NCBI RefSeq assembly: GCF_001563225.1
Contig: NZ_CP014206.1
Span: 1,054,001-1,118,000, forward strand
From: Pseudodesulfovibrio indicus
Lineage (GTDB): Bacteria; Desulfobacterota; Desulfovibrionia; Desulfovibrionales; Desulfovibrionaceae
DNA: 64,000 nucleotides
Direction: 5' to 3'
In this document: positions 1 to 64,000 of the stretch, in pieces
Numbering within the stretch: the first letter of the stretch is position 1
How the letters are laid out: the number at the start of each line of letters is the position of its first letter
Notes under the pieces: generated by a model
Databases searched by the model: none
Seen by the model: the letters and a program-made list of their open reading frames with translations, nothing else
What the model was told of the DNA's origin: nothing
Translations under genes and position numbers: made by a program

Positions 1-139
1 GCAACTCCCGTTCCCGCTTGGCGCAGGACACGCACGCCCACCCGTCGCTGTGGTTGAACCGGCTGCGCAGCCGGCTCAGGTAGCGGTGGTAGGTGGTGGC
101 CCCGCAGTGCGGGCAGAATCTGGCCTGGAGTATGCTCAC
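1..139 (-). CDS. Partial small zinc-ribbon protein (C-terminus outside window)
   Basis: The reading frame enters the window from its left edge, so only the N-terminus is visible. From the GTG at 139 it reads MSILQARFCPHCGATTYHRY and continues to a second pair, CVSC, which suggests a CPHC...CVSC zinc ribbon. I prefer the GTG start because a GAGGGA ribosome-binding site lies six bases upstream; an in-frame ATG at 160 has no such site. The function is not recognisable. The protein could be a stand-alone zinc-ribbon or the start of a larger protein. Confidence 0.5.
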   Translation of the reverse strand, partial: MSILQARFCPHCGATTYHRYLSRLRSRFNHSDGWACVSCAKREREL

Positions 140-237
140 GTTCGGTCCCTCGGCCCCCATGGGCAGGCCCAGAGTACGCCACGGACGGCGTCCGGGGGTC
201 ACGGCCCGGTGACGAAGGCGTGAAGAGACCGGGAAGA

Positions 238-1131
238 TCAGGCCGGGGCGGCTCCGGCCAGATTGACGTTGTTCATGTGGGTGGGAATGTTCCGCTCCTG
301 GAACTCCCGGATGAGCCGGGTGGCGATGTCGCTCTTGAGGTTCCACGCCTCGGCCGGGGAGTCTGCCCAGGCGGCCACCCAGCAGGTCACGCTCTCCTTG
401 TCCATGCGCATGACCCAGAACTGCGGCGGCTCCTGCGCGTTGTGGTGCTGGCTGGTGGCGGCCACGCGCGTGGCGATGTCGCTGACCTCGCCCAGGTCCG
501 CCTCGTAGGAGACCGAGAATTCCAGATAGGCCCAGAGCAGGGAGTCGTTGAGCGTCAGGTTGACGAACTCCTTGTTGAGCATCCGGCTGTTGGGGATGAC
601 GTACCGCTTCCAGTCCCAGGTCTTGATCTTGGTGTGGGTGATGGAGATGTCCTCGACGGTTCCGTACTGGCCGTCCATCATCAGGGTGTCGCCCACCCGG
701 AGCTGGCGCGAGAAGCTGATGACGATGCCGGAGATCATGTTCTCCACCAGGGGCCGGGCCGCGATGCCGACCACCGCCGTGGTCACGGCGATGATGATGG
801 ACAGCATGGTGCTCGGCAGCTTGCCGATGAAGGGAAAGGTCAGGGCCATGACCCAGACCACGAACACGCACAGGACCAGGGTCCTGCGGATGATGGTGAA
901 CCGGGACCGGACGCCCTTGATGATCTGGTTGCGTTCCTGGCGCTCCTGGCTGTCGGACAGGACCTCGGTGGGCATGGCGGCTGCGGTCTCGGGGTCCTTG
1001 AGCAGCTTGGTTATCCGTCGCACGCGGCTTTCCCGGAAGGAAGTCACCCTGGCGTGGAGCCAGAGATAGGCGGCCAGGGCCGCGAAGGTTATGCCGGCGA
1101 GGTAGGCGACGAGATTCACGTTTTCGGGCAT
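238..1131 (-). CDS. MscS-family mechanosensitive ion channel
   Basis: A 297-residue inner-membrane protein of the small-conductance mechanosensitive channel family, which releases small solutes on hypo-osmotic shock. Hydrophobic segments fall at about residues 5-25, 83-103 and 108-130. The third is the glycine/alanine-rich pore helix that runs into the MscS-typical stretch ending RQLRVGDTLMMDGQYGTVEDI, the start of the beta domain, followed by the conserved VIPNSRMLNKEFVN segment. The C-terminal region resembles the MscS alpha/beta domain. The length matches short MscS proteins. It appears monocistronic, convergent with no gene and divergent from the DUF4389 gene. Confidence 0.9.
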   Translation of the reverse strand: MPENVNLVAYLAGITFAALAAYLWLHARVTSFRESRVRRITKLLKDPETAAAMPTEVLSDSQERQERNQIIKGVRSRFTIIRRTLVLCVFVVWVMALTFPFIGKLPSTMLSIIIAVTTAVVGIAARPLVENMISGIVISFSRQLRVGDTLMMDGQYGTVEDISITHTKIKTWDWKRYVIPNSRMLNKEFVNLTLNDSLLWAYLEFSVSYEADLGEVSDIATRVAATSQHHNAQEPPQFWVMRMDKESVTCWVAAWADSPAEAWNLKSDIATRLIREFQERNIPTHMNNVNLAGAAPA

Positions 1132-1280
1132 GGGTCTCCTTTTGCTGTTTCGTTCTCAGCCCAGCCTACGGACAAACGGCCGTTTTGAAAAGGGAAGGAG
1201 CTTTTTGCGCCCCCAGGTTGCGTCGGAGGGGCACCGTGGGGTACGCTACAGGTCCCGAAATGCAAGAATGGAGGTTCCCC

Positions 1281-1598
1281 ATGGCCACAGAAACCCGCGC
1301 CACCACCGTCAGCCGCACTGAAATCCTGAAACGGTTCCTGGTCACCCTGGTGTGCATGATCTTTTTCGAAGTCCTGAAGCTCATCGTCCAGGTGGCCGTC
1401 CTCTTCCAGTACGGCTACCTGCTGGTCTCCAGGAAGCGGAGCGAACCGCTCCGGGCATACTGCAACGTGCTTTCGCAATACGGCTACCGGCTGCTGCGCT
1501 ACGCCACCCTGAACGACAACAGGCGGCCGTTCCCCTTTGCCGAGTTCCCGTCGGACGAGGATTGCGAGCCGCCGGTGAAGCAGGTACAGTTCCGCTGA
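1281..1598 (+). CDS. DUF4389 domain membrane protein
   Basis: A 105-residue protein beginning MATETRATTVSRTEILKRFL, with one or two hydrophobic helices (about residues 17-40, FLVTLVCMIFFEVLKLIVQVAV) followed by a segment ending NDNRRPFPFAEFP. The order 'SR.EILKR', membrane helix, 'RPFPF' is characteristic of DUF4389 (lipase-associated or unknown function) proteins. The ATG at 1281 is chosen because GGAGG lies seven bases upstream; a longer frame opening at 1185 has no support. The next gene starts one base after its stop, so the two are probably cotranscribed. The molecular role is unknown. Confidence 0.75.
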   Translation: MATETRATTVSRTEILKRFLVTLVCMIFFEVLKLIVQVAVLFQYGYLLVSRKRSEPLRAYCNVLSQYGYRLLRYATLNDNRRPFPFAEFPSDEDCEPPVKQVQFR

Positions 1599-1599
1599 G

Positions 1600-1869
1600 A
1601 TGAAGAACAGCTACCGCTTTTTCAGCAACACGGACTGCGAGTACTTTCCCTGCCACAAGACCCGGCGGCCGGAACGGTTCAACTGCCTGTTCTGCTACTG
1701 CCCGCTCTACTTTTTCGAGGAGTGCGGCGGCAACTACCGGATTCTGGATTCCGGGGTCAAGGACTGCACCGACTGCCTGATCCCTCACACCCCGGAGGGA
1801 TACGATCACATCCTGGCGCGGCTGCGGCAGCGGTTCGCCGAGGTCCGGGACGGGGTCGGAGAGGAATGA
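1600..1869 (+). CDS. Cysteine-rich small domain protein
   Basis: An 89-residue cytoplasmic protein whose N-terminal 60 residues carry many cysteines: DCEYFPCHK, FNCLFCYCPLY, EECGG, KDCTDCLIPH. This spacing matches the 'cysteine-rich small domain' family, presumed to bind metal and often found beside cobalamin biosynthesis genes; no biochemical activity is established. The start lies one base after the upstream DUF4389 stop and has only a weak ribosome-binding site, which suggests translational coupling. The last 25 residues are a charged helix. Confidence 0.75.
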   Translation: MKNSYRFFSNTDCEYFPCHKTRRPERFNCLFCYCPLYFFEECGGNYRILDSGVKDCTDCLIPHTPEGYDHILARLRQRFAEVRDGVGEE

Positions 1870-1873
1870 ACCG

Positions 1874-2317
1874 TCAGCAGCCCCGCCTGGCGTTGAAGGG
1901 CGAGTGGGTCATGTAGTAGCTCAGTTCCCGCTCCAGCTGGGCGCGCTCGCGCGAGGCCTGGCGCTCCTGGGCCTCCATGTCCGTGGAGTTGTCCTGGAAC
2001 CGGGACAGGGCCACGAAGCACTGCTTGACCCGGGCCAGCTCGTCGTGCTGCTTGCTGCGCCAGAAATAGTAGGCCATGATCTTGGCCGCGCTCTTGACGT
2101 CCTCCTTGGAGTGAGGCAGACGCCCCTGGTCCAGGGGGAAGCTCTCGCCGTCCTCCACCAGGGGGAGCACCGCGATCAGGACCTCCTTGGCCCGCTTGAG
2201 GGACTCGGGCGAAATCCGGTAGACCCGGACCTTCCGCGTGCTGGAGTGCCACCAGCGGACCCCGTAGAGCACCAGCGTCAGGACGATCACCCCCAGCCAT
2301 ATGTTCATATCCAGCAT
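1874..2317 (-). CDS. Hypothetical single-pass membrane protein with charged helical tail
   Basis: A 147-residue protein that starts MLDMNIWLGVIVLTLVLYGV, an N-terminal membrane anchor, followed by RWWHSSTRKVRVYRI and a mostly helical, charged domain rich in E, Q, R and K that could form a coiled coil near the C-terminus. The start at 2317 is preceded by AGGAG at good spacing; the longer upstream frame overlaps the HD-GYP gene and is not supported. I do not recognise the family. It follows the HD-GYP and PilZ genes on the same strand and may belong to that transcript. Confidence 0.6.
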   Translation of the reverse strand: MLDMNIWLGVIVLTLVLYGVRWWHSSTRKVRVYRISPESLKRAKEVLIAVLPLVEDGESFPLDQGRLPHSKEDVKSAAKIMAYYFWRSKQHDELARVKQCFVALSRFQDNSTDMEAQERQASRERAQLERELSYYMTHSPFNARRGC

Positions 2318-2364
2318 CGACGCTCTCCTGCGCTGCGGAGCCGTGGTTTCGCGGCGGGCACGGC

Positions 2365-3567
2365 TCAGTTCCCGCTCAGGTAGGACAAGAGGTTCTTGCG
2401 GTAGGCCGAAGGATCGGCGCAATCAACGATCTCGATGCGCGAGGGCGGTTCCTCCTGGTCCATGAGGTCCACGTCCCGCGTCTGGATCGGGTTCATTGCC
2501 TGGTCCATGACGATCCGTATCTTGGGGGTCAGCGGCTGGCTGGAGTTGGACTCGAAGACCAGGGCGTACTCCCCGGTGTTGAGCCGGACGAAGCTGCCCG
2601 CCGGGAAGATGCCCAGACACTTGATGAACAGCTGGACCTCCATGGGGTCGAAGTCCTGGTCGCGCATGCCGTACATGATGCCCAGCGCCTTGTTGGGCAG
2701 GATGGCCTGCTTGTAGCAGCGGTCCGAAGTCAGGGCGTCGTAGACGTCCGCCAGGCAGAGGATGCGCGCGAACGCGGGAATGTCCTTGCGGACCAGGCCG
2801 CCCGGATAGCCGGACCCGTTGTATTTCTCGTGGTGGTGCTTGACCGCCTCCAGCACCTGGGTCGGGATGTCGCCGTTGCGTTGCAGGATGGTCCGTCCGT
2901 AGGCCGGGTGGCGCTTGATCTCCTCGCACTCGGCCTTGCTCAGGCGGCCCGGCTTGTTGATGATCGCGGCCGGGACCGTGGTCTTGCCCAGGTCGTGCAT
3001 CATGCCGGAGACGCCGAGCAGGATGAGCTCCTCGCGGGACATGCCGATGTACTCGCCGAAGACCACGGCGATGGCGGCCACGTTGATGGAGTGGGTGTAG
3101 GTGTAGTCGTCGAAGTCGGACAGCTTGGCCAGGCAGACCAGGGTGTCCGGGTTGGACACCGCGGACTCGACGATGGCGCTGGCCGTCTCCAGGGAGGTGG
3201 CGTAGTCCATCTTGCGCCCCAGCTTGGCGTCTCGGACGATGTGCATGGCGTGGGCCATGGCGTCCTCGTAGGTGACCATGGCGTCGCCCAGAGCCTGGTG
3301 GAAGGGCACGCGCGGCTTCTGCTCGCGGTCGTGGTCGCGCCCGGCGATAAGCTCGTTGAGGCGCTCCTCGTCGGTCATCCCCTCCCCGTCGTCCAGGGCC
3401 ACGAAGGTCTCCTTGTAGCCCAGCTCCAGCAACCGGGCCACCTCCTCCTCGGACTCGATGATGCCGGGTTCCATGTACAGGTAGGGGAGCCGTTGCCACA
3501 TGTCGTGGGCCACCTGGACCACCTCCATGCCGGGTTCCAGCTCTTCTATGGAAATTTTTTTGATCAT
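2365..3567 (-). CDS. HD-GYP domain cyclic-di-GMP phosphodiesterase
   Basis: A 400-residue cytoplasmic protein. Residues 1-75 (MIKKISIEELEPGMEVVQVA) match the DUF3391-type N-terminal domain often found in these enzymes. The HD-GYP domain spans roughly residues 150-330: MHDLGK at 190-195, the histidine cluster HHHEKYNGSGYP at 244-255, and LADVYDALTSDR near 272-283. These residues bind the metal centre that hydrolyses c-di-GMP to pGpG or GMP. The PilZ gene ends 15 bases upstream of its start on the same strand, so a c-di-GMP sensor and a degrading enzyme are probably cotranscribed. Catalytic residues look complete. Confidence 0.9.
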   Translation of the reverse strand: MIKKISIEELEPGMEVVQVAHDMWQRLPYLYMEPGIIESEEEVARLLELGYKETFVALDDGEGMTDEERLNELIAGRDHDREQKPRVPFHQALGDAMVTYEDAMAHAMHIVRDAKLGRKMDYATSLETASAIVESAVSNPDTLVCLAKLSDFDDYTYTHSINVAAIAVVFGEYIGMSREELILLGVSGMMHDLGKTTVPAAIINKPGRLSKAECEEIKRHPAYGRTILQRNGDIPTQVLEAVKHHHEKYNGSGYPGGLVRKDIPAFARILCLADVYDALTSDRCYKQAILPNKALGIMYGMRDQDFDPMEVQLFIKCLGIFPAGSFVRLNTGEYALVFESNSSQPLTPKIRIVMDQAMNPIQTRDVDLMDQEEPPSRIEIVDCADPSAYRKNLLSYLSGN

Positions 3568-3582
3568 GCTTGTCCCGCTCGC

Positions 3583-4284
3583 TTACCGGGTCAGTCGCTG
3601 CATTCGTTCAAGGTAGTTGCCGATGCGTTCCTCTTCTTCGGCGTTGGGGTCGAGGAACATGGACCCCAGCGTGAGCAACCCCTGCTCGCGCTGCACGTTG
3701 CGAACCATGATGGGCAGCTTGATGGCGCCCTCGGCGCCGAGGTTCAGGCTGAGGATCAGGATGGCCCCGGCCTCCACGGCGGCGATTCGGTCACGCGCCT
3801 TGGCGCGGACCGACACTCTGCAGCCCGTGCTGCTGATGTTCAAGATCAGGCAGTCGTGTTCGCCCTCGTCGGAATAGAGGGTTCCGTCGAGGTTGCAGTT
3901 GGTCCGGGAATCCCGGCGCAGCTGCACTTTTTCCATGACCGTCGGGTAGTCGAAGAAGAGGAGGGAGGTGGGAGAGCTGATGGCGTTGCGGACGAGGGTC
4001 TTGAACCCGTAGACGGTTCCCTGGTGGACGTACTTGACGATGATCTGGCCGCCCATGGCCAGCTCCTCGCGAAGGCTGGAGGGCAGACGGATGGAGGCGA
4101 TGAGGTAGTCGTAGGGATCGAAGCCGACGATTTTGCCACGGTACGCGAGGTCCATTCCCGGCACCCGGACGATGACGTCCTTGCCCAGCGAGATCGAAAG
4201 CTGGACGCCGGGTATCTTCATGACCTTGGCGTCGGCTTGCACGGTCATGGCGCCGTCTGGATCTTTCCGGGTGAGGTCCTTCAT
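3583..4284 (-). CDS. PilZ domain c-di-GMP receptor protein (YcgR-like)
   Basis: A 233-residue soluble protein with a YcgR-N-like beta domain (about residues 25-115) and a C-terminal PilZ domain. The c-di-GMP binding signatures are visible: RRDSR at 123-127 and NISSTG at 149-154, a variant of the [D/N]xSxxG motif. YcgR-type proteins slow the flagellar motor when c-di-GMP is bound, but no flagellar genes are in view, so that role is inference. It is the first gene of a short minus-strand run with the HD-GYP phosphodiesterase. Confidence 0.85.
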   Translation of the reverse strand: MKDLTRKDPDGAMTVQADAKVMKIPGVQLSISLGKDVIVRVPGMDLAYRGKIVGFDPYDYLIASIRLPSSLREELAMGGQIIVKYVHQGTVYGFKTLVRNAISSPTSLLFFDYPTVMEKVQLRRDSRTNCNLDGTLYSDEGEHDCLILNISSTGCRVSVRAKARDRIAAVEAGAILILSLNLGAEGAIKLPIMVRNVQREQGLLTLGSMFLDPNAEEEERIGNYLERMQRLTR

Positions 4285-4401
4285 GGCGAGTCCGGGTTGA
4301 GTGGCGGAGCGTGGCAGTTTCTATACAGCAACGTCAATGGTACACGAAAGTGAGAAAGCTTGTCGATAGGGGAATGCCACGGTTTCCGATCCGGGGAGGG
4401 C

Positions 4402-4959
4402 TCAGAAGACCACGGCCTCGAACCAGAGGATGTCGGTGTCCGGCTCCTTCCAGGCGTTGCGGGGAAGCCCCGCCTTGACGCAGGTCTGGGCCAGGAAGGT
4501 CTCGCGGTCCCAGTTCCACTCCACCGGCACCTGGGGCAGGAGCAGGCCGGACCGCCCCCCCCGGCGCATGATCAGCCCGTGGCGGCCGACCTCCACCAGG
4601 GTCGGGTCCGGGCACGGCGTGATCGGGCCGAGGACCGAAATCTCGTACTCCACGGCCCCGAACTCGCCCTCGGTCAGGGGCGGGAAGCGCGGGTCCTGGA
4701 AGGCGGCGGACCGGGCCATGTTCCAGACCGTGCGAAACAGCTCGCCCGTGCCCACGATGTTGCCGATGCACCCGCGCAGGGAGCCGCCGAGCTTGAGGGT
4801 GACGAACGCGCCCAGGTGCTCGCGCAGCTTGTCCGTGGGCGGCTCGTCCGGTCGGGCCGCGCCCTGGCCGGGGTGCAGCCCGGAGTCGATGGACGCCGCC
4901 ACCAGGGAGCGCAGGTAGTTCTTTTCCTCGTCGGTGAGTTCGAAACGGAAATCGGACAC
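4402..4959 (-). CDS. AMMECR1 domain protein (AmmeMemoRadiSam system protein A)
   Basis: A 185-residue protein with the AMMECR1 signature GSLRGCIGNI at about residues 58-67, followed by FRTVWNMARSAAFQDPRFPPLT and VEYEISVLGP. The family (TIGR00296) is widespread but has no proven reaction. In many bacteria it occurs with Memo-like and radical-SAM partners, which are not present here. The start is GTG at 4959 with AGGAGG seven bases upstream; the upstream MFS gene stops three bases before it, so the two are likely cotranscribed. Confidence 0.85.
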   Translation of the reverse strand: MSDFRFELTDEEKNYLRSLVAASIDSGLHPGQGAARPDEPPTDKLREHLGAFVTLKLGGSLRGCIGNIVGTGELFRTVWNMARSAAFQDPRFPPLTEGEFGAVEYEISVLGPITPCPDPTLVEVGRHGLIMRRGGRSGLLLPQVPVEWNWDRETFLAQTCVKAGLPRNAWKEPDTDILWFEAVVF

Positions 4960-4962
4960 GGT

Positions 4963-6246
4963 TCAATCCTCCTTGGGGGATGGGGGGTCGGGTACGAACA
5001 GCATGCCGGCCAGGCCGAGAACGAACAGGGCGACGACCGCCCCCATGCCGATCCGCTGGCTGCCCGAGGCCAGGGTCAGCCAGCCCACCAGGAACGGGCC
5101 GATGAACGAGGTCAGCTTGCCGGACAGGGCGAGCAGCCCGAACATCTCGGTGCGCAGCTCGGCCGGGGCCGCGGCCGCCAGGTACGACCGGCTGGAGGCC
5201 TGGACCGGCCCTACGAATATACCGATGGCCAGCCCGAAAATCCAGAACAGGGTCTTGTCCTGCACCAGCAGGATGGCCGCGCCCGGCACCACCAGCCCCA
5301 CCAGGGACAGGAGGATGGTCCGGCGCGGGCCGATCCGGTCGTCCAGCCAGGCGAAGGAGGCCGCCCCCAGTCCGGCGGTGACGTTCAGGCCGATGCCGAA
5401 AAGGATGACCTCGCCCGGCTCCATGCCGAAGGTGGCCGCCGCATAGATGCCGCCGAAGGCGAACATGGTGGTCAGCCCGTCGTTGTAGAACATGCGCGCC
5501 AGCAGGAACAGGGCGATGTCGCGGTGGCCGCGCAGGTCGCGCAGGGAGTCGCGCAGCTGGACCATGGCCCGGCCCACGGCGCGGGACAGGGGGATGCCGG
5601 TGGACGGCGCGTCCGGGGTGAACAGGAAGAGCGGCAGGCAGAAGAGCAGGTACCACAGGGCTGTCAGGGGCATGACCGCGCGGATGTGCAGGGCGTGGTC
5701 GCGGGAGACCCCGAACCAGCCCGGCGGCTGGACCAGGCCGTACAGGGCCACGACCAGCAGGACCAGCCCGCCCGCGTAGCCCAGCCCCCAGCCCCAGCCG
5801 GACCAGCGGCCCACGGTGCCGGGCCTGGCCAGGTCCGGGAGCATGGCGTTGTAGAAGACCATGGCGTATTCGCTGCCGATGGTCCCCGCGCCGGCCAGGA
5901 GCAGGGCGGGCCAGACAAAGTCGGCCTCCGGCCGGATGAACCAGAGCAGCCCGGTGGCCAGGATGCACAGCGCGGTGAAGGCGGCCAGCCACGGCTTGCG
6001 GCGGCCGGAGCGGTCGGCCACGGCCCCGAGCACCGGCCCGCCCAGGCCGATGACCAGCCCGGCCACGCCCATCATGTTGCCCCACAGGGCCGTGCCCAGG
6101 GTCTCGTTTTCGGCCACGGCCCGGGTGAAGTAGGCGGCGAAGACGAAGGTCTGGACCAACGCGGCGAAGCCGGAATTGGCCCAGTCGTAGAGGGCCCAGG
6201 CGACGAGCGCCCTAACGGGCCGGGCGGAGGGGCGGGGTTCGGACAT
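4963..6246 (-). CDS. MFS transporter of the UMF1/Atg22-like type
   Basis: A 427-residue integral membrane protein with about 12 hydrophobic helices. The opening VRALVAWALYDWANSGFAAL and the loop VADRSGRRKPW are typical of the UMF1 / Atg22-like branch of the major facilitator superfamily. The substrate cannot be told from sequence. The start at 6246 (MSEPRPSARP) is a choice: another ATG six codons upstream at 6264 is possible, and neither has a strong ribosome-binding site. The open frame extends much further upstream, but that part does not look like protein. It is directly upstream of the AMMECR1 gene. Confidence 0.85.
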   Translation of the reverse strand: MSEPRPSARPVRALVAWALYDWANSGFAALVQTFVFAAYFTRAVAENETLGTALWGNMMGVAGLVIGLGGPVLGAVADRSGRRKPWLAAFTALCILATGLLWFIRPEADFVWPALLLAGAGTIGSEYAMVFYNAMLPDLARPGTVGRWSGWGWGLGYAGGLVLLVVALYGLVQPPGWFGVSRDHALHIRAVMPLTALWYLLFCLPLFLFTPDAPSTGIPLSRAVGRAMVQLRDSLRDLRGHRDIALFLLARMFYNDGLTTMFAFGGIYAAATFGMEPGEVILFGIGLNVTAGLGAASFAWLDDRIGPRRTILLSLVGLVVPGAAILLVQDKTLFWIFGLAIGIFVGPVQASSRSYLAAAAPAELRTEMFGLLALSGKLTSFIGPFLVGWLTLASGSQRIGMGAVVALFVLGLAGMLFVPDPPSPKED

Positions 6247-6345
6247 GGCGCGAGGGTAATACATGCGCCCCCCGCCCGCCAGCACAAGGTCCGGCAGGGC
6301 GCAAAAAAGATATGCCGCTCCCGCACCCTGTGATACGGAGAAGCC

Positions 6346-7113
6346 ATGCGCGCTCATTCCTCCCTTCTCCTGCCCGTCCTTTGCCTGACCCTCCTGCTCT
6401 CGCTCTCTCCCGCCGTCCATCCGGCGCATGCCGGGGAAGAACCCCTGCTCCTGGTCTCCGGCAACTACGAGCCGTACGTCATCGCCCAGGGGACGCGGCC
6501 CGGCCTGCTGTCCGAAATCGTCACCCAGGCCTTTGCCGAGCAGGGCATCCGGGTCGAAATCCGTTTCTACCCCTGGCGGCGGTGCGCCCTGATGGTCGAG
6601 ACCGGCGAGGCGTTCGCCGCCTTCCCCTACGCCCGCACGGACAAACGCGCCCGCTATGCCTGGTTCAGCGACGTCATCTGGGTCTGCCGCAACGTCTTCT
6701 TCTACATGAAGGGGCGCATGGGCGAGTTCGACTTTACCACCCTGGAGGCGCTGCGGCCGTATCTCATCGCCGGGACCTCCGGCAACTATTACGAGGAAGT
6801 GTTTCGGGAGAAGGGGCTGACCGTGGACTACGCGCCGGGCGAGGCGTCGGGCGTGCGCAAGCTGTGGGAGCTGCGGACCGCCCTGTTCGCCGAGGACGAA
6901 CTGGTGGGCCGGACACTGATCGCGCGCATCTTCCCCGCCCGCCGCGACCGGTTCGGATGGACCCCCACCCCGTGGAACCTCAACCCGCAGCACCTGATGG
7001 TCTCCAAGGCGTACCCCGGGGCGCGCGAGCTGATGGACCGGTTCAACGCCGGGCTCTGGGCGATCCGCGACAGCGGCGCCTACGACCGCATCGTCGAAAG
7101 CTATCTGAAGTAG
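6346..7113 (+). CDS. Periplasmic amino-acid-type substrate-binding protein (SBP_bac_3)
   Basis: A 255-residue secreted protein. Residues 1-29 form a signal peptide (leucine-rich core, likely cleavage after AHA). The mature part, starting EEPLLLVSGNYEPYVI, has the layout of family-3 extracellular solute-binding proteins, including the PGLLSEIVTQAF segment and the later RYAWFSDVIW stretch. No permease or ATPase gene is adjacent, so it may serve a distant transporter or act as a sensor-type binding protein, as is common in Desulfovibrio. The ligand is unknown. Confidence 0.8.
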   Translation: MRAHSSLLLPVLCLTLLLSLSPAVHPAHAGEEPLLLVSGNYEPYVIAQGTRPGLLSEIVTQAFAEQGIRVEIRFYPWRRCALMVETGEAFAAFPYARTDKRARYAWFSDVIWVCRNVFFYMKGRMGEFDFTTLEALRPYLIAGTSGNYYEEVFREKGLTVDYAPGEASGVRKLWELRTALFAEDELVGRTLIARIFPARRDRFGWTPTPWNLNPQHLMVSKAYPGARELMDRFNAGLWAIRDSGAYDRIVESYLK

Positions 7114-7117
7114 CGGG

Positions 7118-8362
7118 TCAGGGCTTTTCGGCCCACAGGATGAAGACCGGGTTCTGGGCCTTGAAGCGCAGGTCCCCGGCCAGGGAGTCCGTGGCCGAGG
7201 CCTGGAGCTGGGTCACGCCGAAGTGCCAGCCCATGGCCTTGAAATGGTCCTTGGCCACGTGCAGGGAGTCGAGCAGGATGCAGTGGACCACGATCCTGCC
7301 GTTGGGGCGGAGCCGTTCGCAGGCCGTGCGGAGCAGGGAACTCTCCTGGTTGGACTCGCCGCCCAGCCCGCCGCCGATGAAGATGCGGTCCGGTTCGGGC
7401 AGCCCCTTGAGCGCGTCCGGCATCTCGCCGAGCACGGTGTCCACCAGCCACGCCCCGGTGCGCCGGATGTTCTCGCGGATCATGGCCGCGCGGGTCTTGT
7501 TGCGCTCCACGGCGAAGACACGCCCCCGCCGGGCCAGGTGGGAGGCCTCGATGGACACCGAGCCGCAGCCCGCGCCGAGGTCCCAGACCGTGGAGTCCGG
7601 GGTCACGTTCAGGTGGGCCAGCCCGGCGGCGCGCACGGGCAGCTTGGTGATCAGGTTCTTCTGGTGCATGTAGAAATGGTCCGGGATGCCCAGCGCCAGG
7701 GCGATCTCCGGCGGGTACTGGCGTTCCAGGACGACCAGGTTCAGCGGCGCGAACTCCATGCCCCAGGTCTCCCACAGGGCCAGGGGCCGGACCTGCTCGT
7801 CCGGGGAGCCCAGGTTCTCCAGCACGGTCATGGAGAAGCAGTCCGCGCCGCGCTCCAGCAGGGCGCGGGCCACCTCGGCCGGGGTGTTCACCGCGTCGGT
7901 GAAGACCGCGATCAGGTCGGCGCGGACCAGGGCCGCGTACAGGGGCGAGAAGTCGTCGCGTCCGTGCAGGGAGACGAAGTCCATCTCCTGCCAGGGCAGG
8001 GCCAGCCGGGCGGCGGCCATCTGGACCGTGGACACGTTCGGCTCGACCACCAGGTTCTCGCGGCCCAGCGCCTCGCCCAGCCGCTTGCCGATGCCGAAGA
8101 AGAGCGGGTCGCCGTCCGCCAGGACGACCACGGACCGGCCCTTGCCCGCGGCCTTGCGCACCTGGTCGATGACCGGCTTGAGCGCGCCCGTGATGGCCAG
8201 CCGCTCGGCCCGTTCCGGGATCATCCCGTCGGGGCAGGCGTCGAGCAGCCGTTTGCCGCCCACCACCAGGTCCGCGGAAGCCAGGGCTTCGGCGGCGGCG
8301 GGAGTCGGGGCGAGGGTGCCGGGGGGCAGCCCGATGATGCGCACGGGTTTCCTGTCGGTCAT
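7118..8362 (-). CDS. cbiET: Precorrin-6Y C5,15-methyltransferase (decarboxylating), CbiE-CbiT fusion
   Basis: A 414-residue bifunctional cobalamin-biosynthesis enzyme. Residues 1-195 form the CbiE-type tetrapyrrole methylase (IIGLPPGTLAPTPAAAEAL; VVVLADGDPLFFGIGKRL; EPNVSTVQMAAARL). Residues 215-414 form CbiT, with the SAM-binding loop VWDLGAGCGSVSIEAS and DRIFIGGGLGG. It methylates C5 and C15 and decarboxylates the acetate side chain at C12. The start MTDRKPVRI at 8362 fits the family better than the 13-residue longer frame. cbiD, cbiG and cbiH are elsewhere in the window, so this pathway is scattered rather than in one operon. Confidence 0.9.
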   Translation of the reverse strand: MTDRKPVRIIGLPPGTLAPTPAAAEALASADLVVGGKRLLDACPDGMIPERAERLAITGALKPVIDQVRKAAGKGRSVVVLADGDPLFFGIGKRLGEALGRENLVVEPNVSTVQMAAARLALPWQEMDFVSLHGRDDFSPLYAALVRADLIAVFTDAVNTPAEVARALLERGADCFSMTVLENLGSPDEQVRPLALWETWGMEFAPLNLVVLERQYPPEIALALGIPDHFYMHQKNLITKLPVRAAGLAHLNVTPDSTVWDLGAGCGSVSIEASHLARRGRVFAVERNKTRAAMIRENIRRTGAWLVDTVLGEMPDALKGLPEPDRIFIGGGLGGESNQESSLLRTACERLRPNGRIVVHCILLDSLHVAKDHFKAMGWHFGVTQLQASATDSLAGDLRFKAQNPVFILWAEKP

Positions 8363-8510
8363 TGCCGCAATGTAAACGAAACCCGTGACGGGGGGAAGCA
8401 AAAGCGGTCCCGGCGAAAACGTTTGCGGAAGGTTTCCACTTTATTTTGTTTATGTTATGACCTGCGCATCAATGAGCGGACCGTCCTGTTCCCCTCACCT
8501 AGGAGGACCC

Positions 8511-9158
8511 ATGCAATTCTTTCTCGATACGGCCAATCTGGATCAGATTCGCGAAGTCGCCGACCTCGGGCTCTTGGACGGCGTGACCACCAACCCCACC
8601 ATCATGTCCCGCGAGGGCGGCGACTGGCGCGAGCAGGCCGCGCGCATCTGCGAGCTGGTGGACGGCCCGGTCTCCCTGGAGGTCATCGCCACCAATCACG
8701 AGGCGATGATCAAGGAGGCCAAGGACCTGGTCTCCTTCGGCCCCAACGTGGTGGTCAAGATCCCCATGATCGCCGAGGGCCTCAAGGCGCTCCGGGAGCT
8801 GACCGAGCGCGGCATCAAGACCAACGTCACCCTGGTCTTCTCCCCGGCCCAGGCCCTGCTGGCCGCCAAGCTCGGGGCCACCTACGTCTCCCCCTTCGTG
8901 GGGCGGCTGGACGGGCTGAGCCAGTCCGGCATGGAGGCGGTGGAGCAGATGCGGACCATCTTCGACAACTACGACTTTTCCACCAAGATCCTGGTCGCCT
9001 CGGTGCGCCACCCCCTGCACGTCCTGGAGTCCGGGCTGATCGGCGCGGACGTCATCACCCTCCCGTACTCGACCATCATGCAGTTGGTGCAGCACCCGCT
9101 GACCGACAGCGGCCTGGCCGCCTTCCTGGCGGATTGGGAGGCGTTCCAGAAGAAATAG
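8511..9158 (+). CDS. fsa: Fructose-6-phosphate aldolase / transaldolase-like protein
   Basis: A 215-residue cytoplasmic TIM-barrel enzyme of the small transaldolase (TalC/FSA) family. Visible signatures are MQFFLDTANLDQIREVADLG at the start, GVTTNPTIMS, VVVKIPMI with the Schiff-base lysine, TNVTLVFSPAQAL, and SPFVGRLDG. The ATG at 8511 is set by AGGAGG five bases upstream. Whether it cleaves fructose 6-phosphate or acts as a transaldolase cannot be decided from sequence alone. It is followed by a strong intrinsic terminator. Confidence 0.88.
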   Translation: MQFFLDTANLDQIREVADLGLLDGVTTNPTIMSREGGDWREQAARICELVDGPVSLEVIATNHEAMIKEAKDLVSFGPNVVVKIPMIAEGLKALRELTERGIKTNVTLVFSPAQALLAAKLGATYVSPFVGRLDGLSQSGMEAVEQMRTIFDNYDFSTKILVASVRHPLHVLESGLIGADVITLPYSTIMQLVQHPLTDSGLAAFLADWEAFQKK

Positions 9159-9185
9159 CCGCCGCTGCGCGGCCCGTTGCACGAA

Positions 9186-9223
9186 AAAGGGTGCCGGGAT
9201 TCGTCCCGGCACCCTTTCCTTTT
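9186..9223. terminator. Intrinsic terminator with UUCG loop, between fsa and the glycosyltransferase
   Basis: A perfect 14-bp stem (9186-9199 with 9204-9217) closes a TTCG tetraloop and is followed by a T-rich tail. An A-run precedes the stem on the left, so it can work for both converging genes. Confidence 0.9.
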
Positions 9224-9229
9224 GACGGT

Positions 9230-10069
9230 TCACTTGTCGCCCGCGCCCAGTACCGTGCTCTCCACGGTCTTGAGCAGCGCCCGGACGTCGTCCGGGGAGG
9301 GGATGTGCCCGCGCGGGAAGGCCTGGGCGTGCAGCCGCCCCCGCCGGAAGTCCTCGGCCCACTGGCGGACCAGGGGGTGGAAGAAGTCCGGGTTGTTGCG
9401 CACGATGGCCGCCTTGGACGGGCCGTCGTTGGACTCGGCCTTGCGCGAGAAGTTGTCGTCGTGGAAATGGTAGTCGTAGAGGGGATCGCAGATGTGCTCG
9501 AAGTGCGCGCCCAGGGAGACGCACTGGATCCAGAAGTCCCAGTCCTCGTAGTCGGTGTTGTCCGCGTAGCGCACGCCCGCGTCCCACAGCTCGCGCCGGT
9601 AGAGCGCGGTGGTGGGCAGGATGTTCTGCATGCGCAGCAGCGCCTGGTCGAAGTCGGGCAGCTCCACCAGGAACCGCCCCTCCGGGGTGCAGCGGAAGTA
9701 GTCCGGGTAGACCCCGGCGGCGCGCGGATCTTCCTTCAGGACCTCCAGGCAGACGGCCGTGAACTCGGGGCGCAGGGCGTCGTCCGGGTCCAGGCAGAAG
9801 AGATATTCGCCGCGCGCCAGGGACAGGCCGTGGTTGCGCACCGGGCCGGGGTGCCCCTGCCGGTCCAGGGCCTCGATGATGAAATTCTCGCACTCGATCC
9901 TCTCGGCCCACTCCTCGATCCGGGCCAGGGAGTCGTCCGTGCTGGCGTCGTCCACGAAGATGATCTCCACGTCCTCCAGGCCCAGGTGCTGGGTCGCCAG
10001 GGAGTTGAAGCAGCGGCTGAAGAACCGCGAATAATTGTGGTTGGGAATGACGATGGAGATGGTCGGCAT
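9230..10069 (-). CDS. Family 2 glycosyltransferase
   Basis: A 279-residue protein starting MPTISIVIPNHNYSRFFSRC, the nucleotide-sugar-binding strand of GT-A glycosyltransferases. It is followed by IIFVDDASTDDS, the aspartates that position the donor, and later by LFCLDPDDALRPEF, the DxD-like metal-binding region. The acceptor and sugar are unknown; surface-polysaccharide or lipid glycosylation is typical. It is convergent with fsa and shares its terminator. No other polysaccharide genes are adjacent. Confidence 0.85.
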   Translation of the reverse strand: MPTISIVIPNHNYSRFFSRCFNSLATQHLGLEDVEIIFVDDASTDDSLARIEEWAERIECENFIIEALDRQGHPGPVRNHGLSLARGEYLFCLDPDDALRPEFTAVCLEVLKEDPRAAGVYPDYFRCTPEGRFLVELPDFDQALLRMQNILPTTALYRRELWDAGVRYADNTDYEDWDFWIQCVSLGAHFEHICDPLYDYHFHDDNFSRKAESNDGPSKAAIVRNNPDFFHPLVRQWAEDFRRGRLHAQAFPRGHIPSPDDVRALLKTVESTVLGAGDK

Positions 10070-10097
10070 GGCTGGTTCCTCCCTGTTCCGATTCAGC

Positions 10098-11192
10098 CTA
10101 CAGCGGGTGGCCGTCGAAGTCGAACACCGCGTACGTCGCCCGACAGCGTCCGGCGCAATGGCCGCCCGCCGCCCGCGCCGCCCTGTCCGCGAGCAGCCGG
10201 ACCAGCGCGGGCCGGGCCGGGTCGTCCTTGAGCAGGTCCAGAACCTGGATCGCGGTGTTGGCCGAGCACACGGCCGGGGCCAGGGCCGGGTCCGCGCCCG
10301 CCTCCAGGCAGCGCTCGGCCAGCAGCCCGAAATCCACGGGGTGGGTCCGGGCGTGGGTGTACTCCACGCCCTGGGCCTGCTTGACCAGCTTGCCGAAAAA
10401 AACGGCCCAGGTCACGCGCTCGAAGCCGCGATCGGCAGCGGCCCGCATGGCGAAGGCGAAGAAGTCGGCGGCCTGGATGAGGGCCTGCTCGGGCATGTCC
10501 GGATGCGCTTCGAGATAGAACCGCTCGCTGCGCCGTCCGGTGGTGAAGACCGGCTCGGGCAAGCCCATGGCCCGGGCCACGTCCAGCCCCTCCTCGATGG
10601 TCGCCTTCCAGGAGGCGTGGGAGTAGGGCTTGACGATGCCCTGGGTGCCGAGGATGGAGATGCCGCCGAGGATGCCCAGCCGGGGATTCAGCGTCTTCAG
10701 GGCGATGGTTTCGCCCTCCGGGATCTCGATGACCACGTCCACGCGCCCGGCGGCCAGGCCCTCGGCGGCCAGCCGGACCGCGCGCTCGATCTGTTTGCGC
10801 GGTTCCGGGTTGATGGCCGCCTGGCCCACGGGTACGGGCAGCCCCGGCAGGGTGGCGCGGCCCACACCTTCGCCGCCGTCCAGGGTCACGGCCAGCGGGG
10901 TGTCCGCGTCCCGGTCCAGCCGGACCACGGCCCGGACCTCGCAGCCGTGGGTGGCGTCCGGGTCGTCGCCGCCGTCCTTGATGACGGTCACGCGCACCGA
11001 ATCGCGGTCCCCGTTTTGGCGTCCGAAGTCCCGCTCGTACCGCTCGATGGGCACGGCCAGGGTCCCGCCCGGGGGCAGGGGCGCGTCCACGACCTCCGGG
11101 GTCTCGCCGGTCAGCAGGAAGCGGGTTCCGGCCATGGCCGCGGCCGCGGCGCAGGTGCCGGTGGTCCGCCCGGTGCGGAGTCCCCCGCCCAT
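10098..11192 (-). CDS. cbiD: Cobalt-precorrin-5B C1-methyltransferase
   Basis: A 364-residue enzyme of the anaerobic cobalamin route. The N-terminal LRTGRTTGTCAAAAAMAG is the CbiD hallmark, and GEGVGRATLPGLPVPVGQAAINPEPR, the LNPRLGILGGISILGTQGIV segment and HASWKATI follow in order. CbiD methylates C1 during ring contraction. The gene lies directly downstream of an SDR/DUF2867 gene on the same strand, with a three-base gap. Presence of CbiD together with CbiG supports an oxygen-independent pathway, as expected for an anaerobe. Confidence 0.92.
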   Translation of the reverse strand: MGGGLRTGRTTGTCAAAAAMAGTRFLLTGETPEVVDAPLPPGGTLAVPIERYERDFGRQNGDRDSVRVTVIKDGGDDPDATHGCEVRAVVRLDRDADTPLAVTLDGGEGVGRATLPGLPVPVGQAAINPEPRKQIERAVRLAAEGLAAGRVDVVIEIPEGETIALKTLNPRLGILGGISILGTQGIVKPYSHASWKATIEEGLDVARAMGLPEPVFTTGRRSERFYLEAHPDMPEQALIQAADFFAFAMRAAADRGFERVTWAVFFGKLVKQAQGVEYTHARTHPVDFGLLAERCLEAGADPALAPAVCSANTAIQVLDLLKDDPARPALVRLLADRAARAAGGHCAGRCRATYAVFDFDGHPL

Positions 11193-11195
11193 GGG

Positions 11196-12689
11196 CTAGA
11201 CCACCCGCCGGGGCGGTTCGTAGAGGTGCGTCCCGGCCAGGTCGGAGATGTTCTCGATGATGTTCCGGAAGAGGATCACGTGGAAGGGGTACATGGCGTA
11301 CCAGTAGAGCATGCCGGTCAGACCGCGCGGCAGGAACTTGGCGGTCATGGACAGGTCCACGGTCTTCTCCCACAGGGGGTCGAGGCGGAATTCCAGGAGC
11401 GCCTCGCCGGGCAGCCGCATCTCGGCCAAGAGGAGCAGCCGCCGCCCCTTGTCCGAGGCCAGCACGCGCCAGAAGTCCAGGGCGTCGCCCACGCGCGGCG
11501 AACCGGTCCCGTGGGGCCTGCCCCGGCGGCCCGGCCCGGCCAGCACGCGGTCGATGAGCGCGCGCAGCCGCCACAGCGGGTCGCCGTAGTACCAGCCGCG
11601 CTCGCCGCCGATGCGTTCGACCACTTCCCAGACCTTGTCCGGGTCGCCCTGGAGCCGCGCCTTGTAGCCCATCTCGAACCGGGTGCCGCCAGCGTAGTGG
11701 GGGTCGTCCGCCGAGGCCCATTCCGGCATGCAGGCCGAGCCCACGTCGAACAGGCAGGTCTCCACTGCCTGCTGTTCGGTCTTTTCCAGGGCGCGGCGGA
11801 TGGCCTCGCGGCAGGAGAGCAGCTCCTGGGGGACCAGCGTGCGGATGCGCTCGTCGCGGCAGATCACCTCGTTGCGCAGCCCTTCGATCAGGGCGCGGGA
11901 CAGGGCCATGGGGACCGGGGTGATCAGGGACACCCAGAAGGAGGACAGGCGCGGGGTGACGAAGGGCAGGGGCAGGAAATGGCGCCTGGGGATGCCCGCC
12001 ACCTCCGAGTAGAGATGGAAAAGTTCCTCGTAGGTCAGGACGTCCGGGCCGCCGATGTCGAGGGTCAGCCCGGCGGTGGCCTCGTTCTCCAGGCAGCCCG
12101 CCAGGTAGCCGAGCACGTTGCGCACGGAGATGGGCTGGGTCCGGGTGCGGACCCAGGCCGGGGTGATCATGAACGGCAGCCGGTCGGCCAGGTAGCGGAC
12201 CAGCTCGAAGGAGGAGGACCCGGAGCCGATGATCTGGGCGGCGCGCAGGGTGGTCACCCTGGCCGAACCGAGCGTCAGGATGCGGCCCACCTCGGCGCGC
12301 GAGCGCAGATGCTTGGAAAGGGGCTGGTCCGCGCGGTCCTCGCCCAGCCCGCCCAGGTAGATGATCCGCTCAAGGCCGGAATGGGTCGCGGCGCGGACCA
12401 TGTTGTAGGCCGCGTCGCGCTCCTGCTCGGCGAAGTCGCGGCCGGGCTTGGCCATGGAGTGGACCAGGTAGTAGGCGGCGGAGCACCCCTCGCAGGCCCG
12501 CTTCAGGGCCTCGGAATCGTGCATGTCGGCCTGGACGGCCTCGACCTTGTCGCCCCAGGAGCGGGCGCGGATCTTGTCCACGCTGCGTCCGGCGGCGCGC
12601 ACGGCGTAGCCGCGCTCCAGGAGCAGCGGCACCAGCCGCCCGCCCACGTAGCCAGTGGAACCGAGAACGAGGATGCGCCGGTCGGCCAT
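11196..12689 (-). CDS. NAD(P)-binding SDR-type oxidoreductase with C-terminal DUF2867
   Basis: A 497-residue two-domain protein. Residues 1-290 form a Rossmann fold (ILVLGSTGYVGGRLVPLLLE; YYLVHSM; IIYLGGLGED) of the atypical short-chain dehydrogenase or NmrA-like type. Residues 320-490 match DUF2867, a SRPBCL-like domain with the pattern GGERGWYYGDPLWRLRALID and ending near YWYAMYPFHVILF. This fused arrangement is known and widespread; its substrate is unknown. It sits between a small lipoprotein gene and cbiD. Confidence 0.85.
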   Translation of the reverse strand: MADRRILVLGSTGYVGGRLVPLLLERGYAVRAAGRSVDKIRARSWGDKVEAVQADMHDSEALKRACEGCSAAYYLVHSMAKPGRDFAEQERDAAYNMVRAATHSGLERIIYLGGLGEDRADQPLSKHLRSRAEVGRILTLGSARVTTLRAAQIIGSGSSSFELVRYLADRLPFMITPAWVRTRTQPISVRNVLGYLAGCLENEATAGLTLDIGGPDVLTYEELFHLYSEVAGIPRRHFLPLPFVTPRLSSFWVSLITPVPMALSRALIEGLRNEVICRDERIRTLVPQELLSCREAIRRALEKTEQQAVETCLFDVGSACMPEWASADDPHYAGGTRFEMGYKARLQGDPDKVWEVVERIGGERGWYYGDPLWRLRALIDRVLAGPGRRGRPHGTGSPRVGDALDFWRVLASDKGRRLLLLAEMRLPGEALLEFRLDPLWEKTVDLSMTAKFLPRGLTGMLYWYAMYPFHVILFRNIIENISDLAGTHLYEPPRRVV

Positions 12690-12704
12690 GGGAGCCTCCC
12701 TTGC

Positions 12705-12974
12705 CTAGCGGGGTTTGGTCCGGAAGGTGAAGCCCTGGCCCTCGGGGTGGTAGCTCCAGCCGAGGTCGCTCATGCACATGAGGAACCGCTTGCTCTGCTT
12801 CTGTTTTTCCAGGGGGAACGCCTCGCCCGCCTGGACCTCGCAGGTCAGCGAGTCCTCCTTGAACTTCTGGTCCGCGAGACTGCCGGAGTAGTCCGGGTGG
12901 GTCCACGGCTTGGAGCAGCCGCCCAAAAGGACGGCTGCCGCGATCAGCACGGCGGGAAGGGTGGCATTGCGCAT
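12705..12974 (-). CDS. Small lipoprotein
   Basis: An 89-residue protein with a lipoprotein signal peptide: a hydrophobic stretch ending LLGGC, so Cys20 would be lipidated. The mature part is short and polar ([23 protein letters not shown]), with two further cysteines that could form a disulfide. The family is not recognised; similar short lipoproteins are common in Desulfovibrio. It lies between gpsA and the SDR gene on the same strand with short gaps, consistent with one transcript. Confidence 0.7.
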
Positions 12975-12987
12975 GTCGGCTCCCTGG

Positions 12988-13980
12988 TTATTCGTCCTTC
13001 AGGTCCCGGCTCATCAGGTCCCTGGTGGCCTGGGCCGGGTCCTTGCCCTCGTAGAGAATCTTGTGGACCTGGTCGGTGATCGGCAGTTCGACGCCGAGCT
13101 TCTTGGACAGGTCGTAGAGCGCCTGGGTGGTCTTGACGCCCTCGGCCACAGCCTTCATCTCGCCGATGATGTCGTCGAGCCTGGCGCCCTGGCCGAGCCG
13201 CAGGCCAACCTGGCGGTTGCGCGACAGGTCGCCGGTGCAGGTCAGCACCAGGTCGCCCATGCCGGACAGCCCCATGAAGGTCCGCTCCTGGCCGCCCATG
13301 GCCTCGCCCAGACGGGACAGCTCGGCCAGTCCCCGGGTGATGAGCGCGGCCCGGGCGTCGTGGCCGAAGCCCAGCCCGTCGGCGATGCCCGCGGCAATGG
13401 CGATGACGTTCTTGACCGCGCCGCCCAGCTCCACGCCCCGGTAATCAGGGGTGAAGTAGACGCGGAAATACGGGGTGGAGAAGGCCTCCTGCAGCTCGCG
13501 GCCCAGTTCGTGGTCCTCGCAGCCCAGCGACACCGAGGTGGGCATGTCCGCCGCCACTTCGGCGGCGAAGGACGGGCCGGACAGCGAGGCGTAGCGGGGC
13601 CGCTTGCCCTCCAGGGACTCGGCCACCACGCGGGACATGGGGGCCAGGGAGGACAGCTCGATGCCCTTGGACGCGCAGACGATCACCGGGCGTTCGGGCA
13701 GCAGGTCGCGGAACCCGGCCAGGGCCGGGCGGATGAACTGGCTGGGGATGACCACCAGGAAACAGCCCGCCCCCTCGAACGCGGCCTGCGGATCGGACTC
13801 CACCCGGAGTTTGTCGCTCAGGGTCACGCCCGGCAGGAACACGCGGTTCTCGCGGTGTTGGCGGATGTCGGCCACGACCTCGGGCTCACGCGCCCAGAGG
13901 GTGGTCTCGGTGCCGTTCTTGGCGAGCATGTCGGCCAGGGTGGTTCCCCAGGCGCCCGCGCCCATTACTGCTATCTTCAT
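12988..13980 (-). CDS. gpsA: Glycerol-3-phosphate dehydrogenase [NAD(P)+]
   Basis: A 330-residue cytoplasmic enzyme that reduces dihydroxyacetone phosphate to sn-glycerol 3-phosphate for phospholipid synthesis. The NAD-binding motif is [19 protein letters not shown]; the family signatures [43 protein letters not shown] (catalytic lysine) and [14 protein letters not shown] follow in order. The start at 13980 is supported by AGGAG about ten bases upstream. A longer open frame upstream is not protein-like. Downstream genes on the same strand are the lipoprotein, SDR and cbiD genes. Confidence 0.93.
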
Positions 13981-14137
13981 ATGGTCGGGTCTCCTTCGTT
14001 GTCTTGTCGAGTTCAGGAGCATACGTCGCGCAGGGGCCGGTGGCAAGGGGCGCGGGCGTCCCGGTCCGGGGCTTCGGCGCGGTTTTTCCGGCTCATCCAA
14101 GTTGCATCCGGTCCCGGTGACGGGTATAGACCCACCC

Positions 14138-14614
14138 ATGGCCATACAATTCACCACCACCGAGGAACGGATTCTCGCCCTGGCCGGCACGGACCTGCCG
14201 GACACCGAGCAGCCGTTCAAGACCATTGCCGAGGCCGTGGGCGTCAGCGAGCAGGAGGTCCTCGATCTCCTGGCCGACCTCAAGAAACGGAAGATCATCA
14301 GGCGATTCGGGGCCACCCTGCGCCACCAGAAGGCGGGCTACGGGCACAACGCCATGGTCGCCTGGCGGGTGCCGCCCGAGCGGTCCGACGAGGTGGGCGA
14401 GATCTTCGCCGCCCGGCCCGAGATCTCCCACTGCTACATCCGCCGGACCTACCCGGAGTGGACGTACAACTTCTACACCATGATCCACGGCGAGCGGCCG
14501 GGCCACACCGACGAGGTGGTGGCCGAGCTGGAGCGCGCCGTGAACATCGACGACCACTGCACCTTGAAATCCCTCAAGGAACTCAAGAAGACCTCGATGG
14601 TCTATTTCAAATAG
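14138..14614 (+). CDS. ahbB: Siroheme decarboxylase subunit (AhbB type)
   Basis: A 158-residue Lrp/AsnC-like protein. An N-terminal helix-turn-helix-like region (about residues 5-55, ending [20 protein letters not shown]) is followed by a RAM-like domain with [22 protein letters not shown]. The combination [15 protein letters not shown] and the HCY segment matches siroheme decarboxylase subunits, which remove two acetate carboxyls from siroheme to give didecarboxysiroheme in the alternative heme route of sulfate reducers. AhbA and AhbB are paralogs; I call AhbB from the RRFGATLRH form. It is eight bases upstream of hemL, so two tetrapyrrole steps share a transcript. Confidence 0.8.
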
Positions 14615-14622
14615 GAAAAGCC

Positions 14623-15882
14623 ATGGACTCCAAATCGCTCTACGCCAAGGCCCAGACCCTCATGCCCGGCGGCGTCAACTCCCCGCTGCGCGCCTGCAAG
14701 TACGTCAACTCCGAGCCGGTCTTCATCATGAATGCCAAGGGCGCGTACCTGTGGGACGTCGAGGGCCGCCGGTACATCGATTACGTCTTTTCCTGGGGTC
14801 CCATGATCCTGGGCCACCAGGACCCCGCCGTGACCGAGGCCGCCCACGTGGCCGTGGACCACGGCTCCAGCTACGGCGCGCCCTGCCTGGACGAGGTCGC
14901 CCTGGCCGAGGAGATCAACAAGCTCATCCCGTCCATGGAGATGATGCGCATGGTCTCCTCCGGCACCGAGGCCACCATGTCGGCCCTGCGGCTGGCGCGC
15001 GGCTACACCGGCCGCGACAAGTTCGTGAAGTTCATCGGCAACTACCACGGCCACGCCGACGCCTTCCTGGCCGCCGCCGGTTCGGCCGCGGGCACGGTGC
15101 CCGGCACCCCCGGCGTGCCCGAGGCGGTCATCAGCCACACCCTGCTGGCCCACTACAACGACCTGGACGCCGTGCGCGCCCACTTCGAGGCGTCCGGCGA
15201 CGAGATCGCCTGCGTCATCGTGGAGCCGTGCGCGGGCAACATGGGGCTGGTCCTGCCCAAGGACGGGTTCCTCCAGGGGCTGCGCGACCTGTGCGACCAG
15301 TACGGTGCACTGCTCATCTTCGACGAGGTCATCACCGGTTTCCGCCTGGCTCTGGGCGGGGCTCAGGCGCGCTACGGCATCAAGCCGGACCTGACCACCC
15401 TGGGCAAGATCATCGGCGGCGGGTTCCCGGTGGGCTGCTACGGCGGCAAGCGCGAGATCATGGAACACATGGCCCCGGTGGGCGGCGTGTTCCAGGCGGG
15501 CACCCTGTCCGGCAACCCGGTGGCCATGGCCGCGGGCCTGGCCGCGCTCAAGCGGCTGCAGGAATGCAACTACGAGGGGCTGGAGGCCCGGACCAAGGCG
15601 CTGACCTCGGAGCTGGTCTCGATCATCGAGTCCAAGGGCAAGCCCGTGTACCTGGCCCAGGTCGGCTCCGCCTTCACCATGTATTTCTCGGACAAGCCCG
15701 TGACCGACATGGTCTCCTCCGGGCAGTGCGACTACCAGGCCTACGCCGCCTACTGGAAGCAGATGATGGCGGCGGGCGTCTACCTGGCCCCGGCGGGCTT
15801 CGAGTGCGCCTTCACCTCCTTCGCCCACTCGGACGAGGATTTCGAGCGGACCCTGGACGCGGCCCGGAACGTGAAGTTCTAG
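14623..15882 (+). CDS. hemL: Glutamate-1-semialdehyde 2,1-aminomutase
   Basis: A 419-residue PLP enzyme that makes 5-aminolevulinate, the first committed tetrapyrrole precursor. Signatures in order are [63 protein letters not shown], and [17 protein letters not shown], which contains the PLP-binding lysine. The length is normal. It starts at the ATG at 14623, just after ahbB, with GGAAAAG upstream. It supplies heme, siroheme and cobalamin synthesis, matching the tetrapyrrole genes around it. Confidence 0.95.
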
Positions 15883-15911
15883 CATCAAACAGGCCGGATT
15901 CGATCCTTTGG

Positions 15912-15946
15912 CGGGCCGGGGGCGCGGTGCTCCCCGGCCCGTTTTT
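15912..15946 (+). terminator. Intrinsic terminator of ahbB-hemL
   Basis: A 10-bp GC stem (15912-15921 with 15932-15941) and a ten-base loop are followed by five Ts. It lies 29 bases after the hemL stop and separates hemL from cbiG. Confidence 0.85.
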
Positions 15947-16039
15947 CGCGTCGTCCACGCTCCCCGCAGTGGTGAAAAAACTCCCAGTCATGTTACGTTT
16001 TCGCTTTTCGCGATTGCCGGTTACTGGTATCTCAAAATA

Positions 16040-17065
16040 ATGCCAGCAAAGAAAATCGCCATCTACGCACTGACCTCCAGGGGACTGGCCGTCGGGACCC
16101 GCCTGGCCGCCAAGCTGCCCGGCACCCTCTATGCCTCCAAGTCGCTGGAGCCGGACGACGCCATGCCGTTCGAGTCGCTGACCCATCTCGTGTCCGCCAC
16201 CTTCAACACCTTCGACGGACACGTCTTCGTGGCCGCCGCGGGCATCGTGGTGCGCTGCATCGCCCCGCATCTCCAGAGCAAGGAGACCGACCCCGCCGTG
16301 GTCTGCATGGACCAGAACGGGCGGTACGCTGTCAGCCTGCTGTCCGGCCACCTGGGCGGGGCCAACGAGCTGGCCGACCGCTGCGCGCGGATCATGGGCG
16401 GCCTGCCGGTGATCACCACGGCCACGGACACGGCGGGCGTGCTGTCCATCGACACCCTGGCCGACGCCAAGGGGCTGGTCATCGGCAACATCGAGAAGGT
16501 CAAGAACGTGAACATGGCCCTGCTGGAAGGGCACACCGTGCAGCTGTACGACCCGGAGGACTGGCTCGGCCTGGCCTGGGACACCAGTTTCGAGGTGGCC
16601 GGACCCGACGGGTGGAATCCGCACCGGCCCGGCATCTGGGTCTCCTGGCACGCGGACAGCCCCGAGGGCGCGCTGTCGCTGCATCCGCGCGTCCTGCATC
16701 TGGGCATCGGCTGCCGCCGGGACGTCACGGCCTACGAGATCCTCGATCACGTGCACGAGGTCTTCCGGCGCAACGGCTTCGCCATGGAGTCCATCGCCTC
16801 GGTGGGGTCGGTGGAGGCCAAGCGCAACGAGGCCGGGCTGCTGGAGGCCGCCGCCGAACTCGGCGCGGAACCTGTATTTTATTCAACGGCGCAGCTTGCG
16901 GCCATCGACGCTCCCACCCCGTCGGACAGGGTGCAGGAGCACATGGGCGTGCCCAGCGTGGCCGAGGCCTCGGCCCTGCTGGCGGCCCACGGAGGAGAAC
17001 TCATCGTGACCAAGGAAAAGACCTCGACCGTGACCCTGGCCGTGGCCCTGACCAGCCGTGCTTAA
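16040..17065 (+). CDS. cbiG: Cobalt-precorrin-5A hydrolase
   Basis: A 341-residue enzyme of the anaerobic cobalamin pathway that opens the delta-lactone of cobalt-precorrin-5A and releases acetaldehyde. The N-terminal domain has FVAAAGIVVRCIAPHLQSK and the strongly conserved SLLSGHLGGANELADR; the C-terminal domain starts VLHLGIGCRRDV and includes SVGSVEAKRNEAGLLEAA. The ATG at 16040 begins MPAKKIAIYALT. It overlaps cbiH by eight bases, so the two are translationally coupled. No cobalamin riboswitch was recognised upstream. Confidence 0.92.
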   Translation: MPAKKIAIYALTSRGLAVGTRLAAKLPGTLYASKSLEPDDAMPFESLTHLVSATFNTFDGHVFVAAAGIVVRCIAPHLQSKETDPAVVCMDQNGRYAVSLLSGHLGGANELADRCARIMGGLPVITTATDTAGVLSIDTLADAKGLVIGNIEKVKNVNMALLEGHTVQLYDPEDWLGLAWDTSFEVAGPDGWNPHRPGIWVSWHADSPEGALSLHPRVLHLGIGCRRDVTAYEILDHVHEVFRRNGFAMESIASVGSVEAKRNEAGLLEAAAELGAEPVFYSTAQLAAIDAPTPSDRVQEHMGVPSVAEASALLAAHGGELIVTKEKTSTVTLAVALTSRA

Positions 17066-17804
17066 GGCGGTCAGTCTGGGGCCGGGCGATCCGGGGCTGC
17101 TCACCCCGGCGGCGCTGCAGGCCATTGCCGACGCCGAGGTGGTGGCCGGGTACAAGGCGTACATCGAACTGATCCCCGCCGAGCTGCTCAAGGGCAAGCA
17201 GGTGGTGTCCACGGGCATGATGGGCGAGGTGGACCGGGCCAGGCAGGCCGTGGAGACCGCCCGGCAGGGCAAGGCCACGGTCATGGTCTGCTCCGGCGAC
17301 GCGGGCATCTACGCCATGGCCGGGCTGCTGCTCGAGATTCTGGAGGCCGAGGGGCTGCTGGATGCGGTCCCCTTCGAGGTCATCCCCGGCGTCCCCGCCT
17401 TCAACGCGGCGGCGGCCCTGCTCGGCGCGCCGCTGATGCACGATTTCGCCTCCATCTCCCTGAGCGACCTGCTGACCCCCTGGGAGCGCATCGAGCAGCG
17501 GCTTCGGGCCGCGGCCAGCGCGGATTTCGTCATCGCCATCTACAACCCCCGCTCGCGCAAGCGCAGCGACCACCTGCGCCGCGCGCTGGACATCATCGGC
17601 GAGTTCCGCAGACCGTCCACCCCGGTGGGCGTGGTGGGCCGCGCCTACCGCCCCGGCCAGAGCGTGGAGGCCGTTCCCCTGCGCGGGGTCGATGTGGGAA
17701 AGGTGGACATGCAGACCGTGCTCATCGTGGGCAACTCCGCCACCCGGATGGTGGGCGGGAGGATGCTCACTCCCAGGGGATATCACCGCAAATACGACCT
17801 CTAA
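17058..17804 (+). CDS. cbiH: Precorrin-3B / cobalt-factor III C17-methyltransferase
   Basis: A 248-residue tetrapyrrole methylase with LGPGDPGLLTPAALQAI at the N-terminus, VCSGDAGIYAMAG (SAM-binding loop), the VIPGVPAFNAAAALLGAPL segment and NPRSRKRSDHLRRA near residue 158. These identify CobJ/CbiH, which methylates C17 with ring contraction. It starts at a GTG overlapping the end of cbiG. With CbiG adjacent the anaerobic name cbiH is preferred. The C-terminal MLTPRGYHRKY is typical of the family. Confidence 0.92.
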   Translation: MLKAVSLGPGDPGLLTPAALQAIADAEVVAGYKAYIELIPAELLKGKQVVSTGMMGEVDRARQAVETARQGKATVMVCSGDAGIYAMAGLLLEILEAEGLLDAVPFEVIPGVPAFNAAAALLGAPLMHDFASISLSDLLTPWERIEQRLRAAASADFVIAIYNPRSRKRSDHLRRALDIIGEFRRPSTPVGVVGRAYRPGQSVEAVPLRGVDVGKVDMQTVLIVGNSATRMVGGRMLTPRGYHRKYDL

Positions 17805-17888
17805 CCCCGCTGGAGCAAAGTGAAAATGGTCCTTGCAAACAAGGGCCGATTTCGGGTAAAAGCAAGGGTCTACGATGGCAGCCCCCGC

Positions 17889-17917
17889 TTGACAGGGGGT
17901 GGATACTTATTTATCCC
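17889..17917 (+). promoter_or_regulatory. Candidate sigma-70 promoter of the cytochrome c3 gene
   Basis: A perfect TTGACA (17889-17894) is followed after 17 bases by TATCCC, a weak -10. It lies about 55 bases upstream of the ATG and outside coding sequence. The -35 is convincing; the -10 is uncertain. Confidence 0.4.
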
Positions 17918-17972
17918 GCATAGTAGAGAGTGTGACTGTTTATTCTTTTATGCAACAGGAGGAACTAGGTAA

Positions 17973-18380
17973 ATGAAGAAATCTCTCATCATCAGCCTGA
18001 TGGTGGCCGCCCTGGTGTGTGTCTTCTGCCTGCCCGTGGTTATTGCTGCCAACGCGCCGGCCGATTCTTACACCATGGAAGTCCCCGCCGGGCAGAAAGC
18101 CACTAAGGCAGCCGTGACCTTCCCGCACAAGAAGCACGTTGACAACGGACTCGACTGTCTGGTCTGTCACCACAAGGCCGCGAGCAAGGACGACGTCAAG
18201 GGTTGCTCCGCCGAGGGTTGCCACACCGACGCCAGCAAGGCCGCCAAGAAGGATCCCGCCGGATTCTACTCTGCTTTCCACAGCAAGAAGTCCGACGCTT
18301 CCTGCCTCGCCTGCCACAAGAAGGAAAAGAAGGCCGGCAAGGCCGTTCCGGTTGGCTGCAAGGAATGCCACGCTGAGTAA
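17973..18380 (+). CDS. Periplasmic tetraheme cytochrome c3
   Basis: A 135-residue exported electron carrier of class III. Residues 1-26 form a signal peptide. Four heme-binding sites are visible: CLVCH at 62-66, a C-X4-CH site at 78-84 (CSAEGCH), CLACH at 111-115 and CKECH at 129-133. Candidate distal ligands include His52, His55, His67 and His103. Cytochrome c3 accepts electrons from periplasmic hydrogenase or formate dehydrogenase and passes them to membrane complexes. The start has an excellent AGGAGG. A TTGACA box upstream and a strong terminator downstream suggest a single-gene, highly expressed unit. Confidence 0.95.
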   Translation: MKKSLIISLMVAALVCVFCLPVVIAANAPADSYTMEVPAGQKATKAAVTFPHKKHVDNGLDCLVCHHKAASKDDVKGCSAEGCHTDASKAAKKDPAGFYSAFHSKKSDASCLACHKKEKKAGKAVPVGCKECHAE

Positions 18381-18399
18381 TCCGCAAGGATGAATCGTA

Positions 18400-18429
18400 G
18401 GGGGGCTGTCCAGAACGGCCCCCCTTTTT
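18400..18429 (+). terminator. Intrinsic terminator of the cytochrome c3 gene
   Basis: GGGGGGC at 18400-18406 pairs with GCCCCCC at 18418-18424, followed by five Ts. It begins 20 bases after the stop codon. Confidence 0.88.
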
Positions 18430-18452
18430 AAACCTGTCCTCCGGAGGTAACA

Positions 18453-20021
18453 ATGACCCCGGCTCCCCCGCCTCCCACCGATGACAAGCTCGAAGTGAGC
18501 GAAGTCTTGAACGATCCTGCAGCAGACCACAAGGAACTGGACCCCGAGACCGTGGACGCGGACTTCGAGCAGGAGCTCGAAGACCTGTTCGCGGACGATC
18601 TCGCACCCGCTGTGGACGAGAGCGAAGGTCCCGTGCTGCTGGAGGACGAGGAGGACGAGGAGCCGCTGATCCTGGACGACATCGTGGAGGAGGTCGCGTC
18701 CGCGGCGGATTCCGCGGACGGTCTGGAAGACCTGGACGCCCTGCCCGGCCTGGACGACGATGACGACGATCTGATCATCCTCGAAGACGTGATCGAGGGA
18801 CTGCCCGCCGAGAGCGGGGCGGCCGCCGCCGAGCCGGTGGAGCCGGAACCGGCTCCCGGACCGGAGGACATCGAGGCACTGGTGGACGACATCGCCGAGC
18901 CGGACGATACCGTGACGGACGAATCCGAAGAGGTCGAGCCGGTCATCGACCTGGACGACCTGGTGGAAGAGCCGGGCGAAGCGGACGATGATACCGACGA
19001 CATCATGGACCTCGACGCCCTGATCGAGGAGACCGCCGGGACCGAAATGGAACCGGAATCCGAAATTTCCCCGGAACCGGAGATTTCCCTGGACCCCGAA
19101 GACATGATGGACATCGTGTCCGCCGATGAGGGGGCCGACGAGGTGCCGGTCGAAGAGGCCGTTGCCGACGAGGACATCGAGTCCCTCATGGACGAGCCGG
19201 AACTTGAGCTTGAAGCCGAATCGGAGCCCGAACTTGAACTTGAGCCCGAAGCCCAACTCGATTTTGAGCCTGAGCTCGAATCCGAACCGGAAGTCGCGGC
19301 CGAGCCTGAGCCTGTGCCTGTGCCCGAAATCGAACCCGAGATAGAGCCCGAGCCCGAAATAGAGCCTGAGGTTGAGCCCGAACCGGTCATCGAGCCGGAG
19401 CCCGCCCCCGAGCCGTTGGTCGTGGCGGGCAACGTGTTCCAGCGCGCCGCCACGCCTGTCGAGGCCGAACCCGAAGAGGAGCCGGAGCCGGAACCTGAGT
19501 TCGAGGCTTATGCCGAACCCGAAGAGGAACCGGAACCTGAGTTCGAGGCCTACGCCGAGCCCGAAACGGAGCCGGAACCGGAATTCGCGACCGACGCCGA
19601 ACTGACCGGCCTGGAAGGGCTGGACGACGACGATATCGAGGACGTGGACTCCCTGCTCGACAACGTCGAGGTGGACGTTTCCGACGTCATGGACGCCGAT
19701 CAGGGCGAGGACGAGGACATGGGCATGCTCGGCCTGGACGAGGAGTCCCTGGAGGACGTGCTGACCGCCGAGGCCATGCCCCCGGACGCGGGCATGGACG
19801 TGTCCGACGATGTGGACGTGGACCAGCTCCTGGCCGAGGCCCGGAGCGAGGCGGGCGAAGCCACCATCGGCGAGCTCCAGGACAAGGTCCGGTTGCTGGA
19901 GGACCGCGTGGAAGAGCTGGAACGGCGGCTGCGCGACGAGATCGCCAAGATGGTCCCGGCGGAAGCCGCCCGCATCATCCGCGAGGAGATCGCGGCCCTG
20001 GCCGCTGATTTCGAGGACTAA
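18453..20021 (+). CDS. Very acidic Glu/Pro-repeat protein with C-terminal coiled coil
   Basis: A 522-residue protein with no signal peptide. Residues 1-240 are dominated by D and E with recurring 'DLDxLxEE' and 'EDIExLxDD' blocks. Roughly residues 245-385 are made of EPE/EPEP repeats, including two near-identical copies of the 14-residue unit [14 protein letters not shown]. Residues 400-475 return to D-rich blocks, and residues 475-520 ([20 protein letters not shown]) are a strongly predicted coiled coil. Basic residues are almost absent before the coiled coil. The family is not recognised. GGAGG is placed well for the ATG at 18453. It could be a scaffold or polar landmark protein; that is speculation. 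Confidence 0.75.
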
Positions 20022-20048
20022 CGCGGGGCGGCTTGCGATAGCGGGCCA

Positions 20049-20150
20049 TCCGCACATTTTTCGGCCCCGATCCAATCCTCGCGTAGTAAGCTACGCTGCG
20101 GTTGTCTCGGGTCCGAGAAAATGCACGGCTGACCCACTCTCCCAAGCCTA
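20049..20150. repeat. Structured intergenic element related to the 186-bp repeats at 34.6 kb
   Basis: An apical hairpin GCGTAG-TAAG-CTACGC lies at 20081-20096, inside a longer imperfect stem: CCGCACATTTTTCGG on the left with CCGAGAAAATGCACGG on the right. A tail GCTGACCCACTCTCCC follows. The same order (apical hairpin with a TNNG loop, outer stem, GGCACA...CACCCACTTCTCC tail) is seen in each tandem unit at 34.6-35.1 kb. It sits just after the acidic-protein gene. Its direction and function are unknown. Confidence 0.5.
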
Positions 20151-20172
20151 TTCCGGGGCGGAGAGCCGCTGT

Positions 20173-20261
20173 CGGGCGGCTGCGCCGCCCGAATCGCTCC
20201 AAGGGGGCGGTTGGGACTTCATCTGATGGTGGGGTCTTTTTTTATGGGTGCTGGCGCACCC
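20173..20261. other. Two strong hairpins in the long intergenic region
   Basis: CGGGCGGC-TGC-GCCGCCCG at 20173-20191 and GGGTGC-TGGC-GCACCC at 20246-20261 are perfect stems; a run of seven Ts lies between them and a T-rich stretch follows the second. They could terminate transcription of the acidic-protein gene. No coding sequence is apparent between 20022 and 20451. Confidence 0.5.
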
Positions 20262-20280
20262 GATTTCTTTTATCGCCCAG

Positions 20281-20322
20281 GACAAAGGGTTCCGGTTCAT
20301 TGACGAACCGGAACCCTTTGTC
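20281..20322. repeat. Perfect 18-bp inverted repeat
   Basis: 20281-20298 is exactly complementary to 20305-20322 across a six-base loop. The arms contain AAAGGGTTCC / GGAACCCTTT, the same core letters found in the palindromic elements at 20382-20436 and 36086-36148. No T-run follows on the plus strand. Confidence 0.85.
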
Positions 20323-20324
20323 CC

Positions 20325-20449
20325 GTCTCCGCCCCCGCGAAGCGGCACCAGAAAGTTTGGGAAAAGGAGGGGATGGGGGTCCGGGGGAAGGGGAGGAAAG
20401 AACCCTTTTCAAAGGGTTTTTCCTCCCCTTCCCTCGGCCGCCGGAGGCT
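20325..20449 (-). repeat. Stop-proximal palindromic element, copy 1 (3' end of selO)
   Basis: Read on the minus strand from the selO stop: GCCTCCGGCGGCC starts three bases after the stop codon, then a hairpin of about 23 bp with AACCCTTT / AAAGGGTT at its tip, then GGACCCCC, then a pyrimidine-rich tract and AAACTTTCTGG followed by CGCTTCGCG. The same order occurs after smpB and, shortened, after rnhB. It probably also acts as the selO transcription terminator. Confidence 0.75.
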
Positions 20450-20451
20450 TC

Positions 20452-21897
20452 CTATGTGCCGCAGAAGGTTTGGTGGACGCGCTCGTGGGGTTGGGGCGGC
20501 GCGGCGAGGTCGGCGTATTCGGTCCGGTCCTCATAGGGATTGGCCAGGGCATCGATGAGCCGGTCGGCCGGGGTGGAGTCGTTGTCTTCCACGGCGGCCC
20601 GGATGGCCTGCTCGATGCGGTGGGTGCGCGGGATGAGGGCCGGGTTGGCGGCGCGCATGGCGGGGCCGGGATCGGCGACCCCCGCGTCCCGGAGGGCTCC
20701 GTTCCAGTCGGCGAACCAGGGGGCGAGCGCTTCGGGATCGTTAAGCGCGGCGCGCAGCGGTTCGGGATCTTCGGTCGCCCGGGACAGGGCGCGGAAGGTG
20801 TTGGTGAAATCGGCGCGGGCGCGGCGCAGGAGGTCGAGGAATCCGCGCGCAAGGGTAAAATTCGTGTCGCTGTCGGGCAGCCCGATCTTGCGGCACAGTT
20901 GCTCGCGGTAGTGGCGGGTGAAGGCCGGGATGAACCCTTCGAGGACCGCTTCGCCCGCTTCGTGCGCCGTGTTTTCGTCCGGGCCGAGCAGGGGGATGAG
21001 GCAGCCGCCGAGACAGGCCAGGTTCCAGGCCGCGATGGTCGGCTGCTGGTTGAAGGCGTAGCGCCCGGTGTGGTCGATGGAGCTGAACACGGCGCCGGGG
21101 TCGTACTCGTCGATAAAGGCGCACGGCCCGTAGTCGATGGTCTCGCCGGACACGGCGGTGTTGTCCGTGTTCATGACCCCGTGCACGAAGCCGACGCACA
21201 TCCACTTGGCCATGAGCCGCGCCTGGCGCTCGCAGACCGCCTGGAACAGGGCGAGGTACGGGTTGGCTGCCCCGCGCACGTCGGGATAGAGGCGGTCGAT
21301 GACGTGGTCGGCCAGAAGTCTGAGTTCGTTTTCCATGCGCCGGGACGCGAAATATTCGAAGGTGCCGACGCGCACGAAGCTCGACGCCACGCGGGTCATG
21401 ACCGCGCCGGGCAGCGGGGTCTCGCGGTGCACGGTCTCGCCCGTGGCGGCCATGGCCAGCCCGCGCGTGGTGGGGATGCCGAGCGCGTGCATGGCCTCGC
21501 TGACGATGTATTCGCGCAGCACCGGCCCCAGGGGGGAGCGCCCGTCGCCGCCGCGCGAGAACCGGGTGCGGCCCGATCCCTTGAGCTGGATCTCGAACCG
21601 CTCCCCCGCGTTGTTGACGACCTCGCCCAGGAGGTGCGCCCGGCCGTCGCCGAGCTGCGGCACGAAGTGGCCGAACTGGTGGCCCGCATAGGCCTGGGCA
21701 ATGGGCTCGGAGCCGTTCAGCAGTCGGTTGCCGGTGAAGATCTCGGCCAGTTGCGCCGCGTCGTCGGGCAGGTCCAGGTCCAGGCGGTGGGCCAGGGCGC
21801 GGTTCAGGCGGATGAGCGACGGGGTGCTCACCGGGTCGGGGTCGATCCGTTGAAAGAAGGTCTCGGGCAGTCGGGCGTAGGTGTTCAGGAAGCGCAT
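20452..21897 (-). CDS. selO: SelO/YdiU family protein AMPylase (pseudokinase fold)
   Basis: A 481-residue protein of the SelO family, which transfers AMP from ATP to protein hydroxyls. Signatures include LNGSEPIAQAYAGHQFGHFV, LGDGRAHLLGE, IQLKGSGRTRFSRGGDGRSP, YIVSEAMHALGIPTTRGLA and the FVHGVMNTDNTAVSGETIDYGPC core, where the N and D residues bind metal. The C-terminal end (NPYEDRT...HQTFCGT) matches the family; YdiU proteins often have a redox-active cysteine there. The ATGATG at 21900-21897 overlaps the stop of the upstream gene; I use the second ATG, which has better spacing to GGAG. Confidence 0.9.
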   Translation of the reverse strand: MRFLNTYARLPETFFQRIDPDPVSTPSLIRLNRALAHRLDLDLPDDAAQLAEIFTGNRLLNGSEPIAQAYAGHQFGHFVPQLGDGRAHLLGEVVNNAGERFEIQLKGSGRTRFSRGGDGRSPLGPVLREYIVSEAMHALGIPTTRGLAMAATGETVHRETPLPGAVMTRVASSFVRVGTFEYFASRRMENELRLLADHVIDRLYPDVRGAANPYLALFQAVCERQARLMAKWMCVGFVHGVMNTDNTAVSGETIDYGPCAFIDEYDPGAVFSSIDHTGRYAFNQQPTIAAWNLACLGGCLIPLLGPDENTAHEAGEAVLEGFIPAFTRHYREQLCRKIGLPDSDTNFTLARGFLDLLRRARADFTNTFRALSRATEDPEPLRAALNDPEALAPWFADWNGALRDAGVADPGPAMRAANPALIPRTHRIEQAIRAAVEDNDSTPADRLIDALANPYEDRTEYADLAAPPQPHERVHQTFCGT

Positions 21898-22837
21898 CAT
21901 TCTCCGAGCAGTTTGTTCCAGGCGGGCAGCAGGGTGTCCAGGGAGTTGGCCAGGAGCCGCATGAACCGGGCCTCGGTGTCGATCATCTCCTGGTCCCGGC
22001 GCCGCAGCCATTCGGACATCCAGGCGAAGCGCACGGCCAGGACCAGCTCGGGCAGCAGGGCCAGGGATTTCCGGTCCAGGCAGCCCGCGTCGCGCAGGGT
22101 CAGGAGCAGGGCCGGGGCCAGTCCGCGCACCAGGGCGGGCGGGTCCTCGATGCCCACGCAGCCCAGGCAGTTGGCCGCGTCGAACAGGACGGGGCGGATG
22201 CCCGCGAACTCCCAGTCGATGACCGCGCCCACGGAGCGGCCCCGCCAGATCACGTTCAGGGGATGGAAATCGCCGTGGCAGAGTCCGCGCGGCAGGTCGT
22301 CCCAGCCTTCGAACAGGGGCAGCAGCGCGGACAGGGTGGGCAGCAGGACGTCGTGCAGGTCCGGGCGGCGCGAGGCCATGGCCGCCATCAGCTCGTCCAC
22401 GTATCCCTCAAGGAGGAAGGGCGGCTCGGCGTCGAACTCGCGGACGTGGGGGAAGCGTGGCGCAGTCCGGCCAGGAACCGGCCCAGGTTCTCGCCGCGAG
22501 CCCCGTCGCGGATGAACTCCGGCCGGGGCAGGGGATCGCCGGGGACAAAGGGGGAGAGCTGGTGGCAATGGTTGTCGCGCTCCACGACGTACCGTCCGTC
22601 CGGGCCGGGAAGGTAGGGCGGCACGGGCAGCCCGGCCCCGGCCAGCGCGGCCAGGGCGCGGCCGATGCGCTCGCGGCGCGGTTCCTGGCCCGGCCGCAAC
22701 CGCTCCAGGACCCAGACCTTGCCGTCGCCGTCCTCCACGGCCTGCCGCTGCAGGCAGCGGTCGGGACTGCCGGGCAGGGGGATGTCGGTCCGCAGCCTGC
22801 CCGGGGTCAGCCCCCAAAGGGGAAGCAGTTCGATCAT
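21897..22837 (-). pseudogene. Phosphotransferase (aminoglycoside/choline kinase-like), disrupted by a frameshift
   Basis: The N-terminal half reads in one frame from the ATG at 22837 (MIELLPLWGLTPG through VWVLERL and GRFLAGLRHA). The C-terminal half continues in another frame from about FPHVREFDAEPPFLLEG, with the kinase catalytic loop GLCHGDFHPLNVIW and the metal-binding VIDWEFAG. Inserting one C near 22453 (GCTTCCCC to GCCTTCCCC) would join the two into one protein of about 313 residues of the APH family. It overlaps selO at the stop. Either a real pseudogene or a base missed in sequencing. Substrate unknown. Confidence 0.8.
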
Positions 22838-22845
22838 CGGTCCGG

Positions 22846-23394
22846 CTATCGCTGCATGCCCAGGGCCTTGTACAGCCCGTCCATGTTGTCCAGGATGATG
22901 GCCTGCTCCGAGGCCGGGACCTGCTTGTCCACTTCGGCCTGGTAGGCCTCCATCTGGCCGGAAAGCTGCTGGCCCATCATCTGCTCCATGGCCTGGCGCT
23001 GCTCGGCGGGCATGTCCTTGAACTGCTCCTGCATCTGGCCCATGGCGCGGTGCATCTGCTCCACGTTCATCATGGTCATGGCGTGGCTGTAGATGTACAT
23101 GAACCGCTCTTCGGACCAGCCGCGCGCCTTGACCGCGCCCAGGATGGCGGCGGACAAGGGCCCGTCGGAGACCTCGCCCATATCCTGCTGGCCCTGGGTC
23201 GTCAGGCCGGGAATGGCGGGCAGGTCGGCCAGGAATTTTTCAAACTCGTCGGCGGTGAAGGGGCCGCCCACGGCGGAGGCGATCTCCTTGCCCTCGTCGG
23301 ACAGCTTCGGGTCGTCGGCGACCTCGTCGCCGGAGCAACCGGCAAGCAGGAACAGGGCCAGGAGCAGGAAAAATGCATAATGAAACTTTCTCAT
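22846..23394 (-). CDS. Lipoprotein with Met/Gln-rich helical domain
   Basis: A 182-residue protein with a lipoprotein signal (FLLLALFLLAGC, Cys20). The mature protein opens SGDEVADDPKLSDEGKEIAS and is helical, with a Met/Gln-rich stretch around residues 105-150 (MMNVEQMHRAMGQMQEQF; MEQMMGQQLSGQME). I do not recognise the family. It probably faces the periplasm, anchored to a membrane. It stands eight bases upstream of the broken phosphotransferase gene and downstream of the AT-rich orphan. Confidence 0.7.
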   Translation of the reverse strand: MRKFHYAFFLLLALFLLAGCSGDEVADDPKLSDEGKEIASAVGGPFTADEFEKFLADLPAIPGLTTQGQQDMGEVSDGPLSAAILGAVKARGWSEERFMYIYSHAMTMMNVEQMHRAMGQMQEQFKDMPAEQRQAMEQMMGQQLSGQMEAYQAEVDKQVPASEQAIILDNMDGLYKALGMQR

Positions 23395-23454
23395 GAACGC
23401 CCCTTTAAGAGTTTTAGAGTTTTCAGGTTTAGTTTATACCATTGGCAATGGCGG

Positions 23455-24186
23455 TTATCCATTTAAAAATTGTTTTAATATCAGCCGTTCACCGCTGCCG
23501 ATTATAAAAGAGGTTGTTGGATAGTCTGGATGTAATGTCTTACTGTGTTTGTTCTCCGGTAAAACTACATCTTTCAAGTACCAGATGGCGGGATTAAGAC
23601 GGCGAAGGTCCCAGCCTAAGTGCTTTTCTAGTTTGACTATCGACGATAATTCTTCGTTGTTAAGCATCAAGCTGCTTATGGTTTTTGCGTCCTCGATTGG
23701 GTTGTTACCTAAAACCGGTGGATCAACCGAAATGTGTAGATTTATGGTTGAACTAATGTGGCTTATCCCATTTAAGGACTGAGAAATATTAATCAGGCCT
23801 AACTGTTCAAGCTCATGTAAAGCTTCATCAAGTGCCTGTTTTTCGATTGCAGGGAGTTCTTTTGTGATGTCTGAGTATCCATATATGTTGAACATTCCCT
23901 TCTTTGAATTTTGGGTAAAGTAGATAGCTAAATCCTTGGCTACCCCAATTAGTTCAATCGGGGGGGGATTTAAAATGCTGTCGTGAATCGTAAGCAGTTC
24001 ATCATGTGAATTTACTTTGGAAGTGATATCTTCTTGCCATCTGAGTATCTCATTTTCCAAATCTGATGGTGATAAATATCCAAAGAATTCAGCTGCAACT
24101 GCGCTAATGGGAGTCGCTTGGGCAATAGATTTCAATAGAGCTCGTGTAAACTCTTTTCGTTTATCTCTGTTGGGCAGATCAATCAT
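23455..24186 (-). CDS. AT-rich orphan protein, possible winged-helix content
   Basis: A 243-residue soluble protein starting MIDLPNRDKRKEFTRALLKS. Its DNA is visibly AT-rich, with A/T-ending codons unlike all neighbours. Residues 1-40 contain an alanine-rich helix (IAQATPISAVAAEFFGYL). Residues 105-150 (YGYSDITKELPAIEKQALDEALHELEQLGLI) resemble a winged-helix unit. No family was recognised. The start is clear: AGGAGG five bases before the ATG. It begins 20 bases after the SDR stop on the same strand. Base composition suggests horizontal acquisition. Confidence 0.75.
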   Translation of the reverse strand: MIDLPNRDKRKEFTRALLKSIAQATPISAVAAEFFGYLSPSDLENEILRWQEDITSKVNSHDELLTIHDSILNPPPIELIGVAKDLAIYFTQNSKKGMFNIYGYSDITKELPAIEKQALDEALHELEQLGLINISQSLNGISHISSTINLHISVDPPVLGNNPIEDAKTISSLMLNNEELSSIVKLEKHLGWDLRRLNPAIWYLKDVVLPENKHSKTLHPDYPTTSFIIGSGERLILKQFLNG

Positions 24187-24205
24187 TATCCCTCCTATGT
24201 AGGTT

Positions 24206-24955
24206 TCAGATTTCCCGTATGTCCGCAATCTTGCCGTGGTAGGTGCGCGGATCGCCCTTGAGGAAGTCCACCAGCCCCCGCGCGGACTGCTGCGGGGTGA
24301 GGAGCAGGCCGTCCCGCTTCCATTTGGTGAAGACCGCCCGCAGCCGCTGGGCCTCGCCGCCCTCGGCCTGGCGCGCCTCGCGCTGCATGTCGGTCTCGAC
24401 CACGCCGGGCCGCCAGATCACGGAGGTGATCTTCGGGGCCTCCTCGGCCAGTTGGCGGGCCAGGTGCTCCTCGGCGGCCTTGGCCGCGCAGTAGGTGCCG
24501 ATGCCGGGCTGGACGCGGTCCGCCGCGCCGGAGCCGAAGAACACGGCCAGCCCCGAGCCGCGCTTCAGGAGCAGGGGAACGGCGTGGCGCATGAGCTGGT
24601 GCGCGCCGATGACCGAGGCGTCGAAGACCTCCTGGAACCGGGTCTTGTTCAGCTCCCAGACCGAGGGGCCGGGCGCGAGCACTCCGGCGGCGTGGATGAA
24701 GCCGTGGAAATCGCCCAGCTCGAAAGCCGTCTGGACCAGCTCCTGGGCCACGTTGCTGGACGACACGTCCCCGGCCAGACATTCGGCGCGGACCTTGTGC
24801 GCCCGGCACCGGTTCCGAACTTCGGTGAGTCTCGATTCGGTGCGCGCGCCCAGGACCAGGTTCACGCCCGCGCGGGCCAGCTCTTCGGCCAGGGCCGCGC
24901 CGATGCCGGCGGAAGCCCCGGTGAGCACCAGGGTTTTATTCCTAAGGGAAGTCAT
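24206..24955 (-). CDS. Short-chain dehydrogenase/reductase
   Basis: A 249-residue SDR. The cofactor motif is TLVLTGASAGIGAALAEELA (TGxxxGIG), with arginine after the second strand (GARTESRL) suggesting NADP. The catalytic Tyr-x-x-x-Lys is YCAAKAAEEHLA, and a serine-equivalent region FFGSGAAD precedes it. The substrate is unknown. The ATG at 24955 faces the aminotransferase gene, leaving 51 bases for both promoters. The orphan gene follows on the same strand. Confidence 0.88.
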   Translation of the reverse strand: MTSLRNKTLVLTGASAGIGAALAEELARAGVNLVLGARTESRLTEVRNRCRAHKVRAECLAGDVSSSNVAQELVQTAFELGDFHGFIHAAGVLAPGPSVWELNKTRFQEVFDASVIGAHQLMRHAVPLLLKRGSGLAVFFGSGAADRVQPGIGTYCAAKAAEEHLARQLAEEAPKITSVIWRPGVVETDMQREARQAEGGEAQRLRAVFTKWKRDGLLLTPQQSARGLVDFLKGDPRTYHGKIADIREI

Positions 24956-25006
24956 ATATGGTGTTTCCTCGCTATCTGTTGGACATTTGCAATTGGAGAA
25001 TACCCC

Positions 25007-26164
25007 ATGTCGCTGAAAGTGAGCAAGCGCAGACCGCTCGTCGCGCAGTCCGAAATCCGGAACATGACCCTGGAATGCGCCAGGGTGTCCGGCGTGAACC
25101 TCGCCCAGGGCGTGTGCGACCTGCCCGTGCCGGAACCGGTCATCCGGGGCGCGGAGGAGGCCATGCGGGCCGGGACCAACATCTATACCCGGTTCGACGG
25201 GCTGCCGCGCCTGCGCAACGCCGTGGCCGCCAAGCAGAAGGCGTATGCGGGCATGGACGTGGACCCGGACGGCCAGGTGGTGGTCTCCGCCGGGGCCACG
25301 GGGGCGTTCTACGCCGCCTGCCTCGCCCTGCTCGACGAGGGCGACGAGGTTATCGTGTTCGAACCGTACTACGGTTACCACATCGTGACCATGGTCTCGC
25401 TGGGCATCAAGCCGGTCTCCGTCACCCTGGAGCCGCCAGACTGGGGTTTCGCGGCGGCGGACCTGGAGCGGGCGGTCAGCCCCAAGACCCGCGCCCTGAT
25501 CCTGAACACCCCGTCCAATCCGGCGGGCAAGGTCTTCAGCCGCGAGGAGCTTGCGCTCATCGCCGACTTCGCCGAGGCGCACGATCTCTTCGTGTTCACC
25601 GATGAGATCTACGAGCATTTCGTGTTCGACGGTCACACGCACATCGCCCCGGCCACCCTGCCGGGCATGGCCCGCAGGACCATCACCATCTCCGGGCTGT
25701 CCAAGGTCTTCGCCATCACCGGCTGGCGGCTGGGCTACGCCATTTGCGACCCGGAGTGGGCGCTGGCCATAGGCCACTTCAGCGACCTGGTCTACGTCTG
25801 CGCCCCGGCCCCGCTCCAGATCGGCGCGGCCAAGGGGCTGGAGGAGCTCGGCCCGGATTATTACCGGGGCATCTCCGACGACCATCAGCTCAAGCGCGAC
25901 CGGTTCTGCGAGACCCTGCGCGGGATCGGCCTGACCCCGCACGTCCCGGCGGGGGCGTATTACACCCTGGCGGACGTCACGTCCCTGCCGGGAAACACGG
26001 CCAAGGAGCGCGCCCTGTACCTGCTGGACAAGACCGGCGTGGCCTGCGTGCCCGGCTCGGCGTTCTATTCCGGGCCGGTGGGCGAAACCCTGGCGCGGTT
26101 CTGCTTCGCCAAGGAAATGGATATATTGGAGGATGCTATGCAGCGACTGGGGAGGCTTCGTTGA
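25007..26164 (+). CDS. Class I/II pyridoxal-phosphate aminotransferase
   Basis: A 385-residue fold-type I PLP enzyme similar to aspartate/methionine-type aminotransferases. Visible features are VSAGATGAFYAACLAL, the LILNTPSNPAGKVFSREEL segment (binding Asn), FVFTDEIYEHFVFDG (Asp that contacts PLP), and the Schiff-base lysine in ITISGLSKVFAITGWRLGY. The amino-group donor cannot be assigned. GGAG lies nine bases upstream of the ATG at 25007. It overlaps the DksA-like gene by four bases at its end. Confidence 0.88.
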   Translation: MSLKVSKRRPLVAQSEIRNMTLECARVSGVNLAQGVCDLPVPEPVIRGAEEAMRAGTNIYTRFDGLPRLRNAVAAKQKAYAGMDVDPDGQVVVSAGATGAFYAACLALLDEGDEVIVFEPYYGYHIVTMVSLGIKPVSVTLEPPDWGFAAADLERAVSPKTRALILNTPSNPAGKVFSREELALIADFAEAHDLFVFTDEIYEHFVFDGHTHIAPATLPGMARRTITISGLSKVFAITGWRLGYAICDPEWALAIGHFSDLVYVCAPAPLQIGAAKGLEELGPDYYRGISDDHQLKRDRFCETLRGIGLTPHVPAGAYYTLADVTSLPGNTAKERALYLLDKTGVACVPGSAFYSGPVGETLARFCFAKEMDILEDAMQRLGRLR

Positions 26165-26493
26165 CCGAGCGCCAGAAAGAGGAATTCATCAAGTTCGCGA
26201 AAGAGGAAATGACGGCGCTGAAGGCGGAGATTCCCCGCCTGGAGGAGCAGGTCAAGCCGGTGGCTCCGGACAACGCCATCGGGCGCATCTCGCGCATGGA
26301 CACCATCGTCAACCAGTCCGTGGCCGAGACCCAGCTGTCCAAGGCCAGGGTGCGCCTGGCCCGGCTCCAGGAGGCGGTGAAGCGGGTGGACGACGAGGAT
26401 TTCGGCCTGTGTCTGGACTGCGGGGAGCCGATCCCCATGGCCCGGCTCAAGGCCATGCCCGAGACCGGCTACTGCGTGGACTGCGCCGAGTAG
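26161..26493 (+). CDS. DksA/TraR-type C4 zinc-finger protein
   Basis: A 110-residue protein starting at a TTG inside the TTGA that overlaps the aminotransferase stop; GGGGAGG lies six bases upstream. A coiled-coil-like N-terminal part (residues 1-75) is followed by the zinc finger CLDCGEPIPMARLKAMPETGYCVDCAE near the C-terminus. DksA/TraR proteins bind the RNA polymerase secondary channel and change promoter responses, usually with ppGpp. At this size it is a short DksA-like protein rather than full-length DksA; regulatory role inferred. Confidence 0.82.
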   Translation: MTERQKEEFIKFAKEEMTALKAEIPRLEEQVKPVAPDNAIGRISRMDTIVNQSVAETQLSKARVRLARLQEAVKRVDDEDFGLCLDCGEPIPMARLKAMPETGYCVDCAE

Positions 26494-26497
26494 GGCG

Positions 26498-27469
26498 CTA
26501 CATGGCGCCCAGCGTGTAGAACCGCCGGAGCATCTCCTGCGGCATGGCGCTGTCCCAGTTCCCGGCGTACCCCGCCCATATCCGGGCGATCAGCAGGACC
26601 AGGATCACGCCCGCGCCCACCGAGGCCCAGGGGATTCGTTTGCGCCCGAGCACGGTGAAGGCGAGGCACCCCCTCACCGGGCAGGCCCCGATGCACTCCG
26701 CGCACCCCATGCATTCCGGGGACGTCACCGTCTCCTTCTTCTCCACCTCGATGGCGGCCGGGCAGCGGGCCGTGCACTTTCCGCAGCCTACGCAGGTGTC
26801 CGCGTCGCGGGTGACGTGCACCGGCCCGACCCAGGCGGCCAGGCCGAGCAGCGCCCCGTAGGGGCAGAGGCAGCGGCACCAGAAATTGCGGATCACCAGC
26901 GAGAGCGCGATCAGCACCCCGATGACCAGCAGGGCCGTGGCCGACGGCGACAGGAAGAAGTCGAGCATCCGGGCGTCGGACGTGACGTTGAACGGGCTGC
27001 GCAGGAAAGCGTCCAGGGAGCGCCCGTCCATGGTCAGGACCGGGAACAGGAACGCGCCGAGGAACAGGAACTTGAGGGAGCGCAGGGGCAGGTCGATGAA
27101 GCGGGGCGGGACCTTGGCCAGCCCCAGCCGACGTCCGGCCCGCTCCAGCAGGCCGGAGAGCAGCCCCACCGGGCAGACGTAGCCGCAAAATCCCTTGCGC
27201 AGAAGGAACGCCATGGCCAGGATTGCCAGGAAGATGGTCAATCCGGCCGGATGCGCCCGGTCCCACAGCCCGGTGGCCAGGAACTTGCGCAGGCCGAGCA
27301 GGGCGCTGATGGGCAGAAAGCCCTCCACCGCGCCCGGTTTGGGGGTGAACAGCTCGGTGCGGCCCGAAACCCAGTCCAGGAAGAGGACGAAGCGGTAGCC
27401 GACGTAGAGGCAGAATAGGGCGAAGCCGGCCTGGACGGCCAGCCGGAATCGGGCGGGTGTGATTTTCAT
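26498..27469 (-). CDS. 4Fe-4S membrane protein of the NapH/MauN type
   Basis: A 323-residue polyferredoxin-like membrane protein. It has several transmembrane helices, and two loops with CxxxCP motifs (GFCGYVCPVGLL; FWCRCLCPYGALLGL) typical of NapH/NosR-like proteins. Near the C-terminus two ferredoxin clusters are visible: CVGCGKCTARCP and CMGCAECIGACP. It probably moves electrons from the quinone pool to a periplasmic or cytoplasmic partner, but no partner gene is adjacent. The start MKITPARF at 27469 is preferred to a longer frame. Confidence 0.85.
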   Translation of the reverse strand: MKITPARFRLAVQAGFALFCLYVGYRFVLFLDWVSGRTELFTPKPGAVEGFLPISALLGLRKFLATGLWDRAHPAGLTIFLAILAMAFLLRKGFCGYVCPVGLLSGLLERAGRRLGLAKVPPRFIDLPLRSLKFLFLGAFLFPVLTMDGRSLDAFLRSPFNVTSDARMLDFFLSPSATALLVIGVLIALSLVIRNFWCRCLCPYGALLGLAAWVGPVHVTRDADTCVGCGKCTARCPAAIEVEKKETVTSPECMGCAECIGACPVRGCLAFTVLGRKRIPWASVGAGVILVLLIARIWAGYAGNWDSAMPQEMLRRFYTLGAM

Positions 27470-27553
27470 GGGGACCTGTCTTGTCTGGCGGGTCCCTATA
27501 CCCATCGCGTCCTGCTGGCAACCCGTTGCACAGCGGATGCACAATCCGGCGGG

Positions 27554-28315
27554 CTACTCCCTGTCCGAAGGTCGTTTCCCGGTCACTCCGCGGGTGATGA
27601 TCCCGACCATGAGCGCGAACATGAAATAGCTGAGCAGGCTCTGGATGATGAGCAGCCCCTTGGCGTCTCCGGTCCGGGGCACGAAGTCGCCGAATCCCAG
27701 GGTGGTCATGGTCACCACCGTGAAATACAGGGCGTTGACCAGGCTGTCCCCGTTGTCGGGGAAACCGAAGGCGGGCGGCGCTCCGGCCAGGATGTGCAAT
27801 CCGTCCAGGGCCGCGTTGACCAGGGTGAACCCGATGAGCGTGGTGAGGTAGATGCGCAGCAGCTCGCCCACGTCTTCCCAGGTGATGACGCTGCCGGGCC
27901 GGAGCATGATCTCCGTGCGGCGGATGAAGGCCCGCAGATTCCAGATCAGGATGGTCCAGATGATCGCGGACAGGGCCAGGACGGTCCAGCTTCCGGTGGT
28001 CAGCAGCACGTCCGCGGCCCCGCCCAGGAACCCGGCCAGGGCGGCCTTGCGGATGAAGGCCCGGGACACCGGCACGCGGCCGATCGCACTGCGGCGGGCG
28101 GTGAGGTTGCGGCGCAGGTGGAAGACCGTGATCAGCCCGGCCACGGCCAGCCCGTTGAGCGCGCCTCCGGCCAGGTCCCCAACCCCGTTTTGGGGAAGAA
28201 GGTCGGGCAACCCGGCCTGCTTGGCCGCCAGCAGAAGGATCGCCCCGACAAAGAAGCAGGGGACGAAGTGGGTCAGCACCACTTTGAGAAAGGTCGGTTC
28301 GGAAGAGGGTGTCAC
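27554..28315 (-). CDS. Two-pore-loop-type ion channel protein (K+ channel family)
   Basis: A 253-residue protein with about six hydrophobic segments. The C-terminal pore loop reads ALYFTVVTMTTLGFGDFVPRTGDAK, matching the K+ channel P-loop with a TLGFGD selectivity filter instead of the usual TVGYGD. A final helix follows (LLIIQSLLSYFMFALMVGIITRG). No cytoplasmic RCK domain is present. It starts at GTG. It lies 13 bases downstream of the hemerythrin gene stop on the same strand. Selectivity is inferred only. Confidence 0.8.
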   Translation of the reverse strand: MTPSSEPTFLKVVLTHFVPCFFVGAILLLAAKQAGLPDLLPQNGVGDLAGGALNGLAVAGLITVFHLRRNLTARRSAIGRVPVSRAFIRKAALAGFLGGAADVLLTTGSWTVLALSAIIWTILIWNLRAFIRRTEIMLRPGSVITWEDVGELLRIYLTTLIGFTLVNAALDGLHILAGAPPAFGFPDNGDSLVNALYFTVVTMTTLGFGDFVPRTGDAKGLLIIQSLLSYFMFALMVGIITRGVTGKRPSDRE

Positions 28316-28328
28316 GGGGTTCCGCCGG

Positions 28329-28889
28329 TCAGGAGGTTTGGCGCAGGGCCTTGATGAACTGCTTGTAGCCCACGATGACGATGGGCCTGTTCAGCAGGGA
28401 GTCGATGAGGTGGACGTAGAGGTCTTCCCGCCGTTCCGGGGTCAGCGCGGCGAGGACGTCCGCATAGCCCCGGTCCTCGGTCTTGATGTGCGACACCCAC
28501 CACTTGGCGATGGGGCGCAGCTGGTCCATGCCGTTGTCGCCGGACCGCGCCCGGAGCATGATGTCCTGGTGGAAGTGGCCCATGATGTCGTCGCGGAACA
28601 CCTGGTGGCGCATCTTGTGTCCGGCCACGGTTTCCGTGGAGTAGTCGAAGTGGTCCTCAAGGATGTCCAGGACGCGCTCCTCAAGCTCCAGGTGCTGCTG
28701 GGTGAACCGGTTCAGGAAGCTGAATATCTTGGCGAGGTTTTCCTTGGTGGCGTTGAACTTGCCGGAATTGAGCTTGTTCCACCACGTGTCGATGAGCCGC
28801 AGGATGCTGCGGTGCTGGTTGTCCAGGTATTCCATGTGGACGGACAATTCGGGCGTCCAGATGAGTGCGGAATGGGTTTGGCTGTTCAT
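28329..28889 (-). CDS. Bacteriohemerythrin-like protein
   Basis: A 186-residue helical protein with a hemerythrin-like di-iron signature: VHMEYLDNQHRSILRLID, HLELEERVLDILEDHFDYS, HKMRHQVFRDD and WWVSHIKTEDRGYAD. These positions supply the five histidines and two acidic ligands seen in hemerythrins, which bind O2 or NO. The C-terminal 45 residues (ALTPERREDLYVHLIDSLL) extend past the core. In anaerobes such proteins often handle oxygen exposure. It is followed by the channel gene on the same strand. Confidence 0.88.
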   Translation of the reverse strand: MNSQTHSALIWTPELSVHMEYLDNQHRSILRLIDTWWNKLNSGKFNATKENLAKIFSFLNRFTQQHLELEERVLDILEDHFDYSTETVAGHKMRHQVFRDDIMGHFHQDIMLRARSGDNGMDQLRPIAKWWVSHIKTEDRGYADVLAALTPERREDLYVHLIDSLLNRPIVIVGYKQFIKALRQTS

Positions 28890-29024
28890 GCTGCTCAGGG
28901 ATCAGGTTTTAAATGTTATATCCGCATTCTTTCTTCCGTGTCCAGACGCGATCGGAATGAGTCGATGGGAAGCGGCGCTGGACGGGGGTGGCAAAAGCGG
29001 CACGGCCGGTGTATGTCGGGAGCC

Positions 29025-29711
29025 ATGTGCGGAAGATTCGCCCTCGGCATCCCGAAGAAACGGCTGGAAGAGGTCTTCGGCCTCCCCGTACCCGAAGAAT
29101 ACGCGCCCCGGTACAACGCGGCTCCCGGCACGGACGTGCTCGCCGTGAGCGGACGGGGCTTCGTGTTCCGCCGCTGGGGGCTGGTTCCGTCCTGGGCCGA
29201 CGACCCCAAGATCGGCTGGAAGCTGGTCAACGCCCGCGCCGAGACCGTGTTCGACAAGCCGTCCTTTCGCGAGGGCGCGCGCTCGGACCGGCTGCTGGTT
29301 CCGGCCCAGGCGTTTTACGAGTGGCGGCGCGAGGGCCGGGTGCGGACGCCCTTCGCCGTGGAGGTGCGGGACGAGGATTGCTTTGCCATGGCCGCCGTGG
29401 GCAGCGTCTGGACCGACCCGGCCACGGGCGGACTCCTCGAGACCCTGGCCGTCCTGACCTGCGCACCCAATGCGCTCGTGGCCCAGATCCACGACCGCAT
29501 GCCGGTCATCCTGCCGCCCTCGGCCTGGGCGGCCTGGCTCGACCCCGGCGCGGGATCGCCTGAAGGGCTGGCGCCGCTGCTGGTCCCGTATCCGGCCGAC
29601 GCCATGCGCGCCCGGCCCGTGTCCGCGCGGGTCAATTCGCCCGTTGCCGACGGGCCGGAGCTGCTCGAACCGGTTCCGCCGCCGCCTTCCCGGCAGGGCT
29701 CGCTGCTCTGA
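29025..29711 (+). CDS. SOS response-associated peptidase (SRAP/YedK/HMCES family)
   Basis: A 228-residue protein starting MCGRFALGIPKKRL. After Met removal Cys2 would be N-terminal; in this family it crosslinks to abasic sites in single-stranded DNA. Other conserved parts are PRYNAAPGTDV, WGLVPSWADD, the NARAETVFDKPSFREG segment, and AFYEWRREG (catalytic Glu), HDRMPVIL. The start is set by the need for Cys2, not by its poor ribosome-binding site. No SOS box was identified upstream. Confidence 0.9.
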   Translation: MCGRFALGIPKKRLEEVFGLPVPEEYAPRYNAAPGTDVLAVSGRGFVFRRWGLVPSWADDPKIGWKLVNARAETVFDKPSFREGARSDRLLVPAQAFYEWRREGRVRTPFAVEVRDEDCFAMAAVGSVWTDPATGGLLETLAVLTCAPNALVAQIHDRMPVILPPSAWAAWLDPGAGSPEGLAPLLVPYPADAMRARPVSARVNSPVADGPELLEPVPPPPSRQGSLL

Positions 29712-29728
29712 GCCGTGCCGCGCCGCCC

Positions 29729-29757
29729 TTGACTATCCGGGCGATCTGGCTTAACAA
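29729..29757 (+). promoter_or_regulatory. Candidate sigma-70 promoter of the ffh operon
   Basis: TTGACT (29729-29734), a 17-base spacer and TAACAA (29752-29757) lie about 80 bases upstream of the ffh start, outside coding sequence. The -10 is imperfect. Confidence 0.45.
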
Positions 29758-29837
29758 ACGTCCTCTTTGCCCGCGATGGACGGTGGCTTTCGTGCGGCCA
29801 AAAGAAATAAATTTAGTTATTCCAGGGAGTTGATAAG

Positions 29838-31442
29838 TTGTTCGAGAGCCTGCAAGAAAGACTCGGCGCCGCCTTCTCCAAGTTGGGCGGCAAAAAGACC
29901 CTTGACGAGAACAATATCAAGGAGGGTCTGAGGGAGGTGCGTCTCGCGCTCCTGGAGGCCGACGTCAACTTCAAGGTGGTCAAGCAGTTCGTTGACCAGG
30001 TCAAGGAACGCGCTCTCGGCGACGAGGTTCTGAAGGGCCTGGAGCCCGGCCAGCACTTCATCAAGATCGTCAACGAGGAGCTCATCGAGCTGCTCGGGGG
30101 CGAGCAGAAGGACCTGGACCTCAAGGCAAGCGCTGCGCTGCAGGCAACTGGGCAGCGACCTCAGAGATCGCGCTCGAAGGACCTGGACCTCAAGGCCAAG
30201 CCGCTGAAGCTGATGATGGTCGGCCTGCAGGGTTCGGGCAAGACCACCTCCTCGGGCAAGATCGCGCTCTTCCTGCGCAAGCAGCACGCCAAGAAGCCGT
30301 ACCTGGTCCCGGCGGACGTCTACCGCCCGGCGGCCATCGACCAGCTGAACACCCTGGCCAAACAGCTCGACGTGCCGGTCTACCCGTCCACCACGGACAT
30401 GAACCCGGTGGACATCTGCAAGGACGCGCTCAAGAAGGCCGAGGAGCTGGGCTGCGACCTGGTGCTCTTCGACACCGCGGGCCGGCTGCACATCGACGAG
30501 AAGTTGATGGACGAGCTTGAGAACATCAAGCGCGAGTGTCGGCCGCAGGAAATTTTGTTCGTGGCCGACGCCATGACCGGCCAGGACGCGGTGACCGTGG
30601 CCGAGAGCTTCAACGAGAAGCTCGGCATCACCGGCGTGGTCCTGACCAAGATGGACGGCGACGCCCGAGGCGGCGCGGCCCTGTCCATCAAGACCGTCAC
30701 CGGACGGTCGGTCAAGTTCGTGGGCGTGGGCGAGAAGCTGTCCGACCTGGAGCTGTTCCACCCGGACCGCATCGCGTCGCGCATCCTCGGCATGGGCGAC
30801 ATGATGACCCTCATCGAGAAGGCCCAGAGCCAGATCGACGAGGACGAGGCCAAGGCGCTGGCCGAGAAGATGGCCAAGGCGGAGTTCGATTTCGAGGACT
30901 TCCTGGGCCACATGAAGAAGCTCAAGAAGCTCGGCTCCATGGAGGGGCTGCTCAAGATGATTCCCGGCATGGGCAACATCATGAAGCAGCTGGGCGACAA
31001 CGCCCTGCCCGAGGACGAGATGAAGCGCACCGAGGCGATCATCTCCTCCATGACCATCAAGGAGCGCCGCCAGCCCGACCTGCTCAAGAGCGCGTCCCGC
31101 AAGGACCGCATCGCCAGGGGCTCCGGCGTCAAGGTCGCCGAGGTCAACGCGCTCATCAAGAATTTCAAGCAGATGAGCAAGGTCATGCAGTCCATGATGG
31201 GCGGCGGCAAGAAGAAGGGCAAGTTCGGCCTGCCCAAGCTTCCCGGACTGGGCGGCGGCGGAATGCCCGACATGTCCGCCCTGGGCGGCGGCATGCCCGG
31301 AATGCCGGGAATGCCCGGTATGCCCGGTATGCCCGGCATGGAGGAGGACGGCGCCAAGCGGACCATCTCCAAGAAGACGCTCAAAGAGCGCAACAAGAAA
31401 AAGCTGAACAAAAAGAAGAACAAGAAAAAGAAGAAAAAGTAG
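29838..31442 (+). CDS. ffh: Signal recognition particle protein Ffh (with an in-frame insertion)
   Basis: A 534-residue SRP GTPase that binds signal peptides and 4.5S RNA and delivers nascent chains to FtsY. Order: N domain (1-90), G domain with P-loop GLQGSGKTT at 129-137, VPADVYRPAA, DTAGRL and TKMDGDARGG, then the M domain with the RIASRILGMGDM and IPGMG motifs. Residues 98-120 are unusual: KDLDLKA occurs twice, flanking 16 foreign residues (SAALQATGQRPQRSRS) just before the first G-domain strand. The C-terminus has an MPG repeat run and a lysine-rich tail. TTG start, AGGGAG eight bases upstream. First gene of the translation cluster. Confidence 0.95.
   Translation: MFESLQERLGAAFSKLGGKKTLDENNIKEGLREVRLALLEADVNFKVVKQFVDQVKERALGDEVLKGLEPGQHFIKIVNEELIELLGGEQKDLDLKASAALQATGQRPQRSRSKDLDLKAKPLKLMMVGLQGSGKTTSSGKIALFLRKQHAKKPYLVPADVYRPAAIDQLNTLAKQLDVPVYPSTTDMNPVDICKDALKKAEELGCDLVLFDTAGRLHIDEKLMDELENIKRECRPQEILFVADAMTGQDAVTVAESFNEKLGITGVVLTKMDGDARGGAALSIKTVTGRSVKFVGVGEKLSDLELFHPDRIASRILGMGDMMTLIEKAQSQIDEDEAKALAEKMAKAEFDFEDFLGHMKKLKKLGSMEGLLKMIPGMGNIMKQLGDNALPEDEMKRTEAIISSMTIKERRQPDLLKSASRKDRIARGSGVKVAEVNALIKNFKQMSKVMQSMMGGGKKKGKFGLPKLPGLGGGGMPDMSALGGGMPGMPGMPGMPGMPGMEEDGAKRTISKKTLKERNKKKLNKKKNKKKKKK
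30107..30196 (+). repeat. 21-bp direct repeats flanking a 48-49-bp insert in ffh
   Basis: The 21-bp sequence at 30107-30127 recurs at 30176-30196, encoding KDLDLKA both times. Between them 30128-30175 carries unrelated sequence with a small hairpin (CGCTGC...GCAGCG). The whole unit is 69 bp, so the frame is kept. Confidence 0.9.
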
Positions 31443-31529
31443 GTTCAGGGCGAATAGGCCCTTCAAATGATAAAACTTGCCAATGAGTGGGCAAAAACGT
31501 ATTAATCAACTATTGGGAGTATAAGAATC

Positions 31530-31769
31530 ATGGCTATGAAAATCAGACTGTCCCGTATGGGTTCCAAGAAGCGTCCCTTTTACCGCGTGGTGGCTCTCGA
31601 CAGCGCCGTGCGCCGCGACGGACGCCCGGTCGAATTCCTGGGACACTACAATCCCATGGTCGAGCCGAACGACATCCAGCTCGATATGGACAAGATCAGC
31701 AAGTGGCTTGAAAAGGGCGCTGAGCCCAGCAATACGGTTCGTTCTCTGCTGAAGAAAGCCGGCAAATAG
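31530..31769 (+). CDS. rpsP: 30S ribosomal protein S16
   Basis: A 79-residue ribosomal protein. [40 protein letters not shown] is nearly the family consensus. S16 binds 16S rRNA and helps assemble the 30S subunit. It is followed by khpA, rimM, trmD and rplS in the usual bacterial order. The start is the ATG at 31530; GGGAG lies upstream with a longer than usual gap. A GC hairpin (31788-31808) between rpsP and khpA has no T-run. Confidence 0.97.
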
Positions 31770-31882
31770 CTTGCGCTTCTTTTGACGGCCGGGCCTTGTA
31801 GACCCGGCTTGAAGAGTCCGGACCACATTTGGCAGCTCATGTTCATGGCGCGCGGCGACGCGCCAGCACCGGAGGTGACGTC

Positions 31883-32116
31883 ATGTTGAAAGAGATGATC
31901 GAGTACATTGCCAAGTCCCTGGTGGACAACCCGGACGAAGTGCATGTTTCTGAAGTCGAAGGCGAGCAGACCTCGGTAATAGAGCTGAAGGTGGCCAAGG
32001 AAGACCTCGGCAAGGTGATCGGCAAGCAGGGACGCACGGCGAGAGCCATGCGCACGCTGCTCGGAGCCGCCTCCACCAAGGCCCGGAAACGGTCCGTGCT
32101 GGAGATCCTCGAGTAG
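31883..32116 (+). CDS. khpA: KH-domain RNA-binding protein KhpA
   Basis: A 77-residue protein with a single KH domain. The GxxG loop lies in [19 protein letters not shown], followed by the SVLEIL end strand. KhpA (YlqC) binds RNA and, with KhpB, influences cell division and translation in other bacteria. Its location between rpsP and rimM is conserved across many phyla. The ATG at 31883 has GGAGG with seven bases of spacing. A longer frame starting 18 codons earlier is not needed. Confidence 0.92.
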
Positions 32117-32185
32117 TTTTCCCCTTCGGGGACGGCTGAACATTGCACGTCCGCCCGCCGCTCCAGGCGGGCGGGACGCAAAGAA

Positions 32186-32233
32186 GACCTGGACCGGCGT
32201 ACGGCGCAAGCCGTGCGGCGGCCCCGGTCTTTT
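32186..32233 (+). promoter_or_regulatory. Nested hairpin with T-tail upstream of rimM (possible attenuator)
   Basis: AGACCTGGACCGG on the left and CCCCGGTCTTTT on the right enclose an inner hairpin ACGGC-GCAA-GCCGT (32201-32214). The stem ends in four Ts, 20 bases before the rimM ATG. A separate 9-bp stem (32151-32159 with 32166-32174) lies just upstream. The structures could set the ratio of rimM-trmD to rpsP-khpA expression; this is inference. Confidence 0.45.
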
Positions 32234-32255
32234 GCACCAACCGCACGGAAGGCGC

Positions 32256-32858
32256 ATGAAGAAAGAGCCCGGTTTCATCCCCGTGGGCGGGGTGGTCAAG
32301 GCGCACGGAATTCGAGGGGAGTTCGGCATACGAAGCTATGCGGACTCCCCGGCCCTTTTCGACGCGGTCCCGGCCCTGTTCCTGTCCGACGGCAAGGGGC
32401 GCCCCAGGCCCATCGAGATCGCTTCCTGGCGTCCGCACAAGGAGCTCATCCTGATGACCTCGCCCCAGGTGACCGACCGCGACCAGGCCGAGGCCCTTCG
32501 CGGCCGCGAACTGCTGGTGCGCGAACAGGACCTGCCCGAGTTGGAGGACGGCGAGCTTTACCTCCACGAACTCATCGGCTGCCGCGTGGTCCTGACCGAC
32601 GGGTCTCCGGTGGGCGAGCTGACCGGGTTCTACGAGACCGGCGAACAGGATACCTGGGTCATCGTCAACGAGGCTGGGGTCGAGATCCTGCTGCCCGCCG
32701 TGCCGGAGTTCGTCCTGGACGTGGACCTGGACTCGGAGACCATCGTCATCGAGCCGCCCGAGGGGCTGCTGGACCTGTACCTCTCCCCGCCGCCGGAAAA
32801 GCCCGCAAAGCCGAAGAAACCCAGGCCGCCCCGCGCGAAAAAGCCGCAAGCCTCATGA
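32256..32858 (+). CDS. rimM: Ribosome maturation factor RimM
   Basis: A 200-residue 30S assembly factor that binds S19. The N-terminal domain has IPVGGVVKAHGIRGEFGIRS and RGRELLVREQDLPELEDGELY; the PRC-barrel C-terminal domain has YLHELIGCRVVLTDG, GELTGFYETGEQDTWVI and ILLPAVPEFVLDVDLDSE. The last 35 residues are a P/K-rich extension (PPPEKPAKPKKPRPPRAKKP) not seen in most RimM proteins. The ATG at 32256 gives the standard start. The stop overlaps trmD by four bases (ATGA). Confidence 0.95.
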   Translation: MKKEPGFIPVGGVVKAHGIRGEFGIRSYADSPALFDAVPALFLSDGKGRPRPIEIASWRPHKELILMTSPQVTDRDQAEALRGRELLVREQDLPELEDGELYLHELIGCRVVLTDGSPVGELTGFYETGEQDTWVIVNEAGVEILLPAVPEFVLDVDLDSETIVIEPPEGLLDLYLSPPPEKPAKPKKPRPPRAKKPQAS

Positions 32859-33652
32859 ATTTCCACCTCGTCTCCATCTTCCCGCACTACTTCGAGTCCC
32901 CGCTGTCCAGCGGGCTGATGTCCAAGGCCGTGGAGACCGGCCTGGTGACCCTCGACCCGGTGGACGTCCGCCAGTTCGCGGGCGGGGTGCACAAGTCCGT
33001 GGACGACCGCCCCTTCGGCGGCGGCCCGGGCATGCTGCTCAAGCTCGATCCCATGATCGCGGCGCTGGATTCCATCGAGTCCAAGGGGCGCATCCTGATG
33101 CTCTCCCCGCGCGGCAAGCCGTTCAACCAGGCCATGGCCCGCGAGCTCTCCGCCGAGCCGGACGTGACCCTGATCTGCGGACGGTACGAGGGCATCGACG
33201 AGCGGCTGCTGGACCTCTATCCCATCGAGCTGGTCTCGGTGGGCGACTTCGTGCTCAACGGCGGCGAGATCGGCGCGGTCTGCATGGTCGAGGCCATCGC
33301 CCGGCTGCTGCCCGGCTTCATGGGCCACGAGGATTCGGGCGAGGAGGAGTCCTTCTCCGCCGGGCTGCTCGAATACCCGCACTACACCCGGCCCGAGGAG
33401 CACGACGGCCTGGCCGTGCCCGAGGTCCTGCGCTCCGGCGACCACGGCAAGATCGCCCAGTGGCGGCGCGAGCAGTCCCTGACCGCCACCCTGCGCGACC
33501 GGCCCGACCTGCTGCCCACGGCCCGGTTGACCGTGGAGGACGTGGATTTCCTGCGCCGCCTGCCGCGCACCCGGCTGGGGCGCAACCTGTACATCGCCCT
33601 GTGCCATTACCCGTGCACAACAAGTTCGGGGAGAAGGTGGCGGTGTCCGTGA
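32855..33652 (+). CDS. trmD: tRNA (guanine-N1)-methyltransferase TrmD, frame lost at the junction with a second SPOUT domain
   Basis: The enzyme methylates G37 of tRNAs with SAM. The knot region is visible: DDRPFGGGPGMLLKLDP, LSPRGKPFNQAMARELS, LICGRYEGIDERLL, ELVSVGDFVLNGGE, GLLEYPHYTRPEEHDGLAVPEVLRSGDH and RPDLLP. As read, 265 residues end in a nonsense tail (CTTSSGRRWRCP). Before that tail the frame enters NLYIALCHYP, the start of a different SPOUT family that continues in another frame from 33613. Inserting one C after 33612 would fuse both into about 431 residues. TrmD itself looks intact. Confidence 0.9.
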   Translation: MNFHLVSIFPHYFESPLSSGLMSKAVETGLVTLDPVDVRQFAGGVHKSVDDRPFGGGPGMLLKLDPMIAALDSIESKGRILMLSPRGKPFNQAMARELSAEPDVTLICGRYEGIDERLLDLYPIELVSVGDFVLNGGEIGAVCMVEAIARLLPGFMGHEDSGEEESFSAGLLEYPHYTRPEEHDGLAVPEVLRSGDHGKIAQWRREQSLTATLRDRPDLLPTARLTVEDVDFLRRLPRTRLGRNLYIALCHYPCTTSSGRRWRCP

Positions 33653-34149
33653 CCAACCTGGACCTGCACGACATGGCCCGCGTGGCCCGCAGCTACGGGC
33701 TGGGCGGGTTCTATGCCACCACGCCCATCCAGGACCAGAAGGCGCTGGCCGAAAAGCTCCTCTCCCACTGGCGGGAAGGGGCGGGCGGCAAGGCCAACCC
33801 GGACCGCGCCGAGGCCTTCTCCAAGGTCAAGGTTTTTGACGATATCGAGAGTGCGGTCCTTGACATCGAGGCCCAAACAGGGCAATGTCCCCGCCTCGCG
33901 GCCACTTCAGCAAGACTGGATCGCCGCCGGGAAGCCCAGCCCGCGCTGACCTTCGGGGATGTCCGGAACTGGCTCGCCAACACTCCAGTATTATTGATAT
34001 TTGGTACTGGACACGGTCTGGCGGAAGAAGTCCTCTCCAAGACGGACGGCATAGTGAGGCCGCTTCGGTATTTGGATGACTACAACCATCTGTCGGTGCG
34101 GAGCGCGGTGGCGATCATCGTGGACCGGCTCGTGGCGGATGAGTACTAG
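33613..34149 (+). pseudogene. SPOUT RNA methyltransferase domain (PF09936-like), separated from trmD by a frameshift
   Basis: About 179 residues in frame from GTG 33613: VHNKFGEKVAVSVTNLDLHDMARVARSYGLGGFYATTP, later NTPVLLIFGTGHGLAEEVL and the YNHLSVRSAVAIIVDRL knot region. This matches the SAM-dependent methyltransferase family typified by the Thermotoga protein encoded beside trmD. The family's N-terminus LYIALCHYP is in the trmD frame, so the domain was probably a C-terminal fusion to TrmD and is now out of frame by one missing C. A GTG start could still produce a truncated protein. Confidence 0.75.
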
Positions 34150-34220
34150 AGGCGGATGACAAAAGGCGGGCGCTGCCTGCAAGAACATCGTCCAGCACTC
34201 TCAAATTTAAGGAGATCACC

Positions 34221-34571
34221 ATGGACATCATCAAGAAAATCGAATCCGAACACATTCGTTTGGACATGCCCGAATTCAAGGCCGGCGACACCGTCAAGGT
34301 GCACTACCGGATCATCGAGGGCGAAAAAGAGCGCATCCAGGTCTTCCAGGGCGCGGTCCTGCGTCGCCGCCGCGGCACCACCAACTCCACCTTCACCGTG
34401 CGCAAGATTTCCGACGGCGTGGGCGTGGAGCGCGTGTTCCCCATGAACTCCCCGTTCATCGACCGCGTGGAAATCGTCTCCGAGGGCAAGGTCCGCCGCT
34501 CGCGCATCTACTACCTGCGCAATCTGCGCGGTAAGGCCGCCCGCATCAAGTCCAAGCAGATCTGGGAGTAA
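34221..34571 (+). CDS. rplS: 50S ribosomal protein L19
   Basis: A 116-residue ribosomal protein at the 30S-50S interface. It has FKAGDTVKVHYRIIEGEKERIQVFQGAVLRRRRG, TFTVRKISDGVGVERVFPMNSPFI and RVRRSRIYYLR-like KVRRSRIYYLRNLRGKAARI. AAGGAG lies about eight bases before the ATG. Downstream are three tandem repeats, each with a terminator, rather than rnhB directly. Confidence 0.97.
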   Translation: MDIIKKIESEHIRLDMPEFKAGDTVKVHYRIIEGEKERIQVFQGAVLRRRRGTTNSTFTVRKISDGVGVERVFPMNSPFIDRVEIVSEGKVRRSRIYYLRNLRGKAARIKSKQIWE

Positions 34572-34717
34572 TTTTTCGGATAAGCGGGCGTCTGCACCGC
34601 CGCTCGGCAAATCCGGACCCTTGCGTATTAGGATACGCGGCGGCCCCGGATTCGCCTCCCGTCGGCACAGTCACCCACTTCTCCAAAAAATTACAGGAAG
34701 ATCAGATAGGAATATAT

Positions 34718-34749
34718 GCCCGGAGTGTCCATCGACACTCCGGGCTTTT
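34718..34749 (+). terminator. Intrinsic terminator, repeat unit 1
   Basis: Perfect 12-bp stem (34718-34729 with 34734-34745), CATC loop, four Ts. Confidence 0.92.
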
Positions 34750-34903
34750 GTGCTTGTGTTTTGGGGTGGGCGGGCGTCTGCACCGCCGCTCGCGGAACCC
34801 GGACCCTTGCGTATTAGGATACGCGGCGGCCCCGGATTCGCCTCCCGTCGGCACAGCCACCCACTTCTCCAAAAAATTACAGGAAGATCAGACAGGAATA
34901 TAT

Positions 34904-34935
34904 GCCCGGAGTGTCCATCGACACTCCGGGCTTTT
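34904..34935 (+). terminator. Intrinsic terminator, repeat unit 2
   Basis: Identical to the unit 1 terminator: 34904-34915 with 34920-34931, CATC loop, four Ts. Confidence 0.92.
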
Positions 34936-35087
34936 GTGCTTGTGTTTTGGGGTGGGCGGGCGTCTGCACCGCCGCTCGCGGAACCCGGACCCTTGCCTAT
35001 TGGGATGCGCTACGGCCTCGGCTTCCGCTCCCGTCGGCACATCCACCCATTTCTCCAAAATATTGCAAGAAAACCGGTGAAATTTGC

Positions 35088-35119
35088 GCCCGGAGTGTCT
35101 CGCGACACTCCGGGCTTTT
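35088..35119 (+). terminator. Intrinsic terminator, repeat unit 3
   Basis: Same stem letters as the other two (35088-35099 with 35104-35115); the loop is TCGC instead of CATC, although the rest of this unit has diverged. Confidence 0.92.
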
Positions 35120-35225
35120 GTGGTTTGGATTCTTGGAGGAACGGTCTGGTACCTTGGTTTCCGGGGGCGGTTCGGAGTGGCTTTTCGGAACGATTTGAGG
35201 CACAAGCAGGGGCGGAGGAAGACCG

Positions 35226-35866
35226 ATGGCGCAGGTGTTGTTGTTTGGCGGGCGGAGTTTCGAAGCCCATGAGATCGCCGGGGTGGACGAGGCCGGGCGG
35301 GGGTGTCTGGCCGGGCCGGTGGTGGCCGGGGCGTGCATCCTGCCGGTGGAGTACGACCTGCCGTGGCTGAACGACTCCAAGCAGCTCAGCGAGGCCAGGC
35401 GGGAAACGCTGTATCCGCTCATCCGGGAGCAGGCCGTGGCCTGGGGCGTGGGCGTGGCCTGGCCGTGGGAGATCGACGCCATCAATATTTTGCAGGCCAC
35501 CTTCCGGGCCATGAGCCGGGCGGTGCGGGCCATGAAGGTCGAGCCGCGCTTCCTGCGCATCGACGGCGACAAGCTCATCCCGCGCCACGCACTTCAGCTG
35601 GACATCCCCAGGAATTCGTCATCAAGGGCGACGGCTCGGTCCCGGCCATCTCCGCCGCGTCCGTCCTGGCCAAGACCTTCCGCGACCGCCTCATGGTCCG
35701 CTTGGCCCGCCGCTATCCCGGCTACGGCCTGGAATCCCACATGGGCTACGGCACCAAGGCCCACGTCGAGGCCATCCGCACCCTCGGCCCTTGCCGCCTC
35801 CATCGGCTGACCTTCAAGAAGGTCAAACCCGAGGACAAGCCGCAGGTCCAGGCCTCCCTTTTCTAG
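35226..35866 (+). pseudogene. rnhB: Ribonuclease HII, disrupted by a one-base deletion
   Basis: RNase HII removes ribonucleotides from DNA-RNA hybrids. The 5' part encodes [20 protein letters not shown] (catalytic Asp21, Glu22) and [10 protein letters not shown], a third acidic residue. After LDIP the frame is wrong; the rest, [25 protein letters not shown] and [13 protein letters not shown], reads in another frame to the stop at 35866. One extra C near 35610 (ATCCCC to ATCCCCC) restores a protein of about 213 residues of normal length. Either a pseudogene or a sequencing error in a C-run. The stop is followed by palindromic element copy 3. Confidence 0.88.
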
Positions 35867-35870
35867 GAAT

Positions 35871-35945
35871 GCCTCCGGCGGCCAGGGGGGAAACCTCTTG
35901 AGAGAGGTTTCCCCCCTGGACCCCCCTTCCAGAACTTTTTGTGTG
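35871..35945 (+). repeat. Stop-proximal palindromic element, copy 3 (3' end of rnhB)
   Basis: GCCTCCGGCGGCC begins four bases after the rnhB stop. A perfect 17-bp stem (35882-35898 with 35903-35919, loop TGAG) carries AAACCTCT / AGAGGTTT at the tip. GGACCCCCC, then CCAGAACTTTTTG follow. The outer CCAGGGGGG / CCCCCCTGG is shared with copy 2; the tip is different but still paired. It is likely also a terminator. Confidence 0.8.
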
Positions 35946-36034
35946 CCTTCGGCAGGTCCGTGCGGACGCAAAGTTCGTGCGGGGATTGTTTTGAAAAAGA
36001 ATCGTGAAGCGGTGCGGCCTCTGATTATCTCCAC

Positions 36035-36161
36035 ACCTCGCGCAGCGACCCAAAGAGTTTAGGAAGGGAGATGGGGTTGGGGGGTCCAGGGGGGAAGGGG
36101 AAGAGGGGAACCCTTTGCAAAGGGTTCCCCTCTTCCCCTTCCCCCTGGCCGCCGGAGGCGA
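36035..36161 (-). repeat. Stop-proximal palindromic element, copy 2 (3' end of smpB)
   Basis: Read on the minus strand, GCCTCCGGCGGCC begins seven bases after the smpB stop. The body is a 63-bp near-perfect palindrome (36086-36148, one unpaired G, centre TTTGCAAA), then GGACCCCCC, a pyrimidine tract, CCTAAACTCTTTGG and CGCTGCGCG. Copies 2 and 3 face each other between rnhB and smpB. The remaining bases between them (35946-36034) hold no gene that I can see. Confidence 0.8.
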
Positions 36162-36166
36162 AAAAC

Positions 36167-36646
36167 CTACTTGTACGCGGCCAGCTGGCGCTGGGTGTCG
36201 CGGGAGATGTCGCGTTCCTTGAGGTCCTGCTTCTTGGAGTGGACGTTCTTGCCGCGCCCCAGGCCGACCTGGACCTTCACCTTGCCGCGGCTGAAGTACA
36301 TCTTCATGGGCACCACGGTCAGGCCCTTCTGTTCGGTCTTGGCCTGGAGGGTCGCGATCTCCTGCTTGTGGAGCAGGAGGCGGCGGGGCCGCTCGGGGTC
36401 GTGCTGGTCGTATGCCCCGGTCTTGTCGTAGGGCGCGATGTGCACGCCGAGCAGAAAGGCGGAGCCGTCGCGGAAGCCGACGTAGCCGTCCTTGAAGGAT
36501 ACCTGGCCGCCGCGCAGGGACTTGACCTCGGAGCCGACCAGGGAGATGCCCGCCTCGAAGGTCTCGAGGATCTCGTAGAGGCGGCGGGCCTGCTTGTTGA
36601 CCGCGATGGTGTCCGGGGAGAGGGTCTTGTTTTTCTTTTTTGCCAT
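36167..36646 (-). CDS. smpB: SsrA-binding protein SmpB
   Basis: A 159-residue partner of tmRNA in ribosome rescue. [64 protein letters not shown] and the [33 protein letters not shown] stretch (with PMKMYF here) match the family. The basic tail is complete. It lies three bases downstream of ptsI on the same strand. The tmRNA gene is not in the window. Confidence 0.95.
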
Positions 36647-36649
36647 GAT

Positions 36650-38434
36650 CTAGCTGGGCAGCTCGTCGTTTTCGAGGAGCGAGGAGAAGAAGGTCACTTC
36701 CTCCGGGAAATGCTTGAAGATGTTGTCCATCACCAGGTTGTTGATGCGGCTGACCGTGCGGCACTCCAGGACGCCCTTGAGGAGCTGGCGGCAGTCGTGC
36801 ATGTTGGTCTGCCGGATGATCCGCTTTATGCCGGGAATGGCCTGCGGGGTCATGGAGATGGAATCGATGCCCATGCCGAGCAGGATGGGTACGCAGAACG
36901 GGTCGGACGCCACCTCACCGCAGAGCGACACTTCTATGCCCGCCTGGTGCGCGGCGTCAACCACCAATTTGATGGCCCGCAGGGTGGCCGGGTGCAGCGG
37001 CTGGTACAGGTAGGACACGTGCCGGTTGGTGCGGTCCACGCCGATGGAGTACTGGATCAGGTCGTTGGTGCCGATGGAGAAGAAGTCCACCTCGTGGGCC
37101 AGGAACTCGGCGATGAGCACGGCGGCGGGCAGCTCGATCATGGTCCCGATGGGCATGTCCGGGTCGTAGTCCACGCCCTCGCGGCGCAGCTCGGCCTTGG
37201 CCTGGGCCAGCCACGCCTTGGCCTGGCGGACCTCCTTCACGCCGGAGATCATGGGGAACATGAGCGACACGTTGCCGTAGGCCGAGGCGCGCAGGATGGC
37301 GCGCAGCTGGGTCTTGAACAGCTGGGGGTTCTTGAGGCAGAAGCGGATGGCCCGCAGCCCCATGGCCGGGTTGGTCTCGTTCAGCTCGCCGAAGGTGGAG
37401 ATGAATTTGTCGCTGCCCAGGTCCAGGGTGCGGAAGACCACCTTGCGCGGGGCCATGATGGCCGCCAGGTCGATGTACTTCTCGGCCAGCTCGTCCTCGG
37501 TGGGCAGGGTGGTCCGGTTCAGATAGGCGTACTCGGTGCGGTACAGCCCCACGCCCTCGCCGCCGTTGTCGATGACCGCGGCCACCTCCTCCACCAGCTC
37601 GATGTTGGCGTAGACCATGACCCGCGACCCGTCGAAGGTCTCGGCGGGCATCTGGCAGTGGCGCTTGATCTTGCGGGTGTAGTCCTCGAACAGGGCGGCC
37701 CGCTCATTGTAGTCGGCCAGCTCGTGCTCGGTGGGGTTGACCACGATCTTGCCGGTCAGCCCGTCGATGATCACCAGGTCGCCGTCGTGGACCGAGTCCT
37801 CCAGGCGGCCCACGCCGACCAGGGCGGGGATGCCGAGCGACCGGGCCATGATGCCGGTGTGCGAGGTCTTGCCGCCGCGCACGGTGGCAAAGGCCATGAT
37901 CTTGTCCACCTGGAGCTCGACGGTGTCCGCCGGGGTCAGGTCGTGGGCCATGATGATGGCCCGCCCGGAGATGGCGGACAGGTCGGTGTGTACGCCCATG
38001 AGCTTGGTCAGCACCTTGTCCGCCACCACGCGCACGTCCTGCATGCGCTCGCGGATGTACTGGTCCTTGATGGCCTCGAAGGCGGCCTCCTGGTCGGAGA
38101 CGGCCTTTTCCAGCGCCCAGGCCGCATTCAGGCCGAGGGAGGTGATGTATTTTTCGGAGGCCCCGGAGAGCTTGGGGTCCTTGAGCATCATCAGGTGGGT
38201 GTCGATGAGCGAGCCGTGGCTCTTGAGTTCCTCGGGCACCTGGGCGCGGATGACGGTCAGCTCCTTTTCCACGTCCTTGAAGGCCGCGTGGAGGCGCTCG
38301 ATCTCCGCAGGCATGTCCTCGGAGGCGACGATCTGCCGGGGCAGGTTCGCCATGTGGTTCCGGTTGACGAAAAAGGCCTTGCCGATGGCAATGCCGGTGG
38401 CAACCGGTATGCCCGTGAGGATCGCGTCTGCCAT
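36650..38434 (-). CDS. ptsI: Phosphoenolpyruvate-protein phosphotransferase (PTS enzyme I)
   Basis: A 594-residue enzyme that takes phosphate from PEP and passes it to HPr. The phospho-histidine lies in VRGGKTSHTGIMARSLGIPALVG at about residue 191. The PEP-binding half has GGEGVGLYRTEYAYLNR, FRTLDLGSDK, RAIRFCLKNPQLFKTQLRAILRAS, GTMIELPAAV and VSLCGEVASDP with the catalytic Cys. Start ATG at 38434 directly abuts the ptsH stop. Together with HPr and the IID gene it forms a mannose-type PTS segment. Confidence 0.95.
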   Translation of the reverse strand: MADAILTGIPVATGIAIGKAFFVNRNHMANLPRQIVASEDMPAEIERLHAAFKDVEKELTVIRAQVPEELKSHGSLIDTHLMMLKDPKLSGASEKYITSLGLNAAWALEKAVSDQEAAFEAIKDQYIRERMQDVRVVADKVLTKLMGVHTDLSAISGRAIIMAHDLTPADTVELQVDKIMAFATVRGGKTSHTGIMARSLGIPALVGVGRLEDSVHDGDLVIIDGLTGKIVVNPTEHELADYNERAALFEDYTRKIKRHCQMPAETFDGSRVMVYANIELVEEVAAVIDNGGEGVGLYRTEYAYLNRTTLPTEDELAEKYIDLAAIMAPRKVVFRTLDLGSDKFISTFGELNETNPAMGLRAIRFCLKNPQLFKTQLRAILRASAYGNVSLMFPMISGVKEVRQAKAWLAQAKAELRREGVDYDPDMPIGTMIELPAAVLIAEFLAHEVDFFSIGTNDLIQYSIGVDRTNRHVSYLYQPLHPATLRAIKLVVDAAHQAGIEVSLCGEVASDPFCVPILLGMGIDSISMTPQAIPGIKRIIRQTNMHDCRQLLKGVLECRTVSRINNLVMDNIFKHFPEEVTFFSSLLENDELPS

Positions 38435-38740
38435 CTAAGCCCCTTCGAATTTGTTCAGGAACAGCGATTCGAGTCGCTCCAGGGCGGCCTCGGCGTCCGC
38501 GCCCGATGCGCGGATCTCCAGGACGTTGCCCGGTCCTGCGGCCAGGGTCAGGATGTCGAGGATGGACTTGGCGTCCACCGTCTGGCCATCCAGGGCCAGA
38601 GAGATGTCCGCCTCGAACGCCTGCGCCTCCTGGGCGAGCCGCCCCGCGGGCCGCGCGTGCAGCCCGTTGTCGGAGGCGACGACGACTTTCCGGGATAGGT
38701 ATTCCTCGGCCCCGCCTGTCGTGGTGATGTCGTCCGTCAT
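38435..38740 (-). CDS. ptsH: Phosphocarrier protein HPr
   Basis: A 101-residue HPr with a 12-residue N-terminal extension (MTDDITTTGGAE). The active-site His is in ASDNGLHARPAGRLAQEA, and the regulatory-serine region reads VDAKSILDILTLAAGPGNVLEI, so Ser46-type phosphorylation is possible. It ends directly before the ptsI start. The IID gene lies upstream on the same strand. Confidence 0.93.
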   Translation of the reverse strand: MTDDITTTGGAEEYLSRKVVVASDNGLHARPAGRLAQEAQAFEADISLALDGQTVDAKSILDILTLAAGPGNVLEIRASGADAEAALERLESLFLNKFEGA

Positions 38741-38790
38741 TATCTATAACCTGCTTTTCAGATCGTGTTTATGGCTGATCGAGATAAAAA

Positions 38791-39579
38791 TCACAAGCCA
38801 AATCCGTTTCTGGCCGTTGCCTCGATCCAGGGAAACAATTCGATGAACCCGACGAATACGGCCACGGCCAGCACGCGGGAAAGCAGCCCGGTGCGCACGT
38901 AGCGCGCGAAAAACATCAGGGCGGCCACGCCGATGAGCATCTCCCACCAGCGGTAGGGGCGCGGCCAGATGAGTATCCAGAGCCAGAGCAGGAGCGCGGC
39001 GTTGGCGTACTTGACCCTGCGGCCCCAGTTGATCAGGTCCCAGCGCTTGAGCCGCTCCAGGAACTTGAACCCCTGGCGGACGCCGCAGGTGAAGGTGTAG
39101 GCGCGGAACACCTGCAATCCCAGGAGCATGGCCAGCCCGAGGGCAAAGGCTGCCGCCGGGTTGCCCGAGAGCAGCAGGCAGATGGTCAGGAGCGCCCAGA
39201 AGATCAGCAGGCTGCCCGCGAACACCGAATCGCCGATGGCGGACAGGGTGTAGCTGGTGGTGTCGCGCACCTTGGCCAGCATGGCGGGCGGGAAATGCCC
39301 GGCGGAGATGGTCGTCTCCACGTTGAGCAGGATGCCGACCATGCACGGGGTCCAGAACGGGTGGGACTGGTAGTGGCGGGCGTACCGCTTCAGCGCGGTG
39401 CGCAGCTCCCGGCGGTCCTTGTGGATGGCCCGCAGCCCGGGCAGCATGGCGTACATCAGGCCGATGTTCTGCATGCCGCGCGTGTTGAACGCCGCGCCCG
39501 TCAGATAGCAGCGCAGGAAGCTGCGCAGGAAGGCCATCGTCCGGGTGTCGGCGTGGATGCGGGAGAGTCCGTGGGCCAT
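38791..39579 (-). CDS. PTS system mannose/fructose/sorbose family IID component
   Basis: A 262-residue membrane protein matching EIID: FLRCYLTGAAFNTRGMQNIGLMYAMLPGL at the N-terminus, ALKRYARHYQSHPFWTPCMVGILLNVE, LSAIGDSVFAGSLLIFWAL and hydrophobic helices towards the end. Mannose-class PTS permeases need a IIC partner and IIA/IIB domains; none of these is beside it here, where bioY is the upstream neighbour. Whether the complex is completed from elsewhere is unknown. HPr and EI follow. Confidence 0.88.
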   Translation of the reverse strand: MAHGLSRIHADTRTMAFLRSFLRCYLTGAAFNTRGMQNIGLMYAMLPGLRAIHKDRRELRTALKRYARHYQSHPFWTPCMVGILLNVETTISAGHFPPAMLAKVRDTTSYTLSAIGDSVFAGSLLIFWALLTICLLLSGNPAAAFALGLAMLLGLQVFRAYTFTCGVRQGFKFLERLKRWDLINWGRRVKYANAALLLWLWILIWPRPYRWWEMLIGVAALMFFARYVRTGLLSRVLAVAVFVGFIELFPWIEATARNGFGL

Positions 39580-39592
39580 GGTCCGTCGGTTC

Positions 39593-40141
39593 CTATGCGT
39601 TGGCGGGCATCAGCCGGGCGCGCGCCAGGACGCGGCCCACGGCCACGGCCATGCCGGTCTTGACCAGTCCCCAGAGCAGGAACGGGGCCACGCCCGCGTA
39701 CCATGCCCGGGACCAGGTCAGGTCTAGGGAGAATTTGAGCCAGACCAGGCCCATGGCGAACAGGGCGGCCATGCCCAGGATGCCGAAGACGAAGCCGCGC
39801 GCCCAGGTCACGCCGGACGCGGTGCGCGCCAGGCCGGAGACCAGGGCCATGACCATGAACCCGACGAGGAACCCGCCTGTGGGGCCGAGCAGATGGCCCA
39901 GGCCGGACTTGCCGCCCGCGAACACGGGCAGCCCCGCAGTCCCGGCCAGTAGATAAAGGCCCACGGCCAGCGCGCCCCGACGGGGGCCGAGCACGAACCC
40001 GGCCAGGGTGACGAAAAAGGTCTGCATGGACACGGGCACCGGGCCGATGGGCAGGTTGGCGTAGGCCCCGGCAGCGATGAGCGCGGCCATGAGCGCGGTC
40101 CAGACCAGCCGGTGTATGTCGGAGAGAGGCGAATCGTTCAT
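39593..40141 (-). CDS. bioY: Biotin transporter BioY (second paralog)
   Basis: A 182-residue membrane protein, the substrate-binding S component of a biotin ECF transporter. Family motifs are LPIGPVPVSMQTFFVTLAGFVLGPRRGALAVGLYLLAG and GLPVFAGGKSGLGHLLGPTGGFLVGF. It is closely similar to the upstream bioY over its whole length (SDIHRLVWTALMAALIAAGAY versus SDLHRLVWTALMAALIGAGAY), so the pair arose by tandem duplication. No ATPase (BioM) or BioN gene is nearby. A 77-base gap separates it from the first copy. Confidence 0.9.
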   Translation of the reverse strand: MNDSPLSDIHRLVWTALMAALIAAGAYANLPIGPVPVSMQTFFVTLAGFVLGPRRGALAVGLYLLAGTAGLPVFAGGKSGLGHLLGPTGGFLVGFMVMALVSGLARTASGVTWARGFVFGILGMAALFAMGLVWLKFSLDLTWSRAWYAGVAPFLLWGLVKTGMAVAVGRVLARARLMPANA

Positions 40142-40218
40142 AGGGGTGTTTCCTAACAGGTTTTTCGGGGAAACGCACCAGCCCGGAGAACCCCTGTTCC
40201 GGGCGGGGAGGGGCGGCG

Positions 40219-40776
40219 TCAGCGGGGCGCGATGGCCAGGCGGACGAGATACCGGGCGCAGGCCAGGGCCGCGACGACCTTGATGATGTCCCAGGGGATG
40301 AACGGCAGGATGCCCACGGCCGCCGCCTTGGTCCAGGTCAGGTCCAGGACGGTCTTGAGCCAGGCCGCGCCCGCGACGTAGGCCGCGCCCACGCCCGCCA
40401 GCCCGGCACCCAGGCCGCGCGTCCAGGGCAGACGCCCGTCGGCGGTGCGGGCCAGGCCGCAGAGCAGGGCCGTGGCCAGGAACCCGAACAGGTAGCCCCC
40501 CGTGGGGCCGATGAGATGGGCCAGGCCGGACTTGCCGCCGGAAAAGACCGGCAGCCCGATGGTCCCGGCCAGCAGGTACAACCCCATGGCCAGCACCGCG
40601 CGCCGGGGGCCGAGCAGGTACCCGGCCAGGAAGATGAAGAACGGCTGCATGGACACCGGAACCGGGCCGATGGGCACGATGAGATACGCTCCGGCCCCGA
40701 TGAGGGCGGCCATGAGCGCGGTCCAGACCAGCCGGTGCAGGTCGGAGAGGGGGCCTGTTTCGCGAAGGTCGGCCAT
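40219..40776 (-). CDS. bioY: Biotin transporter BioY (first paralog)
   Basis: A 185-residue BioY S component directly downstream of bioB (3-base gap). VPIGPVPVSMQPFFIFLAGYLLGPRRAVLAMGLYLLAG and GLPVFSGGKSGLAHLIGPTGGYLFGF carry the family signatures. About six membrane helices are visible. Being translated with bioB, it suggests that biotin uptake and last-step synthesis are expressed together. The second copy follows. Confidence 0.92.
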   Translation of the reverse strand: MADLRETGPLSDLHRLVWTALMAALIGAGAYLIVPIGPVPVSMQPFFIFLAGYLLGPRRAVLAMGLYLLAGTIGLPVFSGGKSGLAHLIGPTGGYLFGFLATALLCGLARTADGRLPWTRGLGAGLAGVGAAYVAGAAWLKTVLDLTWTKAAAVGILPFIPWDIIKVVAALACARYLVRLAIAPR

Positions 40777-40779
40777 GGG

Positions 40780-41754
40780 TCACTCCTTTGCCGGGACCTG
40801 TCCGGCCCGGCGGATGTCGTCGAGATCCGAGGCGGCGTCCGTGCCGCGCGTGGTCAGGTAGTCGCCGATCATCAGCCCGCTCGCGCCCGCGCCGAGCAGC
40901 TCGGCCTTGCGCGCCGCGCCGAACACCGTGGGCCGTCCGCCGCAGACGCGCAGCTGGCGGTCCGGGAGCAGGAACCGGTACAGGGCGACGATGCGCAGGG
41001 CCTCCTCCGGGGAGAGGGGCGCGCGGTCCTCCAGCGGGGTGCCGGGAATGGGCGTCAGGAAATTGATCGGCACCGAAGGCACGCCCAGTTCGCCCAGGAG
41101 CAGGGCCAGCTCCACCCGGTCGTCCCAGGTCTCGCCGATGCCGAAGATGCCGCCCGAGCAGACGTACAGCCCGGCGTCCAGCCCGGCGCGGACCGCGTCC
41201 ACGTCCTCGGCGTAGGCGTGGGTCGTGCACATCTTGGGGAAATGGGTGGCCGAGGTCTCCAGGTTGTGATGGTAGCCGCGCAGCCCCGCCGCCTTGAGGC
41301 GCGCCAGCTGGACCCGGTCGAGGATGCCGGGGGAGAGGTCCGGGATCAGCCCGGCGGCGGCCACCGCGCGCACGCCGCGCTCGAATCCGTCCAGGTCGCA
41401 CCCCCCGACCAGCTTGCCGCTGGCCACGATGCCGAAGCGCGAGGCCCCGGCTTCGCCCGCGCGGGCCGCCGCCTCGGCGATGGTCCCGGCGTCCAGCAGG
41501 GGGTGGGCAGGGCTGTTCGCCCGATGGTGGCCGGACTGGGCGCAGAAGGCGCAGTCCTCGGAACAGGTGCCGGATTTGGCGTTGATGATGGCGCACAGCC
41601 CGACCGCGTTGCCGAAGCGGGCCTCGCGGATGCGGTGCGCGTGACCGAGCAGCTCCGGGAGCCGGTCCGGTTCCAGGTCGATGAGGTAGCGGATTTCGGA
41701 ATCCGAGGGCGCGCGCCCGTCGAGGACCGCGCGGGAGATGGCCTTCAAGCTCAT
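40780..41754 (-). CDS. bioB: Biotin synthase
   Basis: A 324-residue radical-SAM enzyme that inserts sulfur into dethiobiotin. The 4Fe-4S cluster motif is GTCSEDCAFCAQS (CxxxCxxC) at about residues 62-74. The family continues with YHHNLETSATHFPKMCTTHAY, VCSGGIFGIGETWDDRVELA, PINFLTPIPGTPLED and RVCGGRPTVF, with the cysteines and arginine that bind the 2Fe-2S cluster. The rest of the bio pathway is not present in the window. First gene of bioB-bioY-bioY. Confidence 0.95.
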   Translation of the reverse strand: MSLKAISRAVLDGRAPSDSEIRYLIDLEPDRLPELLGHAHRIREARFGNAVGLCAIINAKSGTCSEDCAFCAQSGHHRANSPAHPLLDAGTIAEAAARAGEAGASRFGIVASGKLVGGCDLDGFERGVRAVAAAGLIPDLSPGILDRVQLARLKAAGLRGYHHNLETSATHFPKMCTTHAYAEDVDAVRAGLDAGLYVCSGGIFGIGETWDDRVELALLLGELGVPSVPINFLTPIPGTPLEDRAPLSPEEALRIVALYRFLLPDRQLRVCGGRPTVFGAARKAELLGAGASGLMIGDYLTTRGTDAASDLDDIRRAGQVPAKE

Positions 41755-41848
41755 GCGCGCTTATTGGACCGCTCCCGTCCAGAAGTCAAGCCGCCCGCAA
41801 ACGCCCGTTTGACGCGGACTATGTGAATTAAAGAATTTGCGAAGGGGG

Positions 41849-41876
41849 TTGCCACGACGAGGAAAAGGGCTACACT
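41849..41876 (+). promoter_or_regulatory. Candidate sigma-70 promoter of the small-protein gene
   Basis: TTGCCA (41849-41854), 16-base spacer, TACACT (41871-41876), 33 bases before the ATG at 41910. Confidence 0.5.
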
Positions 41877-41909
41877 GGAATGTGCAAATGAATTCTGGAG
41901 GTGATTAGT

Positions 41910-42125
41910 ATGGAATTGGATCTGTATTTTGCTGACGTGCTGTTCGTCTTTGCCCTGACGGCGTTCCTGGACGGCATCAGCTCCCATATGCGCGGTCTTC
42001 TGAAGGAGCGCTGCCCGGCCGTGTTCCGGTATGCCCGCCGCTTCGGACGGCGGTATCCGGCCCTGTTCGCCGAGTCAAACGACTTCTATTGCTTCTTTCA
42101 CAAGGACGCCCTGTACGGTCGTTAA
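41910..42125 (+). CDS. Small protein of unknown function
   Basis: A 71-residue protein starting MELDLYFADVLFVFALTAFLDG, with one probable membrane-associated or amphipathic helix at the N-terminus and a basic, aromatic C-terminal part (RRFGRRYPALFAESNDFYCFFH). I do not recognise it. It looks real because it has GGAGG at correct spacing, a promoter candidate upstream and a strong terminator downstream, and is flanked by genes on the other strand. Confidence 0.6.
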   Translation: MELDLYFADVLFVFALTAFLDGISSHMRGLLKERCPAVFRYARRFGRRYPALFAESNDFYCFFHKDALYGR

Positions 42126-42142
42126 GCCGCCAGCCCGCCCAC

Positions 42143-42190
42143 AAACCGGAAGGCCGGAAGCGCAACCCGCTTCCGGCCTTCCGGTTTTTT
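42143..42190 (+). terminator. Strong intrinsic terminator of the small-protein gene
   Basis: A perfect 20-bp stem (42143-42162 with 42168-42187), CAACC loop, and a T-run of six. Confidence 0.93.
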
Positions 42191-42257
42191 ACGGTCCCCC
42201 CGCGAGTCCTGCGGATGCGGACAGCAACGCCGCAGATCGCCTTTTTTCAACAGCCTG

Positions 42258-43085
42258 CTAATCGCGCATCAGGGCGTAGACCGTCTTGGCGGTCCAGCCG
42301 GGAGCGCGGTCCGCCACGCGGCGGGCGATCTCCTTGGGCTTGCCGCCCGCTGCGGACTCCTCCTCGATGAGTTTGAGGACCGCTCCCTCGTCCGCGTCGC
42401 CCTCATCCCCGCCCGGACCGATGATCACGGTCAGCTCGCCGCGCAGCTCGAAGTCGAACCCGTCCAGCCCGGCCAACCTGCCGTGCAAAAATTCCTCGTA
42501 CTCCTTGGTCAGCTCGCGGGCCACGCAGAAGTCGCGGTCGCCCAGGACGTCGCGGGCGATGGACAGCGTGCCCTTGAGCCGGTCCTTGCGCTCGAAGAAG
42601 ACCAGGGTGGCCCCGGTGGCGCGGTGGGCCTCGAACAGCTTCTCGGTCTGGGACTTCTTGCGCGGGGGGAAACCCAGGAAGGTGTAGGGCAGGGGCGGCA
42701 GCCCGGAGGCGGACAGGGCCGTGACCGGCGCGCTGGGGCCGGGCACGGGCTTGACCGGGATTGCGGCCTCGCGGCAGGCGCGGACCAGGGTGAAGCCGGG
42801 GTCCGAGAGCAACGGGGTGCCTGCGTCCGAGATCAGGGCCACGTCGAGCCCCTGCTCCAGGAAGTCGAGGACCTTGGGCAGCCGCTTGTCCTCGTTGTGC
42901 TCGAAGAAGGACATCAGCCGCCCGTGGCGCTCGAGCCCCAGTCTTTTGAAGAGCAGCCCGGCCCGCCGGGTGTCCTCGGCCAGGACCACGTCCGCCTCGG
43001 TCAGGGTGTGGCGCGCCCTCGGGGAGAGGTCGTCCGCGTTGCCCAGGGGGGTGGCCACCACGAAGAGAGTGCCGGTGTCGCTCAT
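42258..43085 (-). CDS. rsmI: 16S rRNA (cytidine(1402)-2'-O)-methyltransferase
   Basis: A 275-residue SAM-dependent enzyme that methylates C1402 of 16S rRNA. TLFVVATPLGNADDLSPRA, VLAEDTRRAGLLFK, FFEHNEDKRLP, VALISDAGTPLLSDPGFTLV, VPGPSAPVTALSASGLPPLPYTFLGFPPRK and FFERKDRL are the family blocks. The start at 43085 overlaps the yraN stop by four bases; the upstream part of the longer frame is shadow sequence. In many genomes rsmI and yraN are adjacent, as here. Confidence 0.93.
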   Translation of the reverse strand: MSDTGTLFVVATPLGNADDLSPRARHTLTEADVVLAEDTRRAGLLFKRLGLERHGRLMSFFEHNEDKRLPKVLDFLEQGLDVALISDAGTPLLSDPGFTLVRACREAAIPVKPVPGPSAPVTALSASGLPPLPYTFLGFPPRKKSQTEKLFEAHRATGATLVFFERKDRLKGTLSIARDVLGDRDFCVARELTKEYEEFLHGRLAGLDGFDFELRGELTVIIGPGGDEGDADEGAVLKLIEEESAAGGKPKEIARRVADRAPGWTAKTVYALMRD

Positions 43086-43524
43086 GCCAGTTGTCCGTCC
43101 GACTGAAAAACGTTTTCGATGTGCTCCACGTCCAGTGAGGAGCCGGTGTCCGTGACCGCGGCCAGGTCGAACCGGCACGGCTCGTCCCACAGCCCGTGCT
43201 CGCTCAGGTAGTGGCTGGCCGCCTTGATCAGGCGGGTCCGTTTGGCGCGGGTCAGGGCCTCGCCGGGCGCGCCCATGGCCCCGGCTTTGCGCGTCTTGAC
43301 CTCCACGAAGACCACGGTGTCGCGGTCGCGGCAGACCAGGTCCAGCTCCCATTGGCGGTGCTGCCAGTTGCGGTCGAGCACCCGGAACCCCTTGGTCTCG
43401 AGATACCGCGCCGCCGCGTCCTCGCCGAGGTCGCCGGTCCGCCGGTTGGGGTCGTCCGCGCCGCCGCGTCCTCGCCGAGGTCGCCGGTCCGCCGGTTGGG
43501 GGTGCGTCGTGTGAAGAAGCCCAT
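43082..43524 (-). pseudogene. yraN: YraN family protein, disrupted by a 50-bp tandem duplication
   Basis: YraN proteins are predicted nuclease-fold proteins near rsmI. The N-terminus reads MGFFTRRTPNRRTGDLGEDAAAR from the ATG at 43524. A 50-bp repeat then shifts the frame, and the true continuation YLETKGFRVLDRNWQHRQWELDLVCRD with FVEVKTRKAG (nuclease-like E-x-K) is in another frame. Removing one copy of the repeat gives one continuous protein of about 130 residues. The stop overlaps rsmI. A downstream piece starting at MLDRNWQHRQ could still be made. Confidence 0.88.
43406..43501. repeat. 50-bp tandem duplication inside yraN
   Basis: 46 identical bases at 43406-43451 and 43456-43501, offset by 50 bases. 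A 50-base unit is not a multiple of three, so it breaks the frame. Confidence 0.93.
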
Positions 43525-43712
43525 GGCTTGGGCAGATAGCACAGGGCGGCCCGGCTTGTCAGGAGGCGGGAGCGGTTATTTCCGCTTCCGCCGCCGGAAC
43601 ACGGCCTTGGGGGCCAGGTCGTGTCGCCCGGGTGCGTTCTTTCAGGTACGGCTTTATCTTTTTCGTATGAGTTGTTACTCAGGCGTTAAAACTCAACGAG
43701 GAGAAGCGCAAG

Positions 43713-44708
43713 TTGAAAATCTGGAACGGAATTCTCTCCTGCCTGCTCTGTTTGGCCCTGGCCGCCACCGCCTTTGCCGGGGACGGGACCAAGGGGGCGG
43801 ATGACTGCCTCACCCCCTGTCCGGACTACCGGCAGGAGGTCGCCTGGGCTTCGCGGCCCGCGCATCCGGACAAGGCCGTGGACGTGTTCTACGTCTACCC
43901 GACCATCTATCCCGAAGCGTCGCCGCGCAACATGGACGTCTTCGACAAGGGGCTGCGGGCCGACGTGCAGGGGCTGCTCAAGGCCCAGGCCGGGGTCTAT
44001 TCGCCCACGGCCAACCTGTTCGCGCCCTATTACCGGCAGGTGACCTTCGCCTGCCTCGATCCGACCCAGGACATGACCCTGAATTCCTATTTCCGCATCG
44101 GGGCGGACGACGTTCACCGGGCGTTCGACCACTACCTGAACTTCCTGAACCAGGGCCGCCCGTTCATCCTGGCCGGCCACAGCCAGGGGTCGGTGGTCCT
44201 GCTCGACCTGCTGCGCAGCCGGTTCAAGGACCCGGCCCTGCAGAAGAAGCTCGTGGCCGTCTACCTGATCGGCTACTCGGTGACCGGCGAGGACCTGAAA
44301 CAGTATCCGTGGATCAAGCCCGCCAAGGGCGAGGACGACACCGGCGTGGTGGTGTCCTGGAACACCCAGGCCCCCGGCGCCACCGGTTCGCCCGTGCTGA
44401 TCCCCGGGGCCGCCTGCATCAATCCGCTCAACTGGAAGACCGACGCCACCCCGGCGGACAAGAGCCTGAACCTGGGCGCGGTCTTCTTCGACGATTTCAC
44501 CGGTAAAATCCTGCGCGAGGTCCCGAACTACACCGGGGCGCAGGTGGACCCGGCCACGGGCGCGCTGGTCACCACGCCGCCCGAGGAATTGAAGATCGGC
44601 CACTTCCCGCCCGGCGTGCTGCACAAGTTCGACTACGCCTTCTGGTACCGCAACCTGGAGCGCAACGTGCGCACCCGCGTGGACGCCTATCTGGCCGGGA
44701 ACCGCTAG
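43713..44708 (+). CDS. DUF3089 alpha/beta-hydrolase-like exported protein
   Basis: A 331-residue protein starting at TTG 43713 with GAGGAG upstream. Residues 1-22 are a signal peptide (ILSCLLCLALAATAFA). The mature protein has VDVFYVYPTIYPEASPRNMD, NLFAPYYRQVTF and the nucleophile elbow ILAGHSQGSVVLLDLL (G-x-S-x-G), later LVAVYLIGYSVTG. This pattern matches DUF3089, a hydrolase-fold family of unknown substrate. It stands alone between intergenic regions; a large inverted repeat follows it. Confidence 0.85.
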   Translation: MKIWNGILSCLLCLALAATAFAGDGTKGADDCLTPCPDYRQEVAWASRPAHPDKAVDVFYVYPTIYPEASPRNMDVFDKGLRADVQGLLKAQAGVYSPTANLFAPYYRQVTFACLDPTQDMTLNSYFRIGADDVHRAFDHYLNFLNQGRPFILAGHSQGSVVLLDLLRSRFKDPALQKKLVAVYLIGYSVTGEDLKQYPWIKPAKGEDDTGVVVSWNTQAPGATGSPVLIPGAACINPLNWKTDATPADKSLNLGAVFFDDFTGKILREVPNYTGAQVDPATGALVTTPPEELKIGHFPPGVLHKFDYAFWYRNLERNVRTRVDAYLAGNR

Positions 44709-44721
44709 CCGCCACCAGCAC

Positions 44722-44767
44722 ACGGCCCGCGCGCCCCGGTCCATTGACACCGGGGGGCGCGGGCCGT
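44722..44767. terminator. Long GC inverted repeat between the hydrolase and FAD-protein genes
   Basis: 19-base arms at 44722-44740 and 44749-44767, with two mismatches and an 8-base loop. It starts 14 bases after one stop and ends 11 bases before the next ATG. A T-poor tail makes it an imperfect terminator; it may also shield the start of the next gene. Confidence 0.55.
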
Positions 44768-44778
44768 AGTTTCCGGGC

Positions 44779-46167
44779 ATGCCAGAATACGCCCCTTCCC
44801 TGACCCCGGCGCACGAAGCGTTCCTGCGCGATCTCTTTCCCGGCGACGGGTGTGTCTTTGCGCCCGAGGCGCTGAACGCCTTTTCCACGGACGCCAGCCG
44901 CGAGCGGGCCATGCCCTGGGCCGCTGTCCGGCCCGAGACCCGCGAGCAGGTGGCCGAGCTGCTGCGCTGGGCCGACGCGGAGCGCATGCCGGTCTATCCC
45001 CGGGCGCGGGCCACCGGCCAGGTGGGCAACGCCGTGCCGGTCAAGGGCGGCGTGGCCGTGTCCCTGCTGCGCATGAACCGCATCCTGGACATCGACGGCC
45101 GCGACTTCGCCGCCGAGGTGGAGCCGGGCGTGATCACCTCCGATTTCCAGGCGGCCTGCGCGGAAAAGCGGCTGTTCTATCCCCCGGACCCGGCCAGCGT
45201 GAAGATATCCACCATGGGCGGGAACATCTCCACCTGCGCGGGCGGGCTGCGCGCCGTGAAGTACGGCGTGACCCGCGACTGGGTGCTCGGCTTGACCGCC
45301 GTCCTGCCCGGCGGGTCCACCCTGGTCATGGGCGGCCGGTCGCACAAGGACGTGGTCGGCCTGGACCTGAAGCGGCTCTTCGTGGGCGCGGGCGGCAAGC
45401 TGGGCATCATCACCGGGGTCACGGTCAAGCTCATCCCCCTGCCCGAGACCTCGGCCTCGGTCCTGGTCGGCTTCGCCAACCTGGACGACTGCATGGACGG
45501 GGTGGCCGCCGGTTTCGGGGCCGGGCTGCTGCCCTGCGCCTGCGAGTTCATGGACGCCACCACCCTGTCGGCCATCCGGCTGGGCAGCGACATCCCGCTG
45601 GACGCGGGGGCGCAGGCCGCATTGCTCTTCAAGTTCGACGGCACAGCGGAGGGCGTGGCCGCCGAGGTCCGCAGGCTGACGGACGCCCTCGGCCCCACCG
45701 GGCCGCTCTCGGTCGAGGTCGGCCAGGGCGCGGAAGAGGAGGCGATCTGGGCCGTGCGCCGAGACATCTCCCCGGCCTCCTACCGGCTCAGGCCGCACAA
45801 GATCTCCGAGGACCTGTCCGTGCCGCGCGGCAGGGTCCCGCAGCTGGTGGCGGCGGCACAGGCCGTGGGGCGCGAGTTCGGCCTGCCCGTGCTCTGCTAC
45901 GGCCACCTGGGCGACGGCAACATCCACACCAACGTCATGCACGACCGCGCGGTCCCCGGCGACGAGGACAAGGCGCACCGGGTCAAGGACCGGCTCTTCA
46001 AGGCGGCCCTGGACCTGGGCGGGACCATCTCCGGGGAGCACGGCACCGGGTTGACCAAGGCCCCCTACGTGGCCGGGCAGCTCGGGCCGGAGCAGCTGCG
46101 CCTCATGGAGCAGGTCCGCCGCGCCTTCGACCCCCACGAGATCATGAACCCCGGCAAGGGATGGTAG
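44779..46167 (+). CDS. FAD-binding oxidoreductase, GlcD / D-lactate dehydrogenase type
   Basis: A 462-residue flavoprotein. The FAD_binding_4 domain has VYPRARATGQVGNAVPVKGGVAVSLLRMNRIL, EVEPGVITSDFQAACAEKRLFYPPDP, TMGGNISTCAGGLRAVKYGVTRDWVLGL and LFVGAGGKLGIITGVTVKL. The C-terminal half (VLCYGHLGDGNIHTNVM, GGTISGEHGTGLTKAPYV, FDPHEIMNPGKGW) is typical of 2-hydroxyacid dehydrogenases. A GlcF-like Fe-S protein gene is 1.8 kb downstream, on the same strand, so the two probably form a lactate- or glycolate-oxidising enzyme. The substrate is not certain; lactate use is common in Desulfovibrio. Confidence 0.88.
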   Translation: MPEYAPSLTPAHEAFLRDLFPGDGCVFAPEALNAFSTDASRERAMPWAAVRPETREQVAELLRWADAERMPVYPRARATGQVGNAVPVKGGVAVSLLRMNRILDIDGRDFAAEVEPGVITSDFQAACAEKRLFYPPDPASVKISTMGGNISTCAGGLRAVKYGVTRDWVLGLTAVLPGGSTLVMGGRSHKDVVGLDLKRLFVGAGGKLGIITGVTVKLIPLPETSASVLVGFANLDDCMDGVAAGFGAGLLPCACEFMDATTLSAIRLGSDIPLDAGAQAALLFKFDGTAEGVAAEVRRLTDALGPTGPLSVEVGQGAEEEAIWAVRRDISPASYRLRPHKISEDLSVPRGRVPQLVAAAQAVGREFGLPVLCYGHLGDGNIHTNVMHDRAVPGDEDKAHRVKDRLFKAALDLGGTISGEHGTGLTKAPYVAGQLGPEQLRLMEQVRRAFDPHEIMNPGKGW

Positions 46168-46177
46168 CCCACCCCTT

Positions 46178-46222
46178 CGCGAAACGGTTTCGCGCCCCGG
46201 GCAGTCATAGATAAAGTCTATG
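46178..46222. other. Two short inverted repeats upstream of the MauE gene
   Basis: CGCGAAA-CGG-TTTCGCG (46178-46194) and CATAGA-TAAAG-TCTATG (46206-46222). The second is AT-rich and lies about 70 bases before the start at 46290; it could be an operator. No protein is recognised between 46168 and 46289. Confidence 0.3.
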
Positions 46223-46289
46223 TTTCCCGACCCATGTCGGCGACATCTCTATTTGTTGAAACAATTCCAGCGTGCTATGGGGTGAAATC

Positions 46290-46778
46290 ATGACACCCCT
46301 GTCCTCCTTGCTCCGTTCCCGCAGGACCTACCTGTTCGCGCGCGTGCTCCTCGGAGGGCTGTTTCTGGTGGCGGGCGTCATCAAGTTCGCCGCCCCCGAA
46401 CAGCTCGCCGTGGTCATCGACGCCTTCGGGCTGGTGCCGCCGGGGCTGGTGCGCCCCATGTCCTACCTTCTCCCGGCGGTGGAGGTGGTTGCCGGAATCG
46501 GATTGATATTCGATCTGCGCGGCAGCCTGTCCGTCGTCACCTTCCTGGTGGCGGTCTTTCTGGCCGTGTTGGCCTGGGGCATCCATATGGGGCTGGACAT
46601 CGACTGCGGGTGTTACGGCCCGGGCGACCCGGAGGCCGAGGCGTTCAGCGGGTTGAGGACCGCCTTTGGGCGGGACCTCCTCATGCTGGGCGGTGCGTTG
46701 TATTGTTTCTGGTGGCGGAGGTTCGCGAGGGAAGGGGCGCGGAGTCCGTCTCAATCTGTTGTCTTCAAGGAGAATTAG
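46290..46778 (+). CDS. MauE/DoxX-like membrane protein
   Basis: A 162-residue protein with four hydrophobic helices: LFARVLLGGLFLVAGVIKF, SYLLPAVEVVAGIGLIF, SVVTFLVAVFLAVLAWGIH and DLLMLGGALYCFWW. A DCGCYGPGDPEAEAF motif after the third helix, with two cysteines two residues apart, is typical of MauE-like proteins, associated with thiol chemistry or methylamine dehydrogenase maturation. An in-frame GTG six codons earlier is possible. The next gene begins one base after its stop and encodes a rhodanese-like protein. Confidence 0.8.
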   Translation: MTPLSSLLRSRRTYLFARVLLGGLFLVAGVIKFAAPEQLAVVIDAFGLVPPGLVRPMSYLLPAVEVVAGIGLIFDLRGSLSVVTFLVAVFLAVLAWGIHMGLDIDCGCYGPGDPEAEAFSGLRTAFGRDLLMLGGALYCFWWRRFAREGARSPSQSVVFKEN

Positions 46779-46779
46779 G

Positions 46780-47307
46780 ATGTTGAGAAGAGTACTGCTT
46801 TTGTGTGTTTGCGCCGTCCTGCTGGCGGCTGTTCCGGCCACGGCCGGTCTGTTCGGCGACAAGTTCGAGGACGAGGTCGTCACCGAAACCAGCGCCGTGA
46901 AGCTGGTGCGCGAGGTGCAGCAGGGCGGATACGACGTGGTCACCACCGAGGAGCTCAAGGGCTGGATCGACGGCGGCCGCAAGATGATCATCGTGGACAC
47001 CATGCCCTTCGAGGCGAGCTACGCCAAGGGCCACATCCCCGGCGCGGTGCCCTTCGAGTTCCCGGTCCCGCTCATGGAGACCTGGGACACCACCAAGACC
47101 GCTGGCAAGTCCCCGGCCGACTACGAGGCCCTGCTCGGCTCGGACAAGGACATGCTGATCGTGGTCTACTGCGGTTTCGTCAAATGCACCCGCAGCCACA
47201 ACGGCGCGATCTGGGCCAAGAAGCTCGGCTACACCAACGTGGTCCGTCACCCCGGCGGCATCTTCGCCTGGAAGGGCAAGGGCTACCCGGTCGAGACCGC
47301 TGAATAG
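46780..47307 (+). CDS. Exported rhodanese-like domain protein
   Basis: A 175-residue protein with a signal peptide (LLLCVCAVLLAAVPATAG) and one rhodanese-like domain. The active loop is IVVYCGFVKCTRSHNGAIWA, with the catalytic Cys in VYCGFVKC; MIIVDTMPFEASYAKGHIPGAVPF is the family's N-terminal block. Such periplasmic proteins may carry sulfane sulfur or thiosulfate-type intermediates. AAGGAG lies eight bases before the ATG at 46780. Adjacent MauE-like cysteine protein suggests joint thiol chemistry; inference. Confidence 0.85.
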   Translation: MLRRVLLLCVCAVLLAAVPATAGLFGDKFEDEVVTETSAVKLVREVQQGGYDVVTTEELKGWIDGGRKMIIVDTMPFEASYAKGHIPGAVPFEFPVPLMETWDTTKTAGKSPADYEALLGSDKDMLIVVYCGFVKCTRSHNGAIWAKKLGYTNVVRHPGGIFAWKGKGYPVETAE

Positions 47308-47316
47308 CGAGAACAC

Positions 47317-47351
47317 GCCCTTGCGCCGCATTCCGGCGCAAGGGCTTTTTT
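47317..47351 (+). terminator. Intrinsic terminator just before the C_GCAxxG_C_C gene
   Basis: Perfect 12-bp stem (47317-47328 with 47334-47345) and six Ts. It ends six bases before the ATG at 47358, and the only AAGGG close to that ATG lies in its right arm. Confidence 0.9.
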
Positions 47352-47357
47352 ACCGCC

Positions 47358-47909
47358 ATGGACGAGCAATCCCGAAAGCAACTGGTCGAAACCCTGTCCG
47401 GCAGGGCCGAGAACCTCTACCGCACCCGGCAGCATCTCTGCGCGGACGCCATCCTGCTCGCCTTCAACGAGGTGCTGGACGGCGGGCTGACCGAGCAGCA
47501 GGCCGTGGGGCTGACCGCCGGCATGTCCATGGGCCAGGGCGAGTCCGGCTGTTTGTGCGGGGCCGTGGCCGGCGGGACGCTGGTCCTGGGGCTGTTCCTG
47601 GCGGGCGAGGGCGGGGCGTACCGCAACTCCGCCTTGGTGCGTGCCGGGGTGCGCAGGCTCCACGAGCGGTTCAAGGCGGTCAACGGGTCCACCTGCTGCC
47701 GCGTGCTGACCAAGAAGGTCAACCACGACAGCGCCCTGCATTTCGAACAATGCGCCCAGTTCACGGGCGACGCCGCGCGCATGGCCGGTTCCATCCTCTT
47801 CGAGCTGCGCCCGGCCCTGGCCGACCGCGTTGACCGCGACCGAGCCGAGACCCGCGACTCCCTGGGACGGGGCGTGCTCCGTCGGCTCTTCAACCGCCTC
47901 TTTCGCTGA
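47358..47909 (+). CDS. C_GCAxxG_C_C family redox protein
   Basis: A 183-residue protein of the cysteine-rich family named for its signature. Here SGCLCGAVAGGTLVLGLFLA is the GCAxxG-like core, with further cysteines in LCADAILL, STCCRVLT and EQCAQFT. The family is thought to carry out redox or metal chemistry and is common in Desulfovibrio; the reaction is unproven. The ATG at 47358 follows closely on the rhodanese gene's terminator, so a ribosome-binding site may be buried in that hairpin's right arm. Confidence 0.82.
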   Translation: MDEQSRKQLVETLSGRAENLYRTRQHLCADAILLAFNEVLDGGLTEQQAVGLTAGMSMGQGESGCLCGAVAGGTLVLGLFLAGEGGAYRNSALVRAGVRRLHERFKAVNGSTCCRVLTKKVNHDSALHFEQCAQFTGDAARMAGSILFELRPALADRVDRDRAETRDSLGRGVLRRLFNRLFR

Positions 47910-47964
47910 TCCCCCGGCCCGCCCCTGTTGCCAAGGGGCGGCAACGCGGGTAGGACCATGACTC

Positions 47965-49095
47965 ATGGCCGAACTCTCCCACAACTGCATCCTGTGCGGC
48001 AAATGCCTCGACGTCTGCCCGCTGCTGCGCGCCACCGGACGCGAGGAGCTCGGCCCGCGCGCCAAGTCAGACCTCTGCCGCGTGCTCCTGGAGTCTCCGG
48101 ACCGGCTGAGCGAGGAGGACGCCGCCCGCCTGGCCGGACTGTGCCTGGGGTGCGGGCGGTGCCGCGAGGTCTGCTCCCAGTCCGTGGACGTGCCGTCCCT
48201 GGTGGCCGCGCTGCGCGGCGCGCATCCCGATTTCAAGTCCTGGCTGTGGAAGACCTGGCTGACCCGCGCGCGCCGTCTCTGGTCGCCGAGCTCCAAGGCG
48301 GCCGGCCTCATCCCGGACCGGTTCCGCACCGAAAGGCTCGGCCCCATGCTCAAGACGCTCGCCGGGATGTCCGGCGGACCGGGGCTCGATCCGTTCCTGA
48401 CCCCGGTCGCCTTCCCCGATACCTTTCGCGGCGGGAAATTGCTCCTCTTCGCCGGGTGCACGGCCAATTACGTCCAGGGCCGCTGGCTGACCGCCGCCCT
48501 GCGCCTCCTCGACGGGCTGGGCGCGGATATCCTGCCCGGCGACTTCCAATGCTGCGGCTCGGGCCTGAAGGGCGCGGGGTTCGCGGACGAATCCCGGGCC
48601 ATGGCCGAGGCCAACGTGCGCGTCTGGCGCCAGGCCGGACGCCCCCGGCTGGCCGTGTTCTGCGCCTCCTGCCTGGCCGGGCTGCGGGCCTACGACTGTT
48701 TCGACTCCGAGGCCGAGGCCCGGCAGTGGGCCGAATCCCTGCTCCCGCTCTCAAAGGCCGTGCGAGGCGTCGAATTCGAGACCGCGGGCAACGCGCCGGA
48801 GCGCATGGGCTACCACCATCCGTGCCACGCCGGGAAAAACGACCCGGACCGGGCGTTCCTTGCTGCCGTCCTCGGCGACCGGCTGGTCCGGGCCACGGAC
48901 ACGCAGTGCTGCGGCTTCGGCGGGGTCATGCGGTTGGCCGCGCCGGGGCTGACCGAGCCGGTCAACCGCAAGTGCTGGGACGCGCTGGCGGGCGCGGAGG
49001 TCGTGCTTTCCGGCTGTTCCGCCTGCCTGGCCCAGCTCTCGGCCACGGCCCCGCAAGGCGTGCGGGTCGGCCACTGGCTGGAGACGGTGGGATAG
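47965..49095 (+). CDS. (Fe-S)-binding heterodisulfide reductase / GlcF-like subunit
   Basis: A 376-residue protein with two 4Fe-4S motifs at the N-terminus: CILCGKCLDVCPLL and CLGCGRCREVCSQS. Two CCG-type domains follow (DFQCCGSGLKG near residue 190 and TQCCGFGGVM near residue 310, with HHPCHAGK). This is the layout of GlcF or LldF-type electron-transfer subunits. The likely partner is the FAD dehydrogenase at 44779-46167. Catalytic-type cysteines in both CCG domains look complete. Confidence 0.88.
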   Translation: MAELSHNCILCGKCLDVCPLLRATGREELGPRAKSDLCRVLLESPDRLSEEDAARLAGLCLGCGRCREVCSQSVDVPSLVAALRGAHPDFKSWLWKTWLTRARRLWSPSSKAAGLIPDRFRTERLGPMLKTLAGMSGGPGLDPFLTPVAFPDTFRGGKLLLFAGCTANYVQGRWLTAALRLLDGLGADILPGDFQCCGSGLKGAGFADESRAMAEANVRVWRQAGRPRLAVFCASCLAGLRAYDCFDSEAEARQWAESLLPLSKAVRGVEFETAGNAPERMGYHHPCHAGKNDPDRAFLAAVLGDRLVRATDTQCCGFGGVMRLAAPGLTEPVNRKCWDALAGAEVVLSGCSACLAQLSATAPQGVRVGHWLETVG

Positions 49096-49097
49096 GC

Positions 49098-49943
49098 ATG
49101 TCCGGCAACCCCTGGTTTCTGCGGGCCGAGGGTGCCTGGAGCCGGGATTGGCGAGAGGTCGGGGCCGCGTTTCTTGATGCCTGGAAGTTTATCCGTTCCC
49201 ATCCCGGCGTCTGCTGGACGGCGGTGGGGGCCTGGCTGGTTCTTCGTCTGCCCGCGCTTTCCCTGCTGCCTAGGGAACTGTTGCTGGGACCGCAATACCG
49301 GACCCTTCTCGAAATTCTGTCCTGGGCCTACCTTCTGGCCGTGCTCCTGGCCAAAGCCGGAGTCTGCCTGTTCCTGTTCAGCCGGTATTCCGAGGCGGCG
49401 CGGGAGGGCGGTCCGGTCCTTGCGGACGGCTGGCGGCGGTTCGGACGGATGCTCCCTCCCGTTCTCTCCTTGTATGCGCTTTATTACGTGAGCGCGGCGG
49501 GCTATTATTCCTTGATCTGGATGGACGGGCCTTCCGCGCGCAGGGGCACGTGGTTGTGGCTGACCCTGGCCTCGCAGCTCGAAGGGCTGGCCGTGCGGTT
49601 GCCCGCCATCTGGGCGGTCTGCCGGTTCGGCGGGGTGTTGACTGCCGCCGCCGCAGGTGACGCTCCCTCCCCGGTTCGGTCCTGGCGGCTGACGTCGGGC
49701 CATGTCCGCCCGCTCCTCTACGGCTGCCTGTCGTGGTATGTCCTTCGACACGCGGTGCCGGGCGTCGCAACCTTCCCGCTCTATAACCTCCTGGGGGAGC
49801 GCCTTTTGGGGTTCGACTGGTTGCACTGGCTGCTCAAGCTCTACGGGGCGGGCGTCAACGTGTTTTTCCTGGCTGCGGCTGCGGCCTGGTACGAGCGGTT
49901 CCGTTCCGGTTCCGTGAGCGGCGCTCCGTCCGGCACGGCGTAG
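49098..49943 (+). CDS. Polytopic membrane protein of unknown function
   Basis: A 281-residue protein with about five to six hydrophobic helices (VCWTAVGAWLVLRLPALSLL, ILSWAYLLAVLLAKAGVCLFLFS, MLPPVLSLYALYYVSAAGYYSLIW, and others) and aromatic-rich loops. No family was recognised. The ATG at 49098 follows the Fe-S gene stop by two bases, so cotranslation is likely. It could be an anchor for that enzyme, but no direct evidence shows this. Confidence 0.6.
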   Translation: MSGNPWFLRAEGAWSRDWREVGAAFLDAWKFIRSHPGVCWTAVGAWLVLRLPALSLLPRELLLGPQYRTLLEILSWAYLLAVLLAKAGVCLFLFSRYSEAAREGGPVLADGWRRFGRMLPPVLSLYALYYVSAAGYYSLIWMDGPSARRGTWLWLTLASQLEGLAVRLPAIWAVCRFGGVLTAAAAGDAPSPVRSWRLTSGHVRPLLYGCLSWYVLRHAVPGVATFPLYNLLGERLLGFDWLHWLLKLYGAGVNVFFLAAAAAWYERFRSGSVSGAPSGTA

Positions 49944-50035
49944 CCGGTTCCGCCGCCGCGTGCCCTTTTACGGACGCCCGCGTTTGTGCTATCCCTGACT
50001 GCGCCGGAAAAACCCGCTGTTGCGCGATTGTCGCG

Positions 50036-50063
50036 TTGACTTTCCGGTATCAGACTTTATCTT
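50036..50063 (+). promoter_or_regulatory. Candidate sigma-70 promoter of secA
   Basis: TTGACT (50036-50041), 16-base spacer, TATCTT (50058-50063), 61 bases before the secA ATG and outside coding sequence. Confidence 0.5.
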
Positions 50064-50124
50064 GCTGCTGAGCGTTCGCGGCCGCGCCAGATAGACCGCC
50101 AAAGATTCCCGGGAGAACCCATAC

Positions 50125-52668
<2,544 letters not shown>

Positions 52669-52690
52669 GTCCCGGCGAGAACGCATTCCC

Positions 52691-52724
52691 GGCCCGGTCC
52701 GACGTCCGTCGGCCCGGGCCTTTT
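52691..52724 (+). terminator. Intrinsic terminator of secA
   Basis: GGCCCGG (52691-52697) and CCGGGCC (52714-52720) pair, with an inner CCGAC-GTCC-GTCGG segment, a single mismatch, and four Ts after the stem. Confidence 0.85.
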
Positions 52725-52787
52725 CTCGCGCTCCGGCCGGGCCGGGAGCTATTGCGTTCCCCGAACCGCACGTGTATCGAGTCCCGT

Positions 52788-53729
52788 ATGATGCTGCGCC
52801 CGCTGTGTGTCTTCTCTCTGCTGCTCGCCTTGTGGGCGACCCCGGCCCTGGCCGACACCGCCCTGACCATGGGGCAGGAGCCGGGCTTCATGGTCACCGC
52901 GCCGACCAACGTGAACAAGGATCTCCAGTTCCAGGTGGACTTCGGCCACGTGGCGGACGCGGACTTCACCAACGGGCTGGGCGGGGTGTCCATCACCCGC
53001 GCGGGCGTGTCCGCCGACTACTCCATCTTCCACCTGTCCTACGAGTTGTCCTCCTTCGACTGGTCCAGCCAGGACGACGTGGCCCGTTCCTTCGGCATCA
53101 GGAAGCGCTCGGTCACGCCCTGGGACACCCTGCACGACATCACCTTTCAGGCGCGGCTGCTGAACGACGAACTCAACGAGAAGTGGCGGTATTGGGTCAA
53201 CGGCGAGATCGACTCCTCCTTCGAGGAGTGCGTGCCGGGGGCTGTGGGCGTGGGGTTCGACGGCGGTGTGGCCTACGACTTCTGGGACGGCTGGATGCTC
53301 GGCATCACCGCCAGGACCGTGGCCGTGTCAGCGCTCTCCAGCGACCTGTTCGGCGACGTGGAGCTGGGGCTGGCCGTGGCGGTGTCGCAGAAGACCCTGC
53401 GCGAGGCCCTCAAGGCCGTGGGCATCCTCGACGACCCCAAACCGGGCTCGGAGAAGGTAGGCCTGAGCTTCGCCCTGTCCACATCCGACAAGACCTACCG
53501 GCTGTCGGCGGACAACCCGGTCTACAGCAACGGGTATCTCGGCCTGGTGCGCTCCAAGGTCGGCCTGTACGTGGACTACGCGCCCAACGACAGGCTGAGC
53601 TTCAGCCTCGGTCCGGAAATTCACTACGCGCGCAAATACAAGCTGTACAACAAGACGGGCAGCTACAAATCGTCCCACGATCTGGACAACGCCATGGGCG
53701 GCTATCTTCGGATGGTCTGGCGGTTCTGA
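52788..53729 (+). CDS. Exported, probably outer-membrane beta-barrel protein
   Basis: A 313-residue protein with a signal peptide (CVFSLLLALWATPALA). The mature part has alternating polar and hydrophobic stretches typical of beta strands and ends in YLRMVWRF; a final phenylalanine is typical of outer-membrane proteins. No specific family is recognised. The start is one of two adjacent ATGs (52788 or 52791); the ribosome-binding site is weak. It is convergent with the small gene at 53743. Confidence 0.6.
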   Translation: MMLRPLCVFSLLLALWATPALADTALTMGQEPGFMVTAPTNVNKDLQFQVDFGHVADADFTNGLGGVSITRAGVSADYSIFHLSYELSSFDWSSQDDVARSFGIRKRSVTPWDTLHDITFQARLLNDELNEKWRYWVNGEIDSSFEECVPGAVGVGFDGGVAYDFWDGWMLGITARTVAVSALSSDLFGDVELGLAVAVSQKTLREALKAVGILDDPKPGSEKVGLSFALSTSDKTYRLSADNPVYSNGYLGLVRSKVGLYVDYAPNDRLSFSLGPEIHYARKYKLYNKTGSYKSSHDLDNAMGGYLRMVWRF

Positions 53730-53742
53730 GCCGCGGACGGGG

Positions 53743-54003
53743 TTAGTCGTCCCGGTTGTCCAGGGTCGCGTCGCCCACGGTGTCCATGCGCCAGCGGGCC
53801 GCGCCCTCCTGGTCGGCCGAGCCGTTCATCACGCGGGCCGAGAATTCCCATATCTCGTCCAGCTCCTCCGGGGTCAGGGTGTAGCCCTTGTCCCGGACGT
53901 AGGCGTCCAAGGACGGCCTGTCCTTGATGGTCATGGCGTCCCGGATCATGCCCGGATCGGCCATGGCGTCACCGATCAGTCTCGAAAGTTCTTCCCTGCT
54001 CAT
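53743..54003 (-). CDS. Small Nif11-like protein
   Basis: An 86-residue protein beginning MSREELSRLIGDAMADPGMI, with RDKGYTLTPEELDEIWEFSARV near the middle. The pattern of a helical domain followed by a GYxLTxEEL motif resembles the Nif11 domain found in nitrogen-fixation-linked proteins and in leader peptides of modified peptides. There is no Gly-Gly cleavage motif and no modifying enzyme near, so the leader-peptide reading is unsupported here. The similarity is by eye. It lies downstream of creA. Confidence 0.45.
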   Translation of the reverse strand: MSREELSRLIGDAMADPGMIRDAMTIKDRPSLDAYVRDKGYTLTPEELDEIWEFSARVMNGSADQEGAARWRMDTVGDATLDNRDD

Positions 54004-54026
54004 TGTTTCCCGCCTTTCCCCGAATA

Positions 54027-54518
54027 CTACTGCACTTTCACGCAGGTTATGCTGTTCTTGGGCGATCCCTCGACCACCCGGTCGCTGTAGACCATGTAGA
54101 CGATGACGTCGCGCTTGGCATCGTAGAAGCGGACCACCTGCATGGACTTGAACACCAGCGAGGTGCCCTTCTTGAAGACCTTTTCCCCGTCGGCCTTCCC
54201 GTTCCTGACTTTCTCCGGCACCTGTATTTCCCCGGTGCCCACGCACATGATGGAGGCGTCGGACGGGTCCTCGGCCACCCCGATCATGCCCTTGACCCCG
54301 CCCTTGCGCGCCCGGCTCAGATAGCAGGTCACGCCCGGGATGTCCGGGTCGTCAAAGGCCTCGACCACGATGTCGTCGTCGCGCGAGAACATGTGGAAGA
54401 CCGTGTCCACGGTGCCGATGACCTCGGAGGCCGCGGGCAGGGGCAGGGCGAGGACCAGGATGGCGGCCATTGCGACCGTCCGCTTCCGCATGAAGGAGAG
54501 AAAATCTAGAGCTTTCAT
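54027..54518 (-). CDS. creA: CreA family periplasmic protein
   Basis: A 163-residue protein with a signal peptide. The mature part begins SEVIGTVDTVFHMFSRDDDIVVEAFDDPDIPGVTCYLSRARKGG, matching the E. coli CreA pattern (IGSVDTVF, IVVEAFDDPD, TCYVSRAKTGG), and later KKGTSLVFKSMQVVRFYDAKRDVIVYMVYSDRVVEGSPKNSI. CreA's function is unknown. I use the ATG at 54518; MRKRT at 54491 is an alternative with a tidier signal peptide. An A/T-rich region lies between it and the diguanylate cyclase gene. Confidence 0.88.
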   Translation of the reverse strand: MKALDFLSFMRKRTVAMAAILVLALPLPAASEVIGTVDTVFHMFSRDDDIVVEAFDDPDIPGVTCYLSRARKGGVKGMIGVAEDPSDASIMCVGTGEIQVPEKVRNGKADGEKVFKKGTSLVFKSMQVVRFYDAKRDVIVYMVYSDRVVEGSPKNSITCVKVQ

Positions 54519-54594
54519 AGCGTTCCAACTAGCAGTCCCGGCAAAGTAAATCAAGCAGGACTGATTCTCATTACTTGACCTCGCGGACCGGTAT

Positions 54595-56097
54595 ATGGTC
54601 TTTTGGGATTACATGCCGATGCAGACGGGAACATTCAACAGCCTGGGCGGGGATTACGAGGAGGGGACCAAGGCCTCCCTTTTGTCCGCCATAGCCCGGA
54701 ACGCCGAGGAGCTGACCTCGGGCAAGGGCTGGCCCGACGGGGTCAACGACCTGCTGGAGACCCTGGGCCGGGCCACCGGCGTCAGCCGCGTCTGGATCTT
54801 CCAGACCGTGTCCGTGACCCCCACGCACATCACCCAGAACTACACCTTCGAGTGGGCCGCCGCGCCCGAATACGCGCAGCTCGGCATGTCCATGTTCAAC
54901 ATGTTCACCAACGCCATCGACCAAAACGAATACCGCGAGCTGATCCGCAGCCGCCAGCGGGGGGAATGGCAGAAGACCATGACCCGCGACCTGGAGCCGG
55001 GCTACCTGCTGGACAGCCAGACCATCCAGAACATCAAGTCCATGCTGACCATCCCGATCATGGTGGACGAGGAGTGGTGGGGGACGCTGGGCTTCGACGA
55101 CTGCGAGCGGGAGTACGACTGGGACGACGTGGAGATCGCGCTGCTGCGCACGGCCGCCTACCTGATCTCCAACGCCGTGCTGCGCGACCGGCTGAGCGCC
55201 AAGCGCAAGCAGTTCCAGATCCTGCGCGGCATCACGGACAGCGCGGCCTGGTCCTACGATTTCCGGACCGGCCAGGTCTGGCTGGCCGCCGAACTGATCC
55301 ACACCGTGCCCATGCCGGTGGAGAACCTGAACCTATCCCTGCGCGGCGGGCTGCGCCACATCCATCCCGAGGACCGGCGTCCGCTGCTGCGTGCCGTGCG
55401 GGCCTACATGGACGGGGACAAGGAAGTCTTCCGCTACGACGTGCGGCTGTTCACCGACTGCGGCGACCAGCGCTGGGTGGAGCTCATCGGCAACCTGAGC
55501 CGGGGACGGAGCGGGCGGCCCGAACAGTTCGCGGGCATCGCCGTGGACATTCGCGCCCGCAAGCAGGAGGAGGAACGGTTGCGCGTCGAGGCGGTCACCG
55601 ACCCGCTGACCGGGGTGCTCAACCGGCGGGTGTTCTGGCGCGAGCTGCAATCCAGGCTCGACCGTTCCATCGGATACCGCGAGCCCCTGGCCCTGCTCAT
55701 CCTCGACATAGACCGTTTCAAGACCCTGAACGACACCCATGGCCACGTGGCGGGCGACGGCGTGCTCCGGCAGTTCGCCGCCCGGTGCATGAAGGCGGTG
55801 CGCGCGGGAGACGTGGTCGCCCGGCTCGGCGGCGACGAGTTCGTTATCCTGTTGCCCGGCGAGCGCTGCCCCTCGGCCCGCGTGGTGGCCGAGCGCATCC
55901 TGAAATCCGTGGCCGAGGAGCCGTTCACCGTGGACGGCCGGGACTTCCAGGTCACGGCCAGCATAGGGCTGTGCGTCCACGACGGCTCCCCGGTGGCCCC
56001 GGCGCGCATCCTGGACGCGGCGGACGCGGCCCTGTACCGGGCCAAGCGGGGCGGGCGCAACCGGTTGGCCGAGGCCGACGACTGCCCGGTGGGCTGA
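54595..56097 (+). CDS. GAF-PAS-GGDEF diguanylate cyclase
   Basis: A 500-residue protein. Residues 20-200 look like a GAF domain (LLSAIARNAEELTSGKG; MLTIPIMVDEEWWGTLGFDDCERE). Residues 205-325 resemble a PAS fold ending IAVDIRARKQEEE. The GGDEF domain follows (TDPLTGVLNRRVFW; LLILDIDRFKTLNDTHGHVAGDGVL; VVARLGGDEFVILLPG). The active site is intact and RAGD, five residues upstream, is an inhibitory I-site. No membrane segment is seen, so the enzyme is cytoplasmic. It makes c-di-GMP from two GTP. The start is uncertain: 54595 or the ATG at 54613. Confidence 0.9.
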   Translation: MVFWDYMPMQTGTFNSLGGDYEEGTKASLLSAIARNAEELTSGKGWPDGVNDLLETLGRATGVSRVWIFQTVSVTPTHITQNYTFEWAAAPEYAQLGMSMFNMFTNAIDQNEYRELIRSRQRGEWQKTMTRDLEPGYLLDSQTIQNIKSMLTIPIMVDEEWWGTLGFDDCEREYDWDDVEIALLRTAAYLISNAVLRDRLSAKRKQFQILRGITDSAAWSYDFRTGQVWLAAELIHTVPMPVENLNLSLRGGLRHIHPEDRRPLLRAVRAYMDGDKEVFRYDVRLFTDCGDQRWVELIGNLSRGRSGRPEQFAGIAVDIRARKQEEERLRVEAVTDPLTGVLNRRVFWRELQSRLDRSIGYREPLALLILDIDRFKTLNDTHGHVAGDGVLRQFAARCMKAVRAGDVVARLGGDEFVILLPGERCPSARVVAERILKSVAEEPFTVDGRDFQVTASIGLCVHDGSPVAPARILDAADAALYRAKRGGRNRLAEADDCPVG

Positions 56098-56127
56098 TTC
56101 CCTTTCCCGGCTCCCCGCCGGGTTCCA

Positions 56128-56469
56128 TTATGATCGGAAGATGAAATAGACCGCTCCCAGCAGGCAGAGCGCGGCCCACAGGTAGTCGAGCTTGAGGGGC
56201 TGGTTCATGTAGAAGAGGCAGAAGGGTGCGAACACCGCGAGCGCGATGACCTCCTGCATGATCTTGAGCTGCGGCAGGGACAGGGCGGTGTAGCCCAGCC
56301 GGTTGGCCGGGACCTGGATGAGATATTCGAAGAGCGCGATGCCCCAGCTGATCAGGGCCGCGATGTACCACGGGCGCTGGTTCAGCTCCTTCAGGTGGGC
56401 GTACCAGGCAAAGGTCATGAACACGTTGGAGGCCGTGAGCAGCAGCGCGGTCAGGAGCGGGATTCTCAT
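56128..56469 (-). CDS. DMT-like small membrane protein (DUF486)
   Basis: A 113-residue protein with four hydrophobic helices, starting MRIPLLTALLLTASNVFMTFAWYAHLKEL. This start and the ANRLGYTALSLPQLKIMQEVIAL and FAPFCLFYMNQPLKLDYLWA segments match DUF486. The family resembles small drug/metabolite transporters. The ATG at 56469 is chosen for its GAGGTG upstream; a GTG two codons earlier is possible. It converges with the diguanylate cyclase gene. Confidence 0.82.
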   Translation of the reverse strand: MRIPLLTALLLTASNVFMTFAWYAHLKELNQRPWYIAALISWGIALFEYLIQVPANRLGYTALSLPQLKIMQEVIALAVFAPFCLFYMNQPLKLDYLWAALCLLGAVYFIFRS

Positions 56470-56738
56470 AGTCACCTCGGGGTGGGGGCATGCCCGGCTC
56501 GCCGGGCTGCGCGACGGTAGGGCAAGGTCCGGCCCGAGTAAAGGGAAATCGCGCTCCCGCCCGGCGGGGCGCGGGGCTCCAAATCCCTCGACGAACCGGG
56601 CCGCGCATGGTACTGAACCCCGAAAAAAGAGAGGGGCTTTACGGTTTCTCCCTTTTACCCGCCCGGCATACCCTGACTACGTTGGTCAAGGCCATTTCCC
56701 ACCGGGCGGTTTTTCCTTTGAAAAACGGGAGCGTTTCC

Positions 56739-56933
56739 ATGGACAAGTACGACAAGCAGGCACTCCAGGTGGCCAAGGAAGTGGTCATCAAATTCATCGA
56801 GGTGGGGCGCATCTCCCCCTCCAATTTCGGCCAGAATTTCGACGTCATCTACAAGGACATCATGCGGACCATCACCGGCGTCACCGCCGGGGACGCGCCT
56901 GTGGGGATCGATTCGGCGGAAGAGGGCGAGTAG
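56739..56933 (+). CDS. Small conserved-looking protein upstream of the menaquinone methyltransferase
   Basis: A 64-residue protein: MDKYDKQALQVAKEVVIKFIE and then VGRISPSNFGQNFDVIYKDI. It has a helical character and no membrane segment. The stop is directly followed by the next start (56934), so the pair is almost certainly cotranslated. GGGAG lies seven bases upstream. It was not recognised by family; similar small proteins occur beside ubiE in related bacteria as far as I recall, but I cannot verify this. Confidence 0.6.
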   Translation: MDKYDKQALQVAKEVVIKFIEVGRISPSNFGQNFDVIYKDIMRTITGVTAGDAPVGIDSAEEGE

Positions 56934-57950
56934 ATGGCCCGGCCCGAATGCGAGTCCCACACCGGGGCCTCCACCCACGCCGAACATGGCCGGCGGGTGG
57001 CCGACATGTTCGGCCGCATCGCCGGTTGGTACGACTTTCTCAACCACGCCCTGTCCGGGTGCCAGGACATCTACTGGCGCTACCGGCTGGCCAAGGCGGC
57101 CCGGCCCCGCCCCGGCTCAACGGTCCTGGACCTGGCCGCGGGGACCATGGACGTGTCCGTGGAGCTGCTGCGCCAGTACCCCGACTGCACCGTGGCCGCC
57201 CTGGACTTCGCCCTGCCCATGCTGGAGACCGGCAAGGTCCGCAAGCTCAAGGACGGGCGCGAAAAACGCATCTTCCCGGTCCAGGCCGACGGGCGTGCGC
57301 TCCCCCTGCCCGACGAGTCCATGTCCGCCGCGACCATCGCCTTCGGCATCCGCAACATCCTGCCCCGCGAGGAGGCCTACGCCGAGTTCATGCGCGTGCT
57401 CGAACCGGGCGCGCGGCTGTGCATCCTGGAGTTCGGCACCGGGTCCAAGCGGGTCTGGAAGGGGCTGTACAATTTTTATCTCGACAAGCTGCTGCCGTTC
57501 ATCGGCGACCGCATCTCCGGGGACCCCGGCGCGTACCGCTACCTGGCCGAGACCATCAAGAGCTTCCCGGACGAGCGGGCGCTCGGCGAGGAACTGCTCA
57601 AGGCCGGTTTCGAGCGGGTCTACAACGTGCCGATGATGTCCGGCATCGTCTACCTGCACGTGGCCGAGAAACCCGCCGCCCCCGTCGCGCAGCCTGCGCC
57701 GGAACCGGCGGCCCCCAAGGTTGTCCCGAAAGCCGAGAAGCCCGCGGCTCAGAAGGCCGAAGAGCAGAAGGCGGCACCGAAGAAGGCTGCCGCGAAGAAA
57801 TCCGCGGAGAAGAAAACGGCCGCCAAAAAGACGGTCGCCAAAAAGACCGGCAAGAAGGCGGCCCCGAAAAAGCCGGCCGCGAAAAAGTCGGCCGCGAAAA
57901 AGTCGGCTGCGAAGAAGTCGGCCCCGAAAAAGAGCGGGGCGAAGCAGTAG
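56934..57950 (+). CDS. ubiE: Demethylmenaquinone methyltransferase (UbiE/COQ5 family) with a Lys/Ala-rich C-terminal tail
   Basis: A 338-residue protein. Residues 1-245 form the methyltransferase: VADMFGRIAGWYDFLNHALSGC, VLDLAAGTMDVSVELLRQY (SAM motif), DFALPMLETGK, AATIAFGIRNI, LCILEFGTGSKRVWKGLYNFYL and FERVYNVPMMSGIVYLH. UbiE methylates demethylmenaquinone, giving menaquinone. Residues 246-338 are a tail rich in Ala, Lys and Pro (AAKKSAEKKTAAKKT, SAAKKSAAKKSAPKKSG) like eukaryotic histone H1 tails. No stop codon separates the parts. The tail is absent from usual UbiE proteins. Confidence 0.9.
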   Translation: MARPECESHTGASTHAEHGRRVADMFGRIAGWYDFLNHALSGCQDIYWRYRLAKAARPRPGSTVLDLAAGTMDVSVELLRQYPDCTVAALDFALPMLETGKVRKLKDGREKRIFPVQADGRALPLPDESMSAATIAFGIRNILPREEAYAEFMRVLEPGARLCILEFGTGSKRVWKGLYNFYLDKLLPFIGDRISGDPGAYRYLAETIKSFPDERALGEELLKAGFERVYNVPMMSGIVYLHVAEKPAAPVAQPAPEPAAPKVVPKAEKPAAQKAEEQKAAPKKAAAKKSAEKKTAAKKTVAKKTGKKAAPKKPAAKKSAAKKSAAKKSAPKKSGAKQ

Positions 57951-57981
57951 GCTCGGGCCCGGGTTTCTGGACAGTCCGGCC

Positions 57982-58188
57982 CTATGAGGATAAAGAGCGG
58001 CCGAACGAGATGACCAGCAGGCCGAGGATGATGGCCGCCAGGCCGATGAAGCGCAGGAATTTGGGCGGCTGTATGGCCAGCCTGGTGAGCAGGGCGGGCA
58101 TCCGCTCCGCGAACAGGAAATAGGGGATGCCCTCGAAGACCAGGGCCAACCCGACGGCGGTGATGAGGAGCGTCCAGTCGATGTTCAT
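57982..58188 (-). CDS. Small DUF2065 membrane protein
   Basis: A 68-residue protein: MNIDWTLLITAVGLALVFEGIPYFLFAERMPALLTRLAIQPP and FLRFIGLAAIILGLLVISFGR. Two hydrophobic helices and the VFEGIPYFLFAER motif match DUF2065 (YjeT-like). Function unknown. It lies on the strand opposite to both neighbours. Confidence 0.8.
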   Translation of the reverse strand: MNIDWTLLITAVGLALVFEGIPYFLFAERMPALLTRLAIQPPKFLRFIGLAAIILGLLVISFGRSLSS

Positions 58189-58251
58189 GGGACCCAGCCT
58201 AGCCGCTAAACACCGTCGGTGTCCACCCGAACGGGTGACGGAGCAGATACG

Positions 58252-59574
<1,323 letters not shown>

Positions 59575-59582
59575 GCAAGGCG

Positions 59583-60275
59583 ATGCTCCTGGTCATGACC
59601 GCAACGGCCAACGAGATGAAGGGGGCGTTCCCTTCGGCTCCGGCCGTGGCCCAGGGCGGCGTGGCCGAATACGCGGCGGGCGGCAGGAAACTGCTCCTGG
59701 CCGTGTCCGGGGTGGGGCTGGTGAACACCGCCCTGTGCGCCGGGCGGCTGCTGGCGCGGCCCGAGGTCGAGGGGGTCGTCAATCTCGGCATCGCCGGGGC
59801 GTACGACCTGGACGCGACCCCCATGGGCGCGCCCTGCTGCGCCACGGAAGAGATCTGGCCGGAGTACGGCCTGATCGGCGAGGACGGCCTGGCCGACCCC
59901 AAGGGGATCGGATTTCCCCTGGGCAGGGCGGGCGGCGAACTGGTCTGGAACCGGATCGCGCTCACCCCGGACCGGGACGCGGCGGCCATGGGGCTGCGGC
60001 TGCCCGGCGACTGGAAACGCGTCCCGTCGGTATCCGTGTCGGGCGTGGCCGGGACCCCGCAGCGGGCGGCGCTGCTCAAGGCGGCCTGCGGCGGGAACGG
60101 CACGGAAAACATGGAGGGGTTCGCTTTGGCCTATGCGGCGGCGGGGGCTGGACTCCCGTTCCTCGAAGTACGGACCGTCTCGAACCTGGCCGGCTCCCGC
60201 GAGCCGGGGGACTGGGATCTCAAGGGCGCGCTCAGGGCGCTCGAAACGGCGGCAGCAGCGCTTTTTCCGGCGTAA
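59583..60275 (+). CDS. mqnB: Futalosine hydrolase
   Basis: A 230-residue nucleosidase of the futalosine route to menaquinone. MLLVMTATANEMKGAF, LLLAVSGVGLVNTALCAGRLL, GVVNLGIAGAYD, and ENMEGFALAYAAAGAG with SNLAGSREPGDWD are MTA/SAH-nucleosidase-fold signatures in the variant for futalosine. The enzyme releases hypoxanthine from futalosine to give dehypoxanthinyl futalosine. It fits with the adjacent polyprenyl synthase and menaquinone methyltransferase genes. Start ATG at 59583. Confidence 0.85.
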   Translation: MLLVMTATANEMKGAFPSAPAVAQGGVAEYAAGGRKLLLAVSGVGLVNTALCAGRLLARPEVEGVVNLGIAGAYDLDATPMGAPCCATEEIWPEYGLIGEDGLADPKGIGFPLGRAGGELVWNRIALTPDRDAAAMGLRLPGDWKRVPSVSVSGVAGTPQRAALLKAACGGNGTENMEGFALAYAAAGAGLPFLEVRTVSNLAGSREPGDWDLKGALRALETAAAALFPA

Positions 60276-60320
60276 CCGGGGCTTGCCCCGCAACCAGCAA
60301 CCTGACATAGTACGACGAAC

Positions 60321-61289
60321 ATGGACGAACTCTTACGCTATTTCCAACGGGAACTTCCCGCCATCAATGACTTTCTCGACAAAGAGGCCGACCAGCTCAA
60401 CGGGCTGGTCCGGGACGTTGCCAAGCACATCCTCGGGTCCGGCGGCAAGCGCATCCGGCCCATGCTCACGCTGCTGTTCGCCCGCGCCTTCGGCTATGCC
60501 AAGGACGATCATCACGCCATGGCCTGCGCCCTGGAACTGCTGCACTCCGCCACCCTGCTGCACGACGACTACCTGGACGACGCCGAGCTGAGGCGCGGCC
60601 GGGACGCCGCCCACCTGGTCTTCGGGCGCACCGAGACCATCCTGGCGGGCGACGCGCTGCTCGCCCTGGCCAACGAGATGGGCGCGCGCTACGGCAACCC
60701 CAGGCTGTCCTGGCTGCTGGCCAAGGGCATCATGGAGACCGCCGCCGGCGAGATCGAGGAAATCGAATTTTCACGCAATCCGTCGCTGGACCGCGAGACC
60801 TACATGGGCATCATCATCGGCAAGACCGCGCGGCTCATCGAGTGCGCCTGCCGGTGCGGCGCGGCCCTGGCCGGGGCCACCCCGGAGCAGGAGGACGCGG
60901 CGGGCGACTACGGCCTGAACCTGGGCATCGCCTTCCAGCTGGTGGACGACGCCCTGGACTACGCCTCCCCGACCTCCGAGACCGGCAAACCCGAAGGGGG
61001 CGACCTCAAGGAGGGCAAGGTGACCCTGCCGCTCATCCTGCTCATGGAGGAGGGCGACGAGGCCGGGGCCGAGGCGTTGCTGGAGGCCCTGAAGGACGGG
61101 TCGCTGAGCGACGGGCAGTGCGCCGACATCCTGGAGCAGGTCCGCGAGGGACGCTACTCCGAGCGGACGCGCGAAGAGGCCGCCTTCTACGTGGAGGAGG
61201 CCAAGTCCCGGCTGGACGGGCTCGGCACCGGAGAAGAGGTGACCGTGCTCCGGCAGGCCGCCGATTTCGTTTTGACCAGAACCAAGTGA
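60321..61289 (+). CDS. Polyprenyl diphosphate synthase
   Basis: A 322-residue enzyme that extends isoprenoid chains from IPP, giving the menaquinone side chain. GSGGKRIRPMLTLL, HSATLLHDDYLDDAELRRG (first Asp-rich motif), GDALLALANEM and FQLVDDALDY (second Asp-rich motif) are visible. The chain length cannot be read. It lies near ubiE and mqnB, so octaprenyl or similar is likely. The ATG at 60321 is followed downstream by an intrinsic terminator. Confidence 0.92.
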   Translation: MDELLRYFQRELPAINDFLDKEADQLNGLVRDVAKHILGSGGKRIRPMLTLLFARAFGYAKDDHHAMACALELLHSATLLHDDYLDDAELRRGRDAAHLVFGRTETILAGDALLALANEMGARYGNPRLSWLLAKGIMETAAGEIEEIEFSRNPSLDRETYMGIIIGKTARLIECACRCGAALAGATPEQEDAAGDYGLNLGIAFQLVDDALDYASPTSETGKPEGGDLKEGKVTLPLILLMEEGDEAGAEALLEALKDGSLSDGQCADILEQVREGRYSERTREEAAFYVEEAKSRLDGLGTGEEVTVLRQAADFVLTRTK

Positions 61290-61293
61290 TTCC

Positions 61294-61331
61294 GAGGCCG
61301 GTCCCGAGCGGGGACCGGCCTCCCGCTTTTT
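61294..61331 (+). terminator. Intrinsic terminator after the polyprenyl synthase gene
   Basis: Perfect 12-bp stem (61294-61305 with 61311-61322), 5-base loop; T-run after CCGC. Confidence 0.88.
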
Positions 61332-61354
61332 CCCATCGAGAGGAGAGACCAGAT

Positions 61355-64000
61355 ATGCTTTGTCGCGTGATCGTTGGACTGAAGGAAGGCGTCCGGGACG
61401 TGCTGGGCGAGAAGATCGCCCGCAAGATCAGGAACGAGCTCGGCATGGACGTCGGCGGCGTCCGCATCGTCAACGTCTTCACCCTGGAAGGGGTGACCCG
61501 GGAGCAGGTGGACCTCGCCCTGGAGCGGGCCGCCCTGCACGACCCCGTGCTGCACGAGGCGTCGCTCTCTCCCCTGGCCCGCGACTTCGACTGGATCATC
61601 GAGGTCGGCTTCCGCCCCGGCGTGACCGACAACGAGGGCCGCACCGCCCGCGAGACCCTGGGCGTGGTCCTGGGGCTGCCCAAGTCCGAGCGCGAGGGGC
61701 TCAAGGTCTACACCTCCCGCCAGTACCTGATCCAGGCCGACCTGGACCAGGACGGCGTCCACCACATTGCCAAGGATTTGCTGGCCAACGAGCTGATCCA
61801 GCGGTTCGAGTACAAGTCCGCCGCCCAGTGGGCGGCCGATCCCGGCTTCGAGCCCAAGGCCGCCCGGGTCACGGGCAAGGCCTCGGACGAGGTCGCGGTC
61901 GTCCCGCTCTCGACCATGTCCGACGAGGAGATGATGGACTTCTCCCGGGCCAACACCCTGGCCCTGTCGCTCAAGGAGCTGCACGACATCCGCGCCTACT
62001 ACGCGAACCCGGCGGTCCGGGCCGAGCGCGAGGGGCTGGGCATGTCCGCCGACCCGACGGACGCGGAGATCGAGGTCCTGGCCCAGACCTGGTCCGAGCA
62101 CTGCAAGCACAAGATTTTCTCGGCCAAAATCGAGTACGAGAACACCGAGACCGGCAAGACCATCGAGCTGTCGAGCCTGTACAAGACCTTCATCCAGGGC
62201 TCCACCAAGCAGATCCGCGCCCGCAACGCGGCCACCCGCGAGGGCGGCGACTACTGCCTGTCCGTGTTCAAGGACAACGCGGGCGTGATCGCCTTTTCCG
62301 AGACCACCAACATCTGCGTCAAGATGGAGACCCACAACTCCCCGTCCGCCCTGGACCCGTACGGCGGAGCCCTGACCGGCATCGTGGGCGTGAACCGCGA
62401 CCCCATGGGCACCGGCATGGGCGCCAACCTGCTGTGCAACACCGACGTCTTCTGCTTCGCCTCCCCGTTCCACGAGGGCGAGCTGCCGCCCAGGCTGCTG
62501 CACCCGCGCCGGGTGTTCGAGGGCGTGCGCGAGGGCGTGGAGCACGGCGGCAACAAGTCCGGCATCCCCACGGTCAACGGGTCCATCGTCTTTGACGAGC
62601 GGTACCTGGGCAAGCCCCTGGTCTACTGCGGGACCATCGGGACCATGCCCGTCACCGTGGCGGGCCGCCCGTCCCACGAGAAGCAGGCCATGCCCGGCGA
62701 CGTCATCGTCATGTCCGGCGGCCGCATCGGCGCGGACGGCATCCACGGCGCGACCTTCTCCTCCGAGGAGCTGCACGAGGGCTCCCCGGCCACGGCGGTC
62801 CAGATCGGCGACCCCATCACCCAGCGCAAGATGTACGACTTTCTCATGCGCGCCCGGGACCTGGGGTTGTACAACGCCATCACCGACAACGGCGCGGGCG
62901 GCCTGTCCTCCTCCGTGGGCGAGATGGCCGAGGACTCCGGCGGCTTCGACATGGACCTGAAAAAGGCCCCGCTCAAGTACGACGGGCTGCGTCCCTGGGA
63001 AATCCTCATCTCCGAGGCCCAGGAGCGCATGACCATGGCCGTGCCCGCGGACAAGCTCGACGCCTTCATGCGCCTCTCCGAGGAGATGGACGTGGAGTCC
63101 ACCGCGCTGGGCGTGTTCAACGACTCCGGCAAGTACCTGGTGCGCTACGGCGACAGGATGGTCACCTGCCTGGATATGGATTTCCTGCACAACGGCGTGC
63201 CGCAGATGGAGCTGAAGGCGGTCTGGAAGCGGCCCGAAGTCGCATCCGACCCGGTCCCGGTGGCCGAGGACCAGAACGGGCTGCTCAAGGACATGCTCGG
63301 CAGGCTGAACATCTGCTCCAAGGAGTACGTCGTCCGCCAGTACGACCATGAGGTCCAAGGCAAGTCCGCGGTCAAGCCCATGGTCGGCGTGGTCGGCGAC
63401 GGCCCGTCCGACGCGGGCGTCATCCGCCCCGAATACGGCTCGGACCGGGGTCTGGTGGTCTCCCACGGCATCTGCCCGCAGTTCTCGGACTTCGACACCT
63501 ACTGGATGATGGCCAACGCCATCGACGAGGCCATCCGCAACGCGGTGGCCGTGGGCGGCGACGTGAGCTACATGGCGGGCGTGGACAACTTCTGCTGGTG
63601 CGACCCGGTCCAGTCCGAGTCCACCCCGGACGGCCACTACAAGCTGGCCCAGCTGGTCCGCGCCAACCAGGCCCTGGCCCACTACTGCCTCGGCTTCGGC
63701 GTGCCCTGCGTGTCCGGCAAGGACTCCATGAAGAACGACTACAAGGGCGGCGGCCGCAAGATCTCCATCCCCCCGACCGTGCTCTTCTCGGTCATCGGCG
63801 TGATCCCGGACGTGAACAAGTGCCTGACCTCGGACTTCAAGCAGCCGGGCGACCTGATCTACGCGCTGGGCCTGACCCGCGCCGAACTGGGCGGCAGCGA
63901 GATCGCCGACCAGCTCGGCTTCTCAAACGGCCGCGTGCCCCAGGTGGACCTGCTGTCCGCCAAGGCGCGGTACGAGACGGTCTTCAAGGCGGCCCAGGAA
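61355..64000 (+). CDS. purL: Phosphoribosylformylglycinamidine synthase PurL (C-terminus outside window)
   Basis: The frame from the ATG at 61355 stays open for 882 codons and leaves the window. It is a purine-biosynthesis enzyme that converts FGAR to FGAM. The start resembles a PurS-like domain (MLCRVIVGLKEGVRDVLGEKI). The PurL part has TWSEHCKHKIFSAKI (catalytic His), KMETHNSPSALDPYGGALTG, GTGMGANLLC, SGGRIGADGIHGATFSS and ITDNGAGGLSSSVGEM, then a second half with GDGPSDAGVI and VSGKDSMKN. AGGAGAG lies upstream. The glutaminase part (PurQ) is not visible so far. Confidence 0.93.
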   Translation, partial: MLCRVIVGLKEGVRDVLGEKIARKIRNELGMDVGGVRIVNVFTLEGVTREQVDLALERAALHDPVLHEASLSPLARDFDWIIEVGFRPGVTDNEGRTARETLGVVLGLPKSEREGLKVYTSRQYLIQADLDQDGVHHIAKDLLANELIQRFEYKSAAQWAADPGFEPKAARVTGKASDEVAVVPLSTMSDEEMMDFSRANTLALSLKELHDIRAYYANPAVRAEREGLGMSADPTDAEIEVLAQTWSEHCKHKIFSAKIEYENTETGKTIELSSLYKTFIQGSTKQIRARNAATREGGDYCLSVFKDNAGVIAFSETTNICVKMETHNSPSALDPYGGALTGIVGVNRDPMGTGMGANLLCNTDVFCFASPFHEGELPPRLLHPRRVFEGVREGVEHGGNKSGIPTVNGSIVFDERYLGKPLVYCGTIGTMPVTVAGRPSHEKQAMPGDVIVMSGGRIGADGIHGATFSSEELHEGSPATAVQIGDPITQRKMYDFLMRARDLGLYNAITDNGAGGLSSSVGEMAEDSGGFDMDLKKAPLKYDGLRPWEILISEAQERMTMAVPADKLDAFMRLSEEMDVESTALGVFNDSGKYLVRYGDRMVTCLDMDFLHNGVPQMELKAVWKRPEVASDPVPVAEDQNGLLKDMLGRLNICSKEYVVRQYDHEVQGKSAVKPMVGVVGDGPSDAGVIRPEYGSDRGLVVSHGICPQFSDFDTYWMMANAIDEAIRNAVAVGGDVSYMAGVDNFCWCDPVQSESTPDGHYKLAQLVRANQALAHYCLGFGVPCVSGKDSMKNDYKGGGRKISIPPTVLFSVIGVIPDVNKCLTSDFKQPGDLIYALGLTRAELGGSEIADQLGFSNGRVPQVDLLSAKARYETVFKAAQE

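Follow-up and report, generated by a model that had tools for sequence, protein, structure and literature searches.

A probably tripled 3' tail of the rplS operon in Pseudodesulfovibrio indicus, combining a dispersed palindromic element with an intrinsic terminator

The tandem array located between rplS and rnhB in the analysed window (64,000 nucleotides of Pseudodesulfovibrio indicus, contig NZ_CP014206.1, positions 1,054,001 to 1,118,000 of the forward strand) most probably represents, at about three chances in four, the 3' untranslated tail of the rplS operon in triplicate. As judged from sequence comparisons, each unit would combine one copy of a dispersed palindromic element with the intrinsic terminator of rplS. 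Coordinates given below without another label are positions in this window, and features lie on the plus strand unless stated otherwise.

The rplS gene, coding for ribosomal protein L19, spans positions 34221-34571 with its TAA stop codon at 34569-34571, and its 3' tail is repeated: three copies of a 186-bp unit occupy 34573-35122, within the interval up to rnhB. Tandem Repeats Finder placed the repeat at 34584-35122, with a period of 186, 2.9 copies and 90% matches, and in the register without gaps the units are found at 34573-34758, 34759-34944 and 34945-35130. Unit 1 (34573-34758) was delimited by Tandem Repeats Finder and in-register comparison, unit 2 (34759-34944) shows 94-95% identity to unit 1, and the diverged unit 3 (34945-35122) was traced by repeat finding, in-register comparison and alignment, its identity being 67% in the ungapped register and 83% to unit 2 once aligned. 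All three share the same layout, namely a long hairpin of about 117 nt, then roughly 30 nt of AU-rich linker, then a terminator made of a 12-bp stem and TTTTG. The first copy of the hairpin element, an imperfect palindrome at 34574-34690 whose 5' arm begins directly 3' of the rplS stop codon, was matched by the family model R1 with 82.5 bits, a score that is partly by construction since unit 1 is among the 24 sequences used to build the model. The second (34760-34875) and third (34946-35061) copies scored 76.7 and 58.9 bits, respectively, the apical hairpin and inner stem of the latter being partly decayed. Compared with shuffled sequences, the fold of 34576-34750 in unit 1 has a z-score of -5.7 (0/200 shuffles equally good) and that of 34946-35122 in unit 3 a z-score of -3.1 (2/200), and the minimum-energy fold of unit 3 alone differs from the long hairpin. 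The initial annotation had recorded three copies with a 186-base period between the two genes, the first two nearly identical and the third diverged, with an unchanged 12-bp terminator stem; all of this is confirmed (95% vs. 67% identity, stem identical in 3/3 units), and the long stem-loop with apical hairpin that it saw in every unit holds for units 1 and 2 and is weaker in unit 3. Elsewhere in the window, Tandem Repeats Finder detected a 50-bp unit present 1.9 times at 43406-43501 (100%), and a tandem repeat with 15- and 30-bp periods lies at 57766-57952, whose unit would encode a lysine/alanine-rich sequence that we take to resemble histone H1-like tails.

The 12-bp stems (GCCCGGAGTGTC/GACACTCCGGGC) extend over 34718-34745, 34904-34931 and 35088-35115 and, together with the TTTTG that follows each of them, form the terminators at 34718-34750, 34904-34936 and 35088-35120, the last two obtained from the terminator scan. 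Over positions 34100-35400, seven terminator-like sites were counted vs. 1.3 ± 1.1 in shuffles, and of these seven the three 12-bp stems are the richest in G-C pairs; a GC-rich stem with a T run behind a gene is what characterises intrinsic (Rho-independent) terminators. These serial sites agree with the earlier suggestion of tandem terminators that could insulate rnhB. Over the same 34100-35400 interval, a crude scan covering one promoter type, sigma-70-like, gave 0 sites.

The GCCCG-type terminator was also searched downstream of rplS in related genomes. The rplS protein was matched in 40 of the 41 genomes searched, which provided loci from the source genome, from 23 of 24 further genomes of its genus (apparently Pseudodesulfovibrio) and from 16 of the order, with 11 more of the genus added; the protein search found no rplS in one genus genome, G076. 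Downstream sequence was read in 35 genus loci, that is, the source and 34 relatives. In 28 of these 35 genomes a GCCCG-type terminator follows rplS, separated from the stop codon by the hairpin in 19 and without it in nine, and its stem changes on both sides among the 28 (GTGTC/GACAC, GCGTC/GACGC, GTATC/GATAC, GCATC/GATGC). Because the type follows rplS so widely, with or without the hairpin, we assign it, on these alignments, to rplS as its own terminator. The seven genomes without it also have no hairpin element, and a branch with 100% SH-aLRT support sets them apart from the rest in a tree built from upstream DNA and rplS, the root of which is a midpoint only; terminator and element could thus have been gained together at rplS, the element being later lost.

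The next gene, rnhB (35226-35866), starts in the ORF 35226-35810 and continues, after a change of frame near 35600, in the ORF 35303-35866, which holds the conserved C-terminal part. Counted from the DEAGRG motif, its open frame is 174 codons long vs. 192-201 codons in 27 of the 29 other genus loci with this motif, the other two running off the stretch. This frame change is either a broken gene or a sequencing error. Recognised by the same motif, rnhB was located no more than 1.5 kb past rplS in 30 of the 35 genus genomes, i.e. in 15/19 loci with the hairpin element and 15/16 without it.

The hairpin itself belongs to a dispersed family of imperfect palindromes of about 117-120 nt. The R1 model (117 positions, 37 pairs, 24 copies) has 32 matches in the source genome, where stricter filters list 24 distinct places; some matches are the reverse strand of a single palindrome, so that match counts are not copy counts. 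At the genus level, 31 of 36 genomes have matches and five have none, the highest numbers being those of G062 and G076 with at least 102 each (every scored candidate matched). With the stricter filters, matches were obtained in 37 of 148 genomes of the phylum (source included), belonging to 24 of 110 genera. In alignment A3, 25 of the 37 pairs have changed on both sides; the core columns of this alignment were fixed by the collecting search pattern, and their invariance is an artefact that carries no evidential weight. When the rplS elements were aligned alone (17 of the 19, L037 and L204 being left out), both sides had changed in 13 of 33 pairs. Within the window, a diverged member was found at 20032-20148, 3' of an ORF of about 520 aa (31 bits, E 3.7e-7). 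The multi-copy structured element announced by the initial annotation is thereby borne out, as are its further copy near 20.05 kb, the covariation among homologous copies and the occurrence elsewhere in the genus and phylum. With many copies, intergenic positions and foldable sequences, the hairpin is a dispersed intergenic palindromic repeat of the REP/ERIC kind in the broad sense, and it behaves like such a genomic repeat and not like a gene. Rfam 15, searched at the gathering score, gave 0 matches in the window and only tRNAs in 14 family loci; the relatives proposed below that score, PyrG leader (E 2.3) and anti-hemB (E 3.6), are at chance level and were rejected. No published description of the family was found in literature searches.

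From its 5' end, an element consists of an outer stem, a box a (GCGGCG, GCTGCG, GCGTCG or GCTTCG, then TTGC), an inner stem of about 10-16 bp, a box b (CCTTGCG or CCTCGCG) and an apical GTA...TAC; the 3' half follows with box b' (CGCGGCGG or CGCTTCGG), the inner stem, box a' (mostly GCGCCTTGC) and the outer stem. At rplS, box a is mostly altered to ACCGCCGC. By their letters, boxes a/a' and b/b' look like a single mismatched motif in inverted order, and these conserved mismatches led us to consider an attC-like single-strand recombination site as a conceivable reading. One subfamily has the conserved ends CAGGCTGTTGAAAAA...TTTTTGAACAGCCTG. Another, with other inner arms (approximately GCACATTTTTC ... 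GAAAATGCAC) and a similar apex, comprises L216:1255-1373, L308:3687-3807, L223:5962-6079 and the copy at 20032-20148 of the window; in three of its four members, a sense stop codon precedes the element by 7-10 nt. By eye, L325, L337, L340, L349 and L351 carry a second TTTTTGAACAGCCTG-like stretch (e.g. CTTTTTCAACGGTCTGC) about 10 nt past the 3' arm, which would match the 5' arm with no G-G mismatch and is a possible alternative pairing partner. Also by eye, the 5' part of an element (CAGGCTGTTGAAAAA and box a) is found on the minus strand at 42100-42257 of the window, followed by a different palindrome, and the rest of the element is absent from view there. Hairpins outside rplS are followed by other terminators, by the next gene or by neither (by eye).

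The genus loci contain 117 genus-locus clusters of elements, 19 at rplS and 98 elsewhere. Twenty-three clusters have at least two elements, five of these being at rplS, and a spacing of 117-124 nt recurs in several of the multi-element clusters outside rplS, up to seven elements in a row in L324. In the adjacency test, all 19 rplS clusters have their 5' arm right against the rplS stop codon. For the other clusters, a sense ORF of at least 100 codons ending between about 24 nt before and 12 nt after the boundary was required. Such a stop codon is found at the 5' boundary in 41/98 clusters vs. 11/98 at the mirrored 3' boundary; the discordant cases are 37 vs. 7 (binomial p 5e-6, a value that is too small since orthologous loci are not independent). 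With called genes, the corresponding figures are 33/96 at the 5' end vs. 2/96 at the 3' end. In 38 of the 98 clusters, neither a long sense ORF nor an adjoining tRNA is present. As to the source genome, 12 of its 27 elements are co-directional cases, seven along transcription and five against it, so that orientation is mixed and the polarity is confined to the abutting cases. TAG was tried as an insertion target and rejected: the stops outside rplS are 23 TAG, 11 TGA and 7 TAA, against a background of 145 TAG, 106 TAA and 73 TGA, and these raw counts show no clear preference.

A tRNA gene is the other kind of boundary. In 19 of the 51 loci scanned, the 5' ends of a tRNA and of the element are about 10 nt or less apart, head to head, the tRNAs being Pro, Gln, SeC, Ser and Arg-CCG (orthologues included). 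The 3' end of tRNA-Arg-TCT is found at the element 5' end in one of the 51 loci, and none of them has a tRNA close to the element 3' end. Four tandem elements 117 nt apart lie at L214:3861-4431 (source genome 1371360-1371930), 8 nt upstream of the tRNA-SeC 5' end, which implies that the leader runs through this array or that the promoter lies inside it.

Returning to rplS, the hairpin element is found by R1 directly 3' of the gene in 19 of the 35 genus genomes, always in the sense orientation. Its absence from the other 16 means that it is dispensable there. It is present in three copies in the source, G062 and G104 and in two copies in G078 and G101, and short remnants were seen by eye in its place in G105 and G067. 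The tandem units are most like the other units of their own genome in 5/5 species, and five changes of the tandem label are needed on the tree, four as a minimum by the starred branches. On this comparison, tandem duplication at rplS seems to have happened independently in each of the five species; fewer events followed by gene conversion between the units could produce the same pattern. The objection that all copies might be recent random duplications in this strain holds in part: this tripling was seen in the source species only, but other species have a single unit and four other genus genomes have tandem copies.

The same distribution bears on a neutral origin, in which a selfish palindromic repeat entered the rplS tail once and slippage has since added and removed tandem copies that have no role. 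We consider this possible but unlikely. It would agree with the patchy presence (19/35), with the remnants and the decay of unit 3, and with match numbers ranging from 0 to more than 100 between congeners, but paired positions keep covarying, placement at stop codons and tRNA ends is polar and tight in many clusters, and tandem copies are found at one locus in five species.

Beyond the phylum, a core-pattern scan of genome contigs yielded at least 118 stretches, and R1 was run on 65 of 80 loci, leaving out genus or near-genus loci, loci already in the model and one locus of 136 nt. Among the matches listed, 47/65 loci reached E ≤ 0.01, a level to be read knowing that the shared core alone yields up to about 29 bits, and 20/65 reached at least 35 bits over the full length, L112 among them being a near copy of a model sequence. 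When the whole genomes behind such loci were searched, 17 of 18 had matches at E 0.001, from 1 to 10 each. Judging by these alignments, the better R1 matches in different phyla probably share a common origin. Five places in G266, the genome behind L082, hold element pairs arranged head to head, with 12-16 nt between their 5' ends. The polarity recurs in these phyla, with 36/70 elements at the 5' boundary vs. 8/70 at the other (orthologues included, among the matches listed). Most of the proteins abutting these elements look like real genes, which we take, from the look of their sequences, to include GroES, ArgF, Pgk, RpoC, RpsD and DnaA.

ERIC and MITE-like palindromes, likened by description, share the size class, the gene-adjacent position and the dispersal of the hairpin family. 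Stop-codon polarity and covarying arms are features measured in the hairpin family. Such imperfect palindromes, ERIC included, are named in the accessible part of PMC3733652, together with REPs and BIMEs, which it describes as dispersed intergenic palindromes often located 3' of genes. The rplS family resembles the latter in being dispersed, intergenic, palindromic and often at gene 3' ends. Unlike REPs, which measure 20-40 nt, its members are about 120 nt long with conserved internal mismatches, and their 5' end is set against a stop codon far more often than the other end; no sequence tie to E. coli REPs was seen. A RAYT-driven REP was rejected for the source genome, in which PF01797 (Y1) had 0 matches, 5 of 14 control genomes being positive; the 5' flanks listed are mostly stop codons and CAGG, GTAG being seen only within some TAG stops (by eye). 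The CGTC-tagged REPs, palindromes without a known transposase according to the accessible part of PMC3733652, offer a parallel, as CGTC is found in box a of some copies, but those REPs are short with an unpaired tag at one end, while the box of the hairpin family is internal and variable. Neither 'Desulfovibrio' nor 'CTTGCG' occurs in the main text of PMC3733652, as far as it was accessible. The nearest published counterparts would be the multicopy 'short RNA elements' of Geobacter metallireducens, described with the central palindrome GRCGTAGCGCTGCTACGCC in the accessible part of PMC2700814; likened by description, they are also dispersed and intergenic, with a central CGTA...TACG resembling the apical stem.

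The dispersal and the boundary preference could also be those of a mobile element whose dedicated, unrecognised enzyme sets its 5' end at gene borders on insertion. In favour of this are arrays with as many as seven tandem elements (L324), the many clusters whose 5' end meets a stop codon or a tRNA 5' end and the conserved ends of the CAGGCTGTTGAAAAA...TTTTTGAACAGCCTG subfamily, but the absence of the Y1 transposase from the source genome, the lack of any plasmid or phage match with one 151-nt query and the 38/98 clusters with neither kind of boundary leave it improbable. At a similarly low level, we also entertain the idea that the family across phyla, with its mismatched motif pair (CCTTGC/GCGGCG, inverted) between covarying stems and its 5' end at gene boundaries, may be of an undescribed kind, either a boundary-inserting mobile element or a post-stop RNA device.

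The small RNA genes in a row proposed by the initial annotation, i.e. three tandem trans-acting genes each with its own promoter and terminator, fared poorly. Each unit is indeed closed by a strong terminator and its hairpin covaries, but the crude scan gave no sigma-70-like site, the terminator occurs without the hairpin in nine genomes, every rplS cluster has its 5' arm set against the rplS stop codon, and the dispersed hairpin stands elsewhere in both orientations to its neighbours, often without such a terminator (by eye); this reading is very unlikely. A leader or attenuator cascade regulating rnhB by a signal, which the succession of hairpin-then-terminator units upstream of rnhB might evoke, is slightly less likely still, as no antiterminator was seen by eye, the element is missing in 16/35 genomes, 15 of them with rnhB within 1.5 kb of rplS, and similar elements lie behind unrelated genes in other phyla.

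For the preferred reading, a tripled tail of the rplS operon, the following mechanism may be proposed. The tripling would be the product of local duplication, with repeats recombining or slipping against each other. The rplS mRNA would end at one of the three serial terminators, which would keep transcription out of rnhB. This terminator part is well founded. The stable hairpin, which begins only a few nt away from the stop codon, would face the ribosome finishing L19 and might lower or shape L19 output, shape decay or protect the 3' end, as reported for stop-proximal REPs of E. coli; according to the accessible part of PMC12306157, ribosomes stall at REPs no more than 15 nt away from a stop codon. 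By this analogy, the ribosome-stalling part is proposed tentatively, at little more than one chance in three.

A repeat abutting stop codons in one orientation, at housekeeping genes of several phyla, would count as a widespread trait of bacterial gene ends that has no name yet. The rplS locus of related species offers a natural series, with 0, 1, 2 or 3 hairpin-terminator cassettes behind one and the same gene, which allows the effect of extra terminators and stop-proximal hairpins to be asked.
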